From NCBI RefSeq assembly GCF_000378245.1, contig NZ_KB899501.1, positions 62,001 to 126,000 of the forward strand: a stretch of DNA of 64,000 bases, in the 5' to 3' direction. Under the pieces are notes generated by a model. The model did no database searches. It saw only the letters and a program-made list of their open reading frames with translations, and was not told where the DNA came from. Source of the stretch: Aromatoleum toluclasticum ATCC 700605 (lineage in GTDB: Bacteria; Pseudomonadota; Gammaproteobacteria; Burkholderiales; Rhodocyclaceae). The position numbers and the translations under genes are program-made. Positions 1 through 64,000 of this stretch are shown in pieces. Position 1 is the first letter of the stretch; the number at the start of each line of letters is the position of its first letter.

Positions 1-50
1 TCGCGCTTATTACCCGAACGAAGAAAAAATGGAATGCATATTCAGAAACG

Positions 51-86
51 ACGTGGCCTCCACCCGCCGGGCGGGGGAGGCCACGT
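51..86 (-). terminator. Probable intrinsic terminator of sodB
   Basis: A perfect inverted repeat with 11-bp arms (51-61, ACGTGGCCTCC, and 76-86) lies 40 bases past the sodB stop. Read on the minus strand the stem is followed by CGTTTCTG, so the U-tract is short. A T6 tract follows about 20 bases further on (24-29). Position and stem strength favour termination of sodB; the weak U-tract keeps confidence moderate. Confidence 0.55.
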
Positions 87-125
87 GCCCGGCCCATGCC
101 AGGCCGGTCGAACAACAGGCCGGGA

Positions 126-710
126 TCAGGCGAAGTTCTTCGCGGCGAAGTCCCAGTTGGCGAGGCTGTTCAGGAAGGTCGCGACGAAATCGGGACGACG
201 GTTGCGGTAGTCGATGTAGTAGGCGTGTTCCCACACGTCGATACAGAGCAGGGCCTTGTCGCCGGTCGTCAGCGGGGTGCCGGCGGCGCCCATGTTGACG
301 ATGTCGACGCTGCCGTCGGCCTTCTTCACCAGCCACGTCCAGCCCGAACCGAAGTTGCCCACGGCCGAGGTCGTGAAGGCCTTCTTGAAGTCCTCGAACG
401 AGCCCCACTTGGCCTTGATCGCCTCGGCCAGCGCGCCCGTCGGCTCCCCGCCGCCGTTCGGCTTCATGCCGTTCCAGAAGAAGGTGTGGTTCCACACCTG
501 CGCGGAGTTGTTATACACGCCGCCAGCCGGGGCCTTCTTGATGATCGCCTCGAGGTCGAGGTTCTCGTACTCGGTACCCTTGATCAGGTTGTTCAGGTTG
601 GTTACATAGGCCTGATGGTGCTTGCCGTAGTGGAACTCCATGGTCTCGGCCGAGATGTGCGGAGCCAGGGCGTCCTTCGCGTAGGGCAGGGGGGGCAGGG
701 TATGTTCCAT
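126..710 (-). CDS. sodB: Superoxide dismutase [Fe]
   Basis: Cytoplasmic enzyme that converts superoxide to hydrogen peroxide and oxygen. The 194-aa length is normal for dimeric Fe/Mn SODs. All four metal ligands are visible: His27 (in HYGKHHQAY), His75 (NHTFFW), Asp158 and His162 (DVWEHAYY). The [12 protein letters not shown] and [10 protein letters not shown] stretches are typical of the Fe-type branch; Fe rather than Mn is inferred from that resemblance. The ATG is preceded by a strong Shine-Dalgarno AGGAAGGAGA. It appears monocistronic, with its own promoter at 761-790 and a hairpin downstream. In an organism switching between oxygen and anoxia it would protect iron-sulphur enzymes. Confidence 0.96.
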
Positions 711-760
711 TTGTTCTCCTTCCTGTTTCGTTTCAGGTTTGTCGGGGTTAAAGCCTGACT

Positions 761-790
761 ATTCTAGTCGGGATTTGACCCCGCTGGCAA
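761..790 (-). promoter_or_regulatory. Sigma70-type promoter of sodB
   Basis: On the minus strand TTGCCA (785-790) and TAGAAT (761-766) are separated by 18 bp, about 50 bases before the sodB ATG. Spacing and hexamers fit a housekeeping promoter. No Fur or FNR palindrome is evident here. Confidence 0.6.
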
Positions 791-829
791 TCCGGCGGGC
801 CGTGCAGCCTGTCCGCAGGAGGATCCTTT

Positions 830-849
830 AGCACGCGACGGTGCGTGCT
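830..849 (-). terminator. Hairpin just after xseA, possible terminator
   Basis: AGCACGC (830-836) pairs with GCGTGCT (843-849) immediately beyond the xseA stop. No U-run follows on the minus strand, so this may be an mRNA 3' end stabiliser rather than a real terminator. Confidence 0.3.
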
Positions 850-2226
850 TCATGCTTCCGTGCTATTCACGATAGCACGCAGGCGCCCGATTGCGAGTTC
901 CACCGAGATTTCCTCGCCTGCGGCCGCCTCATCGGCGATCCGCAGGATGCGGCCCTCCGCGTCGCGCGTGATGCTGTAGCCGCGCGCCAGCACCGCCTGC
1001 GGCGCCAGGTGCTGCAGGTGCGTCGCCAGCGCGGCGAGCCGCTCCGCGCGGCGCTGCACCACCTGCTCGCCCGCGGCGCCGAGCCGTTGTGCCGCGCGGG
1101 CGCAGCGTTCCATTTCCCGGCGCAGGTCGGGCTTGCGCGCGCCAAGGCGCAACTCCAGGATGCGTCGCGCCCCTTCAAGGCGCTCGATGCGGCGCGTCAT
1201 CGCCGTGCTCAGGCGGACGGCGAGCCGTTCGCTGCGCTCGTGCGCGAGCCCCAGCCGCTCGCGTGGATGCACCAGCCGCAGCGCCGCCCGGTCCAGCCGC
1301 TGCGCCAGTCCGTGCAGACGCCGCTCCATCCCCGCGGACAGCGATCGCTCCAGTTCGCCCGTGCGGGCCCGCGCGGCGTGGTAGCCCGCGCTCGCCAGCT
1401 CGGCTGCCCCCGTGGGCGTTGCCGCGCGCACGTCCGCCGCGAAATCGGCGATTGTGAAGTCCGTCTCGTGGCCGACGCCGCTCACGACCGGCACCGTGCA
1501 CGCGCGGATTGCGCGCGCCAGCGCCTCGTCGTTGAAGGCCCACAAGTCCTCGATGCTGCCGCCGCCGCGTACCACCAGCAGCAGGTCGATGCCGTCTTCC
1601 GCGGCGCGCGCATCCGCCGTCCGCACGGCTTCCGCGAGCTTCGCGCCGGCGTCCGCGCCCTGCACCGGCGACGGGTAGAGGACCACCGCCAAGTGCGGCG
1701 CACGCCGCTGCAACGCCGCCAACACGTCCTTCCATGCCGCGGCCGCAGGCGAAGTCACCACGCCGATGCGGCGCGGGTAGGGCGGCAGTTCCCGCTTCGC
1801 AGCCGGATCGAACAGGCCTTCCGCCGCAAGTTTTTCCTTGAGGCGCAGGAAGGCCTCGAACAGGTTGCCCTGCCCGGTCTGGCGCAAGGCCTCGACGCTG
1901 AGCTGGAAATCGCCGCGTGCCTCGTACAGCGTCACCAGGGAGCGGGCGTCCACGCGCATGCCGTTCTCCGGGCGGAAAGGCAGCAACTGGGCGCGATTGC
2001 GCCACATCGTGCAGCGAACCTGCGCCTGCGCGTCCTTCAGCGTGAAGTACAGGTGGCCAGAAGGCGCCCGCGTCAGGTTGGAAATCTCGCCGCTCACCCA
2101 CAGCAGCGGGAAGCGCGCTTCGAGCGCCTCGCGTGCGACCCGGTTGAGCGCGGAAACGCTGATTGCCCGGCCGGCGCCATTCGTGTCGCCGGGGCCGCCG
2201 GCGGGGAAGGAAACGGTATTTTGCAT
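850..2226 (-). CDS. xseA: Exodeoxyribonuclease VII large subunit
   Basis: Large subunit of ExoVII, which degrades single-stranded DNA from both ends during mismatch repair and recombination. An N-terminal OB-fold region (about residues 15-110, ISVSALNRVAREAL) is followed by the catalytic core with GVVTSPAAAAWKD, RGGGSIEDLWAFNDE and SGVGHETDFTIADF, then a long Arg/Ala-rich helical region expected to bind XseB. The family motif is usually GVITSPTGAA; here Thr-Gly is replaced by Ala-Ala, a mild deviation. I take ATG at 2226 (458 aa). An in-frame GTG at 2250 would add eight residues and has no better ribosome site. xseB is not in the window, as is common when the subunits are unlinked. Confidence 0.93.
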   Translation of the reverse strand: MQNTVSFPAGGPGDTNGAGRAISVSALNRVAREALEARFPLLWVSGEISNLTRAPSGHLYFTLKDAQAQVRCTMWRNRAQLLPFRPENGMRVDARSLVTLYEARGDFQLSVEALRQTGQGNLFEAFLRLKEKLAAEGLFDPAAKRELPPYPRRIGVVTSPAAAAWKDVLAALQRRAPHLAVVLYPSPVQGADAGAKLAEAVRTADARAAEDGIDLLLVVRGGGSIEDLWAFNDEALARAIRACTVPVVSGVGHETDFTIADFAADVRAATPTGAAELASAGYHAARARTGELERSLSAGMERRLHGLAQRLDRAALRLVHPRERLGLAHERSERLAVRLSTAMTRRIERLEGARRILELRLGARKPDLRREMERCARAAQRLGAAGEQVVQRRAERLAALATHLQHLAPQAVLARGYSITRDAEGRILRIADEAAAGEEISVELAIGRLRAIVNSTEA

Positions 2227-2530
2227 GGCCGCGATTGTAACGGAATCCACAAGGCGCCCGTTCTGTCAATGGTGTATTTACGGACTCGTGAAGTAATTAA
2301 GTGGATTTTTAAGTTATTGTTTTTAAACGAATAAAATGTTGCTTAATTTTTCAGCGCAGTAAGGAAGTGCTTGTTGCACCAGTTATTTGGCGACTAATTC
2401 TCGAAGAATCCACAAACTTATCCACAGGTTTTGTGGATTCTTCCCGTATCCATGACAAAAGGGTGCGCCCTTGCCGTGTTCGCTGCCGGGGTTTAGAGTT
2501 CATCTTTTTTCGAGCTTCCGGAGTTTCTGC
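2227..2530. other. Intergenic region: AT-rich stretch plus DnaA-box-like repeats
   Basis: No gene is visible in these 304 bases between divergent xseA and exbB. Positions 2266-2360 are strikingly AT-rich for this genome. TCCACA occurs at 2246-2251, 2409-2414 and 2421-2426, and in reverse at 2432-2437, with a related GTGGATT at 2301-2307. The most structured part is annotated separately. The region presumably also carries the promoters of both flanking genes, but I cannot point to convincing hexamers. Confidence 0.6.
2403..2443. repeat. 14-bp inverted repeat around a perfect DnaA box
   Basis: GAAGAATCCACAAA (2403-2416) is exactly reverse-complemented at 2430-2443, separated by 13 bases that contain TTATCCACA (2418-2426), a perfect consensus DnaA box. 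Each arm carries GAATCCACA, a two-mismatch DnaA-like 9-mer. No T-run follows, so it is not a terminator. A DnaA-binding regulatory or titration site is the likeliest reading; an RNA hairpin in the exbB leader is the alternative. Confidence 0.6.
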
Positions 2531-3139
2531 GTGTTCGCGCTCATCCAGTCCGCGGGCTGGCCCGTCTGGCCCCTCCTGCTGGTATCCATCGTTGCCGTCG
2601 CCCTCATCATCGAACGCGGAGTGACCCTGCGCCGTTCGCGCATCGTGCCCGACGGCCTGCTCGACAAGGTTCTCGCGGACCTGCGCCAGAAGGGCGCCAC
2701 GTCCGAGATGGCCAGCCACGTCGCCGCCCATTCCCCGCTCGGGCGTGTCCTCGCCGCGGGCCTGCGCAACGTCAGCAGCTCGCGCGAAGTCATGAAGGAG
2801 GCGATCGAGGAAACCGGTCGCGCCGTCGCGCACGAGCTCGAGCGTTTCCTCAACACGCTCGGCACCATCGCGTCGGTCGCCCCGTTGATGGGGCTGTTCG
2901 GCACCATCATCGGCATGATCGACATCTTCGCCGCCCAGGGCGCGGCCACGACCAACCCGCAGCAGCTCGCCCAGGGCATCTCGACTGCCCTCTACGCCAC
3001 GGGCCTGGGCCTGATCATCGCGATCCCCTCGATCATCTTCTGGCGCCACTATCGCGCCACGGTCGATGGCTTCGTCGTCGACATGGAGCAGCAGGCGATC
3101 AAGCTGGTCGAGGTCGTGCACGGCGAACGTCGCCACTGA
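2531..3139 (+). CDS. exbB: MotA/TolQ/ExbB proton channel family protein
   Basis: Inner-membrane subunit that, with ExbD, uses the proton-motive force to energise TonB-dependent outer-membrane transport. Three membrane segments are visible: an N-terminal one (WPVWPLLLVSIVAVALII) and two in the conserved C-terminal half (IASVAPLMGLFGTIIGMI and ALYATGLGLIIAIPSII). APLMGLFGTIIGM is the family signature. I start at GTG 2531 because CGGAG sits 7 bases upstream; a longer reading from 2471 would add 20 residues unlike the family. About 202 aa, normal length. First gene of exbB-exbD-lpxK-Trm112-kdsB-adk. TolQ is the alternative, but there is no tolA/tolB nearby. Confidence 0.88.
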   Translation: MFALIQSAGWPVWPLLLVSIVAVALIIERGVTLRRSRIVPDGLLDKVLADLRQKGATSEMASHVAAHSPLGRVLAAGLRNVSSSREVMKEAIEETGRAVAHELERFLNTLGTIASVAPLMGLFGTIIGMIDIFAAQGAATTNPQQLAQGISTALYATGLGLIIAIPSIIFWRHYRATVDGFVVDMEQQAIKLVEVVHGERRH

Positions 3140-3154
3140 GCGGGAATGCAGCGC

Positions 3155-3574
3155 ATGAACTTCCAGCGCGGACGCAAGCACGAAGCCCCTGACATCAATC
3201 TGATCCCGTTGATCGATGTCCTGTTGGTGCTCATCATCTTCCTCGTCCTGACGACGACATATTCCAAGGTCTCGGGGCTGGAAATCAATCTGCCGACGGC
3301 CGACACCAAGGAGGCGGAAGTCACGCCGAACGAAATCGTCGTCGCGGTGAACGCCGCCGGCGACGTGCTGGTCAATCGTCAGCCGGTCGGCGACAAGAGC
3401 ATCAACGCGATCGGTGCGGCGCTCGCCCGTGCCGCTCCCGCCGGCAGCAAGGATCCGGTCGTGGTCATCACTGCAGACGCCAAGGCTGCGCACCAGAACG
3501 TCATCGACGTGATGCAGGCGGCGCAGCGTGCGGGCCTGCCGCACATCACCTTCGCCACCCAGTCCGCCCGGTGA
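3155..3574 (+). CDS. exbD: Biopolymer transport protein ExbD
   Basis: Partner of ExbB: one N-terminal membrane helix carrying the essential acidic residue, then a periplasmic domain. The family start MNFQRGRKHE is followed by PDINLIPLIDVLLVLIIFL, where the Asp of LIDVLLVLL is the proton-relay residue. ATG 3155 is chosen because GCGGGA lies 9 bases upstream; an ATG at 3146 would add MQR and has its Shine-Dalgarno too close. About 139 aa. It follows exbB after 15 bases, so the two are surely co-transcribed. The cognate TonB could be the one at 50802-51629. Confidence 0.9.
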   Translation: MNFQRGRKHEAPDINLIPLIDVLLVLIIFLVLTTTYSKVSGLEINLPTADTKEAEVTPNEIVVAVNAAGDVLVNRQPVGDKSINAIGAALARAAPAGSKDPVVVITADAKAAHQNVIDVMQAAQRAGLPHITFATQSAR

Positions 3575-3633
3575 GCGGTTTCGCTGCCGGGGCGTCGCCG
3601 ACGCCGCAATCGCCGCTGCCGCGCACCTGATCC

Positions 3634-4647
3634 ATGGCGCACAGCAGCCCGGGCTGGTGGCGGCGCCGTTCGCCCGGAGCGTTCCTGCTTCGTCCCCTGT
3701 CGGCGCTGTTCGGCGCGCTCGCCGCGGCCCGGCGCGAGCGTTACCGCAGTGATCCGCGGCGCGTCGAGCGTCTTCCCGTTCCCGTCATCGTCGTGGGCAA
3801 CATCGCCGTCGGTGGAAGCGGCAAGACCCCGGTGGTCGACTGGCTTGTGCGCCAACTGCGCGCAGCCGGCTGGGTGCCCGGCGTCGTCAGCCGTGGTTAT
3901 GGCGGCAGGGTCGGCGGTGTTGCTGTCGTCCCCGCAGACGGCGATCCGGCACTATATGGCGACGAGCCCGTCCTCCTCGCGCGCCTGACAAGCTGTCCCG
4001 TCGCCGTCGGCGCCGACCGCCCCGCCGCCGCGCGCGCGCTGCTCGCCGAACATCCTGCGTGCAACGTCATCGTCTCCGATGACGGCCTGCAGCACTACCG
4101 CCTCGCGCGCGACATCGAACTCGTGGTCGTCGACGAACGCACGCTGGGCAACGGATGGCTGCTGCCCGCGGGGCCGCTGCGCGAACCGGTGTCCCGGCTA
4201 CGCGAAGTCGATGCCGTGATCGCGCACGGGCCGCTCTCGGTCGGGCTGAAACAGGCGCTCGGCGACACGCCGGTGTTTCCGATGCGGCTCGAAGGCGATA
4301 CCTTCATCTCCCTGCACGATGCCGCGAAACGCTGCCAGTCCCGCGCATTCCGCGGGCGCCCCGTGCACGCGGTCGCCGGCATCGGGCGCCCGGAGCGCTT
4401 CTTCGATCAGCTGCGGGCGATGGGGCTGGACGTGGTGCCGCACCCCTTCCCCGATCATCACCCGTTCGCTGCCGCCGACCTCGCGTTCGCGCCGGGCGAG
4501 GCGAAAGTCCTGACCAGCAAGGATGCGGTAAAATGCTCGGCTTTCGCGCCTGCCGACACCTGGGAGTTCCCGGTCAGGGCACAGATCCCGGCAGGCGCTG
4601 CCGAACTTATCCTGGAGAAATTGCCGCATGGACGCCAGACTGCTTGA
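3634..4647 (+). CDS. lpxK: Tetraacyldisaccharide 4'-kinase
   Basis: Inner-membrane-associated kinase that phosphorylates the 4' position of the lipid A precursor, giving lipid IVA. The Walker A motif VGGSGKTP is at residues 59-66 within [21 protein letters not shown] and [14 protein letters not shown] are strongly conserved in LpxK. The N-terminal stretch [19 protein letters not shown] is the hydrophobic membrane anchor. At 337 aa the length is normal. Its last 20 bases overlap the next gene, showing translational coupling. The exbBD-lpxK-Trm112-kdsB order is common in betaproteobacteria and joins lipid A and KDO synthesis. Confidence 0.95.
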
Positions 4648-4819
4648 AATCCTCGTGTGCCCCGTCTGCAAGGGCCCCCTCGACTTCGTCAAGGACAAGC
4701 AGGAACTCGTTTGCAAGGCCGACCGTCTCGCGTTCCCGATCCGCGACGGCATTCCGGTGATGCTCGAGGAAGAGGCGCGCCAGCTTCCTGCCGAAGAAGT
4801 CGACGCCCTGCGCCGCTGA
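4628..4819 (+). CDS. Trm112-family protein (YcaR type)
   Basis: Small 63-aa protein of the Trm112/DUF343 family. [14 protein letters not shown] carries a single zinc-knuckle half (CPVC), and the second half is weak here ([21 protein letters not shown]). Bacterial members sit between lpxK and kdsB, as here, but their role is not firmly established; eukaryotic relatives activate methyltransferases. CTGGAG precedes the ATG. It overlaps lpxK by 20 bases and kdsB follows two bases after its stop, so it belongs tightly to this operon. Confidence 0.9.
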
Positions 4820-4821
4820 GC

Positions 4822-6320
<1,499 letters not shown>

Positions 6321-6340
6321 GCAGGCCTCTCCGGCACTGG

Positions 6341-6386
6341 CGCGGCGAGCAGCGGGAATCATCCCGTTCCTCGCCGCGTTTTCTTT
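6341..6386 (+). terminator. Intrinsic terminator after adk
   Basis: CGCGGCGAG (6341-6349) pairs with CTCGCCGCG (6370-6378), followed by TTTTCTTTT. An inner GCGGGA/TCCCG pairing may compete. This is a convincing rho-independent terminator 20 bases past adk, separating it from the phosphofructokinase gene. Confidence 0.8.
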
Positions 6387-6405
6387 TGCATCACACGAGA
6401 AGGCG

Positions 6406-7662
6406 ATGGCCAGGACCAATCTACTCTACGCGCAGTCCGGGGGCGTCACTGCGGTCATCAACGCCACCGCTGCTGCGGTCATCGCCGCGGCCCGCGCACG
6501 TGCCGACACCATCGGGACGGTGCTCGCTGCGCGCCACGGCATTCTCGGTGCCCTCGACGAGGATCTGATCGACACGGCCGCGCTCGGCGCGGACGATCTC
6601 GATGCGCTGGCGCACATGCCGGGCGGTGCCTTCGGCTCGTGCCGCTTCGACCTCGATCCGCCCGACCGGAACCCGGCCCAGTACGACCGCCTGTTCGCGG
6701 TCTTCGCCGCCCACGATATCGGCTACTTCCTCTACAACGGCGGAAACGGCTCGATGGACACGGTCGCCAAGATCTCCGCAGCCGCGCGTGCGCGGGGATA
6801 TCCGCTGGTGTGCGTGGGCGTGCCCAAGACGGTCGACAACGACCTCGAAGGCACCGACTGCTCGCCCGGGTTCGGGTCGGCCGCCAAATATGCGGCAGTG
6901 GCGATGCTGGAAGCCGGCATCGACATCGCATCGATGGCCAGCAGCACCGGGCGCGTCTTCGTGCTCGAGGTGATGGGGCGCAACGCCGGGTGGATCGCCG
7001 CGGCCAGTGCGCTCGCTGCCCGTACGGCGGACGAGCCGCCACACATCGTCCTGATGCCGGAAGTTCCGTTCGACGAAGAGGCTTTCCTCGCCGCCGTCGA
7101 CGCCACCGTGAAACGTCTCGGCTTCTGCGCCATCACCGTTTCGGAGGGGGTCCGTCGCGCCGACGGCACGCTCCTGATGGAACAGGATCACGACCGCAAG
7201 GGGCACGTTCAACTCGGCGGTGCGGGCCAATGCATCGCACGCTTGATTCACGCGCGTCTCGGCCACAAGCACCACTGGGCGATTCCCGATTACCTGCAGC
7301 GCGCGGCGGGGCACCTCGTTTCCGCCGTCGATCACGCCCAAGCGTGCGCCGTCGGGCGCGCTGCCGTCGAAGCCGCCCTCGCCGGACGTGACTGCGTCAT
7401 GCCGGCGATCCGTCGCCTGTCGGACGATCCCTATTGCTGGGATATCGTGTTCCCGGACGTGGCCGCGATCGCCAACCTGGAGCGCCGGGTACCCGCCCAT
7501 TTCATCCGCGCCGATGGCCTTCACGTCACAGACGCGGCAAGGCGCTATCTGCACCCCCTGATCGAAGGCGAGGTCTATCCCGCATTCGTCGCGGGCGTAC
7601 CGGACTACCGGCGGCTGCATCTGTCGTCGGTCGCGCGCCAGCTTGCCGCCTACGTCCCCTGA
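6406..7662 (+). CDS. pfp: Pyrophosphate-type 6-phosphofructokinase
   Basis: Phosphorylates fructose 6-phosphate. Most close relatives use pyrophosphate reversibly, serving glycolysis and gluconeogenesis. The 418-aa length and the motifs SGGVTAVINA (near residue 11), PKTVDNDLEGTD (140-151) and GFGSAAKY place it in the PPi-dependent branch. Lys141 of PKTVDND is the PPi-type residue. The phosphate-donor motif, however, reads GGNGS (residues 112-116) where I expect GGNDS or GGGDS. Gly115 (codon GGC at 6748-6750) is the residue linked to ATP use in ATP-PFKs, so donor specificity is open. Monocistronic, preceded by a terminator. Confidence 0.88.
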   Translation: MARTNLLYAQSGGVTAVINATAAAVIAAARARADTIGTVLAARHGILGALDEDLIDTAALGADDLDALAHMPGGAFGSCRFDLDPPDRNPAQYDRLFAVFAAHDIGYFLYNGGNGSMDTVAKISAAARARGYPLVCVGVPKTVDNDLEGTDCSPGFGSAAKYAAVAMLEAGIDIASMASSTGRVFVLEVMGRNAGWIAAASALAARTADEPPHIVLMPEVPFDEEAFLAAVDATVKRLGFCAITVSEGVRRADGTLLMEQDHDRKGHVQLGGAGQCIARLIHARLGHKHHWAIPDYLQRAAGHLVSAVDHAQACAVGRAAVEAALAGRDCVMPAIRRLSDDPYCWDIVFPDVAAIANLERRVPAHFIRADGLHVTDAARRYLHPLIEGEVYPAFVAGVPDYRRLHLSSVARQLAAYVP

Positions 7663-7756
7663 AACGTCGCGATACACTCCATGCAGCCCGGCCTGTGTCG
7701 GCTGCGCGTATCGTTCCGGCATGCCAATCCGACGGCATGCGGGGCCGGGAGGGACC

Positions 7757-9496
7757 ATGAACGTATCGCGAGCGAGGTTTGCTGCAATCCTGGCGCTGGC
7801 GGCGTTGTCCGCGCCCGGCGCGGTCTTCGGGCAGATCCCCGTGCAGCCGGAAGCGGCGACCGGATTCAACATGCGGCCGGCCGTCGTTGCGCCCCGGGCG
7901 ATGGTCGTTACCGCGAACCGGCACGCGACCGACGCCGCCGTGGGCGTGCTGCGCGACGGCGGCAGTGCCGTCGATGCCGCGATCGCTGCCGCGCTGGTGC
8001 TCAATGTCGTCGAACCGCAGTCATCCGGAATCGGAGGAGGGGGATTCCTCGTCCACCATGATGCGCGAAGGGGCAGGACGAGCGCGTGGGATGGCCGCGA
8101 GACGGCACCCCGCGCCGTGGACGAGGGTCTCTTCCTCACGCCGCAAGGGGACAAGATGGCGTTCTACGAAGCCGTCGTGGGCGGGCGTTCGGTAGGCGTG
8201 CCGGGGCTGCTGCGCATGTTTGCAGAAGTCCATGCCCGTCATGGCCGGATGCCCTGGCAGCGCCTGTTCTCGCCCGCGATCCGCCTCGCCGCCGAGGGCT
8301 TCCCGGTGTCGCCACGGTTGCACACGCTGATCGCGCAGGATCGCTTCCTGATCCGCGATCCGGCTGCGCGGCGGTTCTTCTTCGACGCCGAGGGGCGTCC
8401 GCTGGCGCAGGGCGCCACGCTGCGCAACCCCGCGCTGGCGGAGGTGTTGCGCACGGTGGCGGAGCAGGGGGCCGATGCCTTCTATGCCGGACCGATCGCG
8501 CGGGACATCGTCGCTGCCGTCACCTCCGCTCCGAACCCGGGGGCGCTGTCATCCGACGATCTCGCCGGCTACCGTGCCGTCGAGCGCACCCCCTTGTGCG
8601 GCCCGTACCGCGCCTACCGTGTCTGCGGCATGCCCCCGCCCAGCTCGGGCGCGGCGACCGTGCTCGCCATGCTGGGCATGCTCGAACGCTTCCGGCTCGC
8701 CGACATTCCACCCGATTCGGCGTTCGCCGCGCATCTGTTCAGCGAGGCGGGGCGCCTTGCGTTTGCCGATCGCGATGCATGGTACGGCGACCCCGCTGCG
8801 ATGCCGCTCGCGCCGGCGCGACTGCTCGCGCGGGATTATCTCGACGGCCGCGCACGACAGATCCGCCTTGCCGACAGCCTCGACCGGGCACTGCCCGGCA
8901 CGCCGGGCAAGGCGGTGGCGCCGCGGGCAGTGAACGTCGAGCAGCCGGCGACCTCCCACGTCTCGATCGTCGATGCCGCGGGTAACGCGGTTTCCATGAC
9001 CGCCTCGATCGAGGATGCCTTCGGCAGCCGACGCATGGTGCGGGGCTTCCTGCTCAACAACCAGCTCACCGATTTTTCCTTCGTGCCCGCCGATGAGCGC
9101 GGCCCTCACCCGAACCGCGTCGGTCCGGGCAAGCGCCCGCGCAGCTCGATGTCGCCCACGCTCGTGTTCGACGCCGGAGGAAAACTGTACGCGGTGACGG
9201 GCTCTCCGGGCGGCAGCCAGATCATCAACTACGTCGCGGAAAACCTCGTTGGTCTGCTTGACTGGCATATGGCGCCCGACATCCTGCTCGCGCGTCCGCA
9301 CGTCGGCAGCCGCAACGGCCCCACCGAGATCGAGGATCGCCCAGACGCGCGGCCGCTGGCGGACCGCCTCGCCGCCTTCGGCCACAAAACCGTGATGCGC
9401 GACCTGACCAGCGGGCTGGGCGTGATCGTAAGGCGTGGCGGCGAGTGGGTCGGTGCGGCCGACCCGCGTCGCGAGGGCGTTGCCGCCGGATTCTGA
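7757..9496 (+). CDS. ggt: Gamma-glutamyltranspeptidase
   Basis: Periplasmic or secreted N-terminal-nucleophile hydrolase that cleaves glutathione and transfers its gamma-glutamyl group. A Sec signal peptide (MNVSRARFAAILALAALSAP, cut near AVFG/QIP) starts at ATG 7757 behind GGAGGGACC; 579 aa is the normal precursor length. DGGSAVDAAIA and the Gly-rich SSGIGGGGF are family marks. Self-cleavage is expected just before Thr399, the new N-terminus of the small subunit, in ATSHVSIVDAAGNAV. The GPGKRPRSSMSPT stretch holds substrate residues. Physiological role is probably glutathione salvage. Confidence 0.93.
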   Translation: MNVSRARFAAILALAALSAPGAVFGQIPVQPEAATGFNMRPAVVAPRAMVVTANRHATDAAVGVLRDGGSAVDAAIAAALVLNVVEPQSSGIGGGGFLVHHDARRGRTSAWDGRETAPRAVDEGLFLTPQGDKMAFYEAVVGGRSVGVPGLLRMFAEVHARHGRMPWQRLFSPAIRLAAEGFPVSPRLHTLIAQDRFLIRDPAARRFFFDAEGRPLAQGATLRNPALAEVLRTVAEQGADAFYAGPIARDIVAAVTSAPNPGALSSDDLAGYRAVERTPLCGPYRAYRVCGMPPPSSGAATVLAMLGMLERFRLADIPPDSAFAAHLFSEAGRLAFADRDAWYGDPAAMPLAPARLLARDYLDGRARQIRLADSLDRALPGTPGKAVAPRAVNVEQPATSHVSIVDAAGNAVSMTASIEDAFGSRRMVRGFLLNNQLTDFSFVPADERGPHPNRVGPGKRPRSSMSPTLVFDAGGKLYAVTGSPGGSQIINYVAENLVGLLDWHMAPDILLARPHVGSRNGPTEIEDRPDARPLADRLAAFGHKTVMRDLTSGLGVIVRRGGEWVGAADPRREGVAAGF

Positions 9497-9539
9497 ATGA
9501 ATTGCCGGCGCCGGGCCGCTGCCGTCTCCCGTGCGCGTT

Positions 9540-10169
9540 TCAGCCGAGCAGCGCGGGGTTCAGCGTATAGGTGCCCGTGAGCCTGGCCTCCGCGAGCACA
9601 TGGCCGGCGATCGCATTGCGCACCTGCGCTCCGCCGAACTGGCCGTCGACGCTGCTGCATTCCTTGTCCAGCGCATACAGCGTGAACACGTAGCGATGCA
9701 CGAGTTCGTCGTTCCACGGCGGGCAGGGGCCATCGTAGCCGTGGTAGTTCCCGCGCATCGTTTCGTCCCCGGCGAACCATGCCGTGTAATCGTTGATGCC
9801 CTGGCGCGAGCCGAGCGGCCCTTCCGGCCCGTTCTTCCCGCCCGGCGTCACTTCGCCCGAAAAGCTGCCGGCGGCGATCTCCCGCAGGTCTGCCGGGAGG
9901 TCGACGACGACCCAGTGGAAGAAGTCCACGCGCGGCAGGCTTGCCGGCACGACGCGACCTTCCTGGTTGACGTCATCACCCTTGCTCGGCACGTCCGGAT
10001 CGTGGCAGATCAGCACGAAGGAACGCGTGCCCGCCGGTACGCCGCTCCAGGCCAGATGCGGATTGCGATTGCTGCCGAGGCATGCGTGGCCCTCGGCAGC
10101 GGGAATGCAGAACGAGAATTCGTCGGGGATGCGCGCACCGTCGGCGAAGCTTTGGCTGCTGAGTTTCAT
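9540..10169 (-). CDS. YbhB/YbcL-family (PEBP-like) protein
   Basis: Member of the phosphatidylethanolamine-binding-protein superfamily; bacterial members have no firmly assigned substrate. Seen here: the anion-pocket motifs CHDPDVP and HGYDGPCPP, plus HRYVFTLYALD. The 209-aa length exceeds E. coli YbhB (about 158 aa), mostly through extra loops (residues 62-80 and 105-145). No signal peptide, so cytoplasmic. The ATG follows TAAGGAGTT. It lies downstream of murJ on the same strand after 109 bases, and convergent with ggt. Confidence 0.88.
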   Translation of the reverse strand: MKLSSQSFADGARIPDEFSFCIPAAEGHACLGSNRNPHLAWSGVPAGTRSFVLICHDPDVPSKGDDVNQEGRVVPASLPRVDFFHWVVVDLPADLREIAAGSFSGEVTPGGKNGPEGPLGSRQGINDYTAWFAGDETMRGNYHGYDGPCPPWNDELVHRYVFTLYALDKECSSVDGQFGGAQVRNAIAGHVLAEARLTGTYTLNPALLG

Positions 10170-10278
10170 GCCAGGGAACTCCTTACATGTCAGTCGGGAA
10201 TGGCAACCATTTCATTGTAATGCCGCGCACGCGTCCAGTGGCGCCGTGCCCGCGAGGCAGCCGGCAGGTGTGCGTCCG

Positions 10279-11814
10279 TCAGGCCGCGCGCCGGCGGAAG
10301 TCCCGCACGCGGATCCCGAGCGCGAACAGCGTCAGGAAGTAGGCCGCGATGCCCGCCAGCACGACCGCGGACAGGCGCAGCACGCGCATCGTCGCAGGCT
10401 GCGCGTACCACCACGTCTCCTCACCCATGCCGAACCACAGCACGACCCCCAGGGCTGCCAGCGCGACCAGCAGGCGCAGCGCGAAAAGCCCCCAGCGCGG
10501 CAGCGGAAGATATACCCCGCGCCGGCGCAATCCCCGGTACAGCAGCGCCGCATTCAGCAGCGAGGCGAGCCCGATCGACAGGGCGAGGCCGGCATGCCTG
10601 AGCGGCACGATGAACGCCAGGTTCATCAATTGCGTCGCAGCCAGCGTGATCAGCGCGATCTTCACCGGCGTGCGGATGTCCTGTCGCGCATAGAAGCCGG
10701 GCGCGAGGATCTTCACCAGGATCAGGCCGCTCAGCCCCACGCTGTAGGCGACGAGCGCGAGGCGCGTCTGCTGCACGTCCGCCGCCGTGAAGGCACCGTG
10801 CTGGAACAGCGTCGACAGCAGCGGCACGGCCAGCAGGGCCAGCGCGAGGGCGGCCGGCAGCGTCAGCATCAGCGTCAGGCGCAGTCCCCAGTCGAGAAGC
10901 GACGAGAACGCTTCTGGCTGCTCGTCCGCATGCAGTTTCGACAGACTGGGCAGCAGGATCGTCCCTAGCGCGGCACCAAGCAGCCCGGCCGGGAACTCCA
11001 TCAGGCGATCGGCGTAATACAGCCACGACACGCTGCCGCTTTCGAGGAAGGACGCGAAGATCGTGTTGATGATCAGCGACACCTGGCTCACCGAAACGCC
11101 GAGCATTGCCGGCAGCATCAGTTTGCCGATGCGGCGCACGCCCGGGTCGGACAGGTTCAGGTCGAAGCGCGGCAGTAGCCCGATGCGTGCGAGCGGACGC
11201 AGCTGCAGCGCCAGTTGCAGGATGCCGCCGATGAACACTGCCCAGGCCAGTACGAGGACCGGCGGGTCGAACCACGGGGCGGCGAACAGCGCCATGCCGA
11301 TGAACGAAATGTTCAGCAGCACCGGCGTGAACGCGGGAATGGCGAACCGGCTCCAGGAGTTCAGCACGCCGCCGGCCAGTGCCACCAGCGACATGAACAG
11401 GATATAGGGGAAAGTGATGCGGGTCAGTTCGACCGTCAGCGCGAACTTGTCGGGCTCATCCGCGAAACCTGGCGCGGATGCCCAGATTATCAGCGGCGCG
11501 GCGACGATGCCGATCGCGGTCACCGCCGTTACGGCCAGCGCGAGGGCCGTGGCCACGCGACTGACCAGCTTGTGTGTCTCCTCGGGGCCCTGGCGGTTCT
11601 TGTATTCTGCAAGAATCGGCACGAAGGCCTGCGAGAACGCCCCTTCCGCGAACATGCGTCGCAGCAGGTTGGGCAGCCGGAACGCGACGAAGAAGGCGTC
11701 GGTCGCCATGCCGGCACCGAAGGTGCGCGCGATCACGAAATCCCGGACGAAGCCGAGGATACGCGACAGCAAGGTCATGCTGCTGACGGTGGCGAGGGCG
11801 CGCAACAGGTTCAT
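10279..11814 (-). CDS. murJ: Lipid II flippase MurJ
   Basis: Polytopic inner-membrane protein (511 aa, about 14 helices expected) of the MOP exporter superfamily that moves lipid-linked peptidoglycan precursor outward. The N-terminus ([20 protein letters not shown]) followed by [15 protein letters not shown] is the classic MviN/MurJ start. [22 protein letters not shown] contains the conserved Arg-rich substrate region. It is divergent from rpsT, the usual neighbour in proteobacteria, which supports the call. Confidence 0.95.
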
Positions 11815-11870
11815 CGGGGGGGTGCCGTGGGAAAAGACGCGATGATAGCCGCTGTTGCCCGCTGGTGCAC

Positions 11871-11899
11871 TTGCGCCTTGTCGATCGAATGGTTAAACT
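11871..11899 (+). promoter_or_regulatory. Sigma70-type promoter of rpsT
   Basis: TTGCGC (11871-11876), a 17-bp spacer and TAAACT (11894-11899) lie about 40 bases before the rpsT ATG. Spacing is ideal and the position suits a strongly expressed ribosomal gene. Confidence 0.55.
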
Positions 11900-11938
11900 C
11901 GCGCGTTTTCAAGAACCACTCAACGGAAGAACATAGAT

Positions 11939-12205
11939 ATGGCCAACTCGGCACAAGCCCGCAAGCGCGCCCGTCAGGCGGTCGTGGCCCGCGCTCACAA
12001 TGGCAGCCTCCGTTCTCGTCTGCGTACCGCGATCAAGGCTGTGCAAAAGGCCGTCGTCGGTGGCGACAAGGCTGCTGCCCAAGCGGTGTTCCGCACCTCG
12101 ATGAGCACGATCGACAGCATCGCCGACAAGAAGATCATCCACAAGAACAAGGCTTCGCGTCACAAGAGCCGCCTGTCCGCAGCGATCAAGGCGATGGCTG
12201 CCTGA
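11939..12205 (+). CDS. rpsT: 30S ribosomal protein S20
   Basis: Small, very basic 88-aa protein that binds 16S rRNA early in 30S assembly. [13 protein letters not shown] and [17 protein letters not shown] are typical S20 termini. Single gene with its own promoter (11871-11899) and intrinsic terminator (12231-12255), divergent from murJ. S20 usually represses its own translation through its leader, which here is only about 30 bases. Confidence 0.98.
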
Positions 12206-12230
12206 TCCGCGCGTTCCTGCGATAAAGAAA

Positions 12231-12255
12231 ACGGCGACCCTGGTCGCCGTTTTTT
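12231..12255 (+). terminator. Intrinsic terminator of rpsT
   Basis: ACGGCGACC (12231-12239) pairs with GGTCGCCGT (12242-12250), followed by a T6 run. The A-rich 5' side could also serve the convergent DUF3579 gene on the minus strand. Confidence 0.88.
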
Positions 12256-12297
12256 ATTTCCGGTTCATTTGCCGCGCGCTTGCGGTCCGCGCCTGCC

Positions 12298-12594
12298 TCA
12301 GATCTTCATCTGATCGTCATCGATCCTGTCGATGATCAGATCGTTGTCTTTCGCAAAGTTGATCAGGAACTTGTAAGCGAGCGGTTCGACGTCATACAGC
12401 CGGGCGTCCACCAGCACGGCCTTGTGGCCCTTGAGTGTGCATCCCGGCCGCACATGGGGCGAATACATCATCCGGTTGTCGGAGCCGAAGGCCGACATGA
12501 TTCCGCATAACCGATCAGCCCAGTCGCTCGGGCGGAAGGTCTTCCCTTCGCGCGTGACTCCGATGATGACGAAGCTTTCGATCGATTGATTCAT
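12298..12594 (-). CDS. DUF3579 family protein
   Basis: Small cytoplasmic protein (98 aa from ATG 12594) of a betaproteobacterial family without known function. FVIIGVTREGKTFRPSDWAD followed by RLCGIMSAFG is the family core, and a PLAYKFLINFAKDNDL segment lies near the C-terminus. No catalytic pattern, signal or membrane segment is seen. A longer start at 12684 is open, but its added 30 residues are low-complexity Pro/Ser/Arg and probably untranslated. The family often sits next to argD, as here, where it is divergent from it. Confidence 0.82.
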   Translation of the reverse strand: MNQSIESFVIIGVTREGKTFRPSDWADRLCGIMSAFGSDNRMMYSPHVRPGCTLKGHKAVLVDARLYDVEPLAYKFLINFAKDNDLIIDRIDDDQMKI

Positions 12595-12945
12595 AGGGCG
12601 GGGCTCGGCGGCTGCGGGTGTTTCCTGGGGAATGGTGCGCCGGCTGGAGCCGGAACTGCTGGCACCGCGAAAGACGGGGCGCATTTTAGCAGAAAAGCCC
12701 CTCTTTATCCCGCGATGCGACAGATGATTCCGGAATGCGGGTGTCGCCGGGCCCCGAAAAAAACACGCACGTACCGGCCCCTCGCTGCCCCGCGTCGTCC
12801 TTGCCCGGTAGCGGCCCGGATCACCCGCCTGTCGATCCCGAACCTGTACAACGCCTGCGGTTTTCGCTTAACATCGACCTTCAACCAATTCACGGCGGCA
12901 TGTGCCGCCGTGCGCGTTTCTGCTACATCCTGAACGGGGTCCCCC
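12595..12945. other. Divergent intergenic region DUF3579-argD
   Basis: No gene is supported in these 351 bases. A minus-strand TAAAAT at 12683-12688 is a possible -10 for the DUF3579 gene but has no good -35. On the argD side a 22-bp palindrome lies at 12891-12912. No ARG box (TNTGAATWWWWATTCANW type) is apparent. Confidence 0.5.
12891..12912. repeat. Perfect inverted repeat in the argD leader
   Basis: CACGGCGGCA (12891-12900) is exactly reverse-complemented at 12903-12912 across a 2-base TG centre, 33 bases before the argD ATG. It could be an operator or an mRNA hairpin near the ribosome site. No U-run follows. Confidence 0.5.
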
Positions 12946-14118
12946 ATGTCGCATCTCATGAATACCTACGCCAGATTGCCCGTTGCTTTCACGCATGGGG
13001 AGGGCGTCTGGCTCTTTGATGAGACCGGCAAGCGCTATCTGGATGCGCTTTCGGGCATTGCCGTGTCTACGCTCGGTCACAACCACCCGCGGCTTGTGCG
13101 CGCCATTTCCGAACAGGCCGCGAGCGTGCTCCACACGTCCAACCTGTACCGCATCCCGCGTCAGGAGGAACTGGGCGACCGCATAGCCGCCCTGTCCGGC
13201 ATGGACGAAGTGTTCTTCTGCAATTCCGGCTGCGAAGCCAACGAGGCCGCCATCAAACTCGCGCGCTTCTACGGCCACAAGAAGAACGTCGACCATCCCG
13301 AGATCATCGTCATGGAAAACGCCTTTCATGGCCGTACGCTCGCCACCCTCTCTGCAACGGGCAACCGCAAGACGCAGGCCGGCTTCGAGCCCCTCGTGAC
13401 GGGCTTCGTGCGCGTCCCGTACAAGGACCTCGCGGCGATCCGCGCGGTCGGCGAGCATAACCACAACGTCGTTGCCATCATGCTCGAGATGGTTCAGGGC
13501 GAAGGTGGCATCAACATCGCCGACGACGCCTTCCAGCGCGAGCTGCGCGCGATATGCGACGAGCGCGGCTGGCTGCTGATCTGCGACGAAGTGCAGTGCG
13601 GCATCGGCCGCACCGGCCATTGGTTCGGCTTCCAGCAATCGGGTGTCAAGCCGGACATCATGACGCTGGCGAAGGGCCTCGGTTCGGGCGTGCCGATTGG
13701 TGCATGTGTCACTGCGGGGCGCGCGGCGGGCCTGTTCGGGCCCGGAAACCACGGCTCCACCTTCGGCGGCAATCCGCTCGCATGCGCTGCAGGCCTTGCG
13801 ACGCTCGACGAGATCGAGGACAAGGCGCTGCGGGACAACGCCGTCCGTGTCGGTGCCGCCATCTGCAACGGCATGCGCGAAGCGCTGGCCGGCGTGGCCG
13901 GGGTCGTCGACATCCGCGGCCGCGGTCTGATGATCGGCATCGAACTCGACCGCCCCTGCGGCGATCTCGTGCGCCAGGCGCTCGACGCCGGCCTGCTGAT
14001 CAACGTCACGGCCGAACGCGTCATCCGGCTGCTTCCCGCGCTCGTGTTCACCGAGCAGGACGCCGGAGCCCTCGTGTCGGCGCTCGCGCCGCTGGTGCGC
14101 AAGTTCCTCGCGCAATAA
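12946..14118 (+). CDS. argD: Acetylornithine aminotransferase
   Basis: PLP enzyme that turns N-acetylglutamate semialdehyde into N-acetylornithine; it may also serve lysine synthesis (DapC activity). The 390-aa length is normal. Motifs: CNSGCEANEAAIKLAR (cofactor phosphate), FHGRTLATLSATG, CDEVQCGIGRTG, and MTLAKGLGSGVPIG carrying the Schiff-base lysine. GSTFGGNPLACA closes the active site. argF starts 11 bases after the stop, so argD-argF form an operon with argG following. Confidence 0.95.
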   Translation: MSHLMNTYARLPVAFTHGEGVWLFDETGKRYLDALSGIAVSTLGHNHPRLVRAISEQAASVLHTSNLYRIPRQEELGDRIAALSGMDEVFFCNSGCEANEAAIKLARFYGHKKNVDHPEIIVMENAFHGRTLATLSATGNRKTQAGFEPLVTGFVRVPYKDLAAIRAVGEHNHNVVAIMLEMVQGEGGINIADDAFQRELRAICDERGWLLICDEVQCGIGRTGHWFGFQQSGVKPDIMTLAKGLGSGVPIGACVTAGRAAGLFGPGNHGSTFGGNPLACAAGLATLDEIEDKALRDNAVRVGAAICNGMREALAGVAGVVDIRGRGLMIGIELDRPCGDLVRQALDAGLLINVTAERVIRLLPALVFTEQDAGALVSALAPLVRKFLAQ

Positions 14119-14129
14119 GGAGGCACCGG

Positions 14130-15053
14130 ATGAACACCCCGCGGCACTACCTGCAGTTCAAGGATTTCACGCGCGAGGAATACGACTACCTGTTCGGCCG
14201 CGTGCGCTGGATCAAGGACAAGTTCAAGCGCTACGAACCGTATCACCCGCTGTTCGACCGTACGCTGGTCATGATCTTCGAGAAGGCCAGTACCCGCACG
14301 CGCCTGTCCTTCGAGGCCGGCATGCAGCAGCTCGGCGGCTCGGCGATCTACCTCAACACGCGCGACTCGCAGCTCGGCCGCGGTGAGCCCGTCGAAGACG
14401 CGGCACAGGTGATCTCGCGCATGAGCGATGTCGTGATGATCCGCACCTTCGAGCAGGACATCATCGACCGCTTCGCCGGGAATTCCCGCGTGCCCGTGAT
14501 CAACGGGCTGACCAACGAATACCATCCCTGCCAGATCCTGGCCGACATCTTCACCTTCATCGAGCATCGCGGCTCGATCCAGGGCAGGACCGTCGCCTGG
14601 GTCGGGGACGCCAACAACATGTCCTACACCTGGCTGCAGGCCGCCGAGGTCCTCGACTTCAAGGTCCGCGTATCCACGCCGCCGGGCTATGCGATCGACC
14701 CCGCGCGCGCCGGTCTCGCCGGCGGCGGACACTTCGAACTGTTCGACGATCCGATGGAGGCGTGCCGCGGTGCCGACCTCGTTACCACCGACGTGTGGAC
14801 GTCGATGGGTTACGAAGCCGAGAACGATGCGCGCATGAAGGCCTTTGCCGACTGGTGCGTCGATGCCGACATGATGGCGGCCGCCAACCCCGGTGCGCTG
14901 TTCATGCACTGCCTGCCGGCACACCGCGGCGAGGAGGTCACGGCCGAAGTGATCGACGGACCGCAGTCCGTCGTGTGGGACGAGGCGGAGAACCGACTGC
15001 ACGTGCAGAAGGCGCTGATGGAGTATCTGGTGCTCGGCAAGGTCGAAAGCTGA
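14130..15053 (+). CDS. argF: Ornithine carbamoyltransferase, anabolic
   Basis: Forms citrulline from ornithine and carbamoyl phosphate. STRTRLSFE is the carbamoyl-phosphate loop, HPCQILAD the next ligand region, and [11 protein letters not shown] the ornithine-site motif. 307 aa from an ATG preceded by AAGGAGGC. It sits between argD and argG, which marks it as biosynthetic rather than the catabolic arc type. Confidence 0.96.
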
Positions 15054-15207
15054 GGTGTCGCCCTGCGCACGCGGAGCGACCGCGGCGGGGCGAGGCCAGG
15101 AAACAGGATTTGGCCGGGGCACGCGAAAACTTCGCCGATCCCGGAACGAAAAGCGGTCGTGGCAACACGGCCTTCAGTCAAGCGGTAAGGAAAGAGCGGA
15201 AATCCAC

Positions 15208-16437
<1,230 letters not shown>

Positions 16438-16449
16438 GGAGCAGTCTGG

Positions 16450-16680
16450 ATGGAGGGCGACCCGATCATATTCGGGCTGACGGTAGCGGAATTCGAGGAC
16501 TGGTCGCTCAAGATCCTCGTTTCCGCGCTGATCGTGTACATGTTGTTTATCATCGGCAACCTCGCGAAGCAGTCGAAGGCAGGACGCTACGGAACGATCT
16601 GGCTGTTCGTCGCGCTCGGCCTCGGTTTCGTCGGCTTCATCGCCAAGAGCTTCATCCAGAAATTAATGGGTATCGAATAA
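16450..16680 (+). CDS. DUF2788 small membrane protein
   Basis: 76-aa protein with two predicted membrane helices (about residues 20-42, ILVSALIVYMLFIIGNL, and 50-68, WLFVALGLGFVGFIA) joined by a short basic loop (KQSKAGRYG). It matches the DUF2788 family, which has no assigned function. It follows argG after 12 bases with GGAG at the expected distance, so it is probably co-transcribed, perhaps without a functional link to arginine. Confidence 0.82.
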   Translation: MEGDPIIFGLTVAEFEDWSLKILVSALIVYMLFIIGNLAKQSKAGRYGTIWLFVALGLGFVGFIAKSFIQKLMGIE

Positions 16681-16694
16681 GGAAGCGTCGTTTC

Positions 16695-17018
16695 ATGAGC
16701 ATTACCGAGAAGATCGACGGCATCGCCGTCACGACCAAGGCCAACGTCTATTTCGACGGCAAGTGCGTCTCGCACGCCATCACTTTCGCCGACGGCACCC
16801 GCAAGTCGGTCGGCGTGATCATGCCGGCGGCGCTGACCTTCAGTACCGGCGCGCCCGAAATCATGGAAGGCGTCGGTGGCAGCTGCCGCGTACGCCTGAA
16901 GGGCGAGACGGAGTGGACGACTTGGGGCGCGGGCGAGTCGTTCAAGGTTCCGGGCAATTCGAGCTTCGACATCGAAGTGATCGGCGAGCCTTACCACTAC
17001 ATCTGCCACTTCGGCTGA
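16695..17018 (+). CDS. ppnP: Pyrimidine/purine nucleoside phosphorylase (PpnP)
   Basis: Single-domain cupin (107 aa) of the former DUF1255/YaiE family; characterised members phosphorolyse a broad range of nucleosides. Matching segments are KANVYFDGKCVSH, TFADGTRKSVGVIMP, and near the end VPGNSSFDIEV and YHYICHF. No signal peptide. It lies in a run of small genes between argG and yajQ, with 14- and 21-base gaps. Confidence 0.88.
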   Translation: MSITEKIDGIAVTTKANVYFDGKCVSHAITFADGTRKSVGVIMPAALTFSTGAPEIMEGVGGSCRVRLKGETEWTTWGAGESFKVPGNSSFDIEVIGEPYHYICHFG

Positions 17019-17039
17019 TTATCGCGCAGGGAGCCGAAC

Positions 17040-17525
17040 ATGCCGTCTTTCGACATCATGTCCGAGGTCGACCAGCCCTCGCTGAAGAACGCCCTGGACG
17101 TCGCCAACAGCAAGATCGCCGGGCGCCATGACTTCAAGGGCACCAGCGCAAACCTCGAGCTTGGTGACAAGCTGATCACGATGTTCGGCGACACCGACTT
17201 CCAGCTCGATCAGATGAAGACCATCCTGCTGCCCGAGATGACCAAGAAGAAGGTCGACGTGCGCTGCCTCGACTACGGCGACGTGCAGAAGATTTCGGGC
17301 AACAAGGTCAAGCAGGAAGTGAAGGTGCGGGTCGGCGTCGATCAGGATCTGGCGAAGAAAATCGTCAAGCTCCTCAAGGACAGCAAGATGAAGGTCCAGG
17401 CGGCGATCCAGGGTGACGTGGTGCGCGTTTCCGGTGCCAAGCGCGACGTGCTGCAGGATGCTATCGCACTGGTGAAGAAGGGCGTAGACGACTTCCCCTT
17501 GCAGTTCGGAAATTTCCGCGACTGA
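17040..17525 (+). CDS. yajQ: YajQ-family nucleotide-binding protein
   Basis: 161-aa protein with two ferredoxin-like lobes. MPSFDIMSEVDQPSLKNA is the family start and KISGNKVKQEVKVRVGVDQD the second-lobe signature. A Xanthomonas homologue binds cyclic di-GMP; others are described as nucleotide-binding, so the ligand here is uncertain. GGGAGCC precedes the ATG. Confidence 0.92.
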   Translation: MPSFDIMSEVDQPSLKNALDVANSKIAGRHDFKGTSANLELGDKLITMFGDTDFQLDQMKTILLPEMTKKKVDVRCLDYGDVQKISGNKVKQEVKVRVGVDQDLAKKIVKLLKDSKMKVQAAIQGDVVRVSGAKRDVLQDAIALVKKGVDDFPLQFGNFRD

Positions 17526-17542
17526 TACCGGTTGGCGGTAGC

Positions 17543-17740
17543 ATGGACATCACGACGATCGCTTCCATCGCCTCCGCCAACGCCTCGGCTTCCCTGCAGG
17601 CCCAGGCTTCCGTCCTGGTCCTCAGGAAAGCGCTGGAGCTGCAGACGCTCAACGCAGCGCAGCTCCTGCAGGCTTTTCCCACTCCCGCAGGTCCGACGCC
17701 GGGCGCAAGCATCGGCGGGACGATCGACGTCTTCGTCTGA
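17543..17740 (+). CDS. YjfB-like putative motility protein
   Basis: 65-aa protein: MDITTIASIASANASASLQA, then a helical VLVLRKALELQTLNAAQLLQA and a Pro/Gly-rich tail ending in VDVFV-like residues. This matches the YjfB family, tentatively linked to motility. The ribosome site is weak (TTGGCGGTAGC). It lies 17 bases after yajQ and 244 bases before a type IV pilin gene. No function can be assigned from sequence. Confidence 0.65.
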   Translation: MDITTIASIASANASASLQAQASVLVLRKALELQTLNAAQLLQAFPTPAGPTPGASIGGTIDVFV

Positions 17741-17984
17741 GTTTCTCTTCGTGCGACGAAGGTCGCGCAAAGATCTCACTCCGTTCGCTGAGCGGCATCT
17801 GGCTGGCGCCCTCTCGGGAGCTGGCAGTCGCTTGGTCTTCGGGACCCCGATTCGATTCTGTGCAATACGACACGTTTGGGCAGTCGTCGCGCGGTTTCTC
17901 GCGCTTTCCTTGAGATAATGCCTATGGCATCGACTCTGTGTATGCTATTAGAATTGCTCCTCTGATTTTTCGGGGGAGAAGGCG

Positions 17985-18572
17985 ATGTCGGAGGGAATCT
18001 GTGACGGCTGTCAGCACTCAGGCAGGGTCGAGGTTCGTTGTCGTGCGGGGGGCCTGCTCGAATACGGATACTCCCTTGTTGAACTGATGATGGTGCTAGC
18101 GGTTCTCGGCGTACTGTCCGCGATCGCAGCGCCGTCATTTGCGCGGCTATTGGCCGAGACGCGTGTCAGGGACGCCTCCAGCGATCTTTTCGCAGCGGTG
18201 ATCCAGACCCGCTCGGAAGCGTTGAAGCGGCATGGACGCGCCGTTCTGTGCAAGAGCGCGGATTTGAATCGCTGTATCGACGATATACGCTGGGATAGCG
18301 GCTGGATCGTTTTCAACGACGAAAACGAAAGTGGGCAGCGGGATGCGGATGAGGCGCTGCTCAGAACAGGGGAGGCGCGTGGCGGCCGGGTGACGATTTC
18401 CGGCGATGGTAGCGTGGGGAACTACGTGTCCTACGTCGGTTCCGGGCGTACCCAGCAGTTGAACACGGGGGCATGGCAGGCCGGTACCTTGACCGTGTGC
18501 AGCGAAGGGATCGCGAGGCAGATCATCATCAATCGGGTTGGTCGCCCGCGTACCGTGCCTGCGACATGCTGA
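17985..18572 (+). CDS. Second FimT/GspH-type minor pseudopilin
   Basis: 195-aa prepilin-like protein. The class III signal is LLEYG/YSLVELMMVLAVLG (cleavage after Gly28, Glu+5 present), followed by the helix LSAIAAPSFARLL and the GspH-like ETRVRDASSDLFAAVIQTRSEA region. The 28-residue leader is unusually long and holds three cysteines (Cys6, Cys9, Cys19). The start at ATG 17985 is backed by GGGGGAGAAGG. It faces pilY1 head-on across a terminator and is a paralogue of the FimT-like gene at 24282-24785, suggesting an accessory pilus-tip subunit. Confidence 0.82.
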   Translation: MSEGICDGCQHSGRVEVRCRAGGLLEYGYSLVELMMVLAVLGVLSAIAAPSFARLLAETRVRDASSDLFAAVIQTRSEALKRHGRAVLCKSADLNRCIDDIRWDSGWIVFNDENESGQRDADEALLRTGEARGGRVTISGDGSVGNYVSYVGSGRTQQLNTGAWQAGTLTVCSEGIARQIIINRVGRPRTVPATC

Positions 18573-18597
18573 AAAAAAAAAGGCCGCAGCTGCGGCC
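18572..18597 (-). terminator. Intrinsic terminator of the minor-pilin operon
   Basis: GGCCGCAG (18582-18589) pairs with CTGCGGCC (18590-18597). On the minus strand the stem is followed by ten T residues (A10 at 18572-18581 on the plus strand). It lies 25 bases beyond the pilY1 stop and directly abuts the convergent pilin gene. Confidence 0.88.
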
Positions 18598-18621
18598 CGT
18601 TTACGACGCTGCGTGACGCGA

Positions 18622-21600
18622 TCAATCGATCTTCTTGTAACGATACACCTTGGTTCTGTCTTTCTTGATCGGAATAGGGGGCAACTTGGCTTCCAGCGCT
18701 GAGCCCGTGCCCTCGGGCTTGCCGCCGATGATGAAGGGAACGATCTTGCCGTCGACCACAACTGTTCCCGTGACCGGGGACGGGGCCATGCCTCCTCCGA
18801 CAAACTCGGCCGAGCGCTCCGCGCCGTCGGGAGACGGCGTTCCGCAGGTCGCGCCTCCGTGGATGAAGCAGGCTGCATAGCCGCGTGCGATTCCGAGCGA
18901 GGAGCAGCTATTCGGATTGTTGGCCTGGAAAGTGCTGAAGTTCACGAGTCCGCCAACCGTTGCGGGTGTCGTAACGACCTGTTCCCACGGTTGTCCTGAC
19001 GCTGTGACGGTAAGATCTATCACCCATCCGCGCGGCCGGGTGGCTTCGACTGAGAATATGGGAAGGTAGTCGAGTGTGGTATCCGTGGTATTCAAGAGAT
19101 TCAGTGTGTCGTCGCAGTTGGCACTCACCCGCGTGTCGCCCGCCACGTCACAATCTGCGCTGTCATCGATGGGGAATTTCTGCCTTCCCGTACCGCCACT
19201 GCCGATTACGCCGTATTCGTCCCAGAAACCGTAGAAACGGTTCCTGACCGTGGTCGCTTCGGACTTGAGCAGCGGTTTTTCCCGGTCGCCCGAGCCGATG
19301 AGAACCACGTTGTACTTTCCTACCTGGACCACATCGGGTGCGAACAGGAATTTGCGTTTCCGCTCGTTCCCGTTCGACGTGCTGGACCATTCACCCACTT
19401 TCGCGACCTGCGTCACGGTCCAGTTATCTTGATTCTGCGATGTGGACGCGTCGCTAGGGTCCCTTAGATTGACGCGCCACAAGTTACCGGACGTATCGGC
19501 TGCGTAGATCAAATCGGAATAGCCATCGCCGTCCGTGTCGATCGGCACCAGGTCGGCTGTGACTCGTCCGTTACCGAGGGCGATGTGGCGAAGTTTCTCG
19601 CCGGTTTTCGCATTGAGCACAAAGATTCCGGCTCCCGGGCTGCTGGAGGTGCAGTCTCGCGGCTGCTTGTCCTCGCAGCTGTCGTAGCCGCCTCCAAACA
19701 CGGTGTAAAGCGTGGTCTGGTTCTTGACGCGGATGACTCGGGGCGCCGACCATGTCTGGCCGAGCTTGGCCGCGTCATCGCCGCCGAAACATTTTCCGAA
19801 GTTGTCGCAGCCGAAGCGCCACATGGGGATGGGAGCGCTAGTTGCGGGGTTCTTGGTTGCATCAAATGCATAAATCATGCGGCCGCCGCGGCGCATAGCG
19901 GGATAGATATAGGTTACCCGGGATCCAGTGCCGTCGGCGTTCTGAGGGCCGATATAGGCACCGATCGAGCCATCGAAGAAATAGTCCTTCGGCGCGGTCG
20001 GATCGTCCGCGAAGGTGATTTGCGGATAGTTGTCTCTGCTTCGTGCGAGACGCGATTTGCCGGTGGCGGGATTTACTGCGCTGAATTCGGGCGCAAGAAA
20101 GGCCCACAATTCGTTGCCGTTGGTGCTCTTGCCATCCTTGTTTCCGTCTATGGCGCGCAAGAAGCCGTCGTCGCCGCCATAAAATACAACCACGGCATCG
20201 CTAGTGCCGGAGCCGTAGTTGATGGCTAGCGGGCGTGAATGGATCACCCCTCCATGCACCGTGGGTCGCACCTCGGTCGACGTCTTGCCGTATTGTTCGG
20301 TGTCGGCGATGGGCGTTGACAGGTTGTAGCCGTCGCCGGTATTGGCTCCCTGGATCCAGTTCCCGTCCGCTGTCGACGGAGTGAACGTCGTTGCCGTTGT
20401 GGAGTCGCAGTTACTGGGTGCGGGAGCGCATGTCGCGATCGTACGCGAACTGGCGCTTCCGATGCTGCGTAGCCTTTGTGCGTTACCCCCACGCTCGACG
20501 ACCCATCCATCCGGGCTGTCGTTGTGCACGGCATTCTCGTCCGAGGAGCTGGGGCAACTGCCTTCAGGAATGTTCCGCTCCGCCCCGCTCACGGTTTGCC
20601 AGTAGGTGAGGGGGGAAGAGTCCTTTGTCCAGAAGCTTCGGGCGCATCCATTGATGAAGCCCGTGTTCGCGTTGTCGATGGCAGGATCGTTTTTCGCGTC
20701 GGCAAGAAACAGCGTGCGGGAAATGACGCCGCCACTGGTGGTTTCGCGCAGTGCGAATTGGTATTGCTTCAGGTTTCCCGCCCAGCGCGGGAAACCGTTC
20801 TCGGCCGGGCGGAACATGCCGATGAAGACCTGGTTCAGGTAGGTGCCCTGGGTGTTGACGCTGATCGGAAGGGAGGCCGACGCGAACGCGCTGTTGACGG
20901 CGCTGATCTGCGTGAGGATGGTCTTGATGGCATCGACCAGCGCCTTGATGTTGCCATTGACGATGAAGGCGCCGCCGGCCCCCGTGCCGCCATGTTTGGC
21001 CATGCTGTTGAGGAGGGCCGTCTCGGCCTTGTCCTCCTTGGCGTTGAAGACGTCGATCGTGAAGGTCTTGAGAGGCTGGTAGCCCGAGAGTTCACTGACA
21101 TCGGTACGGGCCAGGAACTGGGCCCATTCGTCGGCGAACCGGATGTTGTTGGGGTCGTTCGCCTCCGGCAGCTGGCTCGGAGTCAGGCCCAGGTTTTTGA
21201 GAAGGATGTTGGACGGAGGGCTTACCTTCTTGTCTGTACCGAAATCTTCTTTCGGGAAAGCGTTTCCAATGAAAACGATGTAATTCTTTCCGCAGGAATT
21301 CGTGGCGAGTGGACTCGCGTACGTAGTCATGGCGTCCGAAGTGAATGCGGCGCGGTCGGTGGGGAAGTTTTTCGGGTCCAGCGCTGAATAACGGATAGGT
21401 CCGAAGTGCGTTGCGTCGGTGGGTGTTCCGCCAACTGTGGCCGCGATACCTTGCGTTCTCGCATATCCTCCGAAATACTTGAAAGCCTCGAACATCGCCG
21501 CACCGTAATCACCCGAAGACTGGATTTTGTTTCGGGGTGCGGTGATATTCTGATAAATATCGGTCAGCTCGCCTTTCAGGTTGGCGCAGCCTGCGAGTCC

Positions 21601-22062
21601 TTCGGTGGTCGGGCCGAGAAACTGGATCGCACGCCGGATATAGGCTCCGACCCCTTTTTCGTTCCCCGGTGCGGCGGTCCCGCCGTCGGACAGCATCATC
21701 AAACCCATGTTTACAGGCAAAGGCTCGGCCGCCGAGCATACGACTTCGTCGAGCACGACCTTGAGCGTACGCGCTTCCACTTCGCCCTGGGTCACGGGGC
21801 CACTGGTTATTCCCGCGAATACGGCTTCGACATATCGGAGGCATTCGGTATCGGTTCCGCATTTGCTTTTGGCGCCGGTATACGTCCATTGCTGGTCCGT
21901 GGCCGCCCAGTTCGAAGTATTGTCGAGGACGAGGAGAACGTTGGGGGCTGCAAGCGCGTTCGGAGGCGCCGTGTAGATGTCGATATCTTCCGCGTGGATA
22001 GGTGCGGAAATGCCGATTCCAAGCGAGGCGAGTGCCAGCGTGAAGTGCAGTCGTTTGCTCAT
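18622..22062 (-). CDS. pilY1: Type IV pilus tip-associated protein PilY1
   Basis: Large secreted protein (1146 aa) of the PilY1/PilC family that sits at the pilus tip, promotes assembly and adhesion and, in Pseudomonas, surface sensing. A signal peptide (about residues 1-24, ending PIHA/EDID) leads into a VWA-like N-terminal half beginning NVLLVLDNTSNWA, whose MIDAS-like DxTxN departs from DxSxS. The C-terminal half is a PilC/PilY1 beta-propeller with VVFYGGDDGFLRAIDG, and a calcium loop DTDGDGYSD followed by LWRVNL, equivalent to the calcium site that controls retraction in P. aeruginosa. Last gene of the minor-pilin operon. Confidence 0.93.
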   Translation of the reverse strand: MSKRLHFTLALASLGIGISAPIHAEDIDIYTAPPNALAAPNVLLVLDNTSNWAATDQQWTYTGAKSKCGTDTECLRYVEAVFAGITSGPVTQGEVEARTLKVVLDEVVCSAAEPLPVNMGLMMLSDGGTAAPGNEKGVGAYIRRAIQFLGPTTEGLAGCANLKGELTDIYQNITAPRNKIQSSGDYGAAMFEAFKYFGGYARTQGIAATVGGTPTDATHFGPIRYSALDPKNFPTDRAAFTSDAMTTYASPLATNSCGKNYIVFIGNAFPKEDFGTDKKVSPPSNILLKNLGLTPSQLPEANDPNNIRFADEWAQFLARTDVSELSGYQPLKTFTIDVFNAKEDKAETALLNSMAKHGGTGAGGAFIVNGNIKALVDAIKTILTQISAVNSAFASASLPISVNTQGTYLNQVFIGMFRPAENGFPRWAGNLKQYQFALRETTSGGVISRTLFLADAKNDPAIDNANTGFINGCARSFWTKDSSPLTYWQTVSGAERNIPEGSCPSSSDENAVHNDSPDGWVVERGGNAQRLRSIGSASSRTIATCAPAPSNCDSTTATTFTPSTADGNWIQGANTGDGYNLSTPIADTEQYGKTSTEVRPTVHGGVIHSRPLAINYGSGTSDAVVVFYGGDDGFLRAIDGNKDGKSTNGNELWAFLAPEFSAVNPATGKSRLARSRDNYPQITFADDPTAPKDYFFDGSIGAYIGPQNADGTGSRVTYIYPAMRRGGRMIYAFDATKNPATSAPIPMWRFGCDNFGKCFGGDDAAKLGQTWSAPRVIRVKNQTTLYTVFGGGYDSCEDKQPRDCTSSSPGAGIFVLNAKTGEKLRHIALGNGRVTADLVPIDTDGDGYSDLIYAADTSGNLWRVNLRDPSDASTSQNQDNWTVTQVAKVGEWSSTSNGNERKRKFLFAPDVVQVGKYNVVLIGSGDREKPLLKSEATTVRNRFYGFWDEYGVIGSGGTGRQKFPIDDSADCDVAGDTRVSANCDDTLNLLNTTDTTLDYLPIFSVEATRPRGWVIDLTVTASGQPWEQVVTTPATVGGLVNFSTFQANNPNSCSSLGIARGYAACFIHGGATCGTPSPDGAERSAEFVGGGMAPSPVTGTVVVDGKIVPFIIGGKPEGTGSALEAKLPPIPIKKDRTKVYRYKKID

Positions 22063-22096
22063 TTTGTACTCCGATTCATGCTGCTGTCCGGACGAT

Positions 22097-22675
22097 TTAT
22101 TTACACGCGTTCTTCGCTTCGGCGTAGTCGATCCGCATTTCGACGCCCTGCACGACCTGGGCCTTCGCGCCGGTGCCGGGCAGATCGACGTCGGCGGTCA
22201 TCTCCCACAGCGAGGTCGCGCACAAGGAGTTGTCGTTGAGGGCGGTGGTTTCCACGATGGTCAGGCCGCCGCCCGGACTGCTGCCGAAGCATGGAAGGTT
22301 ATCCATCGGTACGCTGTTATCGACGGGATTGACCAACTCCCCCTTCTTTATGTATCGGTAGCGCTTGCATGCCGGCGGAGGAATCTTGACGGTATAACTC
22401 GTTTCGGCCGTGGTGGCGGCGCCGGAGAATGCAGGCAGAGGCGCGCTTTGGTCGAGGTTGAGCGCCGTGAATTTGTCCGAGTTGAGCGCGAGATCGAGAT
22501 GATAGTTTGCGGCGTCCTCCGCCTCCTTCTGGAACTGTTCGTTGCCGACGACGAGAAGATTGGTATTGGCCATCCTGATCGCAGAGACAGCGAGCAGGGT
22601 GATCAGGATCAGCATGATCAGGCCGACGAACAAGACCGCGCCGTCTTGCCTCGGGTGTGCGTGTGCGTGGTTCAT
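22097..22675 (-). CDS. pilX: Minor pilin assembly protein PilX
   Basis: 192-aa protein of the PilX family. The N-terminus RQDGAVLFVGLIMLILITLL resembles a pilin helix with a short charged leader; G/AVLFV is the PilX-type variant of the prepilin cleavage site, without Glu+5. EQFQKEAEDAANYHLD is the following amphipathic region, typical of PilX N-terminal domains. Its start overlaps the pilW stop (4 bases), showing coupled translation. It would act in the priming complex that initiates pilus assembly. Confidence 0.88.
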   Translation of the reverse strand: MNHAHAHPRQDGAVLFVGLIMLILITLLAVSAIRMANTNLLVVGNEQFQKEAEDAANYHLDLALNSDKFTALNLDQSAPLPAFSGAATTAETSYTVKIPPPACKRYRYIKKGELVNPVDNSVPMDNLPCFGSSPGGGLTIVETTALNDNSLCATSLWEMTADVDLPGTGAKAQVVQGVEMRIDYAEAKNACK

Positions 22676-23685
22676 TTGGTTCTCCGCCCCACGGGGTGGA
22701 TCAATTCGATGTATGTGCTGAACACGTGCCGTTTGAAAGCGTCATTGGGGGTATTGGGCGCTTTTGAACCAAGACTGAAAGTCTTCGTACTCGCGTCGTA
22801 ACCTGGCGTCGGGTCGAGGGCGCGGGCGATCAACCAGACACGGACACCGACGATGTTGACGAGCTGGTTGGCTAACGGGGTTTCGTCGAATATGTCCGGT
22901 GAACCATCGCCGTTGGTGTCGACTGCATATTCGAAGTGCAGGTCTTCGACGCCTTCGACGAGAGCCTGGATGTCGGGGTTTGTGCCGCCAAGCGCCTCGG
23001 GGCGAAAATCCGCGCGCTTCAGGGTGGGAATGCCGTCGCCTGCCACGTTGTTCCGGTCGATAAAGAACACTCTCCGCACATACTGCCGAATGGGGGCGCG
23101 ATTGGCGGCGTTGCAGTCTATCTTCTGGAGATCGAACGGGTCCGTGCCCAGCTTGACCCGGAAGGGTTTGTCGGCGACCGCGCTGACATACTCCTCGCCG
23201 CACAGCGACACTTGCAGATAGGCGAGATTCGCCTTCAGCGAGGCCGGGTCGGTGACTGCAGTCGAGACCCGCTGGACGAAGAGCATTCCGGTGCCGGGCT
23301 GGGCCGACGTCACGCATGCAAAGCTTCCGGAATTGATTCCCTCGACGGCGACATCCATCGAACTCTTCCATCCCGCGACGTCGGTCGAGCAGGGGCCGGC
23401 GGTCGTGGAAGGAGGGCTGGCGACGCTTGCCATCGCGTCGTAGTAGCCGGCCATCGAGATCTCGTCGCGAAGGATCTGGATCGCATAGCGGCCGTTTTCG
23501 AGCTGCTGCGCCGCCTTGTCCAGTTCGCGCCGGGCCTGGCTGTTGTTGATGAACACTGCAGTCATCGCACCGATGACGAGCAGCCCCAGCGTCATCGCGA
23601 TCATCAGTTCGATGAGCGAGATGCCGCTCTCGGCCGATCGATCGTTGAACTCTTGGGCGCGCGGGCACATTCCAGGTTTTTTCAT
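22672..23685 (-). CDS. pilW: Minor pilin PilW
   Basis: 337-aa prepilin. Leader MKKPGMCPRAQEFNDRSAES ends at Gly21, followed by ISLIELMIAMTLGLLVIGAM with Glu+5; QARRELDKAAQQLENGRYA is the usual continuation. Internal cysteines (for example near GPCSTD, FACVTS and SLCGEE) probably form disulphides, and a DTNGDGSPDIFDE segment resembles a calcium loop. It lies six bases after pilV and overlaps pilX by four, so it is tightly co-translated. Confidence 0.92.
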   Translation of the reverse strand: MKKPGMCPRAQEFNDRSAESGISLIELMIAMTLGLLVIGAMTAVFINNSQARRELDKAAQQLENGRYAIQILRDEISMAGYYDAMASVASPPSTTAGPCSTDVAGWKSSMDVAVEGINSGSFACVTSAQPGTGMLFVQRVSTAVTDPASLKANLAYLQVSLCGEEYVSAVADKPFRVKLGTDPFDLQKIDCNAANRAPIRQYVRRVFFIDRNNVAGDGIPTLKRADFRPEALGGTNPDIQALVEGVEDLHFEYAVDTNGDGSPDIFDETPLANQLVNIVGVRVWLIARALDPTPGYDASTKTFSLGSKAPNTPNDAFKRHVFSTYIELIHPVGRRTK

Positions 23686-23691
23686 GGCGGA

Positions 23692-24291
23692 TTACCCGGC
23701 AGCTTGTCTGGGGATCAGGACGCGAGTCACGACTGCGCGGCGCAGGCCAGTGCCGAAATCGACATCTGCGGCACACTGCGCGCCCGGGGTGTTCGCCGGG
23801 GGGGACGCCGTAGGCATCAGGCCCTGCCAGACGCCGACGACGAAGAATTCACCGAGGGCGCCGCCGGTCGGTGCGACCGAAATCAGGCAGCCACGCATAC
23901 CGATGGGGGCTCCGATGTTGGAGCTGCCCTTCTTCTCGGCAGCACCTTTCATTGCGTTGCTCCATTCGCACAGTTGCGCGGCGGCGTCGCCGGTGGTCGG
24001 ACAGGTGGCGGCCTGCGTATCGCCCACGCCGTAGGCGGCGAGGCTCACGCCCTGGAAGTCGGTGACGTACGTGCGGCCCGCAGCAATGCGGTTGGCCATG
24101 TCCTCGATCAGCATCAGGGCCACCGAGCGCTGATAGGCCTCCATCTCGACCTCGTTCGCCTTCGTCTGCAGACCGGCGAGTCCAAGCAGGCCGATGGCGA
24201 GGATCACGATCGATACAAGGACCTCCAAGAGGCTGAAGCCGTTCTGTTCCCGCCGTGCGACGGGAGTTGTCCATATGGTCGTCATGGGCAT
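23692..24291 (-). CDS. pilV: Minor pilin PilV
   Basis: 199-aa prepilin: MPMTTIWTTPVARREQNG/FSLLEVLVSIVILAIGLLG, with the GLAGLQ...EMEAYQRSVA continuation characteristic of PilV. An ATG two codons later (MTTIW) is an equally good start. It overlaps the FimT-like gene upstream by ten bases. As part of the PilV-W-X-FimT priming complex it would link PilY1 to the fibre. Confidence 0.9.
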   Translation of the reverse strand: MPMTTIWTTPVARREQNGFSLLEVLVSIVILAIGLLGLAGLQTKANEVEMEAYQRSVALMLIEDMANRIAAGRTYVTDFQGVSLAAYGVGDTQAATCPTTGDAAAQLCEWSNAMKGAAEKKGSSNIGAPIGMRGCLISVAPTGGALGEFFVVGVWQGLMPTASPPANTPGAQCAADVDFGTGLRRAVVTRVLIPRQAAG

Positions 24292-24785
24292 GCTCCGTCC
24301 TTCTTGCGTTTCACGCTGCCGGTCTGATCGCGAATCTCGATGCAGAGCTTGGCCGTCGATCCGCTCCCCGTTACCGTCACCGTGATCGGAAGCGGGTCGG
24401 TCCCCAGTCCCAGACGGCCGGTCGCGTCATAAACGACGTTGGGCGCGGAAGGGCTGAAGCTCACGCCCGCGAGGGCTGACTGGGCGTGGACGACCTGGCC
24501 CCCGACCTGAACCGACCATCCGCTGGCCAGATCAGTCGTGACGAAGTTTGTGCTTGCGTGGCTCTTCAGTGCTTCGCTACGTGCGATCAACAGGGAGTCA
24601 TACAATGCCGCTTCGGCCGCGCGCACTCGTTGCGAGGCGAGCAGTCCCTGAAATGACGGGTAACCGATTGCCGCGACGATCGCCAGTATCGCCACGGCCA
24701 CCATCAGTTCGATGAGCGAGAATCCGCGCGAGCGGTGGCGCCTCGGCGATACACGGGGCGCAGCGGCCGTTGTTTTCATGATCAT
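24282..24785 (-). CDS. fimT: GspH/FimT-family minor pilin
   Basis: About 167 aa from ATG 24785, which overlaps the pilE stop as ATGA. The prepilin signal is RHRSRG/FSLIELMVAVAILA, followed by AAIGYPSFQGLLASQRVRA and the GspH-like SLLIARSEALKSH region. The start at 24779 (MKTTAAA) is also possible. In the standard operon this position is held by fimT/fimU, the tip-complex adaptor. It is the paralogue of the plus-strand gene at 17985-18572. Confidence 0.88.
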   Translation of the reverse strand: MIMKTTAAAPRVSPRRHRSRGFSLIELMVAVAILAIVAAIGYPSFQGLLASQRVRAAEAALYDSLLIARSEALKSHASTNFVTTDLASGWSVQVGGQVVHAQSALAGVSFSPSAPNVVYDATGRLGLGTDPLPITVTVTGSGSTAKLCIEIRDQTGSVKRKKDGACP

Positions 24786-25234
24786 CGCCCGCCCCAGCAG
24801 TCCGCGACGCTTCCGGAACCGGTGACGGATTTGGTTCCTGCCTGGTTGATGCGCAGGGTGCCGCACTTGGCATCCTGTGTCAGTTGTGACCCCGTCGGTA
24901 TCGCTTGAGCAGTGAACTCGGTGGCGGTTGGCGCCGGGTCGAGGCTGATCGCATAGTGCTTGCTGACTTCGGACGGCGCTGTCCCCATGCCGATGTCGCT
25001 GAGCGAGCCGAATGTGCGTGCATCGAGCCGGTATTGCTGCTGCCGTGTCGCGATGTCGAGGAGATGGGCGGTGGCGACGCTGCGGTTCGCGCGCACAAGG
25101 TAGGACGTGTAGGAGGGATAGGCAACGGCGGCGAGAATCCCGATGACAGCGACGACGATCATCACTTCGATCAGGGTGAAGCCGTTGCGCATCGGCTGCT
25201 GTGCGAGTTGTTTCGAGTTCACGATCGTGTCCAT
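24782..25234 (-). CDS. pilE: Type IV pilin PilE (minor-pilin operon)
   Basis: 150-aa prepilin: leader ending RNG, then FTLIEVMIVVAVIGILAAVA with Glu+5 and YPSYTSYLVRANRSVATAHL, classic for the PilE-type minor pilin. The C-terminal Cys pair (AKCGTLRIN and DCWGG) forms the expected D-loop disulphide. The start is uncertain: ATG 25234 gives an 18-residue leader with a poor ribosome site, and ATG 25192 would give a 4-residue leader. It is the first gene of the operon and is divergent from the sensor kinase. Confidence 0.87.
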   Translation of the reverse strand: MDTIVNSKQLAQQPMRNGFTLIEVMIVVAVIGILAAVAYPSYTSYLVRANRSVATAHLLDIATRQQQYRLDARTFGSLSDIGMGTAPSEVSKHYAISLDPAPTATEFTAQAIPTGSQLTQDAKCGTLRINQAGTKSVTGSGSVADCWGGR

Positions 25235-25463
25235 ATCATGAAGGGGTACGTGGATGGTATGGTCGGAACTGCATCCTGGATAGAGGCTACTCAAAGTCCG
25301 GCCGACGCAGAAGCAGCGTCCGATGAGCGAGTGCTTTCGGCGCACGAGTGGCGGACCCGTCCCGATGCATGCGCTACCGACGGCTCCAAGGAGCCGGACG
25401 GGCGGTAACGTCGCCCCACGATGCATGTGGCGGCAGCTGGTTTCTCTACAGGAGCTTGATTCG

Positions 25464-26495
25464 TTGGACAGCGCACCATCGCACGACATCGTGACCCTTC
25501 CGGACTTCCGCAACCTGGGCGTACTGCTGCGCATCCTCGTCATCGCCGAGGCCGCAAATCTCGTTACGCTCGCGGCCCACTCGCCGGATGTGATCGAGGC
25601 CCTGAAGGGGATCGGGGCGGCGGCGCTGCCCTTTGAGTTGTCCCTGCTGGCGATTGTCTTGCTGTTGTTCCTGTTCTCGCCGCTTCTGGCGCGATTTCCG
25701 TATCGGCGTGGCGTGGGCGCCGTGGTGGCAGTGGCTGCCACCGTCGCCGGCGGGCTGGATCTCGCGTTCCATGCGTGGATGGGCGCGGTTCCCTGGGGGC
25801 TGGTGCTGAAGTCAGTTGCGATCGCCGGTTTGCTCGCGGCGCTGATCCTGGGCTACTTCAACTGGCGCCAGCGGGTTCTCTCGCCTGCCCTCGCGAAGGC
25901 ACGCCTGATCGCGCTGCAGTCGCGCATCCGGCCGCATTTTCTGTTCAACAGCCTGAATACTGCGGTGTCGCTGGTGAGACAGGATCCCCGCCTCGCGGAG
26001 CAGGTGCTGCTCGACATGTCGGATCTTTTCCGTGCGCTGCTGAAAGACAGCCGCTCCCTTGTTCCGCTCGCCGACGAGCTCCGCCTCGCGGAGGCCTATC
26101 TTCAGATCGAACAGTTGCGCCTGGGGGAGCGCCTGCGGGTGCATTGGGAGCGCGACAGTGCGCCTCTGGCTGTAAGTGTTCCCGTCCTCGTCCTGCAGCC
26201 TCTGCTCGAGAACGCGGTGCGTTACGGCGTGGAGCCGTTCGCGGCGGGTGGCGACGTGCATGTTTCGATTCGCGCCGGGGCGAGCGAACTCGTCATCGAG
26301 GTCACCAACTCGGTATGTGGCGGCGACTCGCCGGTCCCGTCCGGGAACCGGATTGCGCTGGCCAACATCGAGGAGCGTCTGGGCCTGTATTTCGACGCCG
26401 AGGGGACCCTGCATATCTCGACGCGGGACAAGCTTTTCGTCGTCAAGGTGTGCGTCCCGTTGCGGGGGGGGCGCGCAGGCGGCAAGGTGGCGTGA
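25464..26495 (+). CDS. AlgZ/LytS-type sensor histidine kinase without adjacent regulator
   Basis: About 343-aa membrane kinase. Four hydrophobic segments (about residues 20-130) are followed by the His_kinase domain with RPHFLFNSLNT (phosphoacceptor His), then an HATPase with LQPLLENAVRYG (N-box) and NRIALANIEERL. LPDFRNLGVLLRIL matches AlgZ/FimS-like proteins. I choose TTG 25464, nine bases behind AGGAG; ATG 25425 is an alternative without a ribosome site. algZ is normally followed by a LytTR regulator gene algR, but here a protease gene follows, so this is an orphan. It is divergent from the minor-pilin operon, which AlgZR controls in Pseudomonas. Confidence 0.82.
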   Translation: MDSAPSHDIVTLPDFRNLGVLLRILVIAEAANLVTLAAHSPDVIEALKGIGAAALPFELSLLAIVLLLFLFSPLLARFPYRRGVGAVVAVAATVAGGLDLAFHAWMGAVPWGLVLKSVAIAGLLAALILGYFNWRQRVLSPALAKARLIALQSRIRPHFLFNSLNTAVSLVRQDPRLAEQVLLDMSDLFRALLKDSRSLVPLADELRLAEAYLQIEQLRLGERLRVHWERDSAPLAVSVPVLVLQPLLENAVRYGVEPFAAGGDVHVSIRAGASELVIEVTNSVCGGDSPVPSGNRIALANIEERLGLYFDAEGTLHISTRDKLFVVKVCVPLRGGRAGGKVA

Positions 26496-26594
26496 GGCGT
26501 CGCGATTTGGCAGGCGGGAGGCGAAAAGGTACGCTGGTCGATGGAGGCACGCGCGTATCGCCGTGCGCATGTGGCGTTTTCATCGGTAAGGTGA

Positions 26595-27257
26595 ATGATG
26601 ATCAGGCTGGTCGAGATGTATCGAATTCCTCTGCTGGTCGCCGCCGTTGCGGCGTGGCATCCCGTGCTGGCTGCAGACGTAGAATTGGTCGGGCTTTTCG
26701 GACGAAAGGCGGTGTTGGTCGTGGATGGCGGGGCTCCGCGCACGCTCGCGGTGGGCGAGCAGACCCGTGACGGGCTGCGCTTGCTCGACGTGACCGAAGG
26801 TGCTGCGATCGTCGAGATCGGCGGGGCAAGGCAGAAAGTGGCGCTAGGCGCAGGCCCGGTCCGCGGCAGTTCGGGCGACCAGGGCGGTGCCGCTGCGGTC
26901 AGTCTCGTCGCGGATGCTCGCGGACATCATTTTTCCAGCGGCAGCATCAATGGTGCATCGGTGCGCTTCCTGGTGGATACCGGAGCGAGCATGGTCTCGA
27001 TGGGCGCATCGGATGCGCGTCGTGCGGGGATCGACTTTCACAAGGGTGTGGGCGGCGTGAGCCAGACAGCCAGCGGCCCGGCAAAGGTCTGGAAAGTGAG
27101 GCTGGATACGGTGCGTGTCGGCGACGTCACGTTGCACGGCGTCGACGGTCTGATCCACGAGAATGATCTTCCGTTCGTCCTGCTCGGGATGAGCTTCCTC
27201 AGCCGCATGGACATGCAGCGGGAAGGCGACCGCCTGACGCTGCGCAAACGGTTCTGA
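26595..27257 (+). CDS. Retropepsin-like aspartic protease, exported or membrane-anchored
   Basis: 220-aa protein of the bacterial clan AA aspartic protease group (TIGR02281-like). An N-terminal hydrophobic segment (IPLLVAAVAAWHPVLA, about residues 11-26) is a signal or anchor. An SH3-like region (VELVGLFGRKAVLVVDGG) precedes the protease half with FLVDTGASMVSMG, where Asp-Thr-Gly is the catalytic motif; the second hallmark is VLLGMSFLSRM. Such enzymes act as dimers. Targets in this group are unknown. The start could be ATG 26595, 26598 or 26616. The next gene begins about ten bases downstream. Confidence 0.85.
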   Translation: MMIRLVEMYRIPLLVAAVAAWHPVLAADVELVGLFGRKAVLVVDGGAPRTLAVGEQTRDGLRLLDVTEGAAIVEIGGARQKVALGAGPVRGSSGDQGGAAAVSLVADARGHHFSSGSINGASVRFLVDTGASMVSMGASDARRAGIDFHKGVGGVSQTASGPAKVWKVRLDTVRVGDVTLHGVDGLIHENDLPFVLLGMSFLSRMDMQREGDRLTLRKRF

Positions 27258-27266
27258 GAGGTGGGC

Positions 27267-27887
27267 GTGACAAGGAAGGAAGATTCGCGTTCGGAAGTAC
27301 TCCGGGATGCGGAGTGGTTGCGGCGGCGATTCACCGATGCACGTGTGATCGAAGCCGTGCACGACGATGGCAGCCCGTCGGGGAGTGGTCTGCGGCCAGC
27401 AGCGGTGCTGGTGCCGGTCGTTGCGCGCGAACAGGCGCTGACCGTGCTGCTGACGCGCCGCACCGACCATCTGCACCATCATCCCGGGCAGATCAGTTTT
27501 CCCGGCGGAAGGGTGGAGGAGACCGACGTTTCGGCGGTGATGACTGCGTTGCGTGAGACGGAAGAAGAGATCGGACTCGATCCCGATTGCATCGAGTTGC
27601 TGGGCGAGTTGCCTGAATACCGGACCGGTACGGGGTTTCGCATCACGCCGGTCGTCGGGCTGGTGCATCCGCCGTTTGATCTGGCGCTCGACAGTTTCGA
27701 GGTCGCCGAGGCCTTCGAAGTGCCCCTGGCGCATTTTCTCGATCCGGCCCGGCACCAGAAGCATCGGGCGGAGTACCAGGGAAGGATGCGCGAGTACTAC
27801 GCGATGCCCTATGGCGAGTACTTCATATGGGGCGCAACCGCGGGAATTCTCGTTTCGCTGTACAGATTTCTGGGCGAGGGAAGGTAG
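27267..27887 (+). CDS. nudL: Nudix hydrolase, CoA pyrophosphatase (NudL) type
   Basis: Hydrolyses CoA and its derivatives to phosphopantetheine and 3',5'-ADP. The UPF0035 signature RTDHLHHHPGQISFPGG precedes the Nudix box GGRVEETDVSAVMTALRETEEEIGL (residues discontinuous with the family only at the first Glu, which is Asp, as in NudL). I use GTG 27267 with GAGAGG five bases upstream; GTG 27261 overlaps that site. About 206 aa, normal length. It follows the protease gene closely and precedes a regulated dehydrogenase promoter. Confidence 0.88.
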   Translation: MTRKEDSRSEVLRDAEWLRRRFTDARVIEAVHDDGSPSGSGLRPAAVLVPVVAREQALTVLLTRRTDHLHHHPGQISFPGGRVEETDVSAVMTALRETEEEIGLDPDCIELLGELPEYRTGTGFRITPVVGLVHPPFDLALDSFEVAEAFEVPLAHFLDPARHQKHRAEYQGRMREYYAMPYGEYFIWGATAGILVSLYRFLGEGR

Positions 27888-27900
27888 TGCGACCGGCGGC

Positions 27901-27934
27901 TGCAGTTGACGTTGACGTCAACTGCAATTATGTT
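27901..27934 (+). promoter_or_regulatory. Promoter with a 26-bp palindromic operator before the dehydrogenase gene
   Basis: TTGACG (27906-27911), 17 bp, TATGTT (27929-27934) form a good sigma70 promoter about 48 bases before the ATG at 27982. A perfect palindrome covers the -35 and most of the spacer: TGCAGTTGACGT (27901-27912), TG, then its reverse complement at 27915-27926. A repressor bound here would block RNA polymerase. The core resembles sites of TetR- or MerR-type regulators of acyl-CoA catabolism (LiuR/FadR-like), by resemblance only. Confidence 0.75.
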
Positions 27935-27981
27935 CCGCCTCCGTGGTGCCGCATGTGGACGGCGATGGAGAGGAGTTCGGC

Positions 27982-28749
27982 ATGAAGATCGAAAACAGCG
28001 TATTCGTGGTGACCGGGGGCGGCTCCGGTCTTGGCGCGGCAACGGCGCGCATGCTCGTGGCGGCCGGTGGCAGGGTGGTGCTTGCCGATGTGAACCGCGA
28101 GGGTGGGGAAGCGGTCGCGCAGGAACTCGGGGCGAACGCCGTGTTTGCGCAGACCGACGTGACGAGCGAGGAGAGCGCCCGGGCGGCGATCGCGCGTGCG
28201 GTGAGCGAATTCGGCGGACTGCACGGGCTCGTCAACTGCGCCGGTATCGCTCCGGCGGAAAAGATCGTGGGCCGCGAGGCGCCGCACCGCCTGGAAACCT
28301 TCGCCCGCACGATCAGTGTGAACCTGATCGGCAGCTTCAACATGATGCGCCTTGCGGCCGACGTGATGAGCAAGGCGGCCCCGAACGAAGAGGGTGAGCG
28401 GGGCGTGATCGTGAGTACCGCCTCGGTTGCTGCCTACGACGGCCAGATCGGCCAGGCTGCTTATGCGGCGTCAAAGGCCGGGGTGGTCGGGCTGACGCTG
28501 CCGGTCGCGCGCGAGCTTGCCCGCTTCGGCATCCGGGTGATGACGATCGCGCCCGGAATCATGGAGACGCCGATGCTGATGGGCATGCCGCAGGAAGTGC
28601 AGGACTCCCTCGGCAAGACCGTGCCCTTCCCGTCGCGCATGGGGCGTCCGTCGGAATATGCGGCGCTCGTTCGCCACATCGTGGAAAACGCCTACCTGAA
28701 CGGCGAGACGATCCGCCTGGACGGCGCTATCCGGATGACCGCGAAGTAA
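27982..28749 (+). CDS. Short-chain dehydrogenase, 3-hydroxyacyl-CoA dehydrogenase type II-like
   Basis: 255-aa NAD-dependent [18 protein letters not shown] is the cofactor loop (residues 11-25), NCAGIAP the structural motif, and Ser148-Tyr161-Lys165 ([10 protein letters not shown] and YAASK) the catalytic triad. [18 protein letters not shown] and the [18 protein letters not shown] insertion resemble HSD17B10/2-methyl-3-hydroxybutyryl-CoA dehydrogenases that act in isoleucine and fatty-acid breakdown. The start follows GAGAGGAGT. It is monocistronic between a palindromic operator and a terminator, so probably induced by its pathway's acyl-CoA. Other SDR substrates cannot be excluded. Confidence 0.85.
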
Positions 28750-28779
28750 TTCGACATTCGGGGCTGTCGGATCGGAGCA

Positions 28780-28815
28780 GGGGGCGCGCCGTTTGCGGCC
28801 GCCCCCGCGTTTTTT
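28780..28815 (+). terminator. Intrinsic terminator after the dehydrogenase gene
   Basis: GGGGGCG (28780-28786) pairs with CGCCCCC (28800-28806), with additional inner GC pairing, followed by GCG and a T6 run (28810-28815). It isolates the dehydrogenase gene from ccoI. Confidence 0.8.
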
Positions 28816-28930
28816 CGGGGCTACGGATGCAGCCTTGGTCGGGATCGGGGAAGTGTGCTAAAAGTGCATTCCTCGCAGTTTCATGCTGCGCTGCAGCGGC
28901 CACCTGTCCGGCTCCCTTCCGCCCGTCCCG

Positions 28931-31414
28931 ATGACTTCATCCGAAACCGCTCTCCCTGCGTCAGCTCCTGCCGAGGAGTGCTACCACTGCGGCCTGCCCG
29001 TCCCGTCGCAGTCCAGCCACCACGTTGCGATCGACGGTGTCGAGCGGCGGATGTGCTGCGTGGGCTGCGAGGCGGTTGCGCGCTCCATCGTCGATAACGG
29101 GCTCACGGATTACTACCGGCATCGCGACGCGATGCCGGAGCCGCAAAAGGAGGCCCTGCCCGCGGAACTGCAAGAGCTCGGCCTGTTCGACCACCCGGAT
29201 TTCCAGAAGAGCTTCGTCGAGCCTGTCGGAGAGCACGAGCGGGAGGCGTCGCTGATCCTCGAGGGGATTACCTGCGCAGCCTGCGTCTGGTTGAACGAGC
29301 AGCATGTCTCGCGCCAGCCGGGCGTGTCGCGGGTCGACATCAATTACGCCACGCGGCGCGCGCGGGTGCGCTGGGACGAGCGCCGCACGCGGCTGTCGGA
29401 AATCCTCGCGGCCATCCAGGCGATCGGTTACCGCGCCTATCCCTACGACGCGGAGCGTTCCGAGCAGATCGCACAGCGGGAACGTCGCTCGATGCTGTGG
29501 CGCCTGTTCGTGGCCGGCTTCGGCATGATGCAGGTGATGATGTATGCCTTCCCGGCGTACCTCGCCGGTGACGGCGGCGACCTGACGCCCGACATCGAAC
29601 TGTTGATGCGTTGGGCGAGCCTGGTGCTGACCCTGCCGGTGGTCCTGTATTCCGCCGCGCCGTTCTTCCGGCGAGCATGGCGTGACGTCCGGCTGCGTCG
29701 CCTGGGCATGGATGTGCCGGTCGCGCTCGGGGTGGGCAGCGCTTTCGGTGCAAGCGTCTGGGCGACGCTGACGGCCGGGGGCGAAGTGTATTTCGACTCC
29801 GTGACGATGTTCGTCTTCTTCCTCCTTTGCGGGCGTTACCTCGAAATGGTCGCGCGGCAGAAGGCCGTGCGCGGCGTGGAAGAGCTCGGGAAGGTGCTGC
29901 CGGCCTTCGCCGAACGGCTTCCCGACTGGCCGTCCCTGACCGGCGAGCGGGTTCCCGTGTCGCAGCTGGTGGTGGGTGACGTCCTGCGCGTTCGTCCGGG
30001 CGAGGTTGTTCCGGCCGACGGCGCCGTGATCGACGGTCGGAGCGATGCCAACGAGGCCCTGCTCACCGGCGAGAGCCTGCCGGTGCCCAAATCGGTCGGC
30101 AGCGACGTGACGGGGGGGAGCATCAACATCTCCAGTCCGCTTGCAATCCGGGTCGAGCAGACGGGCGATTCGACCCGGCTGGCCGCGATCCGGCGGCTGA
30201 TGGAGCGCGCCGCAAGCGAGAAGCCGGCGATCGCCCGGCAGTCGGACAAGGTCGCTGTCGTCTTCATCGTTGCGTTGCTGGTCCTGGCGTGCATTACCGG
30301 AGTTGTCTGGTACTTCGTCGATCCCTCGCGGGCCCTGTGGGTGTTCGTGTCGGTGCTGGTCGTGGCATGTCCGTGCGCGTTGTCGCTCGCGACGCCGGTC
30401 GCGCTCACGGTCGCGACCGATGCGCTGGCGCGGATGGGCGTGCTCGTGACCCGCGGTCACGCGATCGAGACGCTGGCGAACGCCAATCATTTTGTCTTCG
30501 ACAAGACCGGGACTCTGACATTGGGGCGCCCGACGCTGGAGGAAACGCTGCCGCTCGGCGATCTCGATGTTCCACAGTTGCAGGCGATCGCCTGCGCGCT
30601 GGAGCAATCGTCCGAGCATCCGGTTGCCCGGGCCCTGCGCCGCTCGAGCGACGATGCAGATCTCCCCGCTGTCCGGAATCTCGCGTCGGAAACAGGGCAG
30701 GGGGTCACGGGGTTGGTGGATGACGAACCCTACTGGCTGGGACGTCCGGACTTCGTGGCGGCGCATCTGGGTTGCGGCCTGCCTGCGCGCCTCGATGAAC
30801 TGTCGGGCCGCGGCGGCTCCGTCGTCGCACTTGGCGGGCAGGGGCGCTGGCTAGGGCTCTTTCGTCTGGCCGACGTTCCGCGGCCGGAGGCCGGTCAGTT
30901 GAGCGCGAAGCTGGCGGCCGAGGGCGTCCGTACGACCGTGCTGAGCGGGGACGCACAGTCCGTCGCGGATTCGGTCGCAGTTCGCCTGGGGCTGGGTGAC
31001 GCGCATGGTGGAATGACGCCGCAGGGCAAGCGCGACTTCATTACCGGGTTGCAGCATGATCCGTCGGCAGTCGTGGTCATGGTCGGTGACGGGGTCAATG
31101 ATGCGCCGGTTCTTGCCCAGGCCCACGTTTCGGTTGCGATGGGGGGAGGCACCGAGCTCGCGCGCAACCAGGGCGACATCGTGCTGCTGAGCGAGAACCT
31201 GGCGGGTCTTGGGCGTGGCGTGGACCTCGCCCGGCGCACCCTGACGGTCATCCGGCAGAACCTGTGGTGGTCCTTCGCCTACAACTTCACGTCCATTCCG
31301 CTCGCGATGGCGGGACTGGTCACGCCCTGGATGGCGGGGATCGGCATGGCAGGCAGTTCGCTGCTCGTCGTGCTAAATGCCCTACGCCTGCAGGGTAACC
31401 GCCGGGTAAATTGA
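28931..31414 (+). CDS. ccoI: Copper-translocating P1B-ATPase for cbb3 assembly (CcoI/FixI)
   Basis: Exports copper across the inner membrane for insertion into the CuB site of cbb3 oxidase. From ATG 28931: a Cys-rich N-terminus (ECYHCGLPVP and MCCVGCEAV, the FixI-specific zinc-finger-like region), an HMA domain with ITCAACVW, eight expected helices, VACPCALSLATP (the Cys-Pro-Cys ion site), TGES, DKTGTLT (phosphorylated Asp), EHPVARAL and GDGVNDAPVL. About 827 aa. The ribosome site is poor. ccoS follows after six bases, forming the ccoIS assembly pair ahead of ccoNOQP. Confidence 0.94.
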   Translation: MTSSETALPASAPAEECYHCGLPVPSQSSHHVAIDGVERRMCCVGCEAVARSIVDNGLTDYYRHRDAMPEPQKEALPAELQELGLFDHPDFQKSFVEPVGEHEREASLILEGITCAACVWLNEQHVSRQPGVSRVDINYATRRARVRWDERRTRLSEILAAIQAIGYRAYPYDAERSEQIAQRERRSMLWRLFVAGFGMMQVMMYAFPAYLAGDGGDLTPDIELLMRWASLVLTLPVVLYSAAPFFRRAWRDVRLRRLGMDVPVALGVGSAFGASVWATLTAGGEVYFDSVTMFVFFLLCGRYLEMVARQKAVRGVEELGKVLPAFAERLPDWPSLTGERVPVSQLVVGDVLRVRPGEVVPADGAVIDGRSDANEALLTGESLPVPKSVGSDVTGGSINISSPLAIRVEQTGDSTRLAAIRRLMERAASEKPAIARQSDKVAVVFIVALLVLACITGVVWYFVDPSRALWVFVSVLVVACPCALSLATPVALTVATDALARMGVLVTRGHAIETLANANHFVFDKTGTLTLGRPTLEETLPLGDLDVPQLQAIACALEQSSEHPVARALRRSSDDADLPAVRNLASETGQGVTGLVDDEPYWLGRPDFVAAHLGCGLPARLDELSGRGGSVVALGGQGRWLGLFRLADVPRPEAGQLSAKLAAEGVRTTVLSGDAQSVADSVAVRLGLGDAHGGMTPQGKRDFITGLQHDPSAVVVMVGDGVNDAPVLAQAHVSVAMGGGTELARNQGDIVLLSENLAGLGRGVDLARRTLTVIRQNLWWSFAYNFTSIPLAMAGLVTPWMAGIGMAGSSLLVVLNALRLQGNRRVN

Positions 31415-31420
31415 CCATCC

Positions 31421-31624
31421 ATGGAAAGTCTTTACATCCTCGTGCCGCTTTCGGTGGTGCTGGTGTTCGTGATCGGCGCGATCTTCTGGTGGTCGCTGCG
31501 CTCGGGTCAGTACGATGACATGGAAGGGCCCGCCTATCGCATGCTGATGGACGACCGTGACCTGCCCGAAAGCCGGAAGCCGGAACAGTCCGATGACACT
31601 CCCTCGCAGATCAAAAAACAGTGA
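31421..31624 (+). CDS. ccoS: cbb3-type oxidase assembly protein CcoS
   Basis: 67-aa single-pass membrane protein: helix LYILVPLSVVLVFVIGAIFW, then SLRSGQYDDMEGPAYRMLMDD, the CcoS/FixS signature. Required in other bacteria for cofactor insertion into cbb3 oxidase. It follows ccoI after six bases. A GC-rich hairpin (GCGGCG 31636-31641 with CGCCGC 31653-31658) lies just past the stop and may weakly end the ccoIS message. Confidence 0.93.
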   Translation: MESLYILVPLSVVLVFVIGAIFWWSLRSGQYDDMEGPAYRMLMDDRDLPESRKPEQSDDTPSQIKKQ

Positions 31625-31668
31625 TTCCCGCGACAGCGGCGCGCCTTCGGCTCGCCGCGAGGGGTTTG

Positions 31669-31710
31669 TTGACCTACGTCAACGCCCTCGAGGACGAGGA
31701 TTGGCATACT
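31669..31710 (+). promoter_or_regulatory. FNR/ANR-type box with class II spaced -10
   Basis: TTGACCTACGTCAA (31669-31682) is a perfect TTGAC-N4-GTCAA palindrome. CATACT (31705-31710) is centred 32 bp from the palindrome centre, precisely the geometry of an FNR site at -41.5, which predicts a start near 31717. An fnr gene (44461-45207) is present in the window. It is expected to fire under low oxygen. Its first product appears to be the short terminated RNA described next, with ccoN some 300 bases downstream. Confidence 0.78.
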
Positions 31711-31716
31711 TTTCCT

Positions 31717-31823
31717 ACGGTTTTCGAGATTGGTGCGTCGCGATGCGAGCGCGCCAATCAGGTAAGGAATTTTTGTCTCTCTGTTGGGGTTGGGGGTGCG
31801 CTTGATGCGCACCCTTTTTTTTT
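31717..31823 (+). ncRNA. Putative FNR-dependent small RNA between ccoS and ccoN
   Basis: Between the class II FNR promoter and a textbook terminator lies an about 107-base segment with no credible reading frame. It starts with a strong hairpin: 31728-31737 pairs with 31750-31759 (ten pairs, one G-U), topped by TCGC/GCGA. An unpaired, U/C-rich linker follows (31761-31790, including TTTTTGTCTCTCTG), suitable as a target-pairing region, then the terminator stem GGGTGCGC/GCGCACCC and T9. The layout resembles sRNAs such as FnrS. The alternative is a ccoN leader with an attenuator. Start and existence of the RNA are inferred. Confidence 0.55.
31794..31823 (+). terminator. Strong intrinsic terminator upstream of ccoN
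   Basis: GGGTGCGC (31794-31801), loop TTGAT, GCGCACCC (31807-31814), then nine T residues (31815-31823). It ends the putative small RNA, or alternatively the ccoIS message, 190 bases before ccoN. Confidence 0.92.
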
Positions 31824-32011
31824 GCCTGGCATTTTTGCGTATGATGGATTAATCATAACCATGCTGGCAACAGGTTTTTTTTGTAATTGGGTATTTTCAC
31901 CCACTACTGCAGTGCAATAGAATGTCGGCCGTTGTCACGAGTCCGTGGCGAGCCGTTGCACATGCTCTCCCGGACTGGTGCAGAGGTTTTCTTCATCTCA
32001 AGGGGAGTTCC

Positions 32012-33436
32012 ATGCAATCGCAGGCGACTTATAACTACAACGTCGTCCGCCAGTTCTCCATCATGACCGTGGTATGGGGCGTGGTGGGCATGCTGGTGGG
32101 AGTGATCGTCGCGGCGCAGCTTGTCTGGCCCGAGCTCAATCTGGGCGAGTGGCTGCATTTCGGCAGGCTGCGTCCGCTTCACACGAACGCAGTGATCTTT
32201 GCCTTCGGTGGCTGTGCGCTGTTCGCGACCTCGTATTTCGTCGTGCAGCGGACGTGTCACACGCCGCTGTTCGCGCCGAAGCTGGCGGCCTTCACATTCT
32301 GGGGTTGGCAGTTGGTGATCGTGCTGGCGGTGATTACCTTGCCGCTGGGCTTCACCTCCGGCAAGGAATACGCCGAGCTCGAGTGGCCGATCGACATCCT
32401 GATCGCCGTGGTGTGGGTGTCCTATGCGATCGTGTTCTTCGGCACGATCGCCAAGCGCAAGACCAGTCATATCTATGTTGCGAACTGGTTCTTCGGTGGC
32501 TTCATCCTCACGGTTGCGCTGCTCCACATCGTCAATAGCGCTGCACTCCCGGTCACCCTGACCAAGTCCTACTCCGCCTATGCCGGCGTTCAGGACGCGA
32601 TGATCCAGTGGTGGTATGGCCACAATGCGGTGGGTTTCTTCCTGACCGCGGGCTTCCTGGGGATGATGTACTACTTCGTGCCGAAGCAGGCCGAGCGCCC
32701 CGTCTATTCCTACCGCCTGTCGGTCGTTCACTTCTGGGCGCTGATCTTCACCTACATGTGGGCAGGTCCGCATCACCTGCACTACACGGCGCTGCCCGAC
32801 TGGACCCAGTCGGTGGGGATGATCTTCTCGCTGATCCTGCTGGCGCCGTCGTGGGGCGGCATGATCAACGGCGTGATGACCCTCTCGGGCGCATGGCACA
32901 AGCTGCGCACCGATCCGATCCTGAAGTTCCTGATCACCGCGCTTTCCTTCTACGGCATGTCGACCTTCGAAGGTCCGATGATGTCGATCAAGACGGTCAA
33001 TGCCCTGTCGCACTACACCGACTGGACCATCGGCCACGTCCATTCTGGCGCTCTGGGCTGGGTTGCGATGATCTCGATCGGCTCGATGTACTACCTGATC
33101 CCGCGCATGTACGGCAAGACCCAGATGTACTCGGTCGGCCTGATCAACGCACACTTCTGGATCGCGACGATCGGTATCGTGTTGTACATCGCTTCCATGT
33201 GGATTGCCGGTGTGATGCAGGGTCTGATGTGGCGCGCCACGAACCCGGACGGAACGCTGACCTATTCCTTCGTCGAGGGCGTGAAGGCGAGCTACCCGTT
33301 CTGGACGATCCGCCTGCTGGGCGGTGTCCTGTTCCTGACCGGCATGCTCATCATGTTCTACAACATGGTCCGGACGATGGCAGGCGAGAAGGCGTATGAG
33401 GCGCCCGTGGTCGCCCCCGCTGCTGCCCACGCATAA
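32012..33436 (+). CDS. ccoN: cbb3-type cytochrome c oxidase subunit I
   Basis: Catalytic heme-copper oxidase subunit, high-affinity terminal oxidase for micro-oxic respiration. 474 aa from ATG 32012 behind AAGGGGAG; an upstream extension to 31922 lacks family resemblance. About 12 helices are expected. Heme and CuB ligands lie in [45 protein letters not shown] and [11 protein letters not shown], all canonical for CcoN. The leader between the terminator at 31823 and the start is AT-rich, with T8 runs and a TATGAT-N6-ATCATA repeat (31840-31857). Confidence 0.97.
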
Positions 33437-33451
33437 TCGGAGAGACAGAAC

Positions 33452-34084
33452 ATGGCTCAATCGAAACACGAATTTATCGAGCGCAGCGTCGGCTGGTTGA
33501 TCGTGCTGACGCTTTTGACGGTCAGCGTTGGCGGTCTCGTCGAGATCGTCCCGCTGTTCTTCCAGAAGACCACGACAACCGCGATCGACCGCACCGGCAA
33601 GCCGCTAGACGTCAAGCCGTACGATCCGTTGCGTCTGGCCGGACGCGACATCTATGTGCGCGAAGGCTGTTACAACTGCCACTCGCAGATGATCCGACCC
33701 TTCCGTGCGGAAACCGAGCGCTATGGCCACTACTCGGTCGCAGGCGAGTTCATCTACGACCGTCCGTTCCAGTGGGGTTCGAAGCGTACCGGTCCGGACC
33801 TCGCGCGAGTCGGCGGCCGCTATTCGGACGAGTGGCACCGCGTACACCTGAACAATCCGCGCGATGTCGTGCCTGAGTCGAACATGCCCGCGTTCCCGTG
33901 GCTGCTGCGCCCGGTCAAGTCCGACGACATCGAGGACAAAATGCACGCGCTGCAGAAGCTGGGACACCCTTACACCGCCGAGGAAATCGCCGGTGCGCGG
34001 GCTGCGCTCGAAGGCAAGTCGGAAATGGATGCCATCGTGGCCTACCTCCAGGGCTTGGGCATCGCTCTGTCGAACTTCAAGTAA
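33452..34084 (+). CDS. ccoO: cbb3-type cytochrome c oxidase subunit II
   Basis: Membrane-anchored monoheme cytochrome c, 210 aa. One N-terminal helix ([20 protein letters not shown]), then the heme site CYNCH at residues 73-77 with the conserved context [17 protein letters not shown]. The distal methionine is probably in [10 protein letters not shown]. It passes electrons from CcoP to CcoN. It follows ccoN after 15 bases. Confidence 0.96.
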
Positions 34085-34101
34085 GAAAAAGGAGACGCGC
34101 C

Positions 34102-34281
34102 GTGGATATCAACGATTTCCGATCCCTTATCACCGTGCTCGGTCTCGCCTGTTTCGTCGCGATCTGCGTATGGGCATACAGCAAGAGTGCGCGGGCAGGT
34201 TTCGAGGAGGCGGCGCGACTTCCCTTCACCGATGACGATGCGCCGTCCCTTGCTGCGGGACGGCACACCAAGGAAGGATAA
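34102..34281 (+). CDS. ccoQ: cbb3 oxidase small subunit CcoQ
   Basis: Tiny 59-aa membrane protein starting at GTG 34102 behind AAAAAGGAGACG. Helix LITVLGLACFVAICVWAY is followed by SKSARAGFEEAARLPF, the FixQ/CcoQ signature. It stabilises the complex in other species. It lies between ccoO and ccoP, ending two bases before the ccoP ATG, so translation is coupled. Confidence 0.92.
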   Translation: MDINDFRSLITVLGLACFVAICVWAYSKSARAGFEEAARLPFTDDDAPSLAAGRHTKEG

Positions 34282-34283
34282 AA

Positions 34284-35189
34284 ATGGCTGACTTTATTAG
34301 CGGCTTCTGGAACGCGTATGTGATGGGCCTGGTGGGCCTGAGCTTGCTGTTCTGTCTGTTCGTGCTCATGTCGAACAACAAGCGGGAAACCGGGCCGGTG
34401 GAACTGCACGGCCACGTGTGGGACGAAAACCTGGCCGAGTACAACAACCCGCTGCCGCGCTGGTGGTTATACCTTTTCTGGATCACGCTGATCTTTGCGG
34501 TCGTGTATCTGTCGATGTATCCGGGTTTTGGTAATACGAAAGGTGTGCTGGGCTGGAGTGCCGTCGGTCAGTACGAAACCGAAATGCGGCAGGCCGAACA
34601 GCGTTACGCCCCGATCTTTGCCAAGTTCCAAGGCATGGAAATCCCTGCGGTCGCGGCCGACGAGGAAGCACGCGGAGCCGGCAAGCGCCTGTTCGTGACC
34701 TACTGCGCCCAGTGCCACGGGGCGGATGCCCGCGGTGCGAAGGGCTTCCCGAACCTGAGCGACAAGGTCTGGAACTGGGGTGGCGAGCCCGAGACGATCA
34801 AGACCACAATCACAGGCGGGCGTCAGGCCATGATGCCCCCGTTCGGACCGGTGCTCGGGCCGGACGGGGTCAAGGACGTCGTGAACTACGTGCGTTCGTT
34901 GTCAGGTCTCGCCCACGATTCGCTGCGCGCCCAGCGCGGCGCGGAGCTTTTCCAGCAGAACTGCGTCGCGTGTCACGGTCCCGAGGCGAAGGGAACCCAG
35001 GCAATGGGTGCTCCGAACCTGACCGATAGCGACTGGCTGTACGGTTCGTCGGAAGCCACGATCACGGAGACCGTGCAACTTGGACGCACCAACCGCATGC
35101 CCGGATTCGGCGAGTTCCTCGGCGAGGCCAAGGTTCATCTGCTGGCGTCGTATGTTTATAGCCTGTCGAACCAAGCTGTCGCCAAGTAA
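34284..35189 (+). CDS. ccoP: cbb3-type cytochrome c oxidase subunit III (diheme)
   Basis: 301-aa membrane-anchored diheme cytochrome c that accepts electrons from soluble cytochromes. Two N-terminal helices (about residues 8-30 and 60-80) flank the FixP-N motif HVWDENLAEYNNPLPRWW. Heme sites are CAQCH (141-145) and CVACH (227-231). The two-helix N-terminus is the longer CcoP form. A perfect 22-bp palindrome lies 35 bases downstream, before ccoG. Confidence 0.96.
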   Translation: MADFISGFWNAYVMGLVGLSLLFCLFVLMSNNKRETGPVELHGHVWDENLAEYNNPLPRWWLYLFWITLIFAVVYLSMYPGFGNTKGVLGWSAVGQYETEMRQAEQRYAPIFAKFQGMEIPAVAADEEARGAGKRLFVTYCAQCHGADARGAKGFPNLSDKVWNWGGEPETIKTTITGGRQAMMPPFGPVLGPDGVKDVVNYVRSLSGLAHDSLRAQRGAELFQQNCVACHGPEAKGTQAMGAPNLTDSDWLYGSSEATITETVQLGRTNRMPGFGEFLGEAKVHLLASYVYSLSNQAVAK

Positions 35190-35223
35190 GTCGAAATCCT
35201 GAGTTAGTTGCAGTGCTGCTTGG

Positions 35224-35245
35224 TCCCCGGGGCATGCCCCGGGGA
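35224..35245. repeat. Perfect 22-bp palindrome between ccoP and ccoG
   Basis: TCCCCGGGGCA (35224-35234) is followed at once by its reverse complement (35235-35245). As RNA it would form a very stable hairpin, but no T-run follows in either direction. It may be an mRNA-stabilising or processing element that sets the ratio of oxidase subunits to CcoG/FixH, or a leaky terminator. Confidence 0.6.
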
Positions 35246-35286
35246 AAATTGTCACCGGTAAATCAGAAGATACGGATATAGCGATA

Positions 35287-36717
35287 ATGAGCGATCCGGT
35301 ACGCGTGCGCGTGGTCTCGAAATCGCAGCTTCGGGAAGAGCAAGGCGACGATCTGTATGTGGCTAGGCAGAAGATTCATGTCCGGTCGGCGAAAGGAGTC
35401 TTTGCAAACTGGCGCTGGGCCTTCGTCTGGCTGACTCAGATCATCTATTACGGCCTGCCATGGCTGACCTGGAACGACCGGCAGGCGGTCCTGTTCCACC
35501 TCACCGAACGCAAGTTCTACATCTTCGGCTGGGTCTTCTGGCCCCAGGACGTGTTCTATCTTGCGATCCTGCTCATAATTTCGGCTTGCGCCCTGTTCTT
35601 CTTTACCGCGATCGCCGGTCGTCTGTGGTGCGGATATGCCTGTCCGCAAACGGTCTACACCGAGATTTTCATGTGGATCGAAGAGAAGATCGAGGGCGAT
35701 CACAACAAGCGTCGCAAGCTCGAGACCGCTCCGATGGATGCGCGGAAGTTCGGCCTGCGCGCCGCCAAGTTTTCGGCGTGGGGGGTGTTTTCCCTGTGGA
35801 CGGGTTTCACGCTCGTCGCCTACTTCACCCCGGTCGCGGAGCTTCTGCAGTCCGCCAGGACCTTTGGCTTCGGACCGTGGGAGCTGTTCTGGATCCTGTT
35901 CTACGGCGGTTTCACGTATCTGTTCGCGGGCGTGATGCGCGAGCAGGTGTGCAAGTACATGTGCCCCTATGCGCGTTTCCAGAGCGTCATGTTCGACGCC
36001 GATACGCTCGTCGTCACCTATGACGAGGAGCGGGGGGAGCCGCGCGGTACCCGGCGCAAGGGTGTAGATCCACGCAGTGTCGGAGTGGGGGATTGTATCG
36101 ACTGCGGCATCTGCGTGCAGGTGTGCCCCACGGGTATCGACATCCGCCAGGGGCTCCAGTACGAGTGCATCGGGTGTGGCGCCTGCATCGACGGTTGCGA
36201 TCAGGTGATGGACAAGATGGGCTATCCCCGCGGCTTGATCCGCTATTCGACGGAGAATGCGGTACGCCGTCATTGGGGCAGGAGCGAGATCGTGCGGCAC
36301 GTGCTGCGTCCGCGCACGCTGATCTACGGCGGCGTTCTGACTTTGATTCTGCTGGCGACGGTTTGGAGCCTGGCAATGCGGTCGGACCTGCGTGTGGATG
36401 TGATTCGTGATCGTGCAACGCTGGCGCGCGAAGTCCCGGGCGGACTGATCGAGAACGTTTATCAGTTACGCATCATGAACATGCAGGAGGTCACACGCCC
36501 GGTCGTGGTGCGCGTGTCCGGTCTGGAGGGCATCCGGCTGGAAGGGCAGCAGGAGTTCGAGATCAAGCCGGCCATGACCGAATCGGTAACGGTGCAGGTG
36601 CAGGTGCCGCCCGAGGCGGCGACGCCGGGTAGCCACGAGATCGTTTTCGAGTTCGGTGTTCCGGGCGACCCCGGTGTTGCCGTCCGCGAACGTACAACTT
36701 TCCTCCTTCCGCGCTAA
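35287..36717 (+). CDS. ccoG: Cytochrome c oxidase accessory protein CcoG (FixG)
   Basis: 476-aa inner-membrane iron-sulphur protein. Membrane segments lie at about 40-60, 85-110, 160-180, 195-215 and 340-358. Two ferredoxin-type clusters are shown by CIDCGICVQVCPTG and CIGCGACIDGCD, and GRLWCGYACPQTVYTEIFMW is the FixG hallmark. The C-terminal third is an Ig-like FixG domain. Characterised CcoG reduces Cu(II) to Cu(I) for oxidase assembly, which fits the neighbouring copper ATPase genes. Confidence 0.95.
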   Translation: MSDPVRVRVVSKSQLREEQGDDLYVARQKIHVRSAKGVFANWRWAFVWLTQIIYYGLPWLTWNDRQAVLFHLTERKFYIFGWVFWPQDVFYLAILLIISACALFFFTAIAGRLWCGYACPQTVYTEIFMWIEEKIEGDHNKRRKLETAPMDARKFGLRAAKFSAWGVFSLWTGFTLVAYFTPVAELLQSARTFGFGPWELFWILFYGGFTYLFAGVMREQVCKYMCPYARFQSVMFDADTLVVTYDEERGEPRGTRRKGVDPRSVGVGDCIDCGICVQVCPTGIDIRQGLQYECIGCGACIDGCDQVMDKMGYPRGLIRYSTENAVRRHWGRSEIVRHVLRPRTLIYGGVLTLILLATVWSLAMRSDLRVDVIRDRATLAREVPGGLIENVYQLRIMNMQEVTRPVVVRVSGLEGIRLEGQQEFEIKPAMTESVTVQVQVPPEAATPGSHEIVFEFGVPGDPGVAVRERTTFLLPR

Positions 36718-36731
36718 TCAGGAGTAGACGC

Positions 36732-37244
36732 ATGCAAAGTGCAAACATGCACAAGACTCTGGAACCTTGGTATCGGCAGGGCTGGCCCTGGTTCCTGATC
36801 GCCGTTCCTGCCGCATCCGTGGTCGCCGGGATGGTGACCCTGTGGCTTGCGGTGACCTCCTGGGACGGTCTGGTCGTCGATGACTATTATCAGGAGGGCA
36901 AGGCGATTGAAAAGACGATCGCCCGGTCGCTGAAGGCTGCAGAGTTGGGATTGCTCGCCGACGTCAGGCTGCGCTCCGACGAGGTGACGCTTGAACTTTC
37001 GTCCGCGGCCAATGCGCCACTTCCGCCCACCGTCGTGCTGACGATTTCCCATCCGACTCGTGCCGGGATGGACCAGGTTCTAGTGCTCAAGCGTCGTGAT
37101 GGCGTGTTTGCGGCACCGCTTGCACCGCTGTCTTCCGGACGGTGGCTGCTGCAGGTGGAGGACGAGTCGCACAACTGGCGCATGAACGGGTCGGCGAACA
37201 TTCCGGCCGATTCTGTGGTCCGCATCGTTCCCGTCAAGTCCTGA
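36732..37244 (+). CDS. fixH: FixH/CcoH-family assembly protein
   Basis: 170-aa single-pass membrane protein. EPWYRQGWPWFLIAVPAASV is the FixH start, and DGLVVDDYYQEGKAIEKTIAR follows the helix in the periplasm, as in the family. Needed for cbb3 assembly elsewhere. The start could be ATG 36732 or 36747. It lies 14 bases after ccoG with AGGAGTAG upstream. Confidence 0.93.
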   Translation: MQSANMHKTLEPWYRQGWPWFLIAVPAASVVAGMVTLWLAVTSWDGLVVDDYYQEGKAIEKTIARSLKAAELGLLADVRLRSDEVTLELSSAANAPLPPTVVLTISHPTRAGMDQVLVLKRRDGVFAAPLAPLSSGRWLLQVEDESHNWRMNGSANIPADSVVRIVPVKS

Positions 37245-37263
37245 CCGCTGCCCAGGGGATGCA

Positions 37264-37500
37264 ATGCTGAAATGGATACAGGTGTTGTGGCCGTCATTTC
37301 TGGTGGCCGGCCTTGCCGAGGCCGTCTTCTTCGCGGTGATCGATCCGCAGGAGCTCTACCTCTTCGGCGAACCCGTGCATTACTCGCTCACGGCCACATA
37401 TTCGGTCGGCTTCTTCGGATTCTGGCTGGTGGGAGCAGCGTCCAGCCTGCTGACGCTGTTCTTTCAGCGCAGCGCCGCGGACATCAACAGGAAGGCGTAA
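37264..37500 (+). CDS. Small membrane protein at the end of the cbb3 cluster
   Basis: 78-aa protein with two helices (about residues 8-26, LWPSFLVAGLAEAVFFAVI, and 42-66, TYSVGFFGFWLVGAASSLLT) and a short polar tail (RSAADINRKA). I do not recognise a named family with confidence; similar small proteins occur after fixH in betaproteobacteria. It lies 19 bases after fixH, with AGGGG upstream of the ATG, and before a hairpin, so it is the last gene of the operon. A role in cbb3 assembly or stability is inferred only from position. Confidence 0.72.
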   Translation: MLKWIQVLWPSFLVAGLAEAVFFAVIDPQELYLFGEPVHYSLTATYSVGFFGFWLVGAASSLLTLFFQRSAADINRKA

Positions 37501-37505
37501 TGTCG

Positions 37506-37537
37506 GCATCGGGCTGCGATCCTTCGCTGCCCGATGC
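37506..37537. terminator. Hairpin between the convergent cbb3 cluster and usp
   Basis: GCATCGGGC (37506-37514) pairs with GCCCGATGC (37529-37537), and inside it GCGA/TCGC forms a TCCT-capped extension. Only a short T3 follows on the plus strand. It sits between two convergent genes, where a shared terminator is expected. Confidence 0.5.
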
Positions 37538-37563
37538 GCATTTGGTCCGCAGTCCGCTGCGGG

Positions 37564-38007
37564 TCAGCGGTATACGAGTACGGGGATCTTGCTGTGGGTG
37601 AGAACCTTCTGCGTCTCGCTGCCCAAGAGCAGGCCGGCGATGCCGCGACGCCCGTGCGACGCCATGAAGATCAGGTCACAGCCATGGCGTTGGGCGGCGT
37701 CGATGACGGCTTCATACGGTACTTCGTTGACGATCGTGTCGGAGTCGGAGGCGACGCCTGCCTCATCGGCGGCGCTCTTCGCCGCATCGAGGATGCGTTG
37801 TGCCTCATCCGCGGCAGCCTTGCTGAACTGCTCCGGCGTGGTGGGATCGATCAACGCTCCTTCCCCGTATATCGGCATGGGAAAGTCGGGCTGTGCATAG
37901 AAGAACGTGATACGCGCACCGGCGTCCTTCGCGAAGGACACGGCACGGGCCACGGTGCTCTCGGAAAGCAGAGAGCCATCGGTGGGAACCAGTATGTGCT
38001 TGAACAT
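37564..38007 (-). CDS. Universal stress protein UspA family
   Basis: 147-aa single-domain Usp: MFKHILVPTDGS at the start, and GCDLIFMASHGRRGIAGLLLGSETQ near the end carries the ATP-binding G-2x-G-9x-G(S/T) motif, so a nucleotide-binding type. I use ATG 38007 with AGGAGAT upstream; a reading from 38031 would add eight residues. Its promoter (TATAAT at 38042-38047) has an FNR-type box centred about 62 bases before the predicted start, so induction under oxygen limitation is likely, as for anaerobic Usps in Pseudomonas. Confidence 0.92.
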   Translation of the reverse strand: MFKHILVPTDGSLLSESTVARAVSFAKDAGARITFFYAQPDFPMPIYGEGALIDPTTPEQFSKAAADEAQRILDAAKSAADEAGVASDSDTIVNEVPYEAVIDAAQRHGCDLIFMASHGRRGIAGLLLGSETQKVLTHSKIPVLVYR

Positions 38008-38041
38008 CGTGCATCTCCTAATGTTTTGCAAGGACGGCTCG

Positions 38042-38047
38042 ATTATA
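38042..38047 (-). promoter_or_regulatory. -10 element of usp inside an inverted repeat
   Basis: On the minus strand TATAAT is a perfect -10. It sits in the spacer of GGCTCG (38036-38041) and CGAGCC (38049-38054). No good -35 is visible, as expected for an activator-dependent promoter served by the FNR box at 38091-38104. Confidence 0.6.
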
Positions 38048-38090
38048 GCGAGCCCGCTTGTGCGAAAGCGACGGTAATGCAGCCAGGCTG

Positions 38091-38104
38091 TTGATTCCCG
38101 TCAA
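38091..38104. promoter_or_regulatory. FNR-type box between usp and the beta-CASP gene
   Basis: TTGATTCCCGTCAA matches TTGAT-N4-GTCAA. Its centre is 53 bp from the centre of the usp -10, placing it near -61.5/-62.5, the class I FNR position. It is also 55 bases before the divergent metallohydrolase ATG and could activate both directions. Confidence 0.72.
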
Positions 38105-38152
38105 GCTTCGTCGCTGTCGCGTCATGCAGTCAACGGTCATGTGGGAGGCAGC

Positions 38153-39562
38153 ATGGATCTGACATTTTTCGGGGCGGCCGGCGAAGTTACCGGCTCGTGT
38201 GCGCGTCTGCACTACGACGGCGGTACGTTTCTCGTCGACTGCGGCCTGTTCCAGGGCGGACGGGATGCGGACCGGAAGAATCTGCAGGCGCTCGACTTCG
38301 ATCTGCGCGGAGTCGATTTCGTGCTACTGACGCATGCCCACCTGGATCACTCGGGTCTTGTCCCGCGGCTTGTGTCGCTCGGTTATACGGGCAGGATCTA
38401 CGCCACGGCAGCGACTGTTGACCTGCTGGGCGTGATGTTGCTCGATTCCGCGCACATCATGGAAAAGGAGGCGGAGTGGATCAACCGGGGCAAGCGCCAG
38501 CGAAATCTGCGTCGCGGCTACGTGGCGGGGCCCCTCTATACGGTCAATCAGGCCCGGGCGAGCCTGACGAGCCTGCGCAAGGTGGCGTACGGCGAAGAGC
38601 TGAATCCGCACCCGGGAGTCCGATGCCGTTTCCATGACGCCGGGCACATCCTCGGATCGGCGGTGATCGAACTCGATATCGAATCGGGTGGCGTTGTGCG
38701 CAAGGTGGTGTTCAGCGGCGACCTCGGGCAGCCGGCCAGACCGGTACTGCGCGATCCCACTCCCGTGCCGGAGGCGGACTTCCTCGTCGTCGAGTCGACT
38801 TACGGCAATCGCGCTCACCGTGCGATGGCTGAAACGGAGAGGGAGCTGATCGCGGTCCTGCGGGACACGCTGCAGCGCAGGAAGGGTAACGTCATCATTC
38901 CGGCATTTGCGGTTGGCCGCACGCAGGAAATGGTGTTCGTGCTGGCGAACCTCGTGCGTCAGGGTAAGGTGGATGCGCTCGATGTCGTTGTCGATTCGCC
39001 CATGGCTTCAGCGGTCACGGAACTCACGCTGCGCTACGACGAGCTGTGGGACGACGAGACGCGCGAGTTGCTGGAATGGATTCGCGCGCACGGCGAGCGC
39101 ATGCGCCTCAGATTCGTTCAGGACGTGGAAGAGTCGAAGGCGCTGAACAACGAGCGCTCGGGACTGGTGATCATCTCGGCCAGCGGAATGTGCGAGGCCG
39201 GTCGGATCAAGCATCACCTGCGTTACAACATCGATCGCAGCGAATGCAGTGTCGTGATCTGCGGTTTCCAGGCGGCCGGTACGCTGGGCCGGCGCCTGGT
39301 CGATGGTGCCCGTGCGGTCACCCTGTTCGGCGAGCGGGTACCGGTGCGGGCGGAGATCCACACGATTGGTGGCCTGTCCGCCCATGCCGACCAGCCGGCC
39401 CTGTTGGCATGGCTGTCGAAGTTCGTGCGGCCGCCGCGGCATACATTTGTCGTGCATGGTGAACAGCAAGCAGCATCTGCGCTTGCCGATGCCGTCGATG
39501 AGCAACTGGGCTGGCCGCATGTCACGGTTCCCGTTGCGGGGCGCTGTTATAGTTTGACTTGA
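38153..39562 (+). CDS. Beta-CASP metallo-beta-lactamase-fold RNA hydrolase
   Basis: 469-aa protein. The metallo-beta-lactamase part has HAHLDHSG (zinc ligands) and DAGHILGSA; the beta-CASP and RMMBL parts show AVGRTQEMVF, SASGMCEAGRIKHHL and IHTIGGLSAHADQ. This is the bacterial homologue of CPSF73/YSH1-type nucleases, probably an RNA endo- or exonuclease. ATG 38153 follows GGGAGG; a GTG at 38141 is less likely. Monocistronic or grouped with phaC (31-base gap). An FNR-type box upstream suggests a role in anaerobic RNA turnover. Confidence 0.9.
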   Translation: MDLTFFGAAGEVTGSCARLHYDGGTFLVDCGLFQGGRDADRKNLQALDFDLRGVDFVLLTHAHLDHSGLVPRLVSLGYTGRIYATAATVDLLGVMLLDSAHIMEKEAEWINRGKRQRNLRRGYVAGPLYTVNQARASLTSLRKVAYGEELNPHPGVRCRFHDAGHILGSAVIELDIESGGVVRKVVFSGDLGQPARPVLRDPTPVPEADFLVVESTYGNRAHRAMAETERELIAVLRDTLQRRKGNVIIPAFAVGRTQEMVFVLANLVRQGKVDALDVVVDSPMASAVTELTLRYDELWDDETRELLEWIRAHGERMRLRFVQDVEESKALNNERSGLVIISASGMCEAGRIKHHLRYNIDRSECSVVICGFQAAGTLGRRLVDGARAVTLFGERVPVRAEIHTIGGLSAHADQPALLAWLSKFVRPPRHTFVVHGEQQAASALADAVDEQLGWPHVTVPVAGRCYSLT

Positions 39563-39593
39563 GCGTCATCGAGAAGTGCGGGAGCGTCCAGGA

Positions 39594-41345
39594 ATGAAGA
39601 ACGGAACGGCAATCAGGAAACACGGTTCAGGTGATCCCCCGCGGTCCGTCCGGCGGGCGCTGCGAGAAATCCACGACAGTGTAGAAGGAAGTCTCGATCC
39701 GCTGGGGATGGCGGCTCCCATCGTGCATGCGCAGCTCGCATGGCTATCCCATCCCCAGGAACTCGCCGAGCGCATGGTGGAGCTCTCGAGCGATCTGTGG
39801 CGCCTGCAGTGGCATTCCGCCTGCCGCGCGATGGGGCTCGCCAGCAAGGATCCCGTCGTCCCCAATGCCGACGATGCGCGCTTTGCCGATTCCGCGTGGA
39901 CCGATTCGGCGACGTGGGACCTGACGAAGGAGTGGTACCTCGCCCTCACGCACCACATGCAGGACATGCTCTTCGACACGCCGGGGCTCTCGAGCAAGGA
40001 GCGTCGCCGCGCTGCGTTCTGGTGGCGCAAGTGGCTCAACGCCGTTGCGCCGACCAATTTCTTCTGGACGAATCCGGTTGCGATCCGCAAGGCCGTCGAG
40101 ACGAAGGGCGAAAGCCTTGCGGACGGTGTGCGCAACATGCTCGCCGACCTCGAGGCGGGCGAGATTCGCCTGAGCAGTCCAGGCGATTTCAAGGTGGGGG
40201 TGACTCTGGGCACGACCGAGGGGTCGGTCGTCTTCCGCAACCGTCTGCTGGAGGTGATCCACTACGCGCCGACGCAGCCGAAGGTGCATGCGGAGCCGGT
40301 CGTGATCGTCACGCCCTGGATCAACAAGTTTTACATCCTCGACCTCACGCCGAAGAAGAGCATGGTCCGCTACCTGCTGGATCAGGGCCTGGACGTGTTC
40401 ATCACGAGCTGGAAGAACCCGGACTCGTCGATGCGTGACGTCACCTTCGACAGCTATCTGGAGGATGGCGTCCACGCCATCGTCGAAACGGCACGCAGGT
40501 TGACCGGCGCGCCGAAGGTGCATGCTGTCGGTTACTGCATCGGAGGGACGGCCCTGGCGATGTACATGGCGTGGGCAAATCGCCGCTTCGCGGCGGACGA
40601 GGTGCCGGTGGCCGACTGGACCCTGTTCACGACCCTTGTGGACTTTCATCGTCCGGGTGACATCGAGGTCTTCATCGATGAGGCGAGCGTCCGCTACCTG
40701 TCGGAGAACATGGCCCGCAAGGGCTTTCTTGAAGGCAAGGAAATGGCATCGGCCTTCCGCCTGCTCCGCTCCAACAGCCTGATCTGGCACTACGTCGTGC
40801 ACGGCTGGCTGTATGGCGAGGCGCCTGCTCCGTTCGACGTGCTGTACTGGAACATGGACGCCACGCGCATGCCCTATGCGATGCATTCGTGGTACCTGCG
40901 CGAACTCTACCTTGAGAATCGTCTGATCGCGGTCGATGGGCTGACGATATCCGGGCAGCCTATCGATCTGTCCCGCATCGTTCAGCCCTTGTATGCCGTG
41001 GCGGCCGAAGACGACCACATCGCGCCGTGGGAACAGGCGTATCGCATCAACAACCTCGTCACCGGCCCCCGGCGCTTCGTGCTGTCGAGCTCGGGCCATA
41101 TCCTCGGCATCGTCAATCCGCCGGTGAATCCGCCGAAGCGCAAGTACTGGGCGGCGGCGGCGCGCCGCACGGACAAGGCCGACGACTGGCGCAAGCACGC
41201 GGACGAGCATGACGGCAGCTGGTGGGGGGACTGGATGGACTGGCTCAAACCGCGTTGTGGCGAGCTTGTCGAGGCCCGTCCGGCCGCGTCCGAGGCATTT
41301 CCCGAACTTTCGAAAGCACCCGGCCAGTACGTCCTCGAGCGCTGA
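39594..41345 (+). CDS. phaC: Poly(3-hydroxyalkanoate) synthase, class I-like
   Basis: Polymerises 3-hydroxyacyl-CoA into storage polyester on granules. The 583-aa alpha/beta hydrolase has the lipase-like box GYCIGG with nucleophile Cys315, and Asp474 (EDDHIAPW) and His502 (SSSGHILG) complete the triad, with spacings close to those of the Cupriavidus enzyme. PWINKFYILDL and NPDSSMRDVTFDSYL are conserved. ATG 39594 has GGGAG nine bases upstream; GTG 39576 is an alternative. No phaA, phaB or phasin gene is adjacent, so it is uncoupled from the classic operon; proximity to the anaerobic block suggests use as a reductant sink. Confidence 0.93.
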   Translation: MKNGTAIRKHGSGDPPRSVRRALREIHDSVEGSLDPLGMAAPIVHAQLAWLSHPQELAERMVELSSDLWRLQWHSACRAMGLASKDPVVPNADDARFADSAWTDSATWDLTKEWYLALTHHMQDMLFDTPGLSSKERRRAAFWWRKWLNAVAPTNFFWTNPVAIRKAVETKGESLADGVRNMLADLEAGEIRLSSPGDFKVGVTLGTTEGSVVFRNRLLEVIHYAPTQPKVHAEPVVIVTPWINKFYILDLTPKKSMVRYLLDQGLDVFITSWKNPDSSMRDVTFDSYLEDGVHAIVETARRLTGAPKVHAVGYCIGGTALAMYMAWANRRFAADEVPVADWTLFTTLVDFHRPGDIEVFIDEASVRYLSENMARKGFLEGKEMASAFRLLRSNSLIWHYVVHGWLYGEAPAPFDVLYWNMDATRMPYAMHSWYLRELYLENRLIAVDGLTISGQPIDLSRIVQPLYAVAAEDDHIAPWEQAYRINNLVTGPRRFVLSSSGHILGIVNPPVNPPKRKYWAAAARRTDKADDWRKHADEHDGSWWGDWMDWLKPRCGELVEARPAASEAFPELSKAPGQYVLER

Positions 41346-41400
41346 TCCTCGCTCCGGTCGGCGGCTGGATCCGTAGGCGGGGCCGGGTGGTTTCGCCCGA

Positions 41401-41414
41401 TTGACCCCTGTCAA
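41401..41414. promoter_or_regulatory. FNR-type palindrome between convergent phaC and the Dnr-like gene
   Basis: TTGACCCCTGTCAA fits TTGAC-N4-GTCAA exactly. It lies between two convergent genes, so no protein gene starts within about 800 bases on either side. A weak -10 (GAGAAT, 41437-41442) is present for the plus strand. It could drive an antisense or small RNA, act as a decoy, or be chance. Confidence 0.45.
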
Positions 41415-41472
41415 GGTCACACGGGGCCTGCGCACCGAGAATTCCTCGGCAAACCCCGCTAACGGGTGCCGG

Positions 41473-42159
41473 TCAGCCCTGATGGCGGGCCAGGCGGGCG
41501 GGGTCGAGCAGGGAGATGTGTTTGCCGTGTACCGTGATGAGTCCCGCTTCGGACAGGTCGTGAAAAATTCGCGACAGTGTTTCGGGCGTCAGATTGAGCC
41601 GCGAGGCGATGACCTGCTTGCTGGTCGGCAGGGCGATGTCGCAGGCGACGCCACTTTCGCTATCGACCTGCTGCAGCAGGTAGCCGATCACGCGTTGCAT
41701 GCTCGAGCGCAAGGAATAGGTCTCGACGTCCTGGATCATGCCGTGAAGGCGGATTGCCATGCCGGCGAGGAGTTTGCGCGCAAATCCCGGATCCTGGTCG
41801 ATGAGCTCGGACACCACGGCCTGGCCGATGTGCAGCAGCTGCGTCGACGTGAGGGCTTCGGCGAAAACCGGGTAGGGACGGTTGAGGAACATCACGGCCT
41901 CGCCGAAAGTGTGCATCGGGCTGATGATCTCGACCACCTTTTCGTTACCCTGCGCCGACGAAACCGCGAGCTTTATCTGACCCGAGGCGATGTAGTAGAA
42001 GCCATGCACGGGATCGCCGCGCTGGAACAGGATTTCGCCCTTCTCGAGGTGGCGTTCGCGGGTGAAGCGGGCAACACGGTCGATCTCCTCTGCGGTCAGT
42101 TCGCTGAAGAAAGAAACCTGGCGCAGTGCGGTGGGAATATCGACTGGACGGTTGGGCAT
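41473..42159 (-). CDS. Crp/Fnr-family regulator, Dnr/Nnr-like
   Basis: 228-aa cyclic-nucleotide-binding-fold regulator. It lacks the N-terminal cysteine cluster of FNR, so it does not carry a 4Fe-4S oxygen sensor. The winged helix SKQVIASRLNLTPETLSRIF has the E-xx-SR recognition pattern, predicting an FNR-like TTGAY half-site. A beta-roll (GFYYIASGQIKLAVSS) and a dimer helix are clear. It is divergent from nnrS, so a Dnr/NnrR-type NO sensor is the best inference. ATG 42159 follows CGGAG. The heme ligand proposed for Dnr cannot be verified by eye. Confidence 0.85.
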   Translation of the reverse strand: MPNRPVDIPTALRQVSFFSELTAEEIDRVARFTRERHLEKGEILFQRGDPVHGFYYIASGQIKLAVSSAQGNEKVVEIISPMHTFGEAVMFLNRPYPVFAEALTSTQLLHIGQAVVSELIDQDPGFARKLLAGMAIRLHGMIQDVETYSLRSSMQRVIGYLLQQVDSESGVACDIALPTSKQVIASRLNLTPETLSRIFHDLSEAGLITVHGKHISLLDPARLARHQG

Positions 42160-42262
42160 TTCGGACTCCGTGGAGAAACTTGTGCATTTTAACCCGCAAC
42201 CCAACACGGGCCGCGACCCGGCGTCCCGCAAACTGTCTCCGCTGGGGGCGACAGGAGACAAG

Positions 42263-43486
42263 ATGCAGGCGCCGGAGAAGCCCGCTTCCACCTCATTCAT
42301 GCTGTTTGTTGCGCCGCACCGGACAATGTTCCTGTCCGGCGGGGTGATGCTTCTCGTCAGCTTTGCGATGTGGGCCTTGGAGCTTGGAGCGCGTGCGGGA
42401 CTGCTGCCGGCAGTCGCCTGGATGCTCCCGCCGGGGTGGATGCACGCCCTGCTCGTGACGAGCGGCGTGTTTCCATTCTTCATGTTCGGCTTTCTCCTCA
42501 CTGCCATGCCGCGCTGGCAGGGCTACGACGAGATCGCGTCGGGGCGCTGGGTATGGTCCTGGCGCCTGCTGGCGGCAGGATGGGCGTTGGCCATCGTGGG
42601 CATGGTCGTGCCCGGCCTTGTCGTTCCGGGTCTGGTGCTGGTACTTGCCGGATGGGGCGGGGTGCAGCGCATCCTGTGGCAGGTCGCGCATCACGGCGAC
42701 CTTGAGGCGCTGCATGCCCGTCTCGTGTGCTATGCACTGATCGCCGGGATGGCTGCCGTGCTGGCCTGGATAGGCTTTGCGCTGACCGGCAATCCGGTCT
42801 GGGCGCGCGTCGCGATCGAGCTTGCAGTGTTCTGCTCGCTGCTGCCGGTGTTCTTCGGCGTGTGCCACCGCATGGTGCCGTTCTTTTCGAGCAGCGTGAT
42901 CCCGGCCTACGTGATGGTGCGGCCGCCGTGGGTCATGGTGCTCGTCGTCGGCGGCAGCGTGCTGCATGCCGGGCTCGATGTCGCGGAACTGCAATCCCTG
43001 CGCTGGATCGTGGATGCTCCGGCCGCCGTCGCGGCCCTGTGGCTGTCATGGAAGTGGAGGCCTGTCCCGGCGATGAAGGTGCCTCTGCTCGGGATGCTGC
43101 ACATCGGTTTCCTCTGGCTTGGAATCGCGCTGGCGCTTTTCGCCATCCAGGGACTCGCGTCCCTGCTGGGTTACCGCGTGTTGGGAATGGCGCCGCTGCA
43201 CGCACTGGGCGTCGGATTCTTCGGATCCGTCCTGATGGCGATGGTGTCGCGGGTGACCCTCGGGCACTCGGGCCGCAAGCTCGCGGCGGATCGTCTGACC
43301 TGGGGGCTGTTCCTCGGTCTCGAAGGGGTCGTGGTCGTGCGCATTGCCGCGGAACTCGTCCCCGCGGGCTCGTCGGCGGTCGTCATGCTGCTGGCCGTGC
43401 TCGGCTGGCTGGGCGTGTTCGGCGCATGGGCGTCGCGCTACCTGCCGATCTACTGGCGCCCGCGCAGCGACGGACGCCCGGGCTGA
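42263..43486 (+). CDS. nnrS: NnrS family membrane heme-copper protein
   Basis: 407-aa polytopic protein (about 12 helices) of the NnrS family, associated with NO metabolism and resistance to nitrosative stress. Typical segments: VAPHRTMFLSGGVMLLVSFA, FGFLLTAMPRW, FFGVCHRMVPFFSSSVIPAY, HIGFLWLGIAL and FGSVLMAMVSRVTLGHSGR. The histidines in these helices are the probable heme and copper ligands. The ATG follows CAGGAGACAAG. Two small genes follow in an operon, and a Dnr-like regulator is divergent upstream. Confidence 0.93.
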   Translation: MQAPEKPASTSFMLFVAPHRTMFLSGGVMLLVSFAMWALELGARAGLLPAVAWMLPPGWMHALLVTSGVFPFFMFGFLLTAMPRWQGYDEIASGRWVWSWRLLAAGWALAIVGMVVPGLVVPGLVLVLAGWGGVQRILWQVAHHGDLEALHARLVCYALIAGMAAVLAWIGFALTGNPVWARVAIELAVFCSLLPVFFGVCHRMVPFFSSSVIPAYVMVRPPWVMVLVVGGSVLHAGLDVAELQSLRWIVDAPAAVAALWLSWKWRPVPAMKVPLLGMLHIGFLWLGIALALFAIQGLASLLGYRVLGMAPLHALGVGFFGSVLMAMVSRVTLGHSGRKLAADRLTWGLFLGLEGVVVVRIAAELVPAGSSAVVMLLAVLGWLGVFGAWASRYLPIYWRPRSDGRPG

Positions 43487-43491
43487 GTGCC

Positions 43492-43890
43492 ATGTATCCG
43501 GCGATCAAGCACCTGCACGTCCTGTGCGCGGTCCTGAGCATCAGCGGCTTCCTGCTGCAGGGGGTCTGGATGATGCGGAGAAGTCCGCTGCTCGATCACC
43601 GCGTCACGCGCACCCTGCCGCATGTCATCGACAGCGTGTTTTTCGGCAGCGCGATCACGCTCGCGACCATGAGCGGCCAGTATCCCTTCGTCGCGCCGTG
43701 GGTCACGGCAAAGGTCGCCGCGCTTGTCGTCTATATACTGCTTGGCGCGACAGCGCTGCGCTGGGGGCGCACCATGCGCGTCCGGGTGCTGGCGCTGTTC
43801 GCGGCCCTGCTTACCTTTTCATGGATCGTGTCGGTGGCTCTCAGCAAGGACCCGGCAGGATTCCTCGCGTTTGCCGGAGTGTTCCGATGA
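43492..43890 (+). CDS. SirB2-family membrane protein
   Basis: 132-aa protein with four helices: IKHLHVLCAVLSISGFLLQG, VIDSVFFGSAITLATM, VTAKVAALVVYILLGATAL and VLALFAALLTFSWIVSVA. KHLHVLCAVLSISGF and HVIDSVFFGSAI are typical of the SirB2 family, which has no assigned biochemical role; its His residues could bind heme. It starts five bases after nnrS and overlaps the hemerythrin gene by four (ATGA), so the three genes are one translational unit. Confidence 0.85.
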   Translation: MYPAIKHLHVLCAVLSISGFLLQGVWMMRRSPLLDHRVTRTLPHVIDSVFFGSAITLATMSGQYPFVAPWVTAKVAALVVYILLGATALRWGRTMRVRVLALFAALLTFSWIVSVALSKDPAGFLAFAGVFR

Positions 43891-44417
43891 CCGATTCGCT
43901 GATTCCTTCATCCCCGGGTTTCGAGACGCCTCTCGAGATGCTCGAAGCCTGCCATGAGCGCCTGCAAGCGCAGCTTGCGACTCTGGCGCGGCTCGCCGCC
44001 TGGCTGCCGGAGCATGGTCCGGACCGGCAGGCGCAGCAGGCGGCGAGCAACGTGATGCGCTACTTCGATGTCGCTGCCGTGAAGCACCATCAGGACGAGG
44101 AGGACGACCTCCTTCCCGTCCTGCGGGCACGTGCCGATGAAGCCCGGCGCGCAGAGCTCGGCACGCTCATCGACTGGATACTGGCCGATCACCAGAAGCT
44201 CTTTGCCGGCTGGGCGCGGATGCGGGCGCGGCTCGAGCGCATCGCCGGCGGTGAAAACGCCGAGCTGTCACCGGCAGACGTCGAGGCGTTCGCCGATGCC
44301 TACCGTCGTCACATCCAGCGCGAGGAGGGGGAGTTGCTGCCGATCGCACGGGCTCTGCTCTCAGAGCAGGACATCGCCGCCCTGTCGGGAACGATGACCG
44401 CGCGGCGGCGTCAATAG
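43887..44417 (+). CDS. Hemerythrin HHE-domain protein
   Basis: 176-aa four-helix di-iron protein. Candidate ligands: His23 (EACHERL), His67/His68 with Glu72 (KHHQDEEDD), His102 (ADHQKL), His142 with Glu146 (RHIQREEGE), a full HHE pattern. It lacks the ScdA N-terminal domain of YtfE/RIC proteins, so iron-sulphur repair is only one possibility; oxygen or NO binding is another. Coupled by ATGA overlap to the SirB2 gene behind nnrS, it points to a nitrosative-stress role. Confidence 0.87.
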   Translation: MTDSLIPSSPGFETPLEMLEACHERLQAQLATLARLAAWLPEHGPDRQAQQAASNVMRYFDVAAVKHHQDEEDDLLPVLRARADEARRAELGTLIDWILADHQKLFAGWARMRARLERIAGGENAELSPADVEAFADAYRRHIQREEGELLPIARALLSEQDIAALSGTMTARRRQ

Positions 44418-44460
44418 CGCACGAAGCCGGCGATCTGCCGGGCGAAAGGGGAGCGTCCCG

Positions 44461-45207
44461 TCAGGGGCGTGACGAAGGGTGCTGGATCAGCCGCTTCAGG
44501 CCGACGATGTCCAGAATGCGAATGTGCTTCTGCTGCACTGCGATCAGGCCCTCGTCCTGGAACTTCGAAAAGGCGCGTGATACCGTTTCGAGCTTCAGGC
44601 CGAGATAGGAGCCGATCTCCTCGCGCGTCATGCGCAAGTGGAACTCCGCCGGAGAGAAGCCGCGCGCCGTGAAACGTTGCGACATGTTGAGCAGGAAGGC
44701 CGCCAAGCGCTCTTCCGCACGCATCGAGCCGAGGAGCGTCATCACGCCATGATCGCGCACGATCTCGCGGCTCATCACCTTGTGGAACTGCAACTGCAGC
44801 CCCTCGACCACCCGCGACAGCTCTTCGAGCTTGCCGTACGCGATCACGCAGACTTCGCTGTCCTCCAGCGCGATTGCGTTGCAGGAGTGCGCCTCGGTGC
44901 TGATGCCGTCGAGGCCCAGCATCTCGCCTGTCATCTGGAAGCCGGTGACCTGCTCTCGCCCGTCCTCGAGCAGCACGTCGGTCTTGAACGACCCGGCGCG
45001 GATCGCATAGATCGCTTCGAAGGGATCGCCCGCGCGATACAGATGCTGTTGCCGCTTGATCTTGCGGCGCGCGCCGACGAGTTCGTCGAGACGGTCGATT
45101 TCCGATTCCGACATCCCGAACGGCAGGCACAACTCGACAAGGTTGCACTGGGAACATGCGACCTTCAGACTCGCAACTGTAATCGGCACCGTCGCCTTCA
45201 TTTGCAC
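44461..45207 (-). CDS. fnr: Oxygen-sensing regulator FNR (ANR/FnrN type)
   Basis: 248-aa global anaerobic regulator. Ligands for the 4Fe-4S cluster are Cys18, Cys21 and Cys27 (ACSQCNLVELC) and Cys109 (AHSCNA), matching FNR spacing. The recognition helix GLKLETVSRAFSK has E-xx-SR, predicting TTGAT-N4-ATCAA-like targets; four such boxes lie in this window (31669, 38091, 41401, 45267). ATG 45207 or the ATG two codons later are both possible starts. It is divergent from hemN and convergent with the hemerythrin gene. Confidence 0.95.
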   Translation of the reverse strand: MQMKATVPITVASLKVACSQCNLVELCLPFGMSESEIDRLDELVGARRKIKRQQHLYRAGDPFEAIYAIRAGSFKTDVLLEDGREQVTGFQMTGEMLGLDGISTEAHSCNAIALEDSEVCVIAYGKLEELSRVVEGLQLQFHKVMSREIVRDHGVMTLLGSMRAEERLAAFLLNMSQRFTARGFSPAEFHLRMTREEIGSYLGLKLETVSRAFSKFQDEGLIAVQQKHIRILDIVGLKRLIQHPSSRP

Positions 45208-45266
45208 GATAATATCGTTCCTTCTACATCGACCGAGAAGTGGCAGGCGTCCGGCGGAATGGACCG

Positions 45267-45280
45267 TTGATCCACGTCAA
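45267..45280. promoter_or_regulatory. FNR-type box in the fnr-hemN intergenic region
   Basis: TTGATCCACGTCAA matches TTGAT-N4-GTCAA. A class II arrangement predicts a plus-strand start near 45315, 20 bases before the hemN ATG. hemN is a classical FNR/ANR target. The site might also autoregulate fnr, whose ATG is 60 bases away on the other side. Confidence 0.75.
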
Positions 45281-45334
45281 CCACGAAACTGCGGCTTTTT
45301 GAGATCGTACGGAATGCACTCAAGCGATACAACC

Positions 45335-46726
45335 ATGACCAGTCAGAAAGATCTTGTGTTCGACCAGCAGTTGATTCGCCGGTTCGACATCAACGGGCCG
45401 CGCTACACGTCCTACCCGACGGCTGATCGCTTCGTCGAAGCGTTCGATGCTCGTGCATTGCGGGACTGGCTGGCGCAACGCGGCGTCGGGGGCGTGAGTA
45501 AACCGCTCTCATTATACTTCCACATCCCGTTCTGTAACACGATCTGCTACTACTGCGCCTGCAACAAGATCATCACCAAGGATCACGCGCGTTCCGCCAA
45601 GTATCTGAAATATCTCGATAAGGAAATCGAGATGCAGGCTGCTGTACTGGGCGGAAGCCATCAGGTGACGCAGCTGCACCTCGGCGGCGGAACGCCGACC
45701 TTCCTGTCGCACGATGAGCTGCGCGAGCTCATGGATTCGGTGCGCAGACGTTTCACGCTGGTGCCCAACGGCGAGTATTCGATCGAGGTCGATCCGCGCA
45801 AGGTCGACTTCGATACCGTGAAGCTGCTCGCCGACCTCGGGTTCAACCGCATGAGCGTCGGCGTGCAGGATTTCAACGAAGACGTGCAGGAGGCGGTCAA
45901 CCGCATCCAGAGCTACGACGAGACGAAACTCGTCATCGATGCGGCCCGGGCTACCGGCTTCAAGTCGATCAGCATGGACCTGATCTACGGCCTGCCGCGC
46001 CAGAACATCATCAGCTTCAATCGCACGCTCGAGCAGGTGCTGCAGCTGTCGCCCGATCGCATCTCGCTATACAGCTACGCGCACCTGCCGGGCTTGTTCA
46101 AGCCGCAGCGCCGCATCGCGATCAACGACATGCCGACGTCGGACACCAAGCTGCAGATCCTGCAACTGGCGATCCGCCGCCTGACCGAGGCGGGCTACGT
46201 CTATATCGGCATGGACCACTTCGCGAAGCCGGACGACGAGCTGACGATCGCGCAGCGCCAGGGACGCCTGCACCGCAATTTCCAGGGGTATTCGACGCAG
46301 GCCGAGTGCGACCTGCTGGCCTTCGGCGTGTCGGCGATCGGCAAGATCGGCCCGGTGTACTCGCAGAACGTGAAGACGCTCGACGAGTACTACGATGCCC
46401 TCGATCGCGACGAGCTGCCCGTGCTGCGCGGCGTCGAGCTTACCGCCGACGACCTGCTGCGCCGTTCGATCATCCAGGCCCTGATGTGCCACTTCGAACT
46501 GTCGATCGACTCGATCGAGATTGCGCACCTGATCAAGTTCGACGAATACTTTGCCTCCGAACTCGAGGATCTGAAGGCGATGGAGGAAGCCGGCCTGCTG
46601 AAGGTCAGCGACAAGTGGATCAGCGTGCTGCCCCCTGGGCGTCTGCTGGTGCGCGGCATCGCGATGGTATTCGACCGCTACCTGCGCGCCGACCGCGAGC
46701 GCGCGCGCTATTCGAAGGTCATCTGA
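45335..46726 (+). CDS. hemN: Oxygen-independent coproporphyrinogen III oxidase
   Basis: Radical-SAM enzyme that makes protoporphyrinogen IX without oxygen, supplying heme for anaerobic cytochromes. FCNTICYYCACNKI carries the cluster cysteines Cys67, Cys71 and Cys74; LHLGGGTPTFLS and SIEVDPRKVD are SAM-binding segments. GPRYTSYPTADRF at the start is HemN-specific (463 aa, normal), separating it from HemW. ATG 45335 suits the predicted FNR-dependent start at 45315; ATG 45314 is the alternative. Confidence 0.95.
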   Translation: MTSQKDLVFDQQLIRRFDINGPRYTSYPTADRFVEAFDARALRDWLAQRGVGGVSKPLSLYFHIPFCNTICYYCACNKIITKDHARSAKYLKYLDKEIEMQAAVLGGSHQVTQLHLGGGTPTFLSHDELRELMDSVRRRFTLVPNGEYSIEVDPRKVDFDTVKLLADLGFNRMSVGVQDFNEDVQEAVNRIQSYDETKLVIDAARATGFKSISMDLIYGLPRQNIISFNRTLEQVLQLSPDRISLYSYAHLPGLFKPQRRIAINDMPTSDTKLQILQLAIRRLTEAGYVYIGMDHFAKPDDELTIAQRQGRLHRNFQGYSTQAECDLLAFGVSAIGKIGPVYSQNVKTLDEYYDALDRDELPVLRGVELTADDLLRRSIIQALMCHFELSIDSIEIAHLIKFDEYFASELEDLKAMEEAGLLKVSDKWISVLPPGRLLVRGIAMVFDRYLRADRERARYSKVI

Positions 46727-46782
46727 GCCGGGCCTGCTGCCCGCGGCCGCGGGCTGTGCGGGCCGGGAGAAGGTGATACAGT

Positions 46783-46815
46783 GCGGGCGTCCTCGGGCGC
46801 CCGCTTTGTTTTTTT
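46783..46815 (+). terminator. Intrinsic terminator after hemN
   Basis: GCGGGCG (46783-46789) pairs with CGCCCGC (46798-46804), followed by TTTGTTTTTTT. It separates hemN from the TauE/SafE-family gene, which therefore needs its own promoter or read-through. Confidence 0.82.
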
Positions 46816-46858
46816 CGTGCCGCGGTCCCGTGCTTTTCCCGTCTTGCCTACTACCGCC

Positions 46859-47566
46859 ATGCCCGAAACCGGTTACATCGCAGCCTTCCTGATCGGCCTT
46901 CTGGGAGGCACGCACTGCGTCAGCATGTGCGGCGGTATCGTCGGCGCACTCACCGTTAACATGCCGGGCCGCGCCGGGCGGCAGTGGCCGGTGCACCTCG
47001 CCTACAACCTCGGTCGCGTTGCGACCTACACGATGCTCGGCGGCGCGCTCGGTGCCCTCGGCACGGTCGGCATGCTGTTCTCGGGCGTCCTCCCGGTGCA
47101 GATGGGTCTGTACATACTGGCGAACCTGATGCTTGTCGCCCTGGGTTTGTACCTGACCGGCTTCACCCGCCTGCTCGCGCCCGTCGAGCGGGCGGGCCTG
47201 GTGTTGTGGAAGCGCGTGCAGCCCTTCACCGCGCGCTTCATCCCGGCCCGTTCGGTCGGGCAGGCGCTGCCGCTGGGGCTGTTGTGGGGATTCCTGCCCT
47301 GCGGCCTCGTCTACAGCGTGCTCACGACGGCGCTGGTGACCGGTTCGGCCGGGCGCGGGGCAGGGCTGATGCTGGCCTTCGGGCTGGGCACGCTGCCGAA
47401 CCTGATGCTCGCTGGCATGGTGTTCAAGCGTTTCCGGGACATCACGCGCAATCGCCGTGTGCGATTCGTCGCCGGGATGCTCGTGCTGGGGTTCGGCGTG
47501 TTCGGGTTGTTTCATGCGCCCAGCCTCGGCGGCGCCCTCTGGCGCGGCGTCGTGTGCGAGGTCTGA
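46859..47566 (+). CDS. TauE/SafE-family (DsbD-like) membrane protein
   Basis: 235-aa polytopic protein with six or seven helices. GLLGGTHCVSMCGGIVGAL near the N-terminus and PLGLLWGFLPCGLVYSVL in the middle are the paired Cys-containing motifs of this family, which resembles the DsbD transmembrane domain and is often linked to heavy-metal or cytochrome biogenesis. Here it lies between hemN and a copper-efflux module, suggesting copper delivery to cbb3 oxidase or metal handling; that link is inferred. The ATG has only a weak ribosome site. Confidence 0.85.
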   Translation: MPETGYIAAFLIGLLGGTHCVSMCGGIVGALTVNMPGRAGRQWPVHLAYNLGRVATYTMLGGALGALGTVGMLFSGVLPVQMGLYILANLMLVALGLYLTGFTRLLAPVERAGLVLWKRVQPFTARFIPARSVGQALPLGLLWGFLPCGLVYSVLTTALVTGSAGRGAGLMLAFGLGTLPNLMLAGMVFKRFRDITRNRRVRFVAGMLVLGFGVFGLFHAPSLGGALWRGVVCEV

Positions 47567-47572
47567 GCGCAG

Positions 47573-48028
47573 TCAGGGCGCCTTTGTGGCGGACCGGGCG
47601 CGAGTCTTGCCCCGCGGCGCGGGCGGTGGCTCGGGGGCGTTCGCGAGGGCATGCAGAATCGGGCAGGGGGCGGGTGCCTCGGTGTGCTCGCAACAGGTCA
47701 CGAGCCCTTGCAGCGCGCCGCGCATCTCCTCCAGCTGGCGGATGCGGGACTCGACGTCCGCTATCTTGGCCCGGGCGAACGCGCGTGCCCGTTCGCGGTC
47801 TGTCTCTTCGTCCAGCGCGAGCAGTTCGGAGACTTCGTCGAGGCTGAAGCCCAGTGTCTGGGCGCGGCGGATGAAGCGCAGGCGGGCGAATTCGTGGTTG
47901 CCGTAGACACGAAACGCGCCCTTTTGTGCACCGTTCGCCGGGATCAGGCCGCGGCGCTGGTAGTAGCGCACGGTCTCGACGCCGACTCCGGCGGATTTCG
48001 CCAGCGCACCGATCGTGAGGTCGTTCAT
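47573..48028 (-). CDS. MerR-family metal-responsive regulator
   Basis: 151-aa activator: MNDLTIGALAKSAGVGVETV and RYYQRRGLIP form the DNA-binding domain, with a coiled dimer helix (DVESRIRQLEEMRGALQGL) and a metal loop with Cys112, Cys113 and Cys122. The nine-residue Cys113-Cys122 spacing equals the Cys117-Cys126 pair of mercury MerR rather than the eight-residue CueR loop, and the residue at the MerR Cys82 position seems to be Arg. It is divergent from copA with a MerR-type operator between. Copper is the likely inducer from context, mercury-like from sequence. Confidence 0.85.
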   Translation of the reverse strand: MNDLTIGALAKSAGVGVETVRYYQRRGLIPANGAQKGAFRVYGNHEFARLRFIRRAQTLGFSLDEVSELLALDEETDRERARAFARAKIADVESRIRQLEEMRGALQGLVTCCEHTEAPAPCPILHALANAPEPPPAPRGKTRARSATKAP

Positions 48029-48032
48029 GGAG

Positions 48033-48064
48033 TTGACTCCGTACTCGGGTACGGGGTCTAGACT
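48033..48064 (+). promoter_or_regulatory. MerR-type promoter-operator of copA
   Basis: TTGACT (48033-48038) and TAGACT (48059-48064) are 20 bp apart, the over-long spacing characteristic of MerR-activated promoters. The dyad CCGTAC-TCGG-GTACGG (48039-48054) fills the spacer and closely resembles the mercury operator (CCGTAC-N4-GTACGG), not the CueR dyad. The regulator gene is immediately divergent. Confidence 0.88.
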
Positions 48065-48148
48065 GCCACCAGGCGTTCCGTTCCGCAATCGGCGGCCGGG
48101 ATGCGTGGACCCCGGGACGAAACAGGTATGCCGAATGGAGTGGTGCGG

Positions 48149-50551
48149 ATGAGTGCTCCCGAGACAACGATGAAAAGCCCGACGCTGGAGCTGCCGGTTT
48201 CTGGAATGACCTGTGCAGCATGTGCGGCGCGGATAGAGAAGGTGCTGAAGCGGCTGCCGGGCGTCGATGCTACGGTCAATCTCGCTGCGGAAAAGGCGCG
48301 CGTGAGTTTCTCGGACCCCGCCAGCGGCCCCGAACAGGTGATCGCAGCGATCCGCAAGGCGGGTTTCGATGTTCCGCGGGCCACGATGGACCTGGCGATC
48401 TCGGGCATGACCTGCGCGGCGTGCTCGACTCGGCTGGAGAAAGTCCTGAACCGGCTGCCGGGCGTGGATGCGACGGTGAATTTCGCGACCGAGCGCGCGA
48501 CGCTGCGTTACCAGCCTGGCCTCGTCGTGCCGGAGGCCATTCGCGAGGCCGTGCGCCGTGCGGGTTTCACGGGTGTCGAGACGGGCGTGGCGGCACGCGA
48601 GCAGCAACGCCTGCAGCAGGCGCAGACGTGGAAGCGCGAGATGCAGCGCTTCTGGATCGCGGCCCTTCTCACCTTGCCCTTACTGGCGCAGATGCCGCTG
48701 ATGTTCGGAGGGCAGTGGGCCGGCGCGCATGAACTCGTCCCCCGCTGGCTGCAGTTGTTGCTCGCTACGCCGGTACAGTTCTGGATCGGCGCGCGCTTCT
48801 ACCGCGGCGCGTGGTCCTCCCTGCGCGGCGGTGGCGCCAATATGGATGTCCTGGTGGTGCTCGGCACGTCGATGGCGTGGATCTACAGCACGGTGGTGAC
48901 GCTGCTCGGTCGCCACGACCTGCACGTGTATTTCGAGGCATCGGCGACGATCATCACGCTGATCCTGCTCGGGAAGTTGCTCGAGGCCCGAGCCAAGGCA
49001 CGCACGACGGCGGCGCTGGATGCCCTGTTGCGCCTGCAGCCGAAACTCGCATTCGTCGAACGCGAGGGCGAGATTGTTTCCGTGCCCGTCGAGACGCTGC
49101 AGCCGGATGACCGGTTCGTCGTGCGTCCCGGCGACGCAATCCCGGTGGATGGCGAGGTCGAGTCGGGCGAGTCCGCGATCAACGAGGCGATGCTGACTGG
49201 TGAGAGCATGCCGATCGACAAGCGCCCGGGCGACAGGGTCTTTGCTGCGACCCTGAATGGTCAGGGGGTCTTGCGCTGCCGGGCGACCGGGGTGGGGGCG
49301 CACACGCTGCTCGCGGGAATCATCCGTATGGTCGAGCAGGCCCAGGGCTCGAAGGCGCCGGTGCAGCGGCTTGCGGACCGTATCGCGGCCGTGTTCGTGC
49401 CGGTCGTCGTGGCGATCGCCGCGCTGACCTTCGTCGGATGGTGGTGGCTGGCGGGGGATTTCACGCAGGCATTGATCAGCTCGGTCGCGGTGCTGGTGAT
49501 CGCCTGCCCCTGTGCGCTCGGGCTGGCCACGCCGACTGCGATCATGGTTGGAACGGGGCAGGGCGCGCGGGAGGGCATGCTGGTGAAGAATGCCGAGGCC
49601 CTCGAGCTGGCGGAGAAGATCAAGGTGCTCGCGGTCGACAAAACCGGAACCTTGACCGAGGGCTCGCCCGAGGTCAGCGAGGTGATGCCCGCGGGCGGCT
49701 GGAGTCGCGAGGAGCTGCTCGTGGTCGCGGGCGCCCTGGAGGCCACCAGCGCACACCCGATCGCTGCGGCGATCGTCCGCGCGGCGCGCGAGTCGGGAGT
49801 GGTGCTGCCTGCTGCTGTGGACATCATGGCCGTGGCGGGCAAGGGGATCGCGGGCCGCGTCGACGGGCGTGACGTGGTGGTCGGCACGCCCGGTTTTCTC
49901 GGCGAACGGCAGGTCGCGGCGGATGCAGGCGCATGCGAGCGGATTGCGGCGGGAGGCAAGACCCTCGTGGCGATCGCCGTCGACGGTGTGTTTGCCGGCG
50001 TCATCGGCGTGGCAGACCGCGTCCGCGCCGATTCTGCCGCCGCGGTGGCGCGCCTCAAGGCACGCGGCCTGCGAGTGGTCATGCTGACCGGCGATCACCC
50101 GGCGACGGCCGCTGCGATTGCGGCCCAGACGGGTATCGAGGACTGGCGCGCGGGCGTGATGCCGGGGGACAAGGCCGCGGCAGTGAAGGCGCTCGCCGGC
50201 CATGGGCGAGTCGGGATGGCCGGTGACGGCATCAACGACGCGCCGGCACTCGCTGCCGCCGACGTGTCGTTTGCGATCGGCGTCGGGGCCGACGTCGCGG
50301 TCGACGCGGCCGACATCACCCTCGTGAGGAATAGCCTGCACGGGGTTGCCGACGCGATCGAGCTGTCGCGGGCGACGCTGTCCAAGATCCGGCAGAATCT
50401 GTTCTTCGCCTTTATCTACAACGTGTTGGGCATTCCGCTCGCGGCATTGGGACTTCTCAATCCTGTGATTGCGGCGGCAGCGATGGCGATGAGTTCGGTT
50501 TCGGCGGTCACCAATTCGCTGCTGCTGCGGCGCTGGTCACCGGACCGGTGA
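48149..50551 (+). CDS. copA: Copper-exporting P1B-type ATPase
   Basis: About 800-aa Cu(I) efflux ATPase. Two N-terminal HMA domains each carry GMTCAAC (about residues 12-75 and 79-142), followed by eight helices, [12 protein letters not shown] (ion site), [21 protein letters not shown] and [22 protein letters not shown] and [16 protein letters not shown] supply the last-helix residues of the Cu(I) type. ATG 48149 follows GGAG; 48128 is an alternative. It lacks the Cys-rich FixI N-terminus of ccoI, so it serves detoxification. copZ follows. Confidence 0.95.
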
Positions 50552-50575
50552 GCCGATTACTCGGGAGAAACTGAA

Positions 50576-50785
50576 ATGGCGGAAGTGACGATCAAGGTCG
50601 AGGACATGAGCTGCGGCGGGTGCGTGCGCAACGTTACGACAGTCCTCAAGGCGCTTCCGGGCGTGAGCGATGCCCAGGTGTCGCTCGAAGCGGCTCAGGC
50701 CGTGGTCCGGTACGATCCGGCGAAGGTGTCGGTCGAGGCGATGCGCGCGGCGGTGGAGGATGCCGGATTCGGCTGTCCTGCCTGA
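50576..50785 (+). CDS. copZ: Copper chaperone, CopZ-like HMA protein
   Basis: 69-aa single heavy-metal-associated domain: VEDMSCGGCVRNVTTVLKALP, with Cys13 and Cys16 as the metal pair. The central MSCGGC replaces the MTCAAC of CopA. It follows copA after 24 bases, so copper would induce both. It delivers Cu(I) to CopA. Confidence 0.9.
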   Translation: MAEVTIKVEDMSCGGCVRNVTTVLKALPGVSDAQVSLEAAQAVVRYDPAKVSVEAMRAAVEDAGFGCPA

Positions 50786-50801
50786 CGAGCGCCTGCAGGG
50801 G

Positions 50802-51629
50802 TCAGTCGTCCAGACGGAAAACGATGGGCACCAGCAGCGAACTGTCGATGGGTGTTTCGCCCTGGCGTGCCGGCACGAACCGCCATGACTGCACGGTTGC
50901 GAGCGCAGCGTCGTCCAGTCGCGGGTGTCCGCTGCCGTGGGCGATTTCGACGGCTTCCGCACGTCCGTCGGCGCGAACGCGCACACGCAATGTGACCTTC
51001 CCTTCCTCGCCGCGGCGGCGCGACAGCTTGGGGTACTGCGGCGCCGGGTTGTCGAGATAGGCGGCGTCGTACCTCGGTGCGTGGAACGACGTCCCTGCCC
51101 CCGCAGCGGTCGCGGTATGTGCCTGCGCAACCCCTGCAACGTTAGCGGGTGCCGATGTATCGGGTGTCTCGGGGCCGTTCGGGTGTCCGACCGGCTGCCG
51201 CGGTTCTTCATGGGTCTGCGGCGAGTGCGTTTCGGGCCTTGCCTGTCCGACCGAGGGGGAGGGCGCTTCTGCGGAGGGCGGGGGGCTGGCAAGGGCATCC
51301 GGTCGGCGTCCGCGGGTGTGTGCGGGCGGCGGAGCAAGCTTTCCCCGGGCGGGAACGGTTGCATGCGTGGTCGGTGCGGCGTGCGGATCCGGTGATGCGA
51401 TGCCCGTGTCGGGCCGGGGGCGGAAATCGGGTGCAAGCAGGCGGACGCTGATAGGCGCAGCTTCCGCCGGTTGCAGTTCTTGCTGCGGCTCGCCGCCCAG
51501 GCCCGAGAGCGCGGCAAATCCGGCGGCATGGGCGCCGGCGACTGCAGCCAGCCATCCCCAATGGATCGCCCGCAGCCCATGTTTCGGGCGGCACGATGGT
51601 GGCGAGGCCAAGGGAGGCGTTGCGTGCAT
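50802..51629 (-). CDS. tonB: TonB-like energy transducer
   Basis: 275-aa protein: a short cytoplasmic N-terminus, one helix ([20 protein letters not shown], about residues 25-44), a long Pro/Ala/His-rich periplasmic spacer, and a C-terminal TonB domain ([19 protein letters not shown] near residue 195, [20 protein letters not shown] near the end). YP[10 protein letters not shown] is the TonB hallmark. The exbB-exbD pair is about 48 kb away and could be its partner. It is convergent with copZ. Confidence 0.88.
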
Positions 51630-51758
51630 CCGAAGCGGGGGCGTTCATGCAATCAGGGCGCGCGATTATAGCGTGCCGGGCGGGACGCCCGGGGCTGCCA
51701 GCCGTACGGTCTGGTCGCCGAATGTTTCAAGCTGCCGACGACGGGGGGCATTTCCACA

Positions 51759-51764
51759 TATAAT
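51759..51764 (+). promoter_or_regulatory. Probable -10 element of ppa
   Basis: A perfect TATAAT 32 bases before the ppa ATG in an otherwise GC-rich stretch. No convincing -35 is at 16-18 bp (CGACGA at the 17-bp position). Confidence 0.5.
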
Positions 51765-51795
51765 TCGCCCCACAAAATTTTCACGGGAGGGAAGT

Positions 51796-52323
51796 ATGGG
51801 TTTCGATCAGGTGAAAGCCGGCAAGGACGTGCCGAACGATATCAACGTCATCATCGAGATTCCGGCTCAGGCCGATCCGATCAAGTTCGAGGTGGACAAG
51901 GACAGCGGCGCCGTGTTCGTCGACCGTTTCATGGGCACCTCGATGCGTTATCCGATCAACTACGGCTATGTTCCGCACACCATCGCGGGTGACGGCGACC
52001 CGGTCGATGTGCTGGTCGTGACGCCCTTCCCGCTGCTGCCCGGCGTGGTGATCCGCTGCCGTCCCGTCGGCGTGCTGAAGATGGAAGACGAGTCGGGCCA
52101 GGACGCGAAAGTCGTCGCGGTTCCGGTTTCCAAGCTGACCCCGCTGTACGACAAGGTCCAGACCACCGACGATCTGCCCGAGCTGCTGATGAAGCAGACT
52201 GTGCACTTCTTCGAGCACTACAAGGATCTCGAGCCGGGCAAGTGGGTCAAGGTGCTGGGCTGGGGCTCGGTCGACGACGCCAAGAAGGAAATCCTCGACG
52301 GCCTCAAGAACGCCGGCAACTAA
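51796..52323 (+). CDS. ppa: Inorganic pyrophosphatase (family I)
   Basis: Hydrolyses pyrophosphate, pulling biosynthetic reactions forward. 175 aa; [23 protein letters not shown] is the family I signature around the catalytic Asp residues, with [15 protein letters not shown] upstream and [14 protein letters not shown] near the C-terminus. ATG 51796 follows GGGAGGGAAG. It must share the PPi pool with the PPi-type phosphofructokinase at 6406-7662. Ends at a strong terminator. Confidence 0.97.
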
Positions 52324-52344
52324 GCCCGACAGCGTTCGCCGGAC

Positions 52345-52381
52345 GACGATGGCCCGCCAGAGAGCGGGCCATCGTCATTTT
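52345..52381 (+). terminator. Intrinsic terminator of ppa
   Basis: A 13-bp stem (52345-52357 with 52364-52376, starting GACGATGGCC) and loop CAGAGA are followed by ATTTT. Lying between convergent genes, it may serve the lipoprotein gene too. Confidence 0.85.
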
Positions 52382-52395
52382 CGGGGGAGGAAATC

Positions 52396-52815
52396 CTACC
52401 CCAGCTTGCAATCGCTGGCGAGCGGCTTGTTGGTGTCGCGATCGAGGAGAATGCTCTTCCACGGCAGGTCGATCCACACCAGTCCGCTGCGATCGTCCTC
52501 GAAGCGCGGGAGACCCGAGTGCGACGGATTGCGCGCGAGCTGATAGCGTTTGCCGCTCCATCCGATCTGGATCTGGTTCGCATTGCCGCCAGTGCGTTGA
52601 ACGTCGACGCGCTGCCCCATGTCGCAGCGATAGGTGCCGCTTGCGAGCTTGAATTCGAGCTGCTGGTTGTTGTCGACGGCTGCCGGCGTCTCGAGTACGC
52701 CCGCTGCAGGGGGCGGGGGCTGCATGGTCGAACAGGCGGTGAGCGCGAGAAGCGACGCGAGGAGCGCGAAGCGGATGAGCATCGAATGATCCGAAGGAGA
52801 ACTTGATGATTGCAT
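52396..52815 (-). CDS. MliC-like lipoprotein
   Basis: 139-aa protein. ATG 52815 has GAGGGGAAC upstream; a second ATG (52782) begins MLIRFALLASLLALTAC, whose lipobox LTAC gives a lipidated Cys. The mature part GTYRCDMGQRVDVQ and GKRYQLARN, with a distant SDC near the end, resembles membrane-bound lysozyme inhibitors of the MliC type (two Cys, small beta barrel), but conservation is weak. A longer minus-strand frame running into nadE is not real. Convergent with ppa. Confidence 0.72.
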   Translation of the reverse strand: MQSSSSPSDHSMLIRFALLASLLALTACSTMQPPPPAAGVLETPAAVDNNQQLEFKLASGTYRCDMGQRVDVQRTGGNANQIQIGWSGKRYQLARNPSHSGLPRFEDDRSGLVWIDLPWKSILLDRDTNKPLASDCKLG

Positions 52816-52947
52816 TTTAGTTCCCCTCTGTCGGGCACCGTCCGGGTTGCTCGCAGTCAAGCGTAACAGAAGGTTTCTCTGGTCAGGGGTCGATTCGCGC
52901 GGGTGTCCTGCTGCCGGGATGCTGGCCGACGCGGTATAGTTGCGCCC

Positions 52948-54573
52948 ATGAAACAGCATGCTCAATCGCTCTCCATCGCCGTTGCCCAGCTGAATTGCAC
53001 GGTGGGCGACCTGAAGGCGAACGCCGACCGGATCATCCGCGCCCTTGATCAAGCCCGCACGCTCGGTGCCGACCTCGTCCTGACCCCTGAACTCGCCTTG
53101 TCGGGCTATCCGCCCGAAGACCTGCTGCTGCGCCCCGATTTTTACCGCGCGTGCGCGCGCGAGGTGGCGCGCATCGCCGAGCACACGCAGGGCATCACGC
53201 TTGTGCTCGGCCATCCGGAAGCGTGGCAGGCCAAGCGCTACAACGCCGCATCGGTGATCCGCGACGGCCGGGTCCTGACCACCTATCACAAGCATCGCCT
53301 GCCGAACTACGAAGTGTTCGACGAGGAACGCTATTTCGACCACGGACGGGCCGCCTGCGTGTTCGAATTGAAGGGCGTGAAGCTCGGTGTGAATATCTGC
53401 GCGGACCTGTGGGAATCCGGTCCGGCCGAACTTGCGCGCGCCGAAGGGGCGCAGGTGCTGCTCGGCCTCAATGCGTCGCCCTACCACATGAACAAGTTGC
53501 AGCGCCGCTACGAGGTGCTGCGCGAGCGTGTCGGCGGTACCGGCCTGCCGGTGGTCTATTGCAACATGGTCGGCGGGCAGGACGAGCTCGTGTTCGACGG
53601 CGCCTCGTTTGCACTCAACTCTGACGGGACGCTCGCATGGCAGGCGTCCGCGTTCGACGAACGCCTCGACATCGTCCGGCTGCATGACGGGCGCTGGGCC
53701 GATGGCGAGGAGGTCGAAGCACGTCCGATCGAAGCCGAAGTGTACGAAGCGCTCAAGGTCGGCGTGCGTGACTATCTGGGCAAGAACGGATTCCCGGGCG
53801 CCCTGATCGGACTTTCCGGCGGCATCGACTCCGCGCTGACGCTGTGCATTGCGGTCGATGCGCTCGGCGCCGACAAGGTGCGGGCAGTGATGATGCAATC
53901 GCCCTACACCGCGCAAATGAGCCTCGACGACTCGCGCGAGCTCGTGGCGAACCTCGGCGTGCGCTACGACGAGATTCCGATCGAGCCGGCGATGAACACC
54001 TTCGCGGGCATGCTCGCGGACCAGTTCCGCGGCCTGCCGGCCGACACGACCGAGGAGAACCTTCAGAGCCGCATCCGCGGCATGATCCTCATGGCGCTGT
54101 CGAACAAGACCGGCGCGATCGTGCTCACGACCGGCAACAAGAGCGAGATGGCGACCGGCTACGCCACGCTTTACGGCGACATGGCGGGCGGCTTCGCGGT
54201 GCTCAAGGATCTCTACAAGACCTTCGTGTTCCGGCTTGCGCGCTGGCGCAACACGGTCGGTCCGGTGATTCCGGAGAACATCATCACGCGCCCGCCCTCG
54301 GCGGAGCTCAAGCCGGACCAGAAGGATCAGGATTCTCTCCCGCCGTACGAGGTCCTCGATGCGATCATCGAGGCCTACATGGAGCGCGACGAATCGCCGC
54401 GGGAGATCGTCGCGGCGGGCTACCCGGAGGCGGAGGTGCGTCGCACAGTGGCGATGCTCAAGCGCAATGAATACAAGCGCCGCCAGGCCCCGGTCGGAAT
54501 CCGCGTCACCAAGAGAGGATTCGGCAGAGACTGGCGTTATCCGATAACATCGCGCTATCAGGACGAAAATTGA
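52948..54573 (+). CDS. nadE: Glutamine-dependent NAD+ synthetase
   Basis: Last step of NAD synthesis from nicotinate adenine dinucleotide, with ammonia from glutamine. The N-terminal nitrilase-type amidase has TPELALSGYPPEDLL (catalytic Glu), a Lys region and NICADLWES (nucleophilic Cys). The C-terminal synthetase has the PP-loop GLSGGIDSALTL and GNKSEMATGYATLYGDMAGG. 541 aa, the compact bacterial form. ATG 52948 is chosen over GTG 52903, whose extension is unlike the family. glnB follows after 51 bases, a frequent pairing. Confidence 0.95.
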   Translation: MKQHAQSLSIAVAQLNCTVGDLKANADRIIRALDQARTLGADLVLTPELALSGYPPEDLLLRPDFYRACAREVARIAEHTQGITLVLGHPEAWQAKRYNAASVIRDGRVLTTYHKHRLPNYEVFDEERYFDHGRAACVFELKGVKLGVNICADLWESGPAELARAEGAQVLLGLNASPYHMNKLQRRYEVLRERVGGTGLPVVYCNMVGGQDELVFDGASFALNSDGTLAWQASAFDERLDIVRLHDGRWADGEEVEARPIEAEVYEALKVGVRDYLGKNGFPGALIGLSGGIDSALTLCIAVDALGADKVRAVMMQSPYTAQMSLDDSRELVANLGVRYDEIPIEPAMNTFAGMLADQFRGLPADTTEENLQSRIRGMILMALSNKTGAIVLTTGNKSEMATGYATLYGDMAGGFAVLKDLYKTFVFRLARWRNTVGPVIPENIITRPPSAELKPDQKDQDSLPPYEVLDAIIEAYMERDESPREIVAAGYPEAEVRRTVAMLKRNEYKRRQAPVGIRVTKRGFGRDWRYPITSRYQDEN

Positions 54574-54963
<390 letters not shown>

Positions 54964-54975
54964 GCGGCGCCGGTA

Positions 54976-56037
54976 TCAGGGGCGGGTCGCGTTACTCGCC
55001 CTGAGCAGCACCAGCAGCGCCCCCGAACCGCCGTCGTGCGGGCCCGCCTGGCAGAAGGCCAGGATCTCCTCGCGTTGCGCGAGCCAGCCGCGCGACAGGT
55101 GTTTCAGTATGGACTGCTTGCCCGGCGAGCCGTGACCCTTGCCATGGATCACGCGCACGCAGCGCCGGCCCTGCTGCAGGCTCGCGGCAAGAAAATGCGC
55201 GAGTTCCTCACGTGCCTCGTCGCGATTGCAGCCGTGCAGGTCCAGTTGGGCCTGCAGCACCCAGCGGCCGCGGCGCAGGTCGGTGAGCACGCGGCGCGGT
55301 AGCCCCGGCCGCAGGAAAGCCGCTTCTTCGCCGGTTTCCAGCCTGTCTTCCAGCGTCATCGGCGCTTCCATCGATTCGCGCAATGCTTCGCGCTCATCCT
55401 CGACGTGCTTCAACGGGTGGGGCTCGGCCCGGGGGGCTTCGATCTCGGCGCGATTGCGCGTGTCGACCGGTTTGGCGCCACGTGCCGCGTAGTGGAAGAG
55501 ATCGGTCGGGTCGGCGCTGTCCGCATCGGCGGGCAGCAGCAGGAAATCAGGCTCCCGCGCGTCGGACGGTGCGGAGCCGTGCGTGTCGTGATGACGCGCG
55601 CGGCGGCGATCCACGCCGACTTCGGCGCGGTTGCCGTGATCGATGGGGATGACGTCATCCATCGCGAAGCGGAAGAGTTCGCTGTCGTTGCGAGGCGGCC
55701 GCCGCCGCTGAGGGGCGGCAGGCGATGCGTCTTCGGCTTCCGGTGCTTGCGGGCGGCGAACGGGAGGCGGTTTGGGGGTTTCGAGCTCGGCCCTGCGCGC
55801 CGACGGCGGCAGCGGCTTCACGTCCTGCAGCGCGGCGCGGAAGAGGCCGGTGTCGGCGTCGTCCGCATCGGCGGCCGGAGTCTGGCCCGTATCGCTGCCG
55901 GTGGCGGGGCGCTCGATCCGGCGGCCGAACACCCGCTCTTCGCGCAGCTTGCCCCGCAACGGGGCCAGCCCGTCGAACGGGCTGTTCGAAGGCCCGCTCC
56001 GGTCAGCGGACGAGGCTGGGCGGGGCGGGCGTGGCAC
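54976..56037 (-). CDS. Smr-domain protein with a triplicated LF-x-x-A motif
   Basis: 353-aa protein, long for the SmrA/YdaL group. The C-terminal Smr domain (about residues 265-353) has LDLHGCNRDEAREEL and VIHGKGHGSPGKQSIL, suggesting DNA or RNA nicking. Before it, three related segments are seen: GLFRAALQDVKPL (64-76), ELFRFAMDDVIPI (120-132) and DLFHYAARGAKPV (179-191), each ending eight or so residues later in RAE and preceded by an acidic stretch. One copy is usual to my knowledge. The linkers are Pro/Arg-rich and probably disordered. It lies four bases after trxB, so it is probably co-transcribed. Confidence 0.85.
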   Translation of the reverse strand: MPRPPRPASSADRSGPSNSPFDGLAPLRGKLREERVFGRRIERPATGSDTGQTPAADADDADTGLFRAALQDVKPLPPSARRAELETPKPPPVRRPQAPEAEDASPAAPQRRRPPRNDSELFRFAMDDVIPIDHGNRAEVGVDRRRARHHDTHGSAPSDAREPDFLLLPADADSADPTDLFHYAARGAKPVDTRNRAEIEAPRAEPHPLKHVEDEREALRESMEAPMTLEDRLETGEEAAFLRPGLPRRVLTDLRRGRWVLQAQLDLHGCNRDEAREELAHFLAASLQQGRRCVRVIHGKGHGSPGKQSILKHLSRGWLAQREEILAFCQAGPHDGGSGALLVLLRASNATRP

Positions 56038-56041
56038 GGGA

Positions 56042-57067
<1,026 letters not shown>

Positions 57068-57222
57068 TCATAGCTTCGACTAATCGCCTGCCCGGTTTCG
57101 ATCGGCGGGGCGACCTTGCCATGGATTCGGGCAGCATCAATCAGCTTATAATGGGCCACATTTGTCGCGCCGTCGGCGATGTTCGCGCCGATACTCATCG
57201 CACCGCCGTTTCCGGAGGATCC

Positions 57223-57894
57223 ATGACACAGGCTACTGCAGTTTCCACGGCCGCCCTGAGGACGTTTCCGCTGTTTCACGGGCTGTCCGACGAGACCTTG
57301 CTGGCGGTGGCGCACTCGGCCGTGATGCGCCGCATTCCCCGCGGCCAGGGCGTGCTGCATGCGGGTGATCGCAGCGACTTCGTGTATTTCGTGCTCACCG
57401 GCAGCCTCAAGGTGATCGTCAGCGACGAGGATGGGCGCGAGGTGATCCTCAGCATCCTGGGGCAGGGCGAGCTCTTCGGGGAAATGGGGATGTTCGGCGA
57501 GCAGCCGCGATCGGCGTCGGTCGTCGCGGTGACGCCGGCCGACCTGGTGCTGATCGCCAAGCACGACTTCCGGCGCATCATGCAGGATAACTTCGAGGTG
57601 GCCTGGCGCATCATGTGCAACCTCGCCGATCGCCTGCGCAATGCCGACCGCAAGATCGAGTCGCTCGCGTTGATGGACGTGTACGGGCGGGTCGCGCGAC
57701 TGCTGCTGGAGATGTCGGAAGACGTCGATGGCGAGGCGATCGTCGTGCGCAAGATCACCAAGCAGGACATCGCGAAGATGATCGGCGCCTCCCGCGAGAT
57801 GGTGAGCCGCGTGATGAAGGACCTCGGATCGCAGGGGCTCATCGAGGAAACCGATCACGGCATCGTCCTGCGCGACCGCCTGAATGACGTCTGA
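57223..57894 (+). CDS. CRP-type transcriptional regulator
   Basis: 223-aa Crp/Fnr member without cysteine ligands. The nucleotide pocket resembles CRP (GELFGEMGMFGEQPRSAS), and the winged helix TKQDIAKMIGASREMVSRVM has R-E-x-x-SR, closer to the CRP than the FNR recognition pattern; so cAMP or c-di-GMP (Clp-like) is the probable ligand and TGTGA-type sites the target. Perfect TATAAT at 57147-57152 lies upstream, and the ATG follows CCGGAGGATC. Divergent from trxB; ftsK follows separately. Confidence 0.88.
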   Translation: MTQATAVSTAALRTFPLFHGLSDETLLAVAHSAVMRRIPRGQGVLHAGDRSDFVYFVLTGSLKVIVSDEDGREVILSILGQGELFGEMGMFGEQPRSASVVAVTPADLVLIAKHDFRRIMQDNFEVAWRIMCNLADRLRNADRKIESLALMDVYGRVARLLLEMSEDVDGEAIVVRKITKQDIAKMIGASREMVSRVMKDLGSQGLIEETDHGIVLRDRLNDV

Positions 57895-58005
57895 GGCCGG
57901 GGTGCAGCGTTCGCTGTATCGCTTCGCAACAGCGTCATCGGTCGGGATGGCTGATCGCATATAATCGCGAATTGTCGATTCTCCAGGGCCTTGGGTCCCG
58001 CGCCG

Positions 58006-60314
<2,309 letters not shown>

Positions 60315-60318
<4 letters not shown>

Positions 60319-60956
60319 GTCTTACCGGAGTTGTATTCAGGACAGGGCTGCGCCTTGGCGCCGCGTTGGCGCTGGTGTGCGCGACGGGCGTCGCTTCGGC
60401 TGGCGGAATTGCGCAGCTGCGGCAGTTTGTCGATACCGCGCGCAGCGCGCAGGGTGAGTTCGAGCAGACCGTGTTCGCGGCGTCGGGGCGCAAGCCGCAG
60501 CGCGCGAGCGGCAGTTTCATATTCGCGCGTCCGGGCAAGTTTCGCTGGACGTACGACAAGCCGTATGCACAGGTGCTCGTCAGCGACGGCGACAAGCTGT
60601 GGTCCTGGGACCGCGACCTGAATCAGGTCACGGTCAAGCGCCTCGGCGACGCACTGGGCAGCACGCCGGCAGCGATCCTTTCCGGGGACGACGCGATCGA
60701 GCGCAATTTCGAGCTCGCCGAGGCGGGAGCGTCGGAAGGGCTGGAATGGGTGCACGCGAAGCCGAGACAGGCCGACAGCAGCTTCGAGTCGATGCGCATG
60801 GGCTTTGCAGGCGGTACCCTGAAGCGCATGGAGCTCAAGGACAACTTCGGACAGACGACGCTTATCGAGTTCCGCTCGCTGGTGGCCGGCGCACGCCCCG
60901 ATCCCGCACAGTTCCGTTTCGTGCCGCCGCCCGGGGCCGACGTGATAGGCGACTGA
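60315..60956 (+). CDS. lolA: Outer-membrane lipoprotein carrier protein
   Basis: Periplasmic chaperone that carries lipoproteins from LolCDE to LolB. It starts with GTG 60315 overlapping the ftsK stop (GTGA) behind AAGGAGGGCGA. 213 aa with signal peptide ([16 protein letters not shown]). [36 protein letters not shown] and [13 protein letters not shown] are typical LolA segments. The ftsK-lolA-rarA order is widely conserved in proteobacteria. Confidence 0.94.
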
Positions 60957-60970
60957 GACCGGGGCCGGCG

Positions 60971-62311
60971 ATGGCTGATCTCTTCGATTCGGTGGAACCG
61001 CAGCGTGTGCCGCTGGCAGAGCGGATGAGGCCGAAGCGGCTCGACGATATTGCCGGCCAGCGCCATCTCGTGGGCCCGGGGAAGCCCCTGCGGCTCGCCT
61101 TCGAATCCGGCAAGCCACATTCGATGATCCTGTGGGGGCCACCCGGCGTCGGCAAGACCACGCTCGCGCGGCTGATGGCGCAGGCCTTCGATGCCGATTT
61201 CGTCGCCCTGTCGGCGGTGTTCTCGGGCGTCAAGGATATCCGCGAGGCTGTCAGCCAGGCGCAGGCCGCCAAGGCGCGAGGACGCCACACGATCCTCTTC
61301 GTCGATGAGGTGCATCGCTTCAACAAGGCGCAGCAGGATGCCTTCCTGCCCTTTGTCGAACAGGGGTTGGTCACCTTCATCGGCGCGACGACGGAAAATC
61401 CCTCCTTCGAGGTCAATTCCGCCCTGCTTTCGCGCGCGGCGGTGTATGTGCTGGAGCCGCTCGACAATGATGCGATGGGCGGATTATTCGAGCGCGGAAG
61501 GGCGACGGCATGCCCGCAACTCATCTTCGACGAGACGGCGCGCGAACGCATGATCGGTTTCGCCGATGGTGATGCGCGGCGGCTGATGAACCTGATCGAG
61601 CAGGTCCAGGTTGCCGCCGAGACGGCGGGCGTGAATCCGGTCACCCCGGAATTCGTCGACGACGCCCTGTCGAGCAAGCTCAGGCGCTTCGACAAGGGAG
61701 GCGAAGCCTTCTACGATCAGATTTCGGCCCTGCACAAGTCGGTGCGCGGTTCCAACCCGGATGCCGCCCTGTACTGGCTGTGCCGGATGCTGGATGGCGG
61801 CGCGGATGCGCTATACCTCGGCCGCCGGCTTGTGCGCATGGCTGTCGAGGACATCGGCCTGGCTGATCCGCGCGCGCTCGAAATCGCGCTGAACGCCTGC
61901 ACGACCTACGAGCGGCTGGGCTCGCCCGAAGGCGAACTGGCGCTCGCGCAGGCAACCATCTTCCTTGCCTGCGCGGCGAAGTCGAACGCCGTCTACAAGG
62001 CCTACAACGCTGCGCGGCAGCACGTGGCGAACGACGTGTCGCGCCCGGTGCCGTTGCATCTGCGCAATGCGCCGACGAGGCTGATGAAGGAGTTGGGCTA
62101 CGGCAAGACCTATCGCTATGCCCACGACGAGCCGGAAGCCTACGCTGCGGGCGAAACCTACCTCCCCGACGGGCTGGCGCCGCCGGGCTGGTATCGGCCT
62201 ACGTCTTACGGCATGGAAGCGCGCATCACAGCCAAGCTCGAACATCTGCGCGAACTCGATGCGGCTGTGACGCCGGAACCCAGGTCCGGCGAGCGCGGCA
62301 GGAAGGAATAA
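60971..62311 (+). CDS. rarA: Replication-associated recombination protein RarA (MgsA)
   Basis: 446-aa AAA+ ATPase related to clamp-loader subunits, acting at stalled forks. Motifs: LAERMRPKRLDDIAGQRHL, Walker A GPPGVGKT (56-63), Walker B FVDEVHRFN, sensor GATTENPSFE, then the C-terminal tetramerisation part with EDIGLADPRALEIAL and the tail TYLPDGL. It follows lolA after 14 bases. serS lies further downstream, completing the usual lolA-rarA-serS neighbourhood. Confidence 0.96.
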   Translation: MADLFDSVEPQRVPLAERMRPKRLDDIAGQRHLVGPGKPLRLAFESGKPHSMILWGPPGVGKTTLARLMAQAFDADFVALSAVFSGVKDIREAVSQAQAAKARGRHTILFVDEVHRFNKAQQDAFLPFVEQGLVTFIGATTENPSFEVNSALLSRAAVYVLEPLDNDAMGGLFERGRATACPQLIFDETARERMIGFADGDARRLMNLIEQVQVAAETAGVNPVTPEFVDDALSSKLRRFDKGGEAFYDQISALHKSVRGSNPDAALYWLCRMLDGGADALYLGRRLVRMAVEDIGLADPRALEIALNACTTYERLGSPEGELALAQATIFLACAAKSNAVYKAYNAARQHVANDVSRPVPLHLRNAPTRLMKELGYGKTYRYAHDEPEAYAAGETYLPDGLAPPGWYRPTSYGMEARITAKLEHLRELDAAVTPEPRSGERGRKE

Positions 62312-62325
62312 GGCGGTCCGGGGGC

Positions 62326-62589
62326 TCAGTGGGGTAGGGGATGGTCGGCCATGAAACGGGCCTGGACGTTCTTGGCGCGTTCGGCCTGTGCGATGTCGCC
62401 GCGCTCGGTGGCCCGGTCGATCAGGTCCTGCATATAGCCTGTGAGTACGAGCACGCCTTCGGTCGTCTGGACCATGCCGCAGACGATCTGTGCGGCGGCT
62501 CCATCGGGAATTCCTTCATGTTCGGCAATCAGCGCAACTTCGTCGTCGGTCAAATCGCAATAATCAAGGCAGTCACGGATCGACAGCAT
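62326..62589 (-). CDS. Conserved hypothetical protein, 87 aa
   Basis: Small acidic cytoplasmic protein: MLSIRDCLDYCDLTDDEVALIAEHEGIP at the start (continuous family-like block, two Cys at 7 and 11), then VCGMVQTTEGVLVLTGYMQD and RATERGDIAQAERAKNV. I do not recognise a characterised family; similar small proteins occur in Rhodocyclales. No signal, membrane segment or catalytic motif. ATG 62589 has GAGGAGATACGC upstream, which supports real translation. Convergent with rarA, divergent from serS. Confidence 0.72.
   Translation of the reverse strand: MLSIRDCLDYCDLTDDEVALIAEHEGIPDGAAAQIVCGMVQTTEGVLVLTGYMQDLIDRATERGDIAQAERAKNVQARFMADHPLPH

Positions 62590-64000
<1,411 letters not shown>

Follow-up and report, generated by a model that had tools for sequence, protein, structure and literature searches.

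The ccoS-ccoN gap and its predicted transcript

The window analysed here is a stretch of 64,000 nucleotides from Aromatoleum toluclasticum ATCC 700605, in which the gap between ccoS and ccoN holds the elements of a putative small RNA (sRNA) gene. The relevant features, in window coordinates, are as follows.

31421..31624, plus strand: ccoS, the upstream neighbour (NCBIfam TIGR00847)
31669..31682, plus strand: FNR box TTGACCTACGTCAA, a perfect palindrome centred at 31675.5
31705..31710, plus strand: -10 element CATACT, at class II spacing from the FNR box
31717..31823, plus strand: predicted sRNA transcript of 107 nt, its start placed by promoter geometry
31728..31759, plus strand: 5' hairpin of 10 bp, with arms 31728-31737 and 31750-31759
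31775..31797, plus strand: conserved pairing core GTCTCTCTGTTGGGGTTGGGGGT
31794..31823, plus strand: intrinsic terminator, with an 8-bp stem (31794-31801 and 31807-31814) and nine T (31815-31823)
31894..31923, plus strand: sigma-70-like ccoN promoter candidate 3' of the terminator, TTTTCA-18 nt-TAGAAT, a match to consensus only
32012..33436, plus strand: ccoN, the downstream neighbour (NCBIfam TIGR00780)
44461..45207, minus strand: fnr, whose product is the likely activator, located nearby (NCBIfam NF008365, 249 bits against a cut-off of 228)

An earlier note on this DNA had described a perfect FNR box, a CATACT hexamer at class II distance, a ten-pair hairpin and a terminator made of an 8-bp stem and nine T, and all of these can be read from the sequence at the positions listed above. 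With the FNR centre at -41.5, the predicted +1 is A31717, and the FNR box, the -10 element and the terminator thus delimit an RNA of the length (about 107 nt) that had been proposed. The linker, which reads UUUUUGUCUCUCUGUUGGGGUUGGGG, had been called U/C-rich; this description fits its first half, whereas the second half (GUUGGGGUUGGGGG) is G-rich and lies within the most conserved part of the element. The ATG of ccoN at 32012 lies 189 nt past the terminator end. The FNR-box pattern was found four times in the 64-kb window against 0.12 expected. Other perfect FNR boxes in the window are located at 38091, 41401 and 45267, the last of which adjoins fnr. It should be noted that the FNR-type promoter at 31705..31710 was not among the results of a sigma-70 promoter scan, which also demands a -35 hexamer; a class II activated promoter can do without this hexamer. 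A terminator scan of the window recovered the site, with three terminators found against 1.7 expected, a result that is unconvincing alone.

The predicted 107-nt RNA folds at -43.2 kcal/mol (z -3.7), a value equalled by none of 200 shuffled sequences. Within the genus, the 5' hairpin carries paired changes, both partners having changed in 5 of its 10 pairs. When this hairpin and the terminator were considered together in the genus, 97.2% of cells were paired, compared with at most 60.5% for slid versions of the structure, and the covariation score exceeded all of 500 shuffles; the two helices together have six pairs in which both partners changed, a count reached by 28 of the 500.

Conservation across the family and relation to ccoN

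Conservation of the element in relatives, for which the earlier note had proposed a covariance search of the ccoS-ccoN gap, was found across the genus and much of the family. The 171-bp region was matched in all 17 genus genomes, three of which matched only over ∼60 nt around the core and terminator. In the genus alignment an invariant stretch runs from the linker into the terminator, and the flanks drift. Searching 199 family genomes with the 23-nt core (up to two mismatches) gave matches in 116 of them, belonging to 40 of 68 genera, and a reversed-core control in the same genomes gave none; a variant of the core with U replacing one C was found in further genera. Among 80 named ccoN loci, the core was present in 16 (for example, Denitromonas, Accumulibacter, Dechloromonas and Tepidiphilus) and absent from 64, including those of Zoogloea dura and Thauera phenolivorans.

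From part of the matching loci we compiled 120 genes on the basis of up to two mismatches in an 18-nt core, at least six T and an inverted repeat of at least four, with duplicates removed. Core conservation is partly built into this selection, yet 14 consecutive nucleotides were invariant, with zero mismatches, in the 97 distinct core-plus-terminator sequences. The terminator stem is variable in the same 97 sequences, with five pairs changed on both sides. An exact TTGAY-N4-RTCAA FNR box is located upstream of 115 of the 120 genes, and 107 of these 115 have a -10-like hexamer in the class II register (within 1 nt). The distance from the FNR box to TCTCTG ranges from 48 to 153 nt and the constraint sits on the core. 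The stretch between predicted start and core varies from none to 105 nt among the 120 genes, which indicates that the 5' hairpin is optional; it is variable or missing in other genera.

A covariance model was searched against 300 genomes of the order, the family included, with strict filters through which weak members may escape, and gave matches in 21 genomes. Eleven of these were strong, nine in the family and two outside it (G380 and G399), and all 11 adjoin ccoS and ccoN. The weak matches in the other 10 genomes (best E values from 4.6e-6 to 6.8e-4) look like unrelated terminators, with no ccoS or ccoN match within ∼1.5 kb on either side, and were rejected. In viral contigs, the 18-nt core had no exact match.

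Two interpretations had been put forward for this locus, an oxygen-responsive sRNA or an attenuator-type leader of ccoN, and the present data strongly favour the sRNA. If the RNA were a leader, the FNR promoter would be the ccoN promoter and the terminator would tune read-through, which agrees with the fact that ccoN follows 106 of the 120 compiled genes. However, a second exact FNR box lies between the terminator and ccoN in 93 of these 106 loci (one more has a box with one mismatch). Thus, ccoN mostly appears to be served by a dedicated FNR box, with the sRNA forming a separate unit, which disfavours a function as attenuator only. In addition, the predicted fold (MFE and centroid only) contains no competing antiterminator, and a separate ccoN promoter candidate exists 3' of the terminator, in a block that is kept in the genus alignment. 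A leader function also leaves unexplained both the invariant 14-nt core and the complements at unrelated start codons described below, whereas conservation of the FNR box, -10 element, core and terminator extends over the family. A point in favour of a leader concerns the subclade of the window, which makes up 10 of the 16 distinct genus sequences: these 10 loci, together with L173 and L175, have no FNR box (zero or one mismatch) between terminator and ccoN, and FNR control of ccoN in this subclade would need read-through. On balance, we consider it unlikely that the RNA is simply a ccoN leader, but in the subclade of the window the sRNA gene may additionally act as one.

Two further observations were made around ccoN. 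In the region corresponding to window positions 31824-32011, where the subclade lacks the second FNR box, a block (TTGGGTATTTTCACCCACTACTGCAGTGCAATAGAATG) is nevertheless strongly conserved. At L173:547-593 and L177:433-480 (minus strand), the core and terminator directly follow the stop codon of an OmpW-family gene (PF03922) located before ccoN, and no exact FNR box is present within 170 nt 5' of the core in either locus. Given this position, the RNA there would be a 3' UTR product, formed by the 3' end of an mRNA.

Complementary sites near start codons and predicted targets

Secondary matches of the region proved to be its reverse complement, located just before start codons. With up to three mismatches, a complementary 20-mer had 284 matches in 156 of the 199 family genomes, sRNA genes included, and 128 of these matches exceed one per genome, compared with 33 for the reversed pattern. 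Position relative to start codons was analysed for 69 non-sRNA sites, which comprise sites among the matches listed for the 20-mer (L218-L277 minus the sRNA gene L240, plus L297) and nine sites from the core search; several listed matches (contig edges, ferredoxin sites already included and further sRNA genes) were left out. In 40 of the 69, belonging to 28 distinct genes, the site is followed at 3-17 nt by the ATG of an open reading frame of at least 60 aa, which is not the case for the other 29. The same criterion was satisfied by none of the 69 sites on the opposite strand and by 104 of 1104 displaced windows. It should be noted that tusE alone provides 8 of the 40 sites and that one other (L247) belongs to a doubtful reading frame.

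One could suppose that such sites are an independent start-codon signal (such as a translation enhancer or a site for a protein) that the sRNA core resembles by chance, or that the core titrates something else. The sites do hold a Shine-Dalgarno-like half, and a scrambled pattern retaining this half was found before an ATG in 6 of its 21 matches (5 of 21 on the other strand). The position of the sites is therefore partly due to the Shine-Dalgarno half, but the number of matches is not: the C-rich half lies outside any Shine-Dalgarno sequence, and scrambling it left only the 21 matches, all with three mismatches, against the 128 beyond one per genome. Moreover, the sites carry the antisense and not the sense sequence of the RNA, and target base 18 follows the sRNA variant, being G in 27 of 34 sites facing the C variant and A in five of six facing the U variant (Fisher p 0.006, with lineages not corrected for kinship). 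An independent signal is thus very improbable, and pairing with the sRNA remains our preferred explanation of these sites.

At several loci the plain start codon is replaced by an apparent hairpin, judged by eye and mostly followed by a T run, beside the complementary site: L228 and L235 (G144, G174), L230 and L232 (G042, G101), L247 and L248. Such antisense sites are possible sponge RNAs for the sRNA.

Functions were assigned to the predicted targets with Pfam or NCBIfam, in most cases on the basis of N-terminal fragments. Sites 3-17 nt before an ATG were found for oxidative stress proteins (Fe superoxide dismutase, Cu/Zn superoxide dismutase, peroxiredoxin, thiol peroxidase, glutathione peroxidase and glutathione S-transferase), for enzymes acting on aromatics (BoxC of aerobic benzoate degradation, 4-hydroxybenzoate 3-monooxygenase and catechol 2,3-dioxygenase), and for cytochrome bd subunit I, aconitase B, IspH, a Rieske protein and TusE. 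Rubredoxin, 2Fe-2S and 4Fe-4S ferredoxins, isocitrate lyase and a WrbA-like quinone oxidoreductase have sites farther from the ATG or shorter reading frames. Shorter patterns that contain the ATG suggested a KshA-type Rieske oxygenase, 2-oxoglutarate dehydrogenase, ThiC, GTP cyclohydrolase II and a nitrite/sulphite reductase as further candidates, whose position is no evidence because the ATG is built into these patterns. Some predicted targets are off the aerobic theme (NifB, phasin, substrate-binding proteins, allantoicase and the nitrite/sulphite reductase domain); the set varies between genera, and many targets are single cases. By prediction, therefore, the targets are mainly aerobic or oxidative-stress genes, with exceptions such as NifB.

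Duplex z-scores for individual leaders were based on 100 or 200 single-base shuffles. In the genome of the window, the ispH leader pairs with the sRNA at -46.9 kcal/mol (z -5.2), and a z of -3 or lower was reached by this leader in 11 of 17 genus genomes, the six others being L424 and five EbN1/BH72-like species (L428-L432). For tusE, 9 of 14 closer homologues had a z of -4 or lower, one of the remaining five (L460) having a doubtful start; distant DsrC paralogues, used as a negative control, gave 1 of 16 at -3 or lower. The sodB leader reached -3 or lower in 7 of 17 genus genomes, not including the genome of the window, whose own sodB (window 186-710, minus strand) is unsupported as a target (z -1.3 and -1.0 in two runs). 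A short-chain dehydrogenase of the same genome has a site in its first codons (frame read by eye), and the two shorter ATG-containing patterns had no match in this genome. ccoO (window 33452) was the best of 75 leaders of open reading frames as a local target, but was rejected as there was no difference between 16 loci with the core and 61 without it (p 0.58).

The leader of a 4Fe-4S ferredoxin gene deserves separate mention. In the genome of the window (L018), the only locus for which its pairing energy was computed, it is a near-continuous complement of sRNA nt 62-98 (-71.9 kcal/mol, z -9.5), and such pairing requires that the terminator stem be opened. In nine genus loci (L018-L026), this leader resembles a hairpin that is approximately the reverse complement of the 3' half of the sRNA, including the terminator stem.

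Relation to known sRNAs and proposed function

No Rfam family reached its gathering threshold in the window or in six related loci. AniS of Neisseria is an FNR-activated betaproteobacterial sRNA, and membership in its family (RF02274) was rejected because the match reached 17.5 bits and the gathering score is 50. The best sub-threshold scores were those of SorX (RF02784; 24.0 bits) and SorY (RF02651; 25.5 bits), far from their gathering scores of 46.6 and 111, respectively; these RNAs share with the ccoS-ccoN sRNA a CUGUUGG between a C/U run and the terminator, and are named for singlet-oxygen resistance, not for FNR. OmrA-B also scored far below its gathering score.

A further comparison is with enterobacterial FnrS, which two papers describe as an FNR-dependent sRNA that represses mRNAs of aerobic metabolism and oxidative stress, including that of SodB (PMC8139620, PMC8595263). 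The ccoS-ccoN sRNA resembles FnrS in its predicted FNR activation and in its predicted aerobic and oxidative-stress targets, but its gene sits between ccoS and ccoN and it would pair via another sequence. The FnrS family was absent from the Rfam covariance matches at the gathering score and even at E ≤ 5. The best reading is that the ccoS-ccoN sRNA is a functional analogue of FnrS, with homology not detected.

In design, the nearest betaproteobacterial sRNA is S17/bdhR1 (RF02278, Betaproteobacteria toxic sRNA), for which a Bordetella preprint describes a highly conserved stretch for pairing, Hfq-dependent repression and targeting of ribosome-binding sites (PMC11722255). The ccoS-ccoN sRNA might be the Rhodocyclaceae member of this group, already noted in Aromatoleum aromaticum: both have a pairing region opened by UGUCUC, a terminator and ribosome-binding-site targets, 27 identical nt are reported for A. 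aromaticum EbN1 in the same preprint, and RF02278 aligns end to end at L001:1615-1663. However, the gathering score is 50 and this alignment reaches 20.6 bits, and the text of the preprint mentions neither Fnr nor ccoN. According to that text, the 27 nt are also identical in Bordetella, Achromobacter, Ralstonia and Burkholderia (PMC11722255), whereas in the 300 genomes of the order our core model matched strongly in only two that do not belong to the family. Since few genomes of the order other than those of one family have the ccoS-ccoN core, we take the EbN1 homologue of S17 to be another RNA, and identity of the two seems highly unlikely. In a study on EbN1, FNR-type regulation is described and small RNAs are raised once as a possibility (PMC9765128), and the word sRNA does not occur in the text of a paper on the FNR regulon of Accumulibacter (PMC6446978). 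Among the best-ranked papers listed in our search of open-licence literature, no description of an sRNA between ccoS and ccoN was found. The suggestion that the RNA is undescribed thus agrees with both the Rfam and the literature searches, and it very probably represents a real sRNA family, undescribed within the literature searched.

Taken together, these results lead us to propose, with a probability of about 0.85, that the ccoS-ccoN gap contains a stand-alone gene for a trans-acting, FNR-activated and probably Hfq-dependent sRNA of ∼107 nt that represses genes of aerobic life, a Rhodocyclaceae counterpart of FnrS built on a different sequence. This proposal is based on sequence comparison. 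Promoter elements of its own and an intrinsic terminator, as well as a conserved seed with complementary sites in several mRNA leaders, are what is expected of a trans-acting sRNA, and the FNR box at -41.5 with its -10 element is what is expected of FNR activation. Hfq-type features are also present, namely a nine-T tail (in the other loci, at least six T were required for selection) and a genomic hfq gene (Hfq match of 103.4 bits). In the proposed mechanism, FNR would bind at -41.5 when oxygen falls, and transcription would start at ∼31717 and stop at the intrinsic terminator. The conserved stretch UCUCUCUGUUGGGGUUGGGG, by its complementarity, could then pair with the Shine-Dalgarno region of many mRNAs and block their translation, probably with Hfq. 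The outcome would mainly be less of the proteins that serve aerobic life or act in oxidative stress (superoxide dismutases, peroxidases, oxygenases, the aerobic benzoate pathway and cytochrome bd), fewer iron-sulphur proteins and less of the sulphur relay.

A wider scheme can be offered only tentatively, and we regard it as possible but doubtful. The sRNA may be the post-transcriptional half of a family-wide oxygen switch, in which one near-fixed 20-nt seed is kept beside the high-affinity oxidase and many leaders evolve to match it; the seed would appear as the 3' end of ompW mRNA in some lineages, face antisense sponges near terminators in others, and form part of an FNR-controlled ccoN leader in the subclade of the window.

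FNR-driven sRNAs are well studied in enterobacteria, and the Rhodocyclaceae are environmentally important as denitrifiers, degraders of aromatics and phosphorus accumulators; in the open-licence literature searched, no FNR-driven sRNA has been described for this family. The ccoS-ccoN sRNA offers a hypothesis for the anoxic shutdown of aerobic enzymes, such as the benzoate Box pathway, ring oxygenases, superoxide dismutase and peroxidases, and names the exact bases to mutate. An FnrS-like regulon that evolved independently from another sequence would show strong selection for this circuit.
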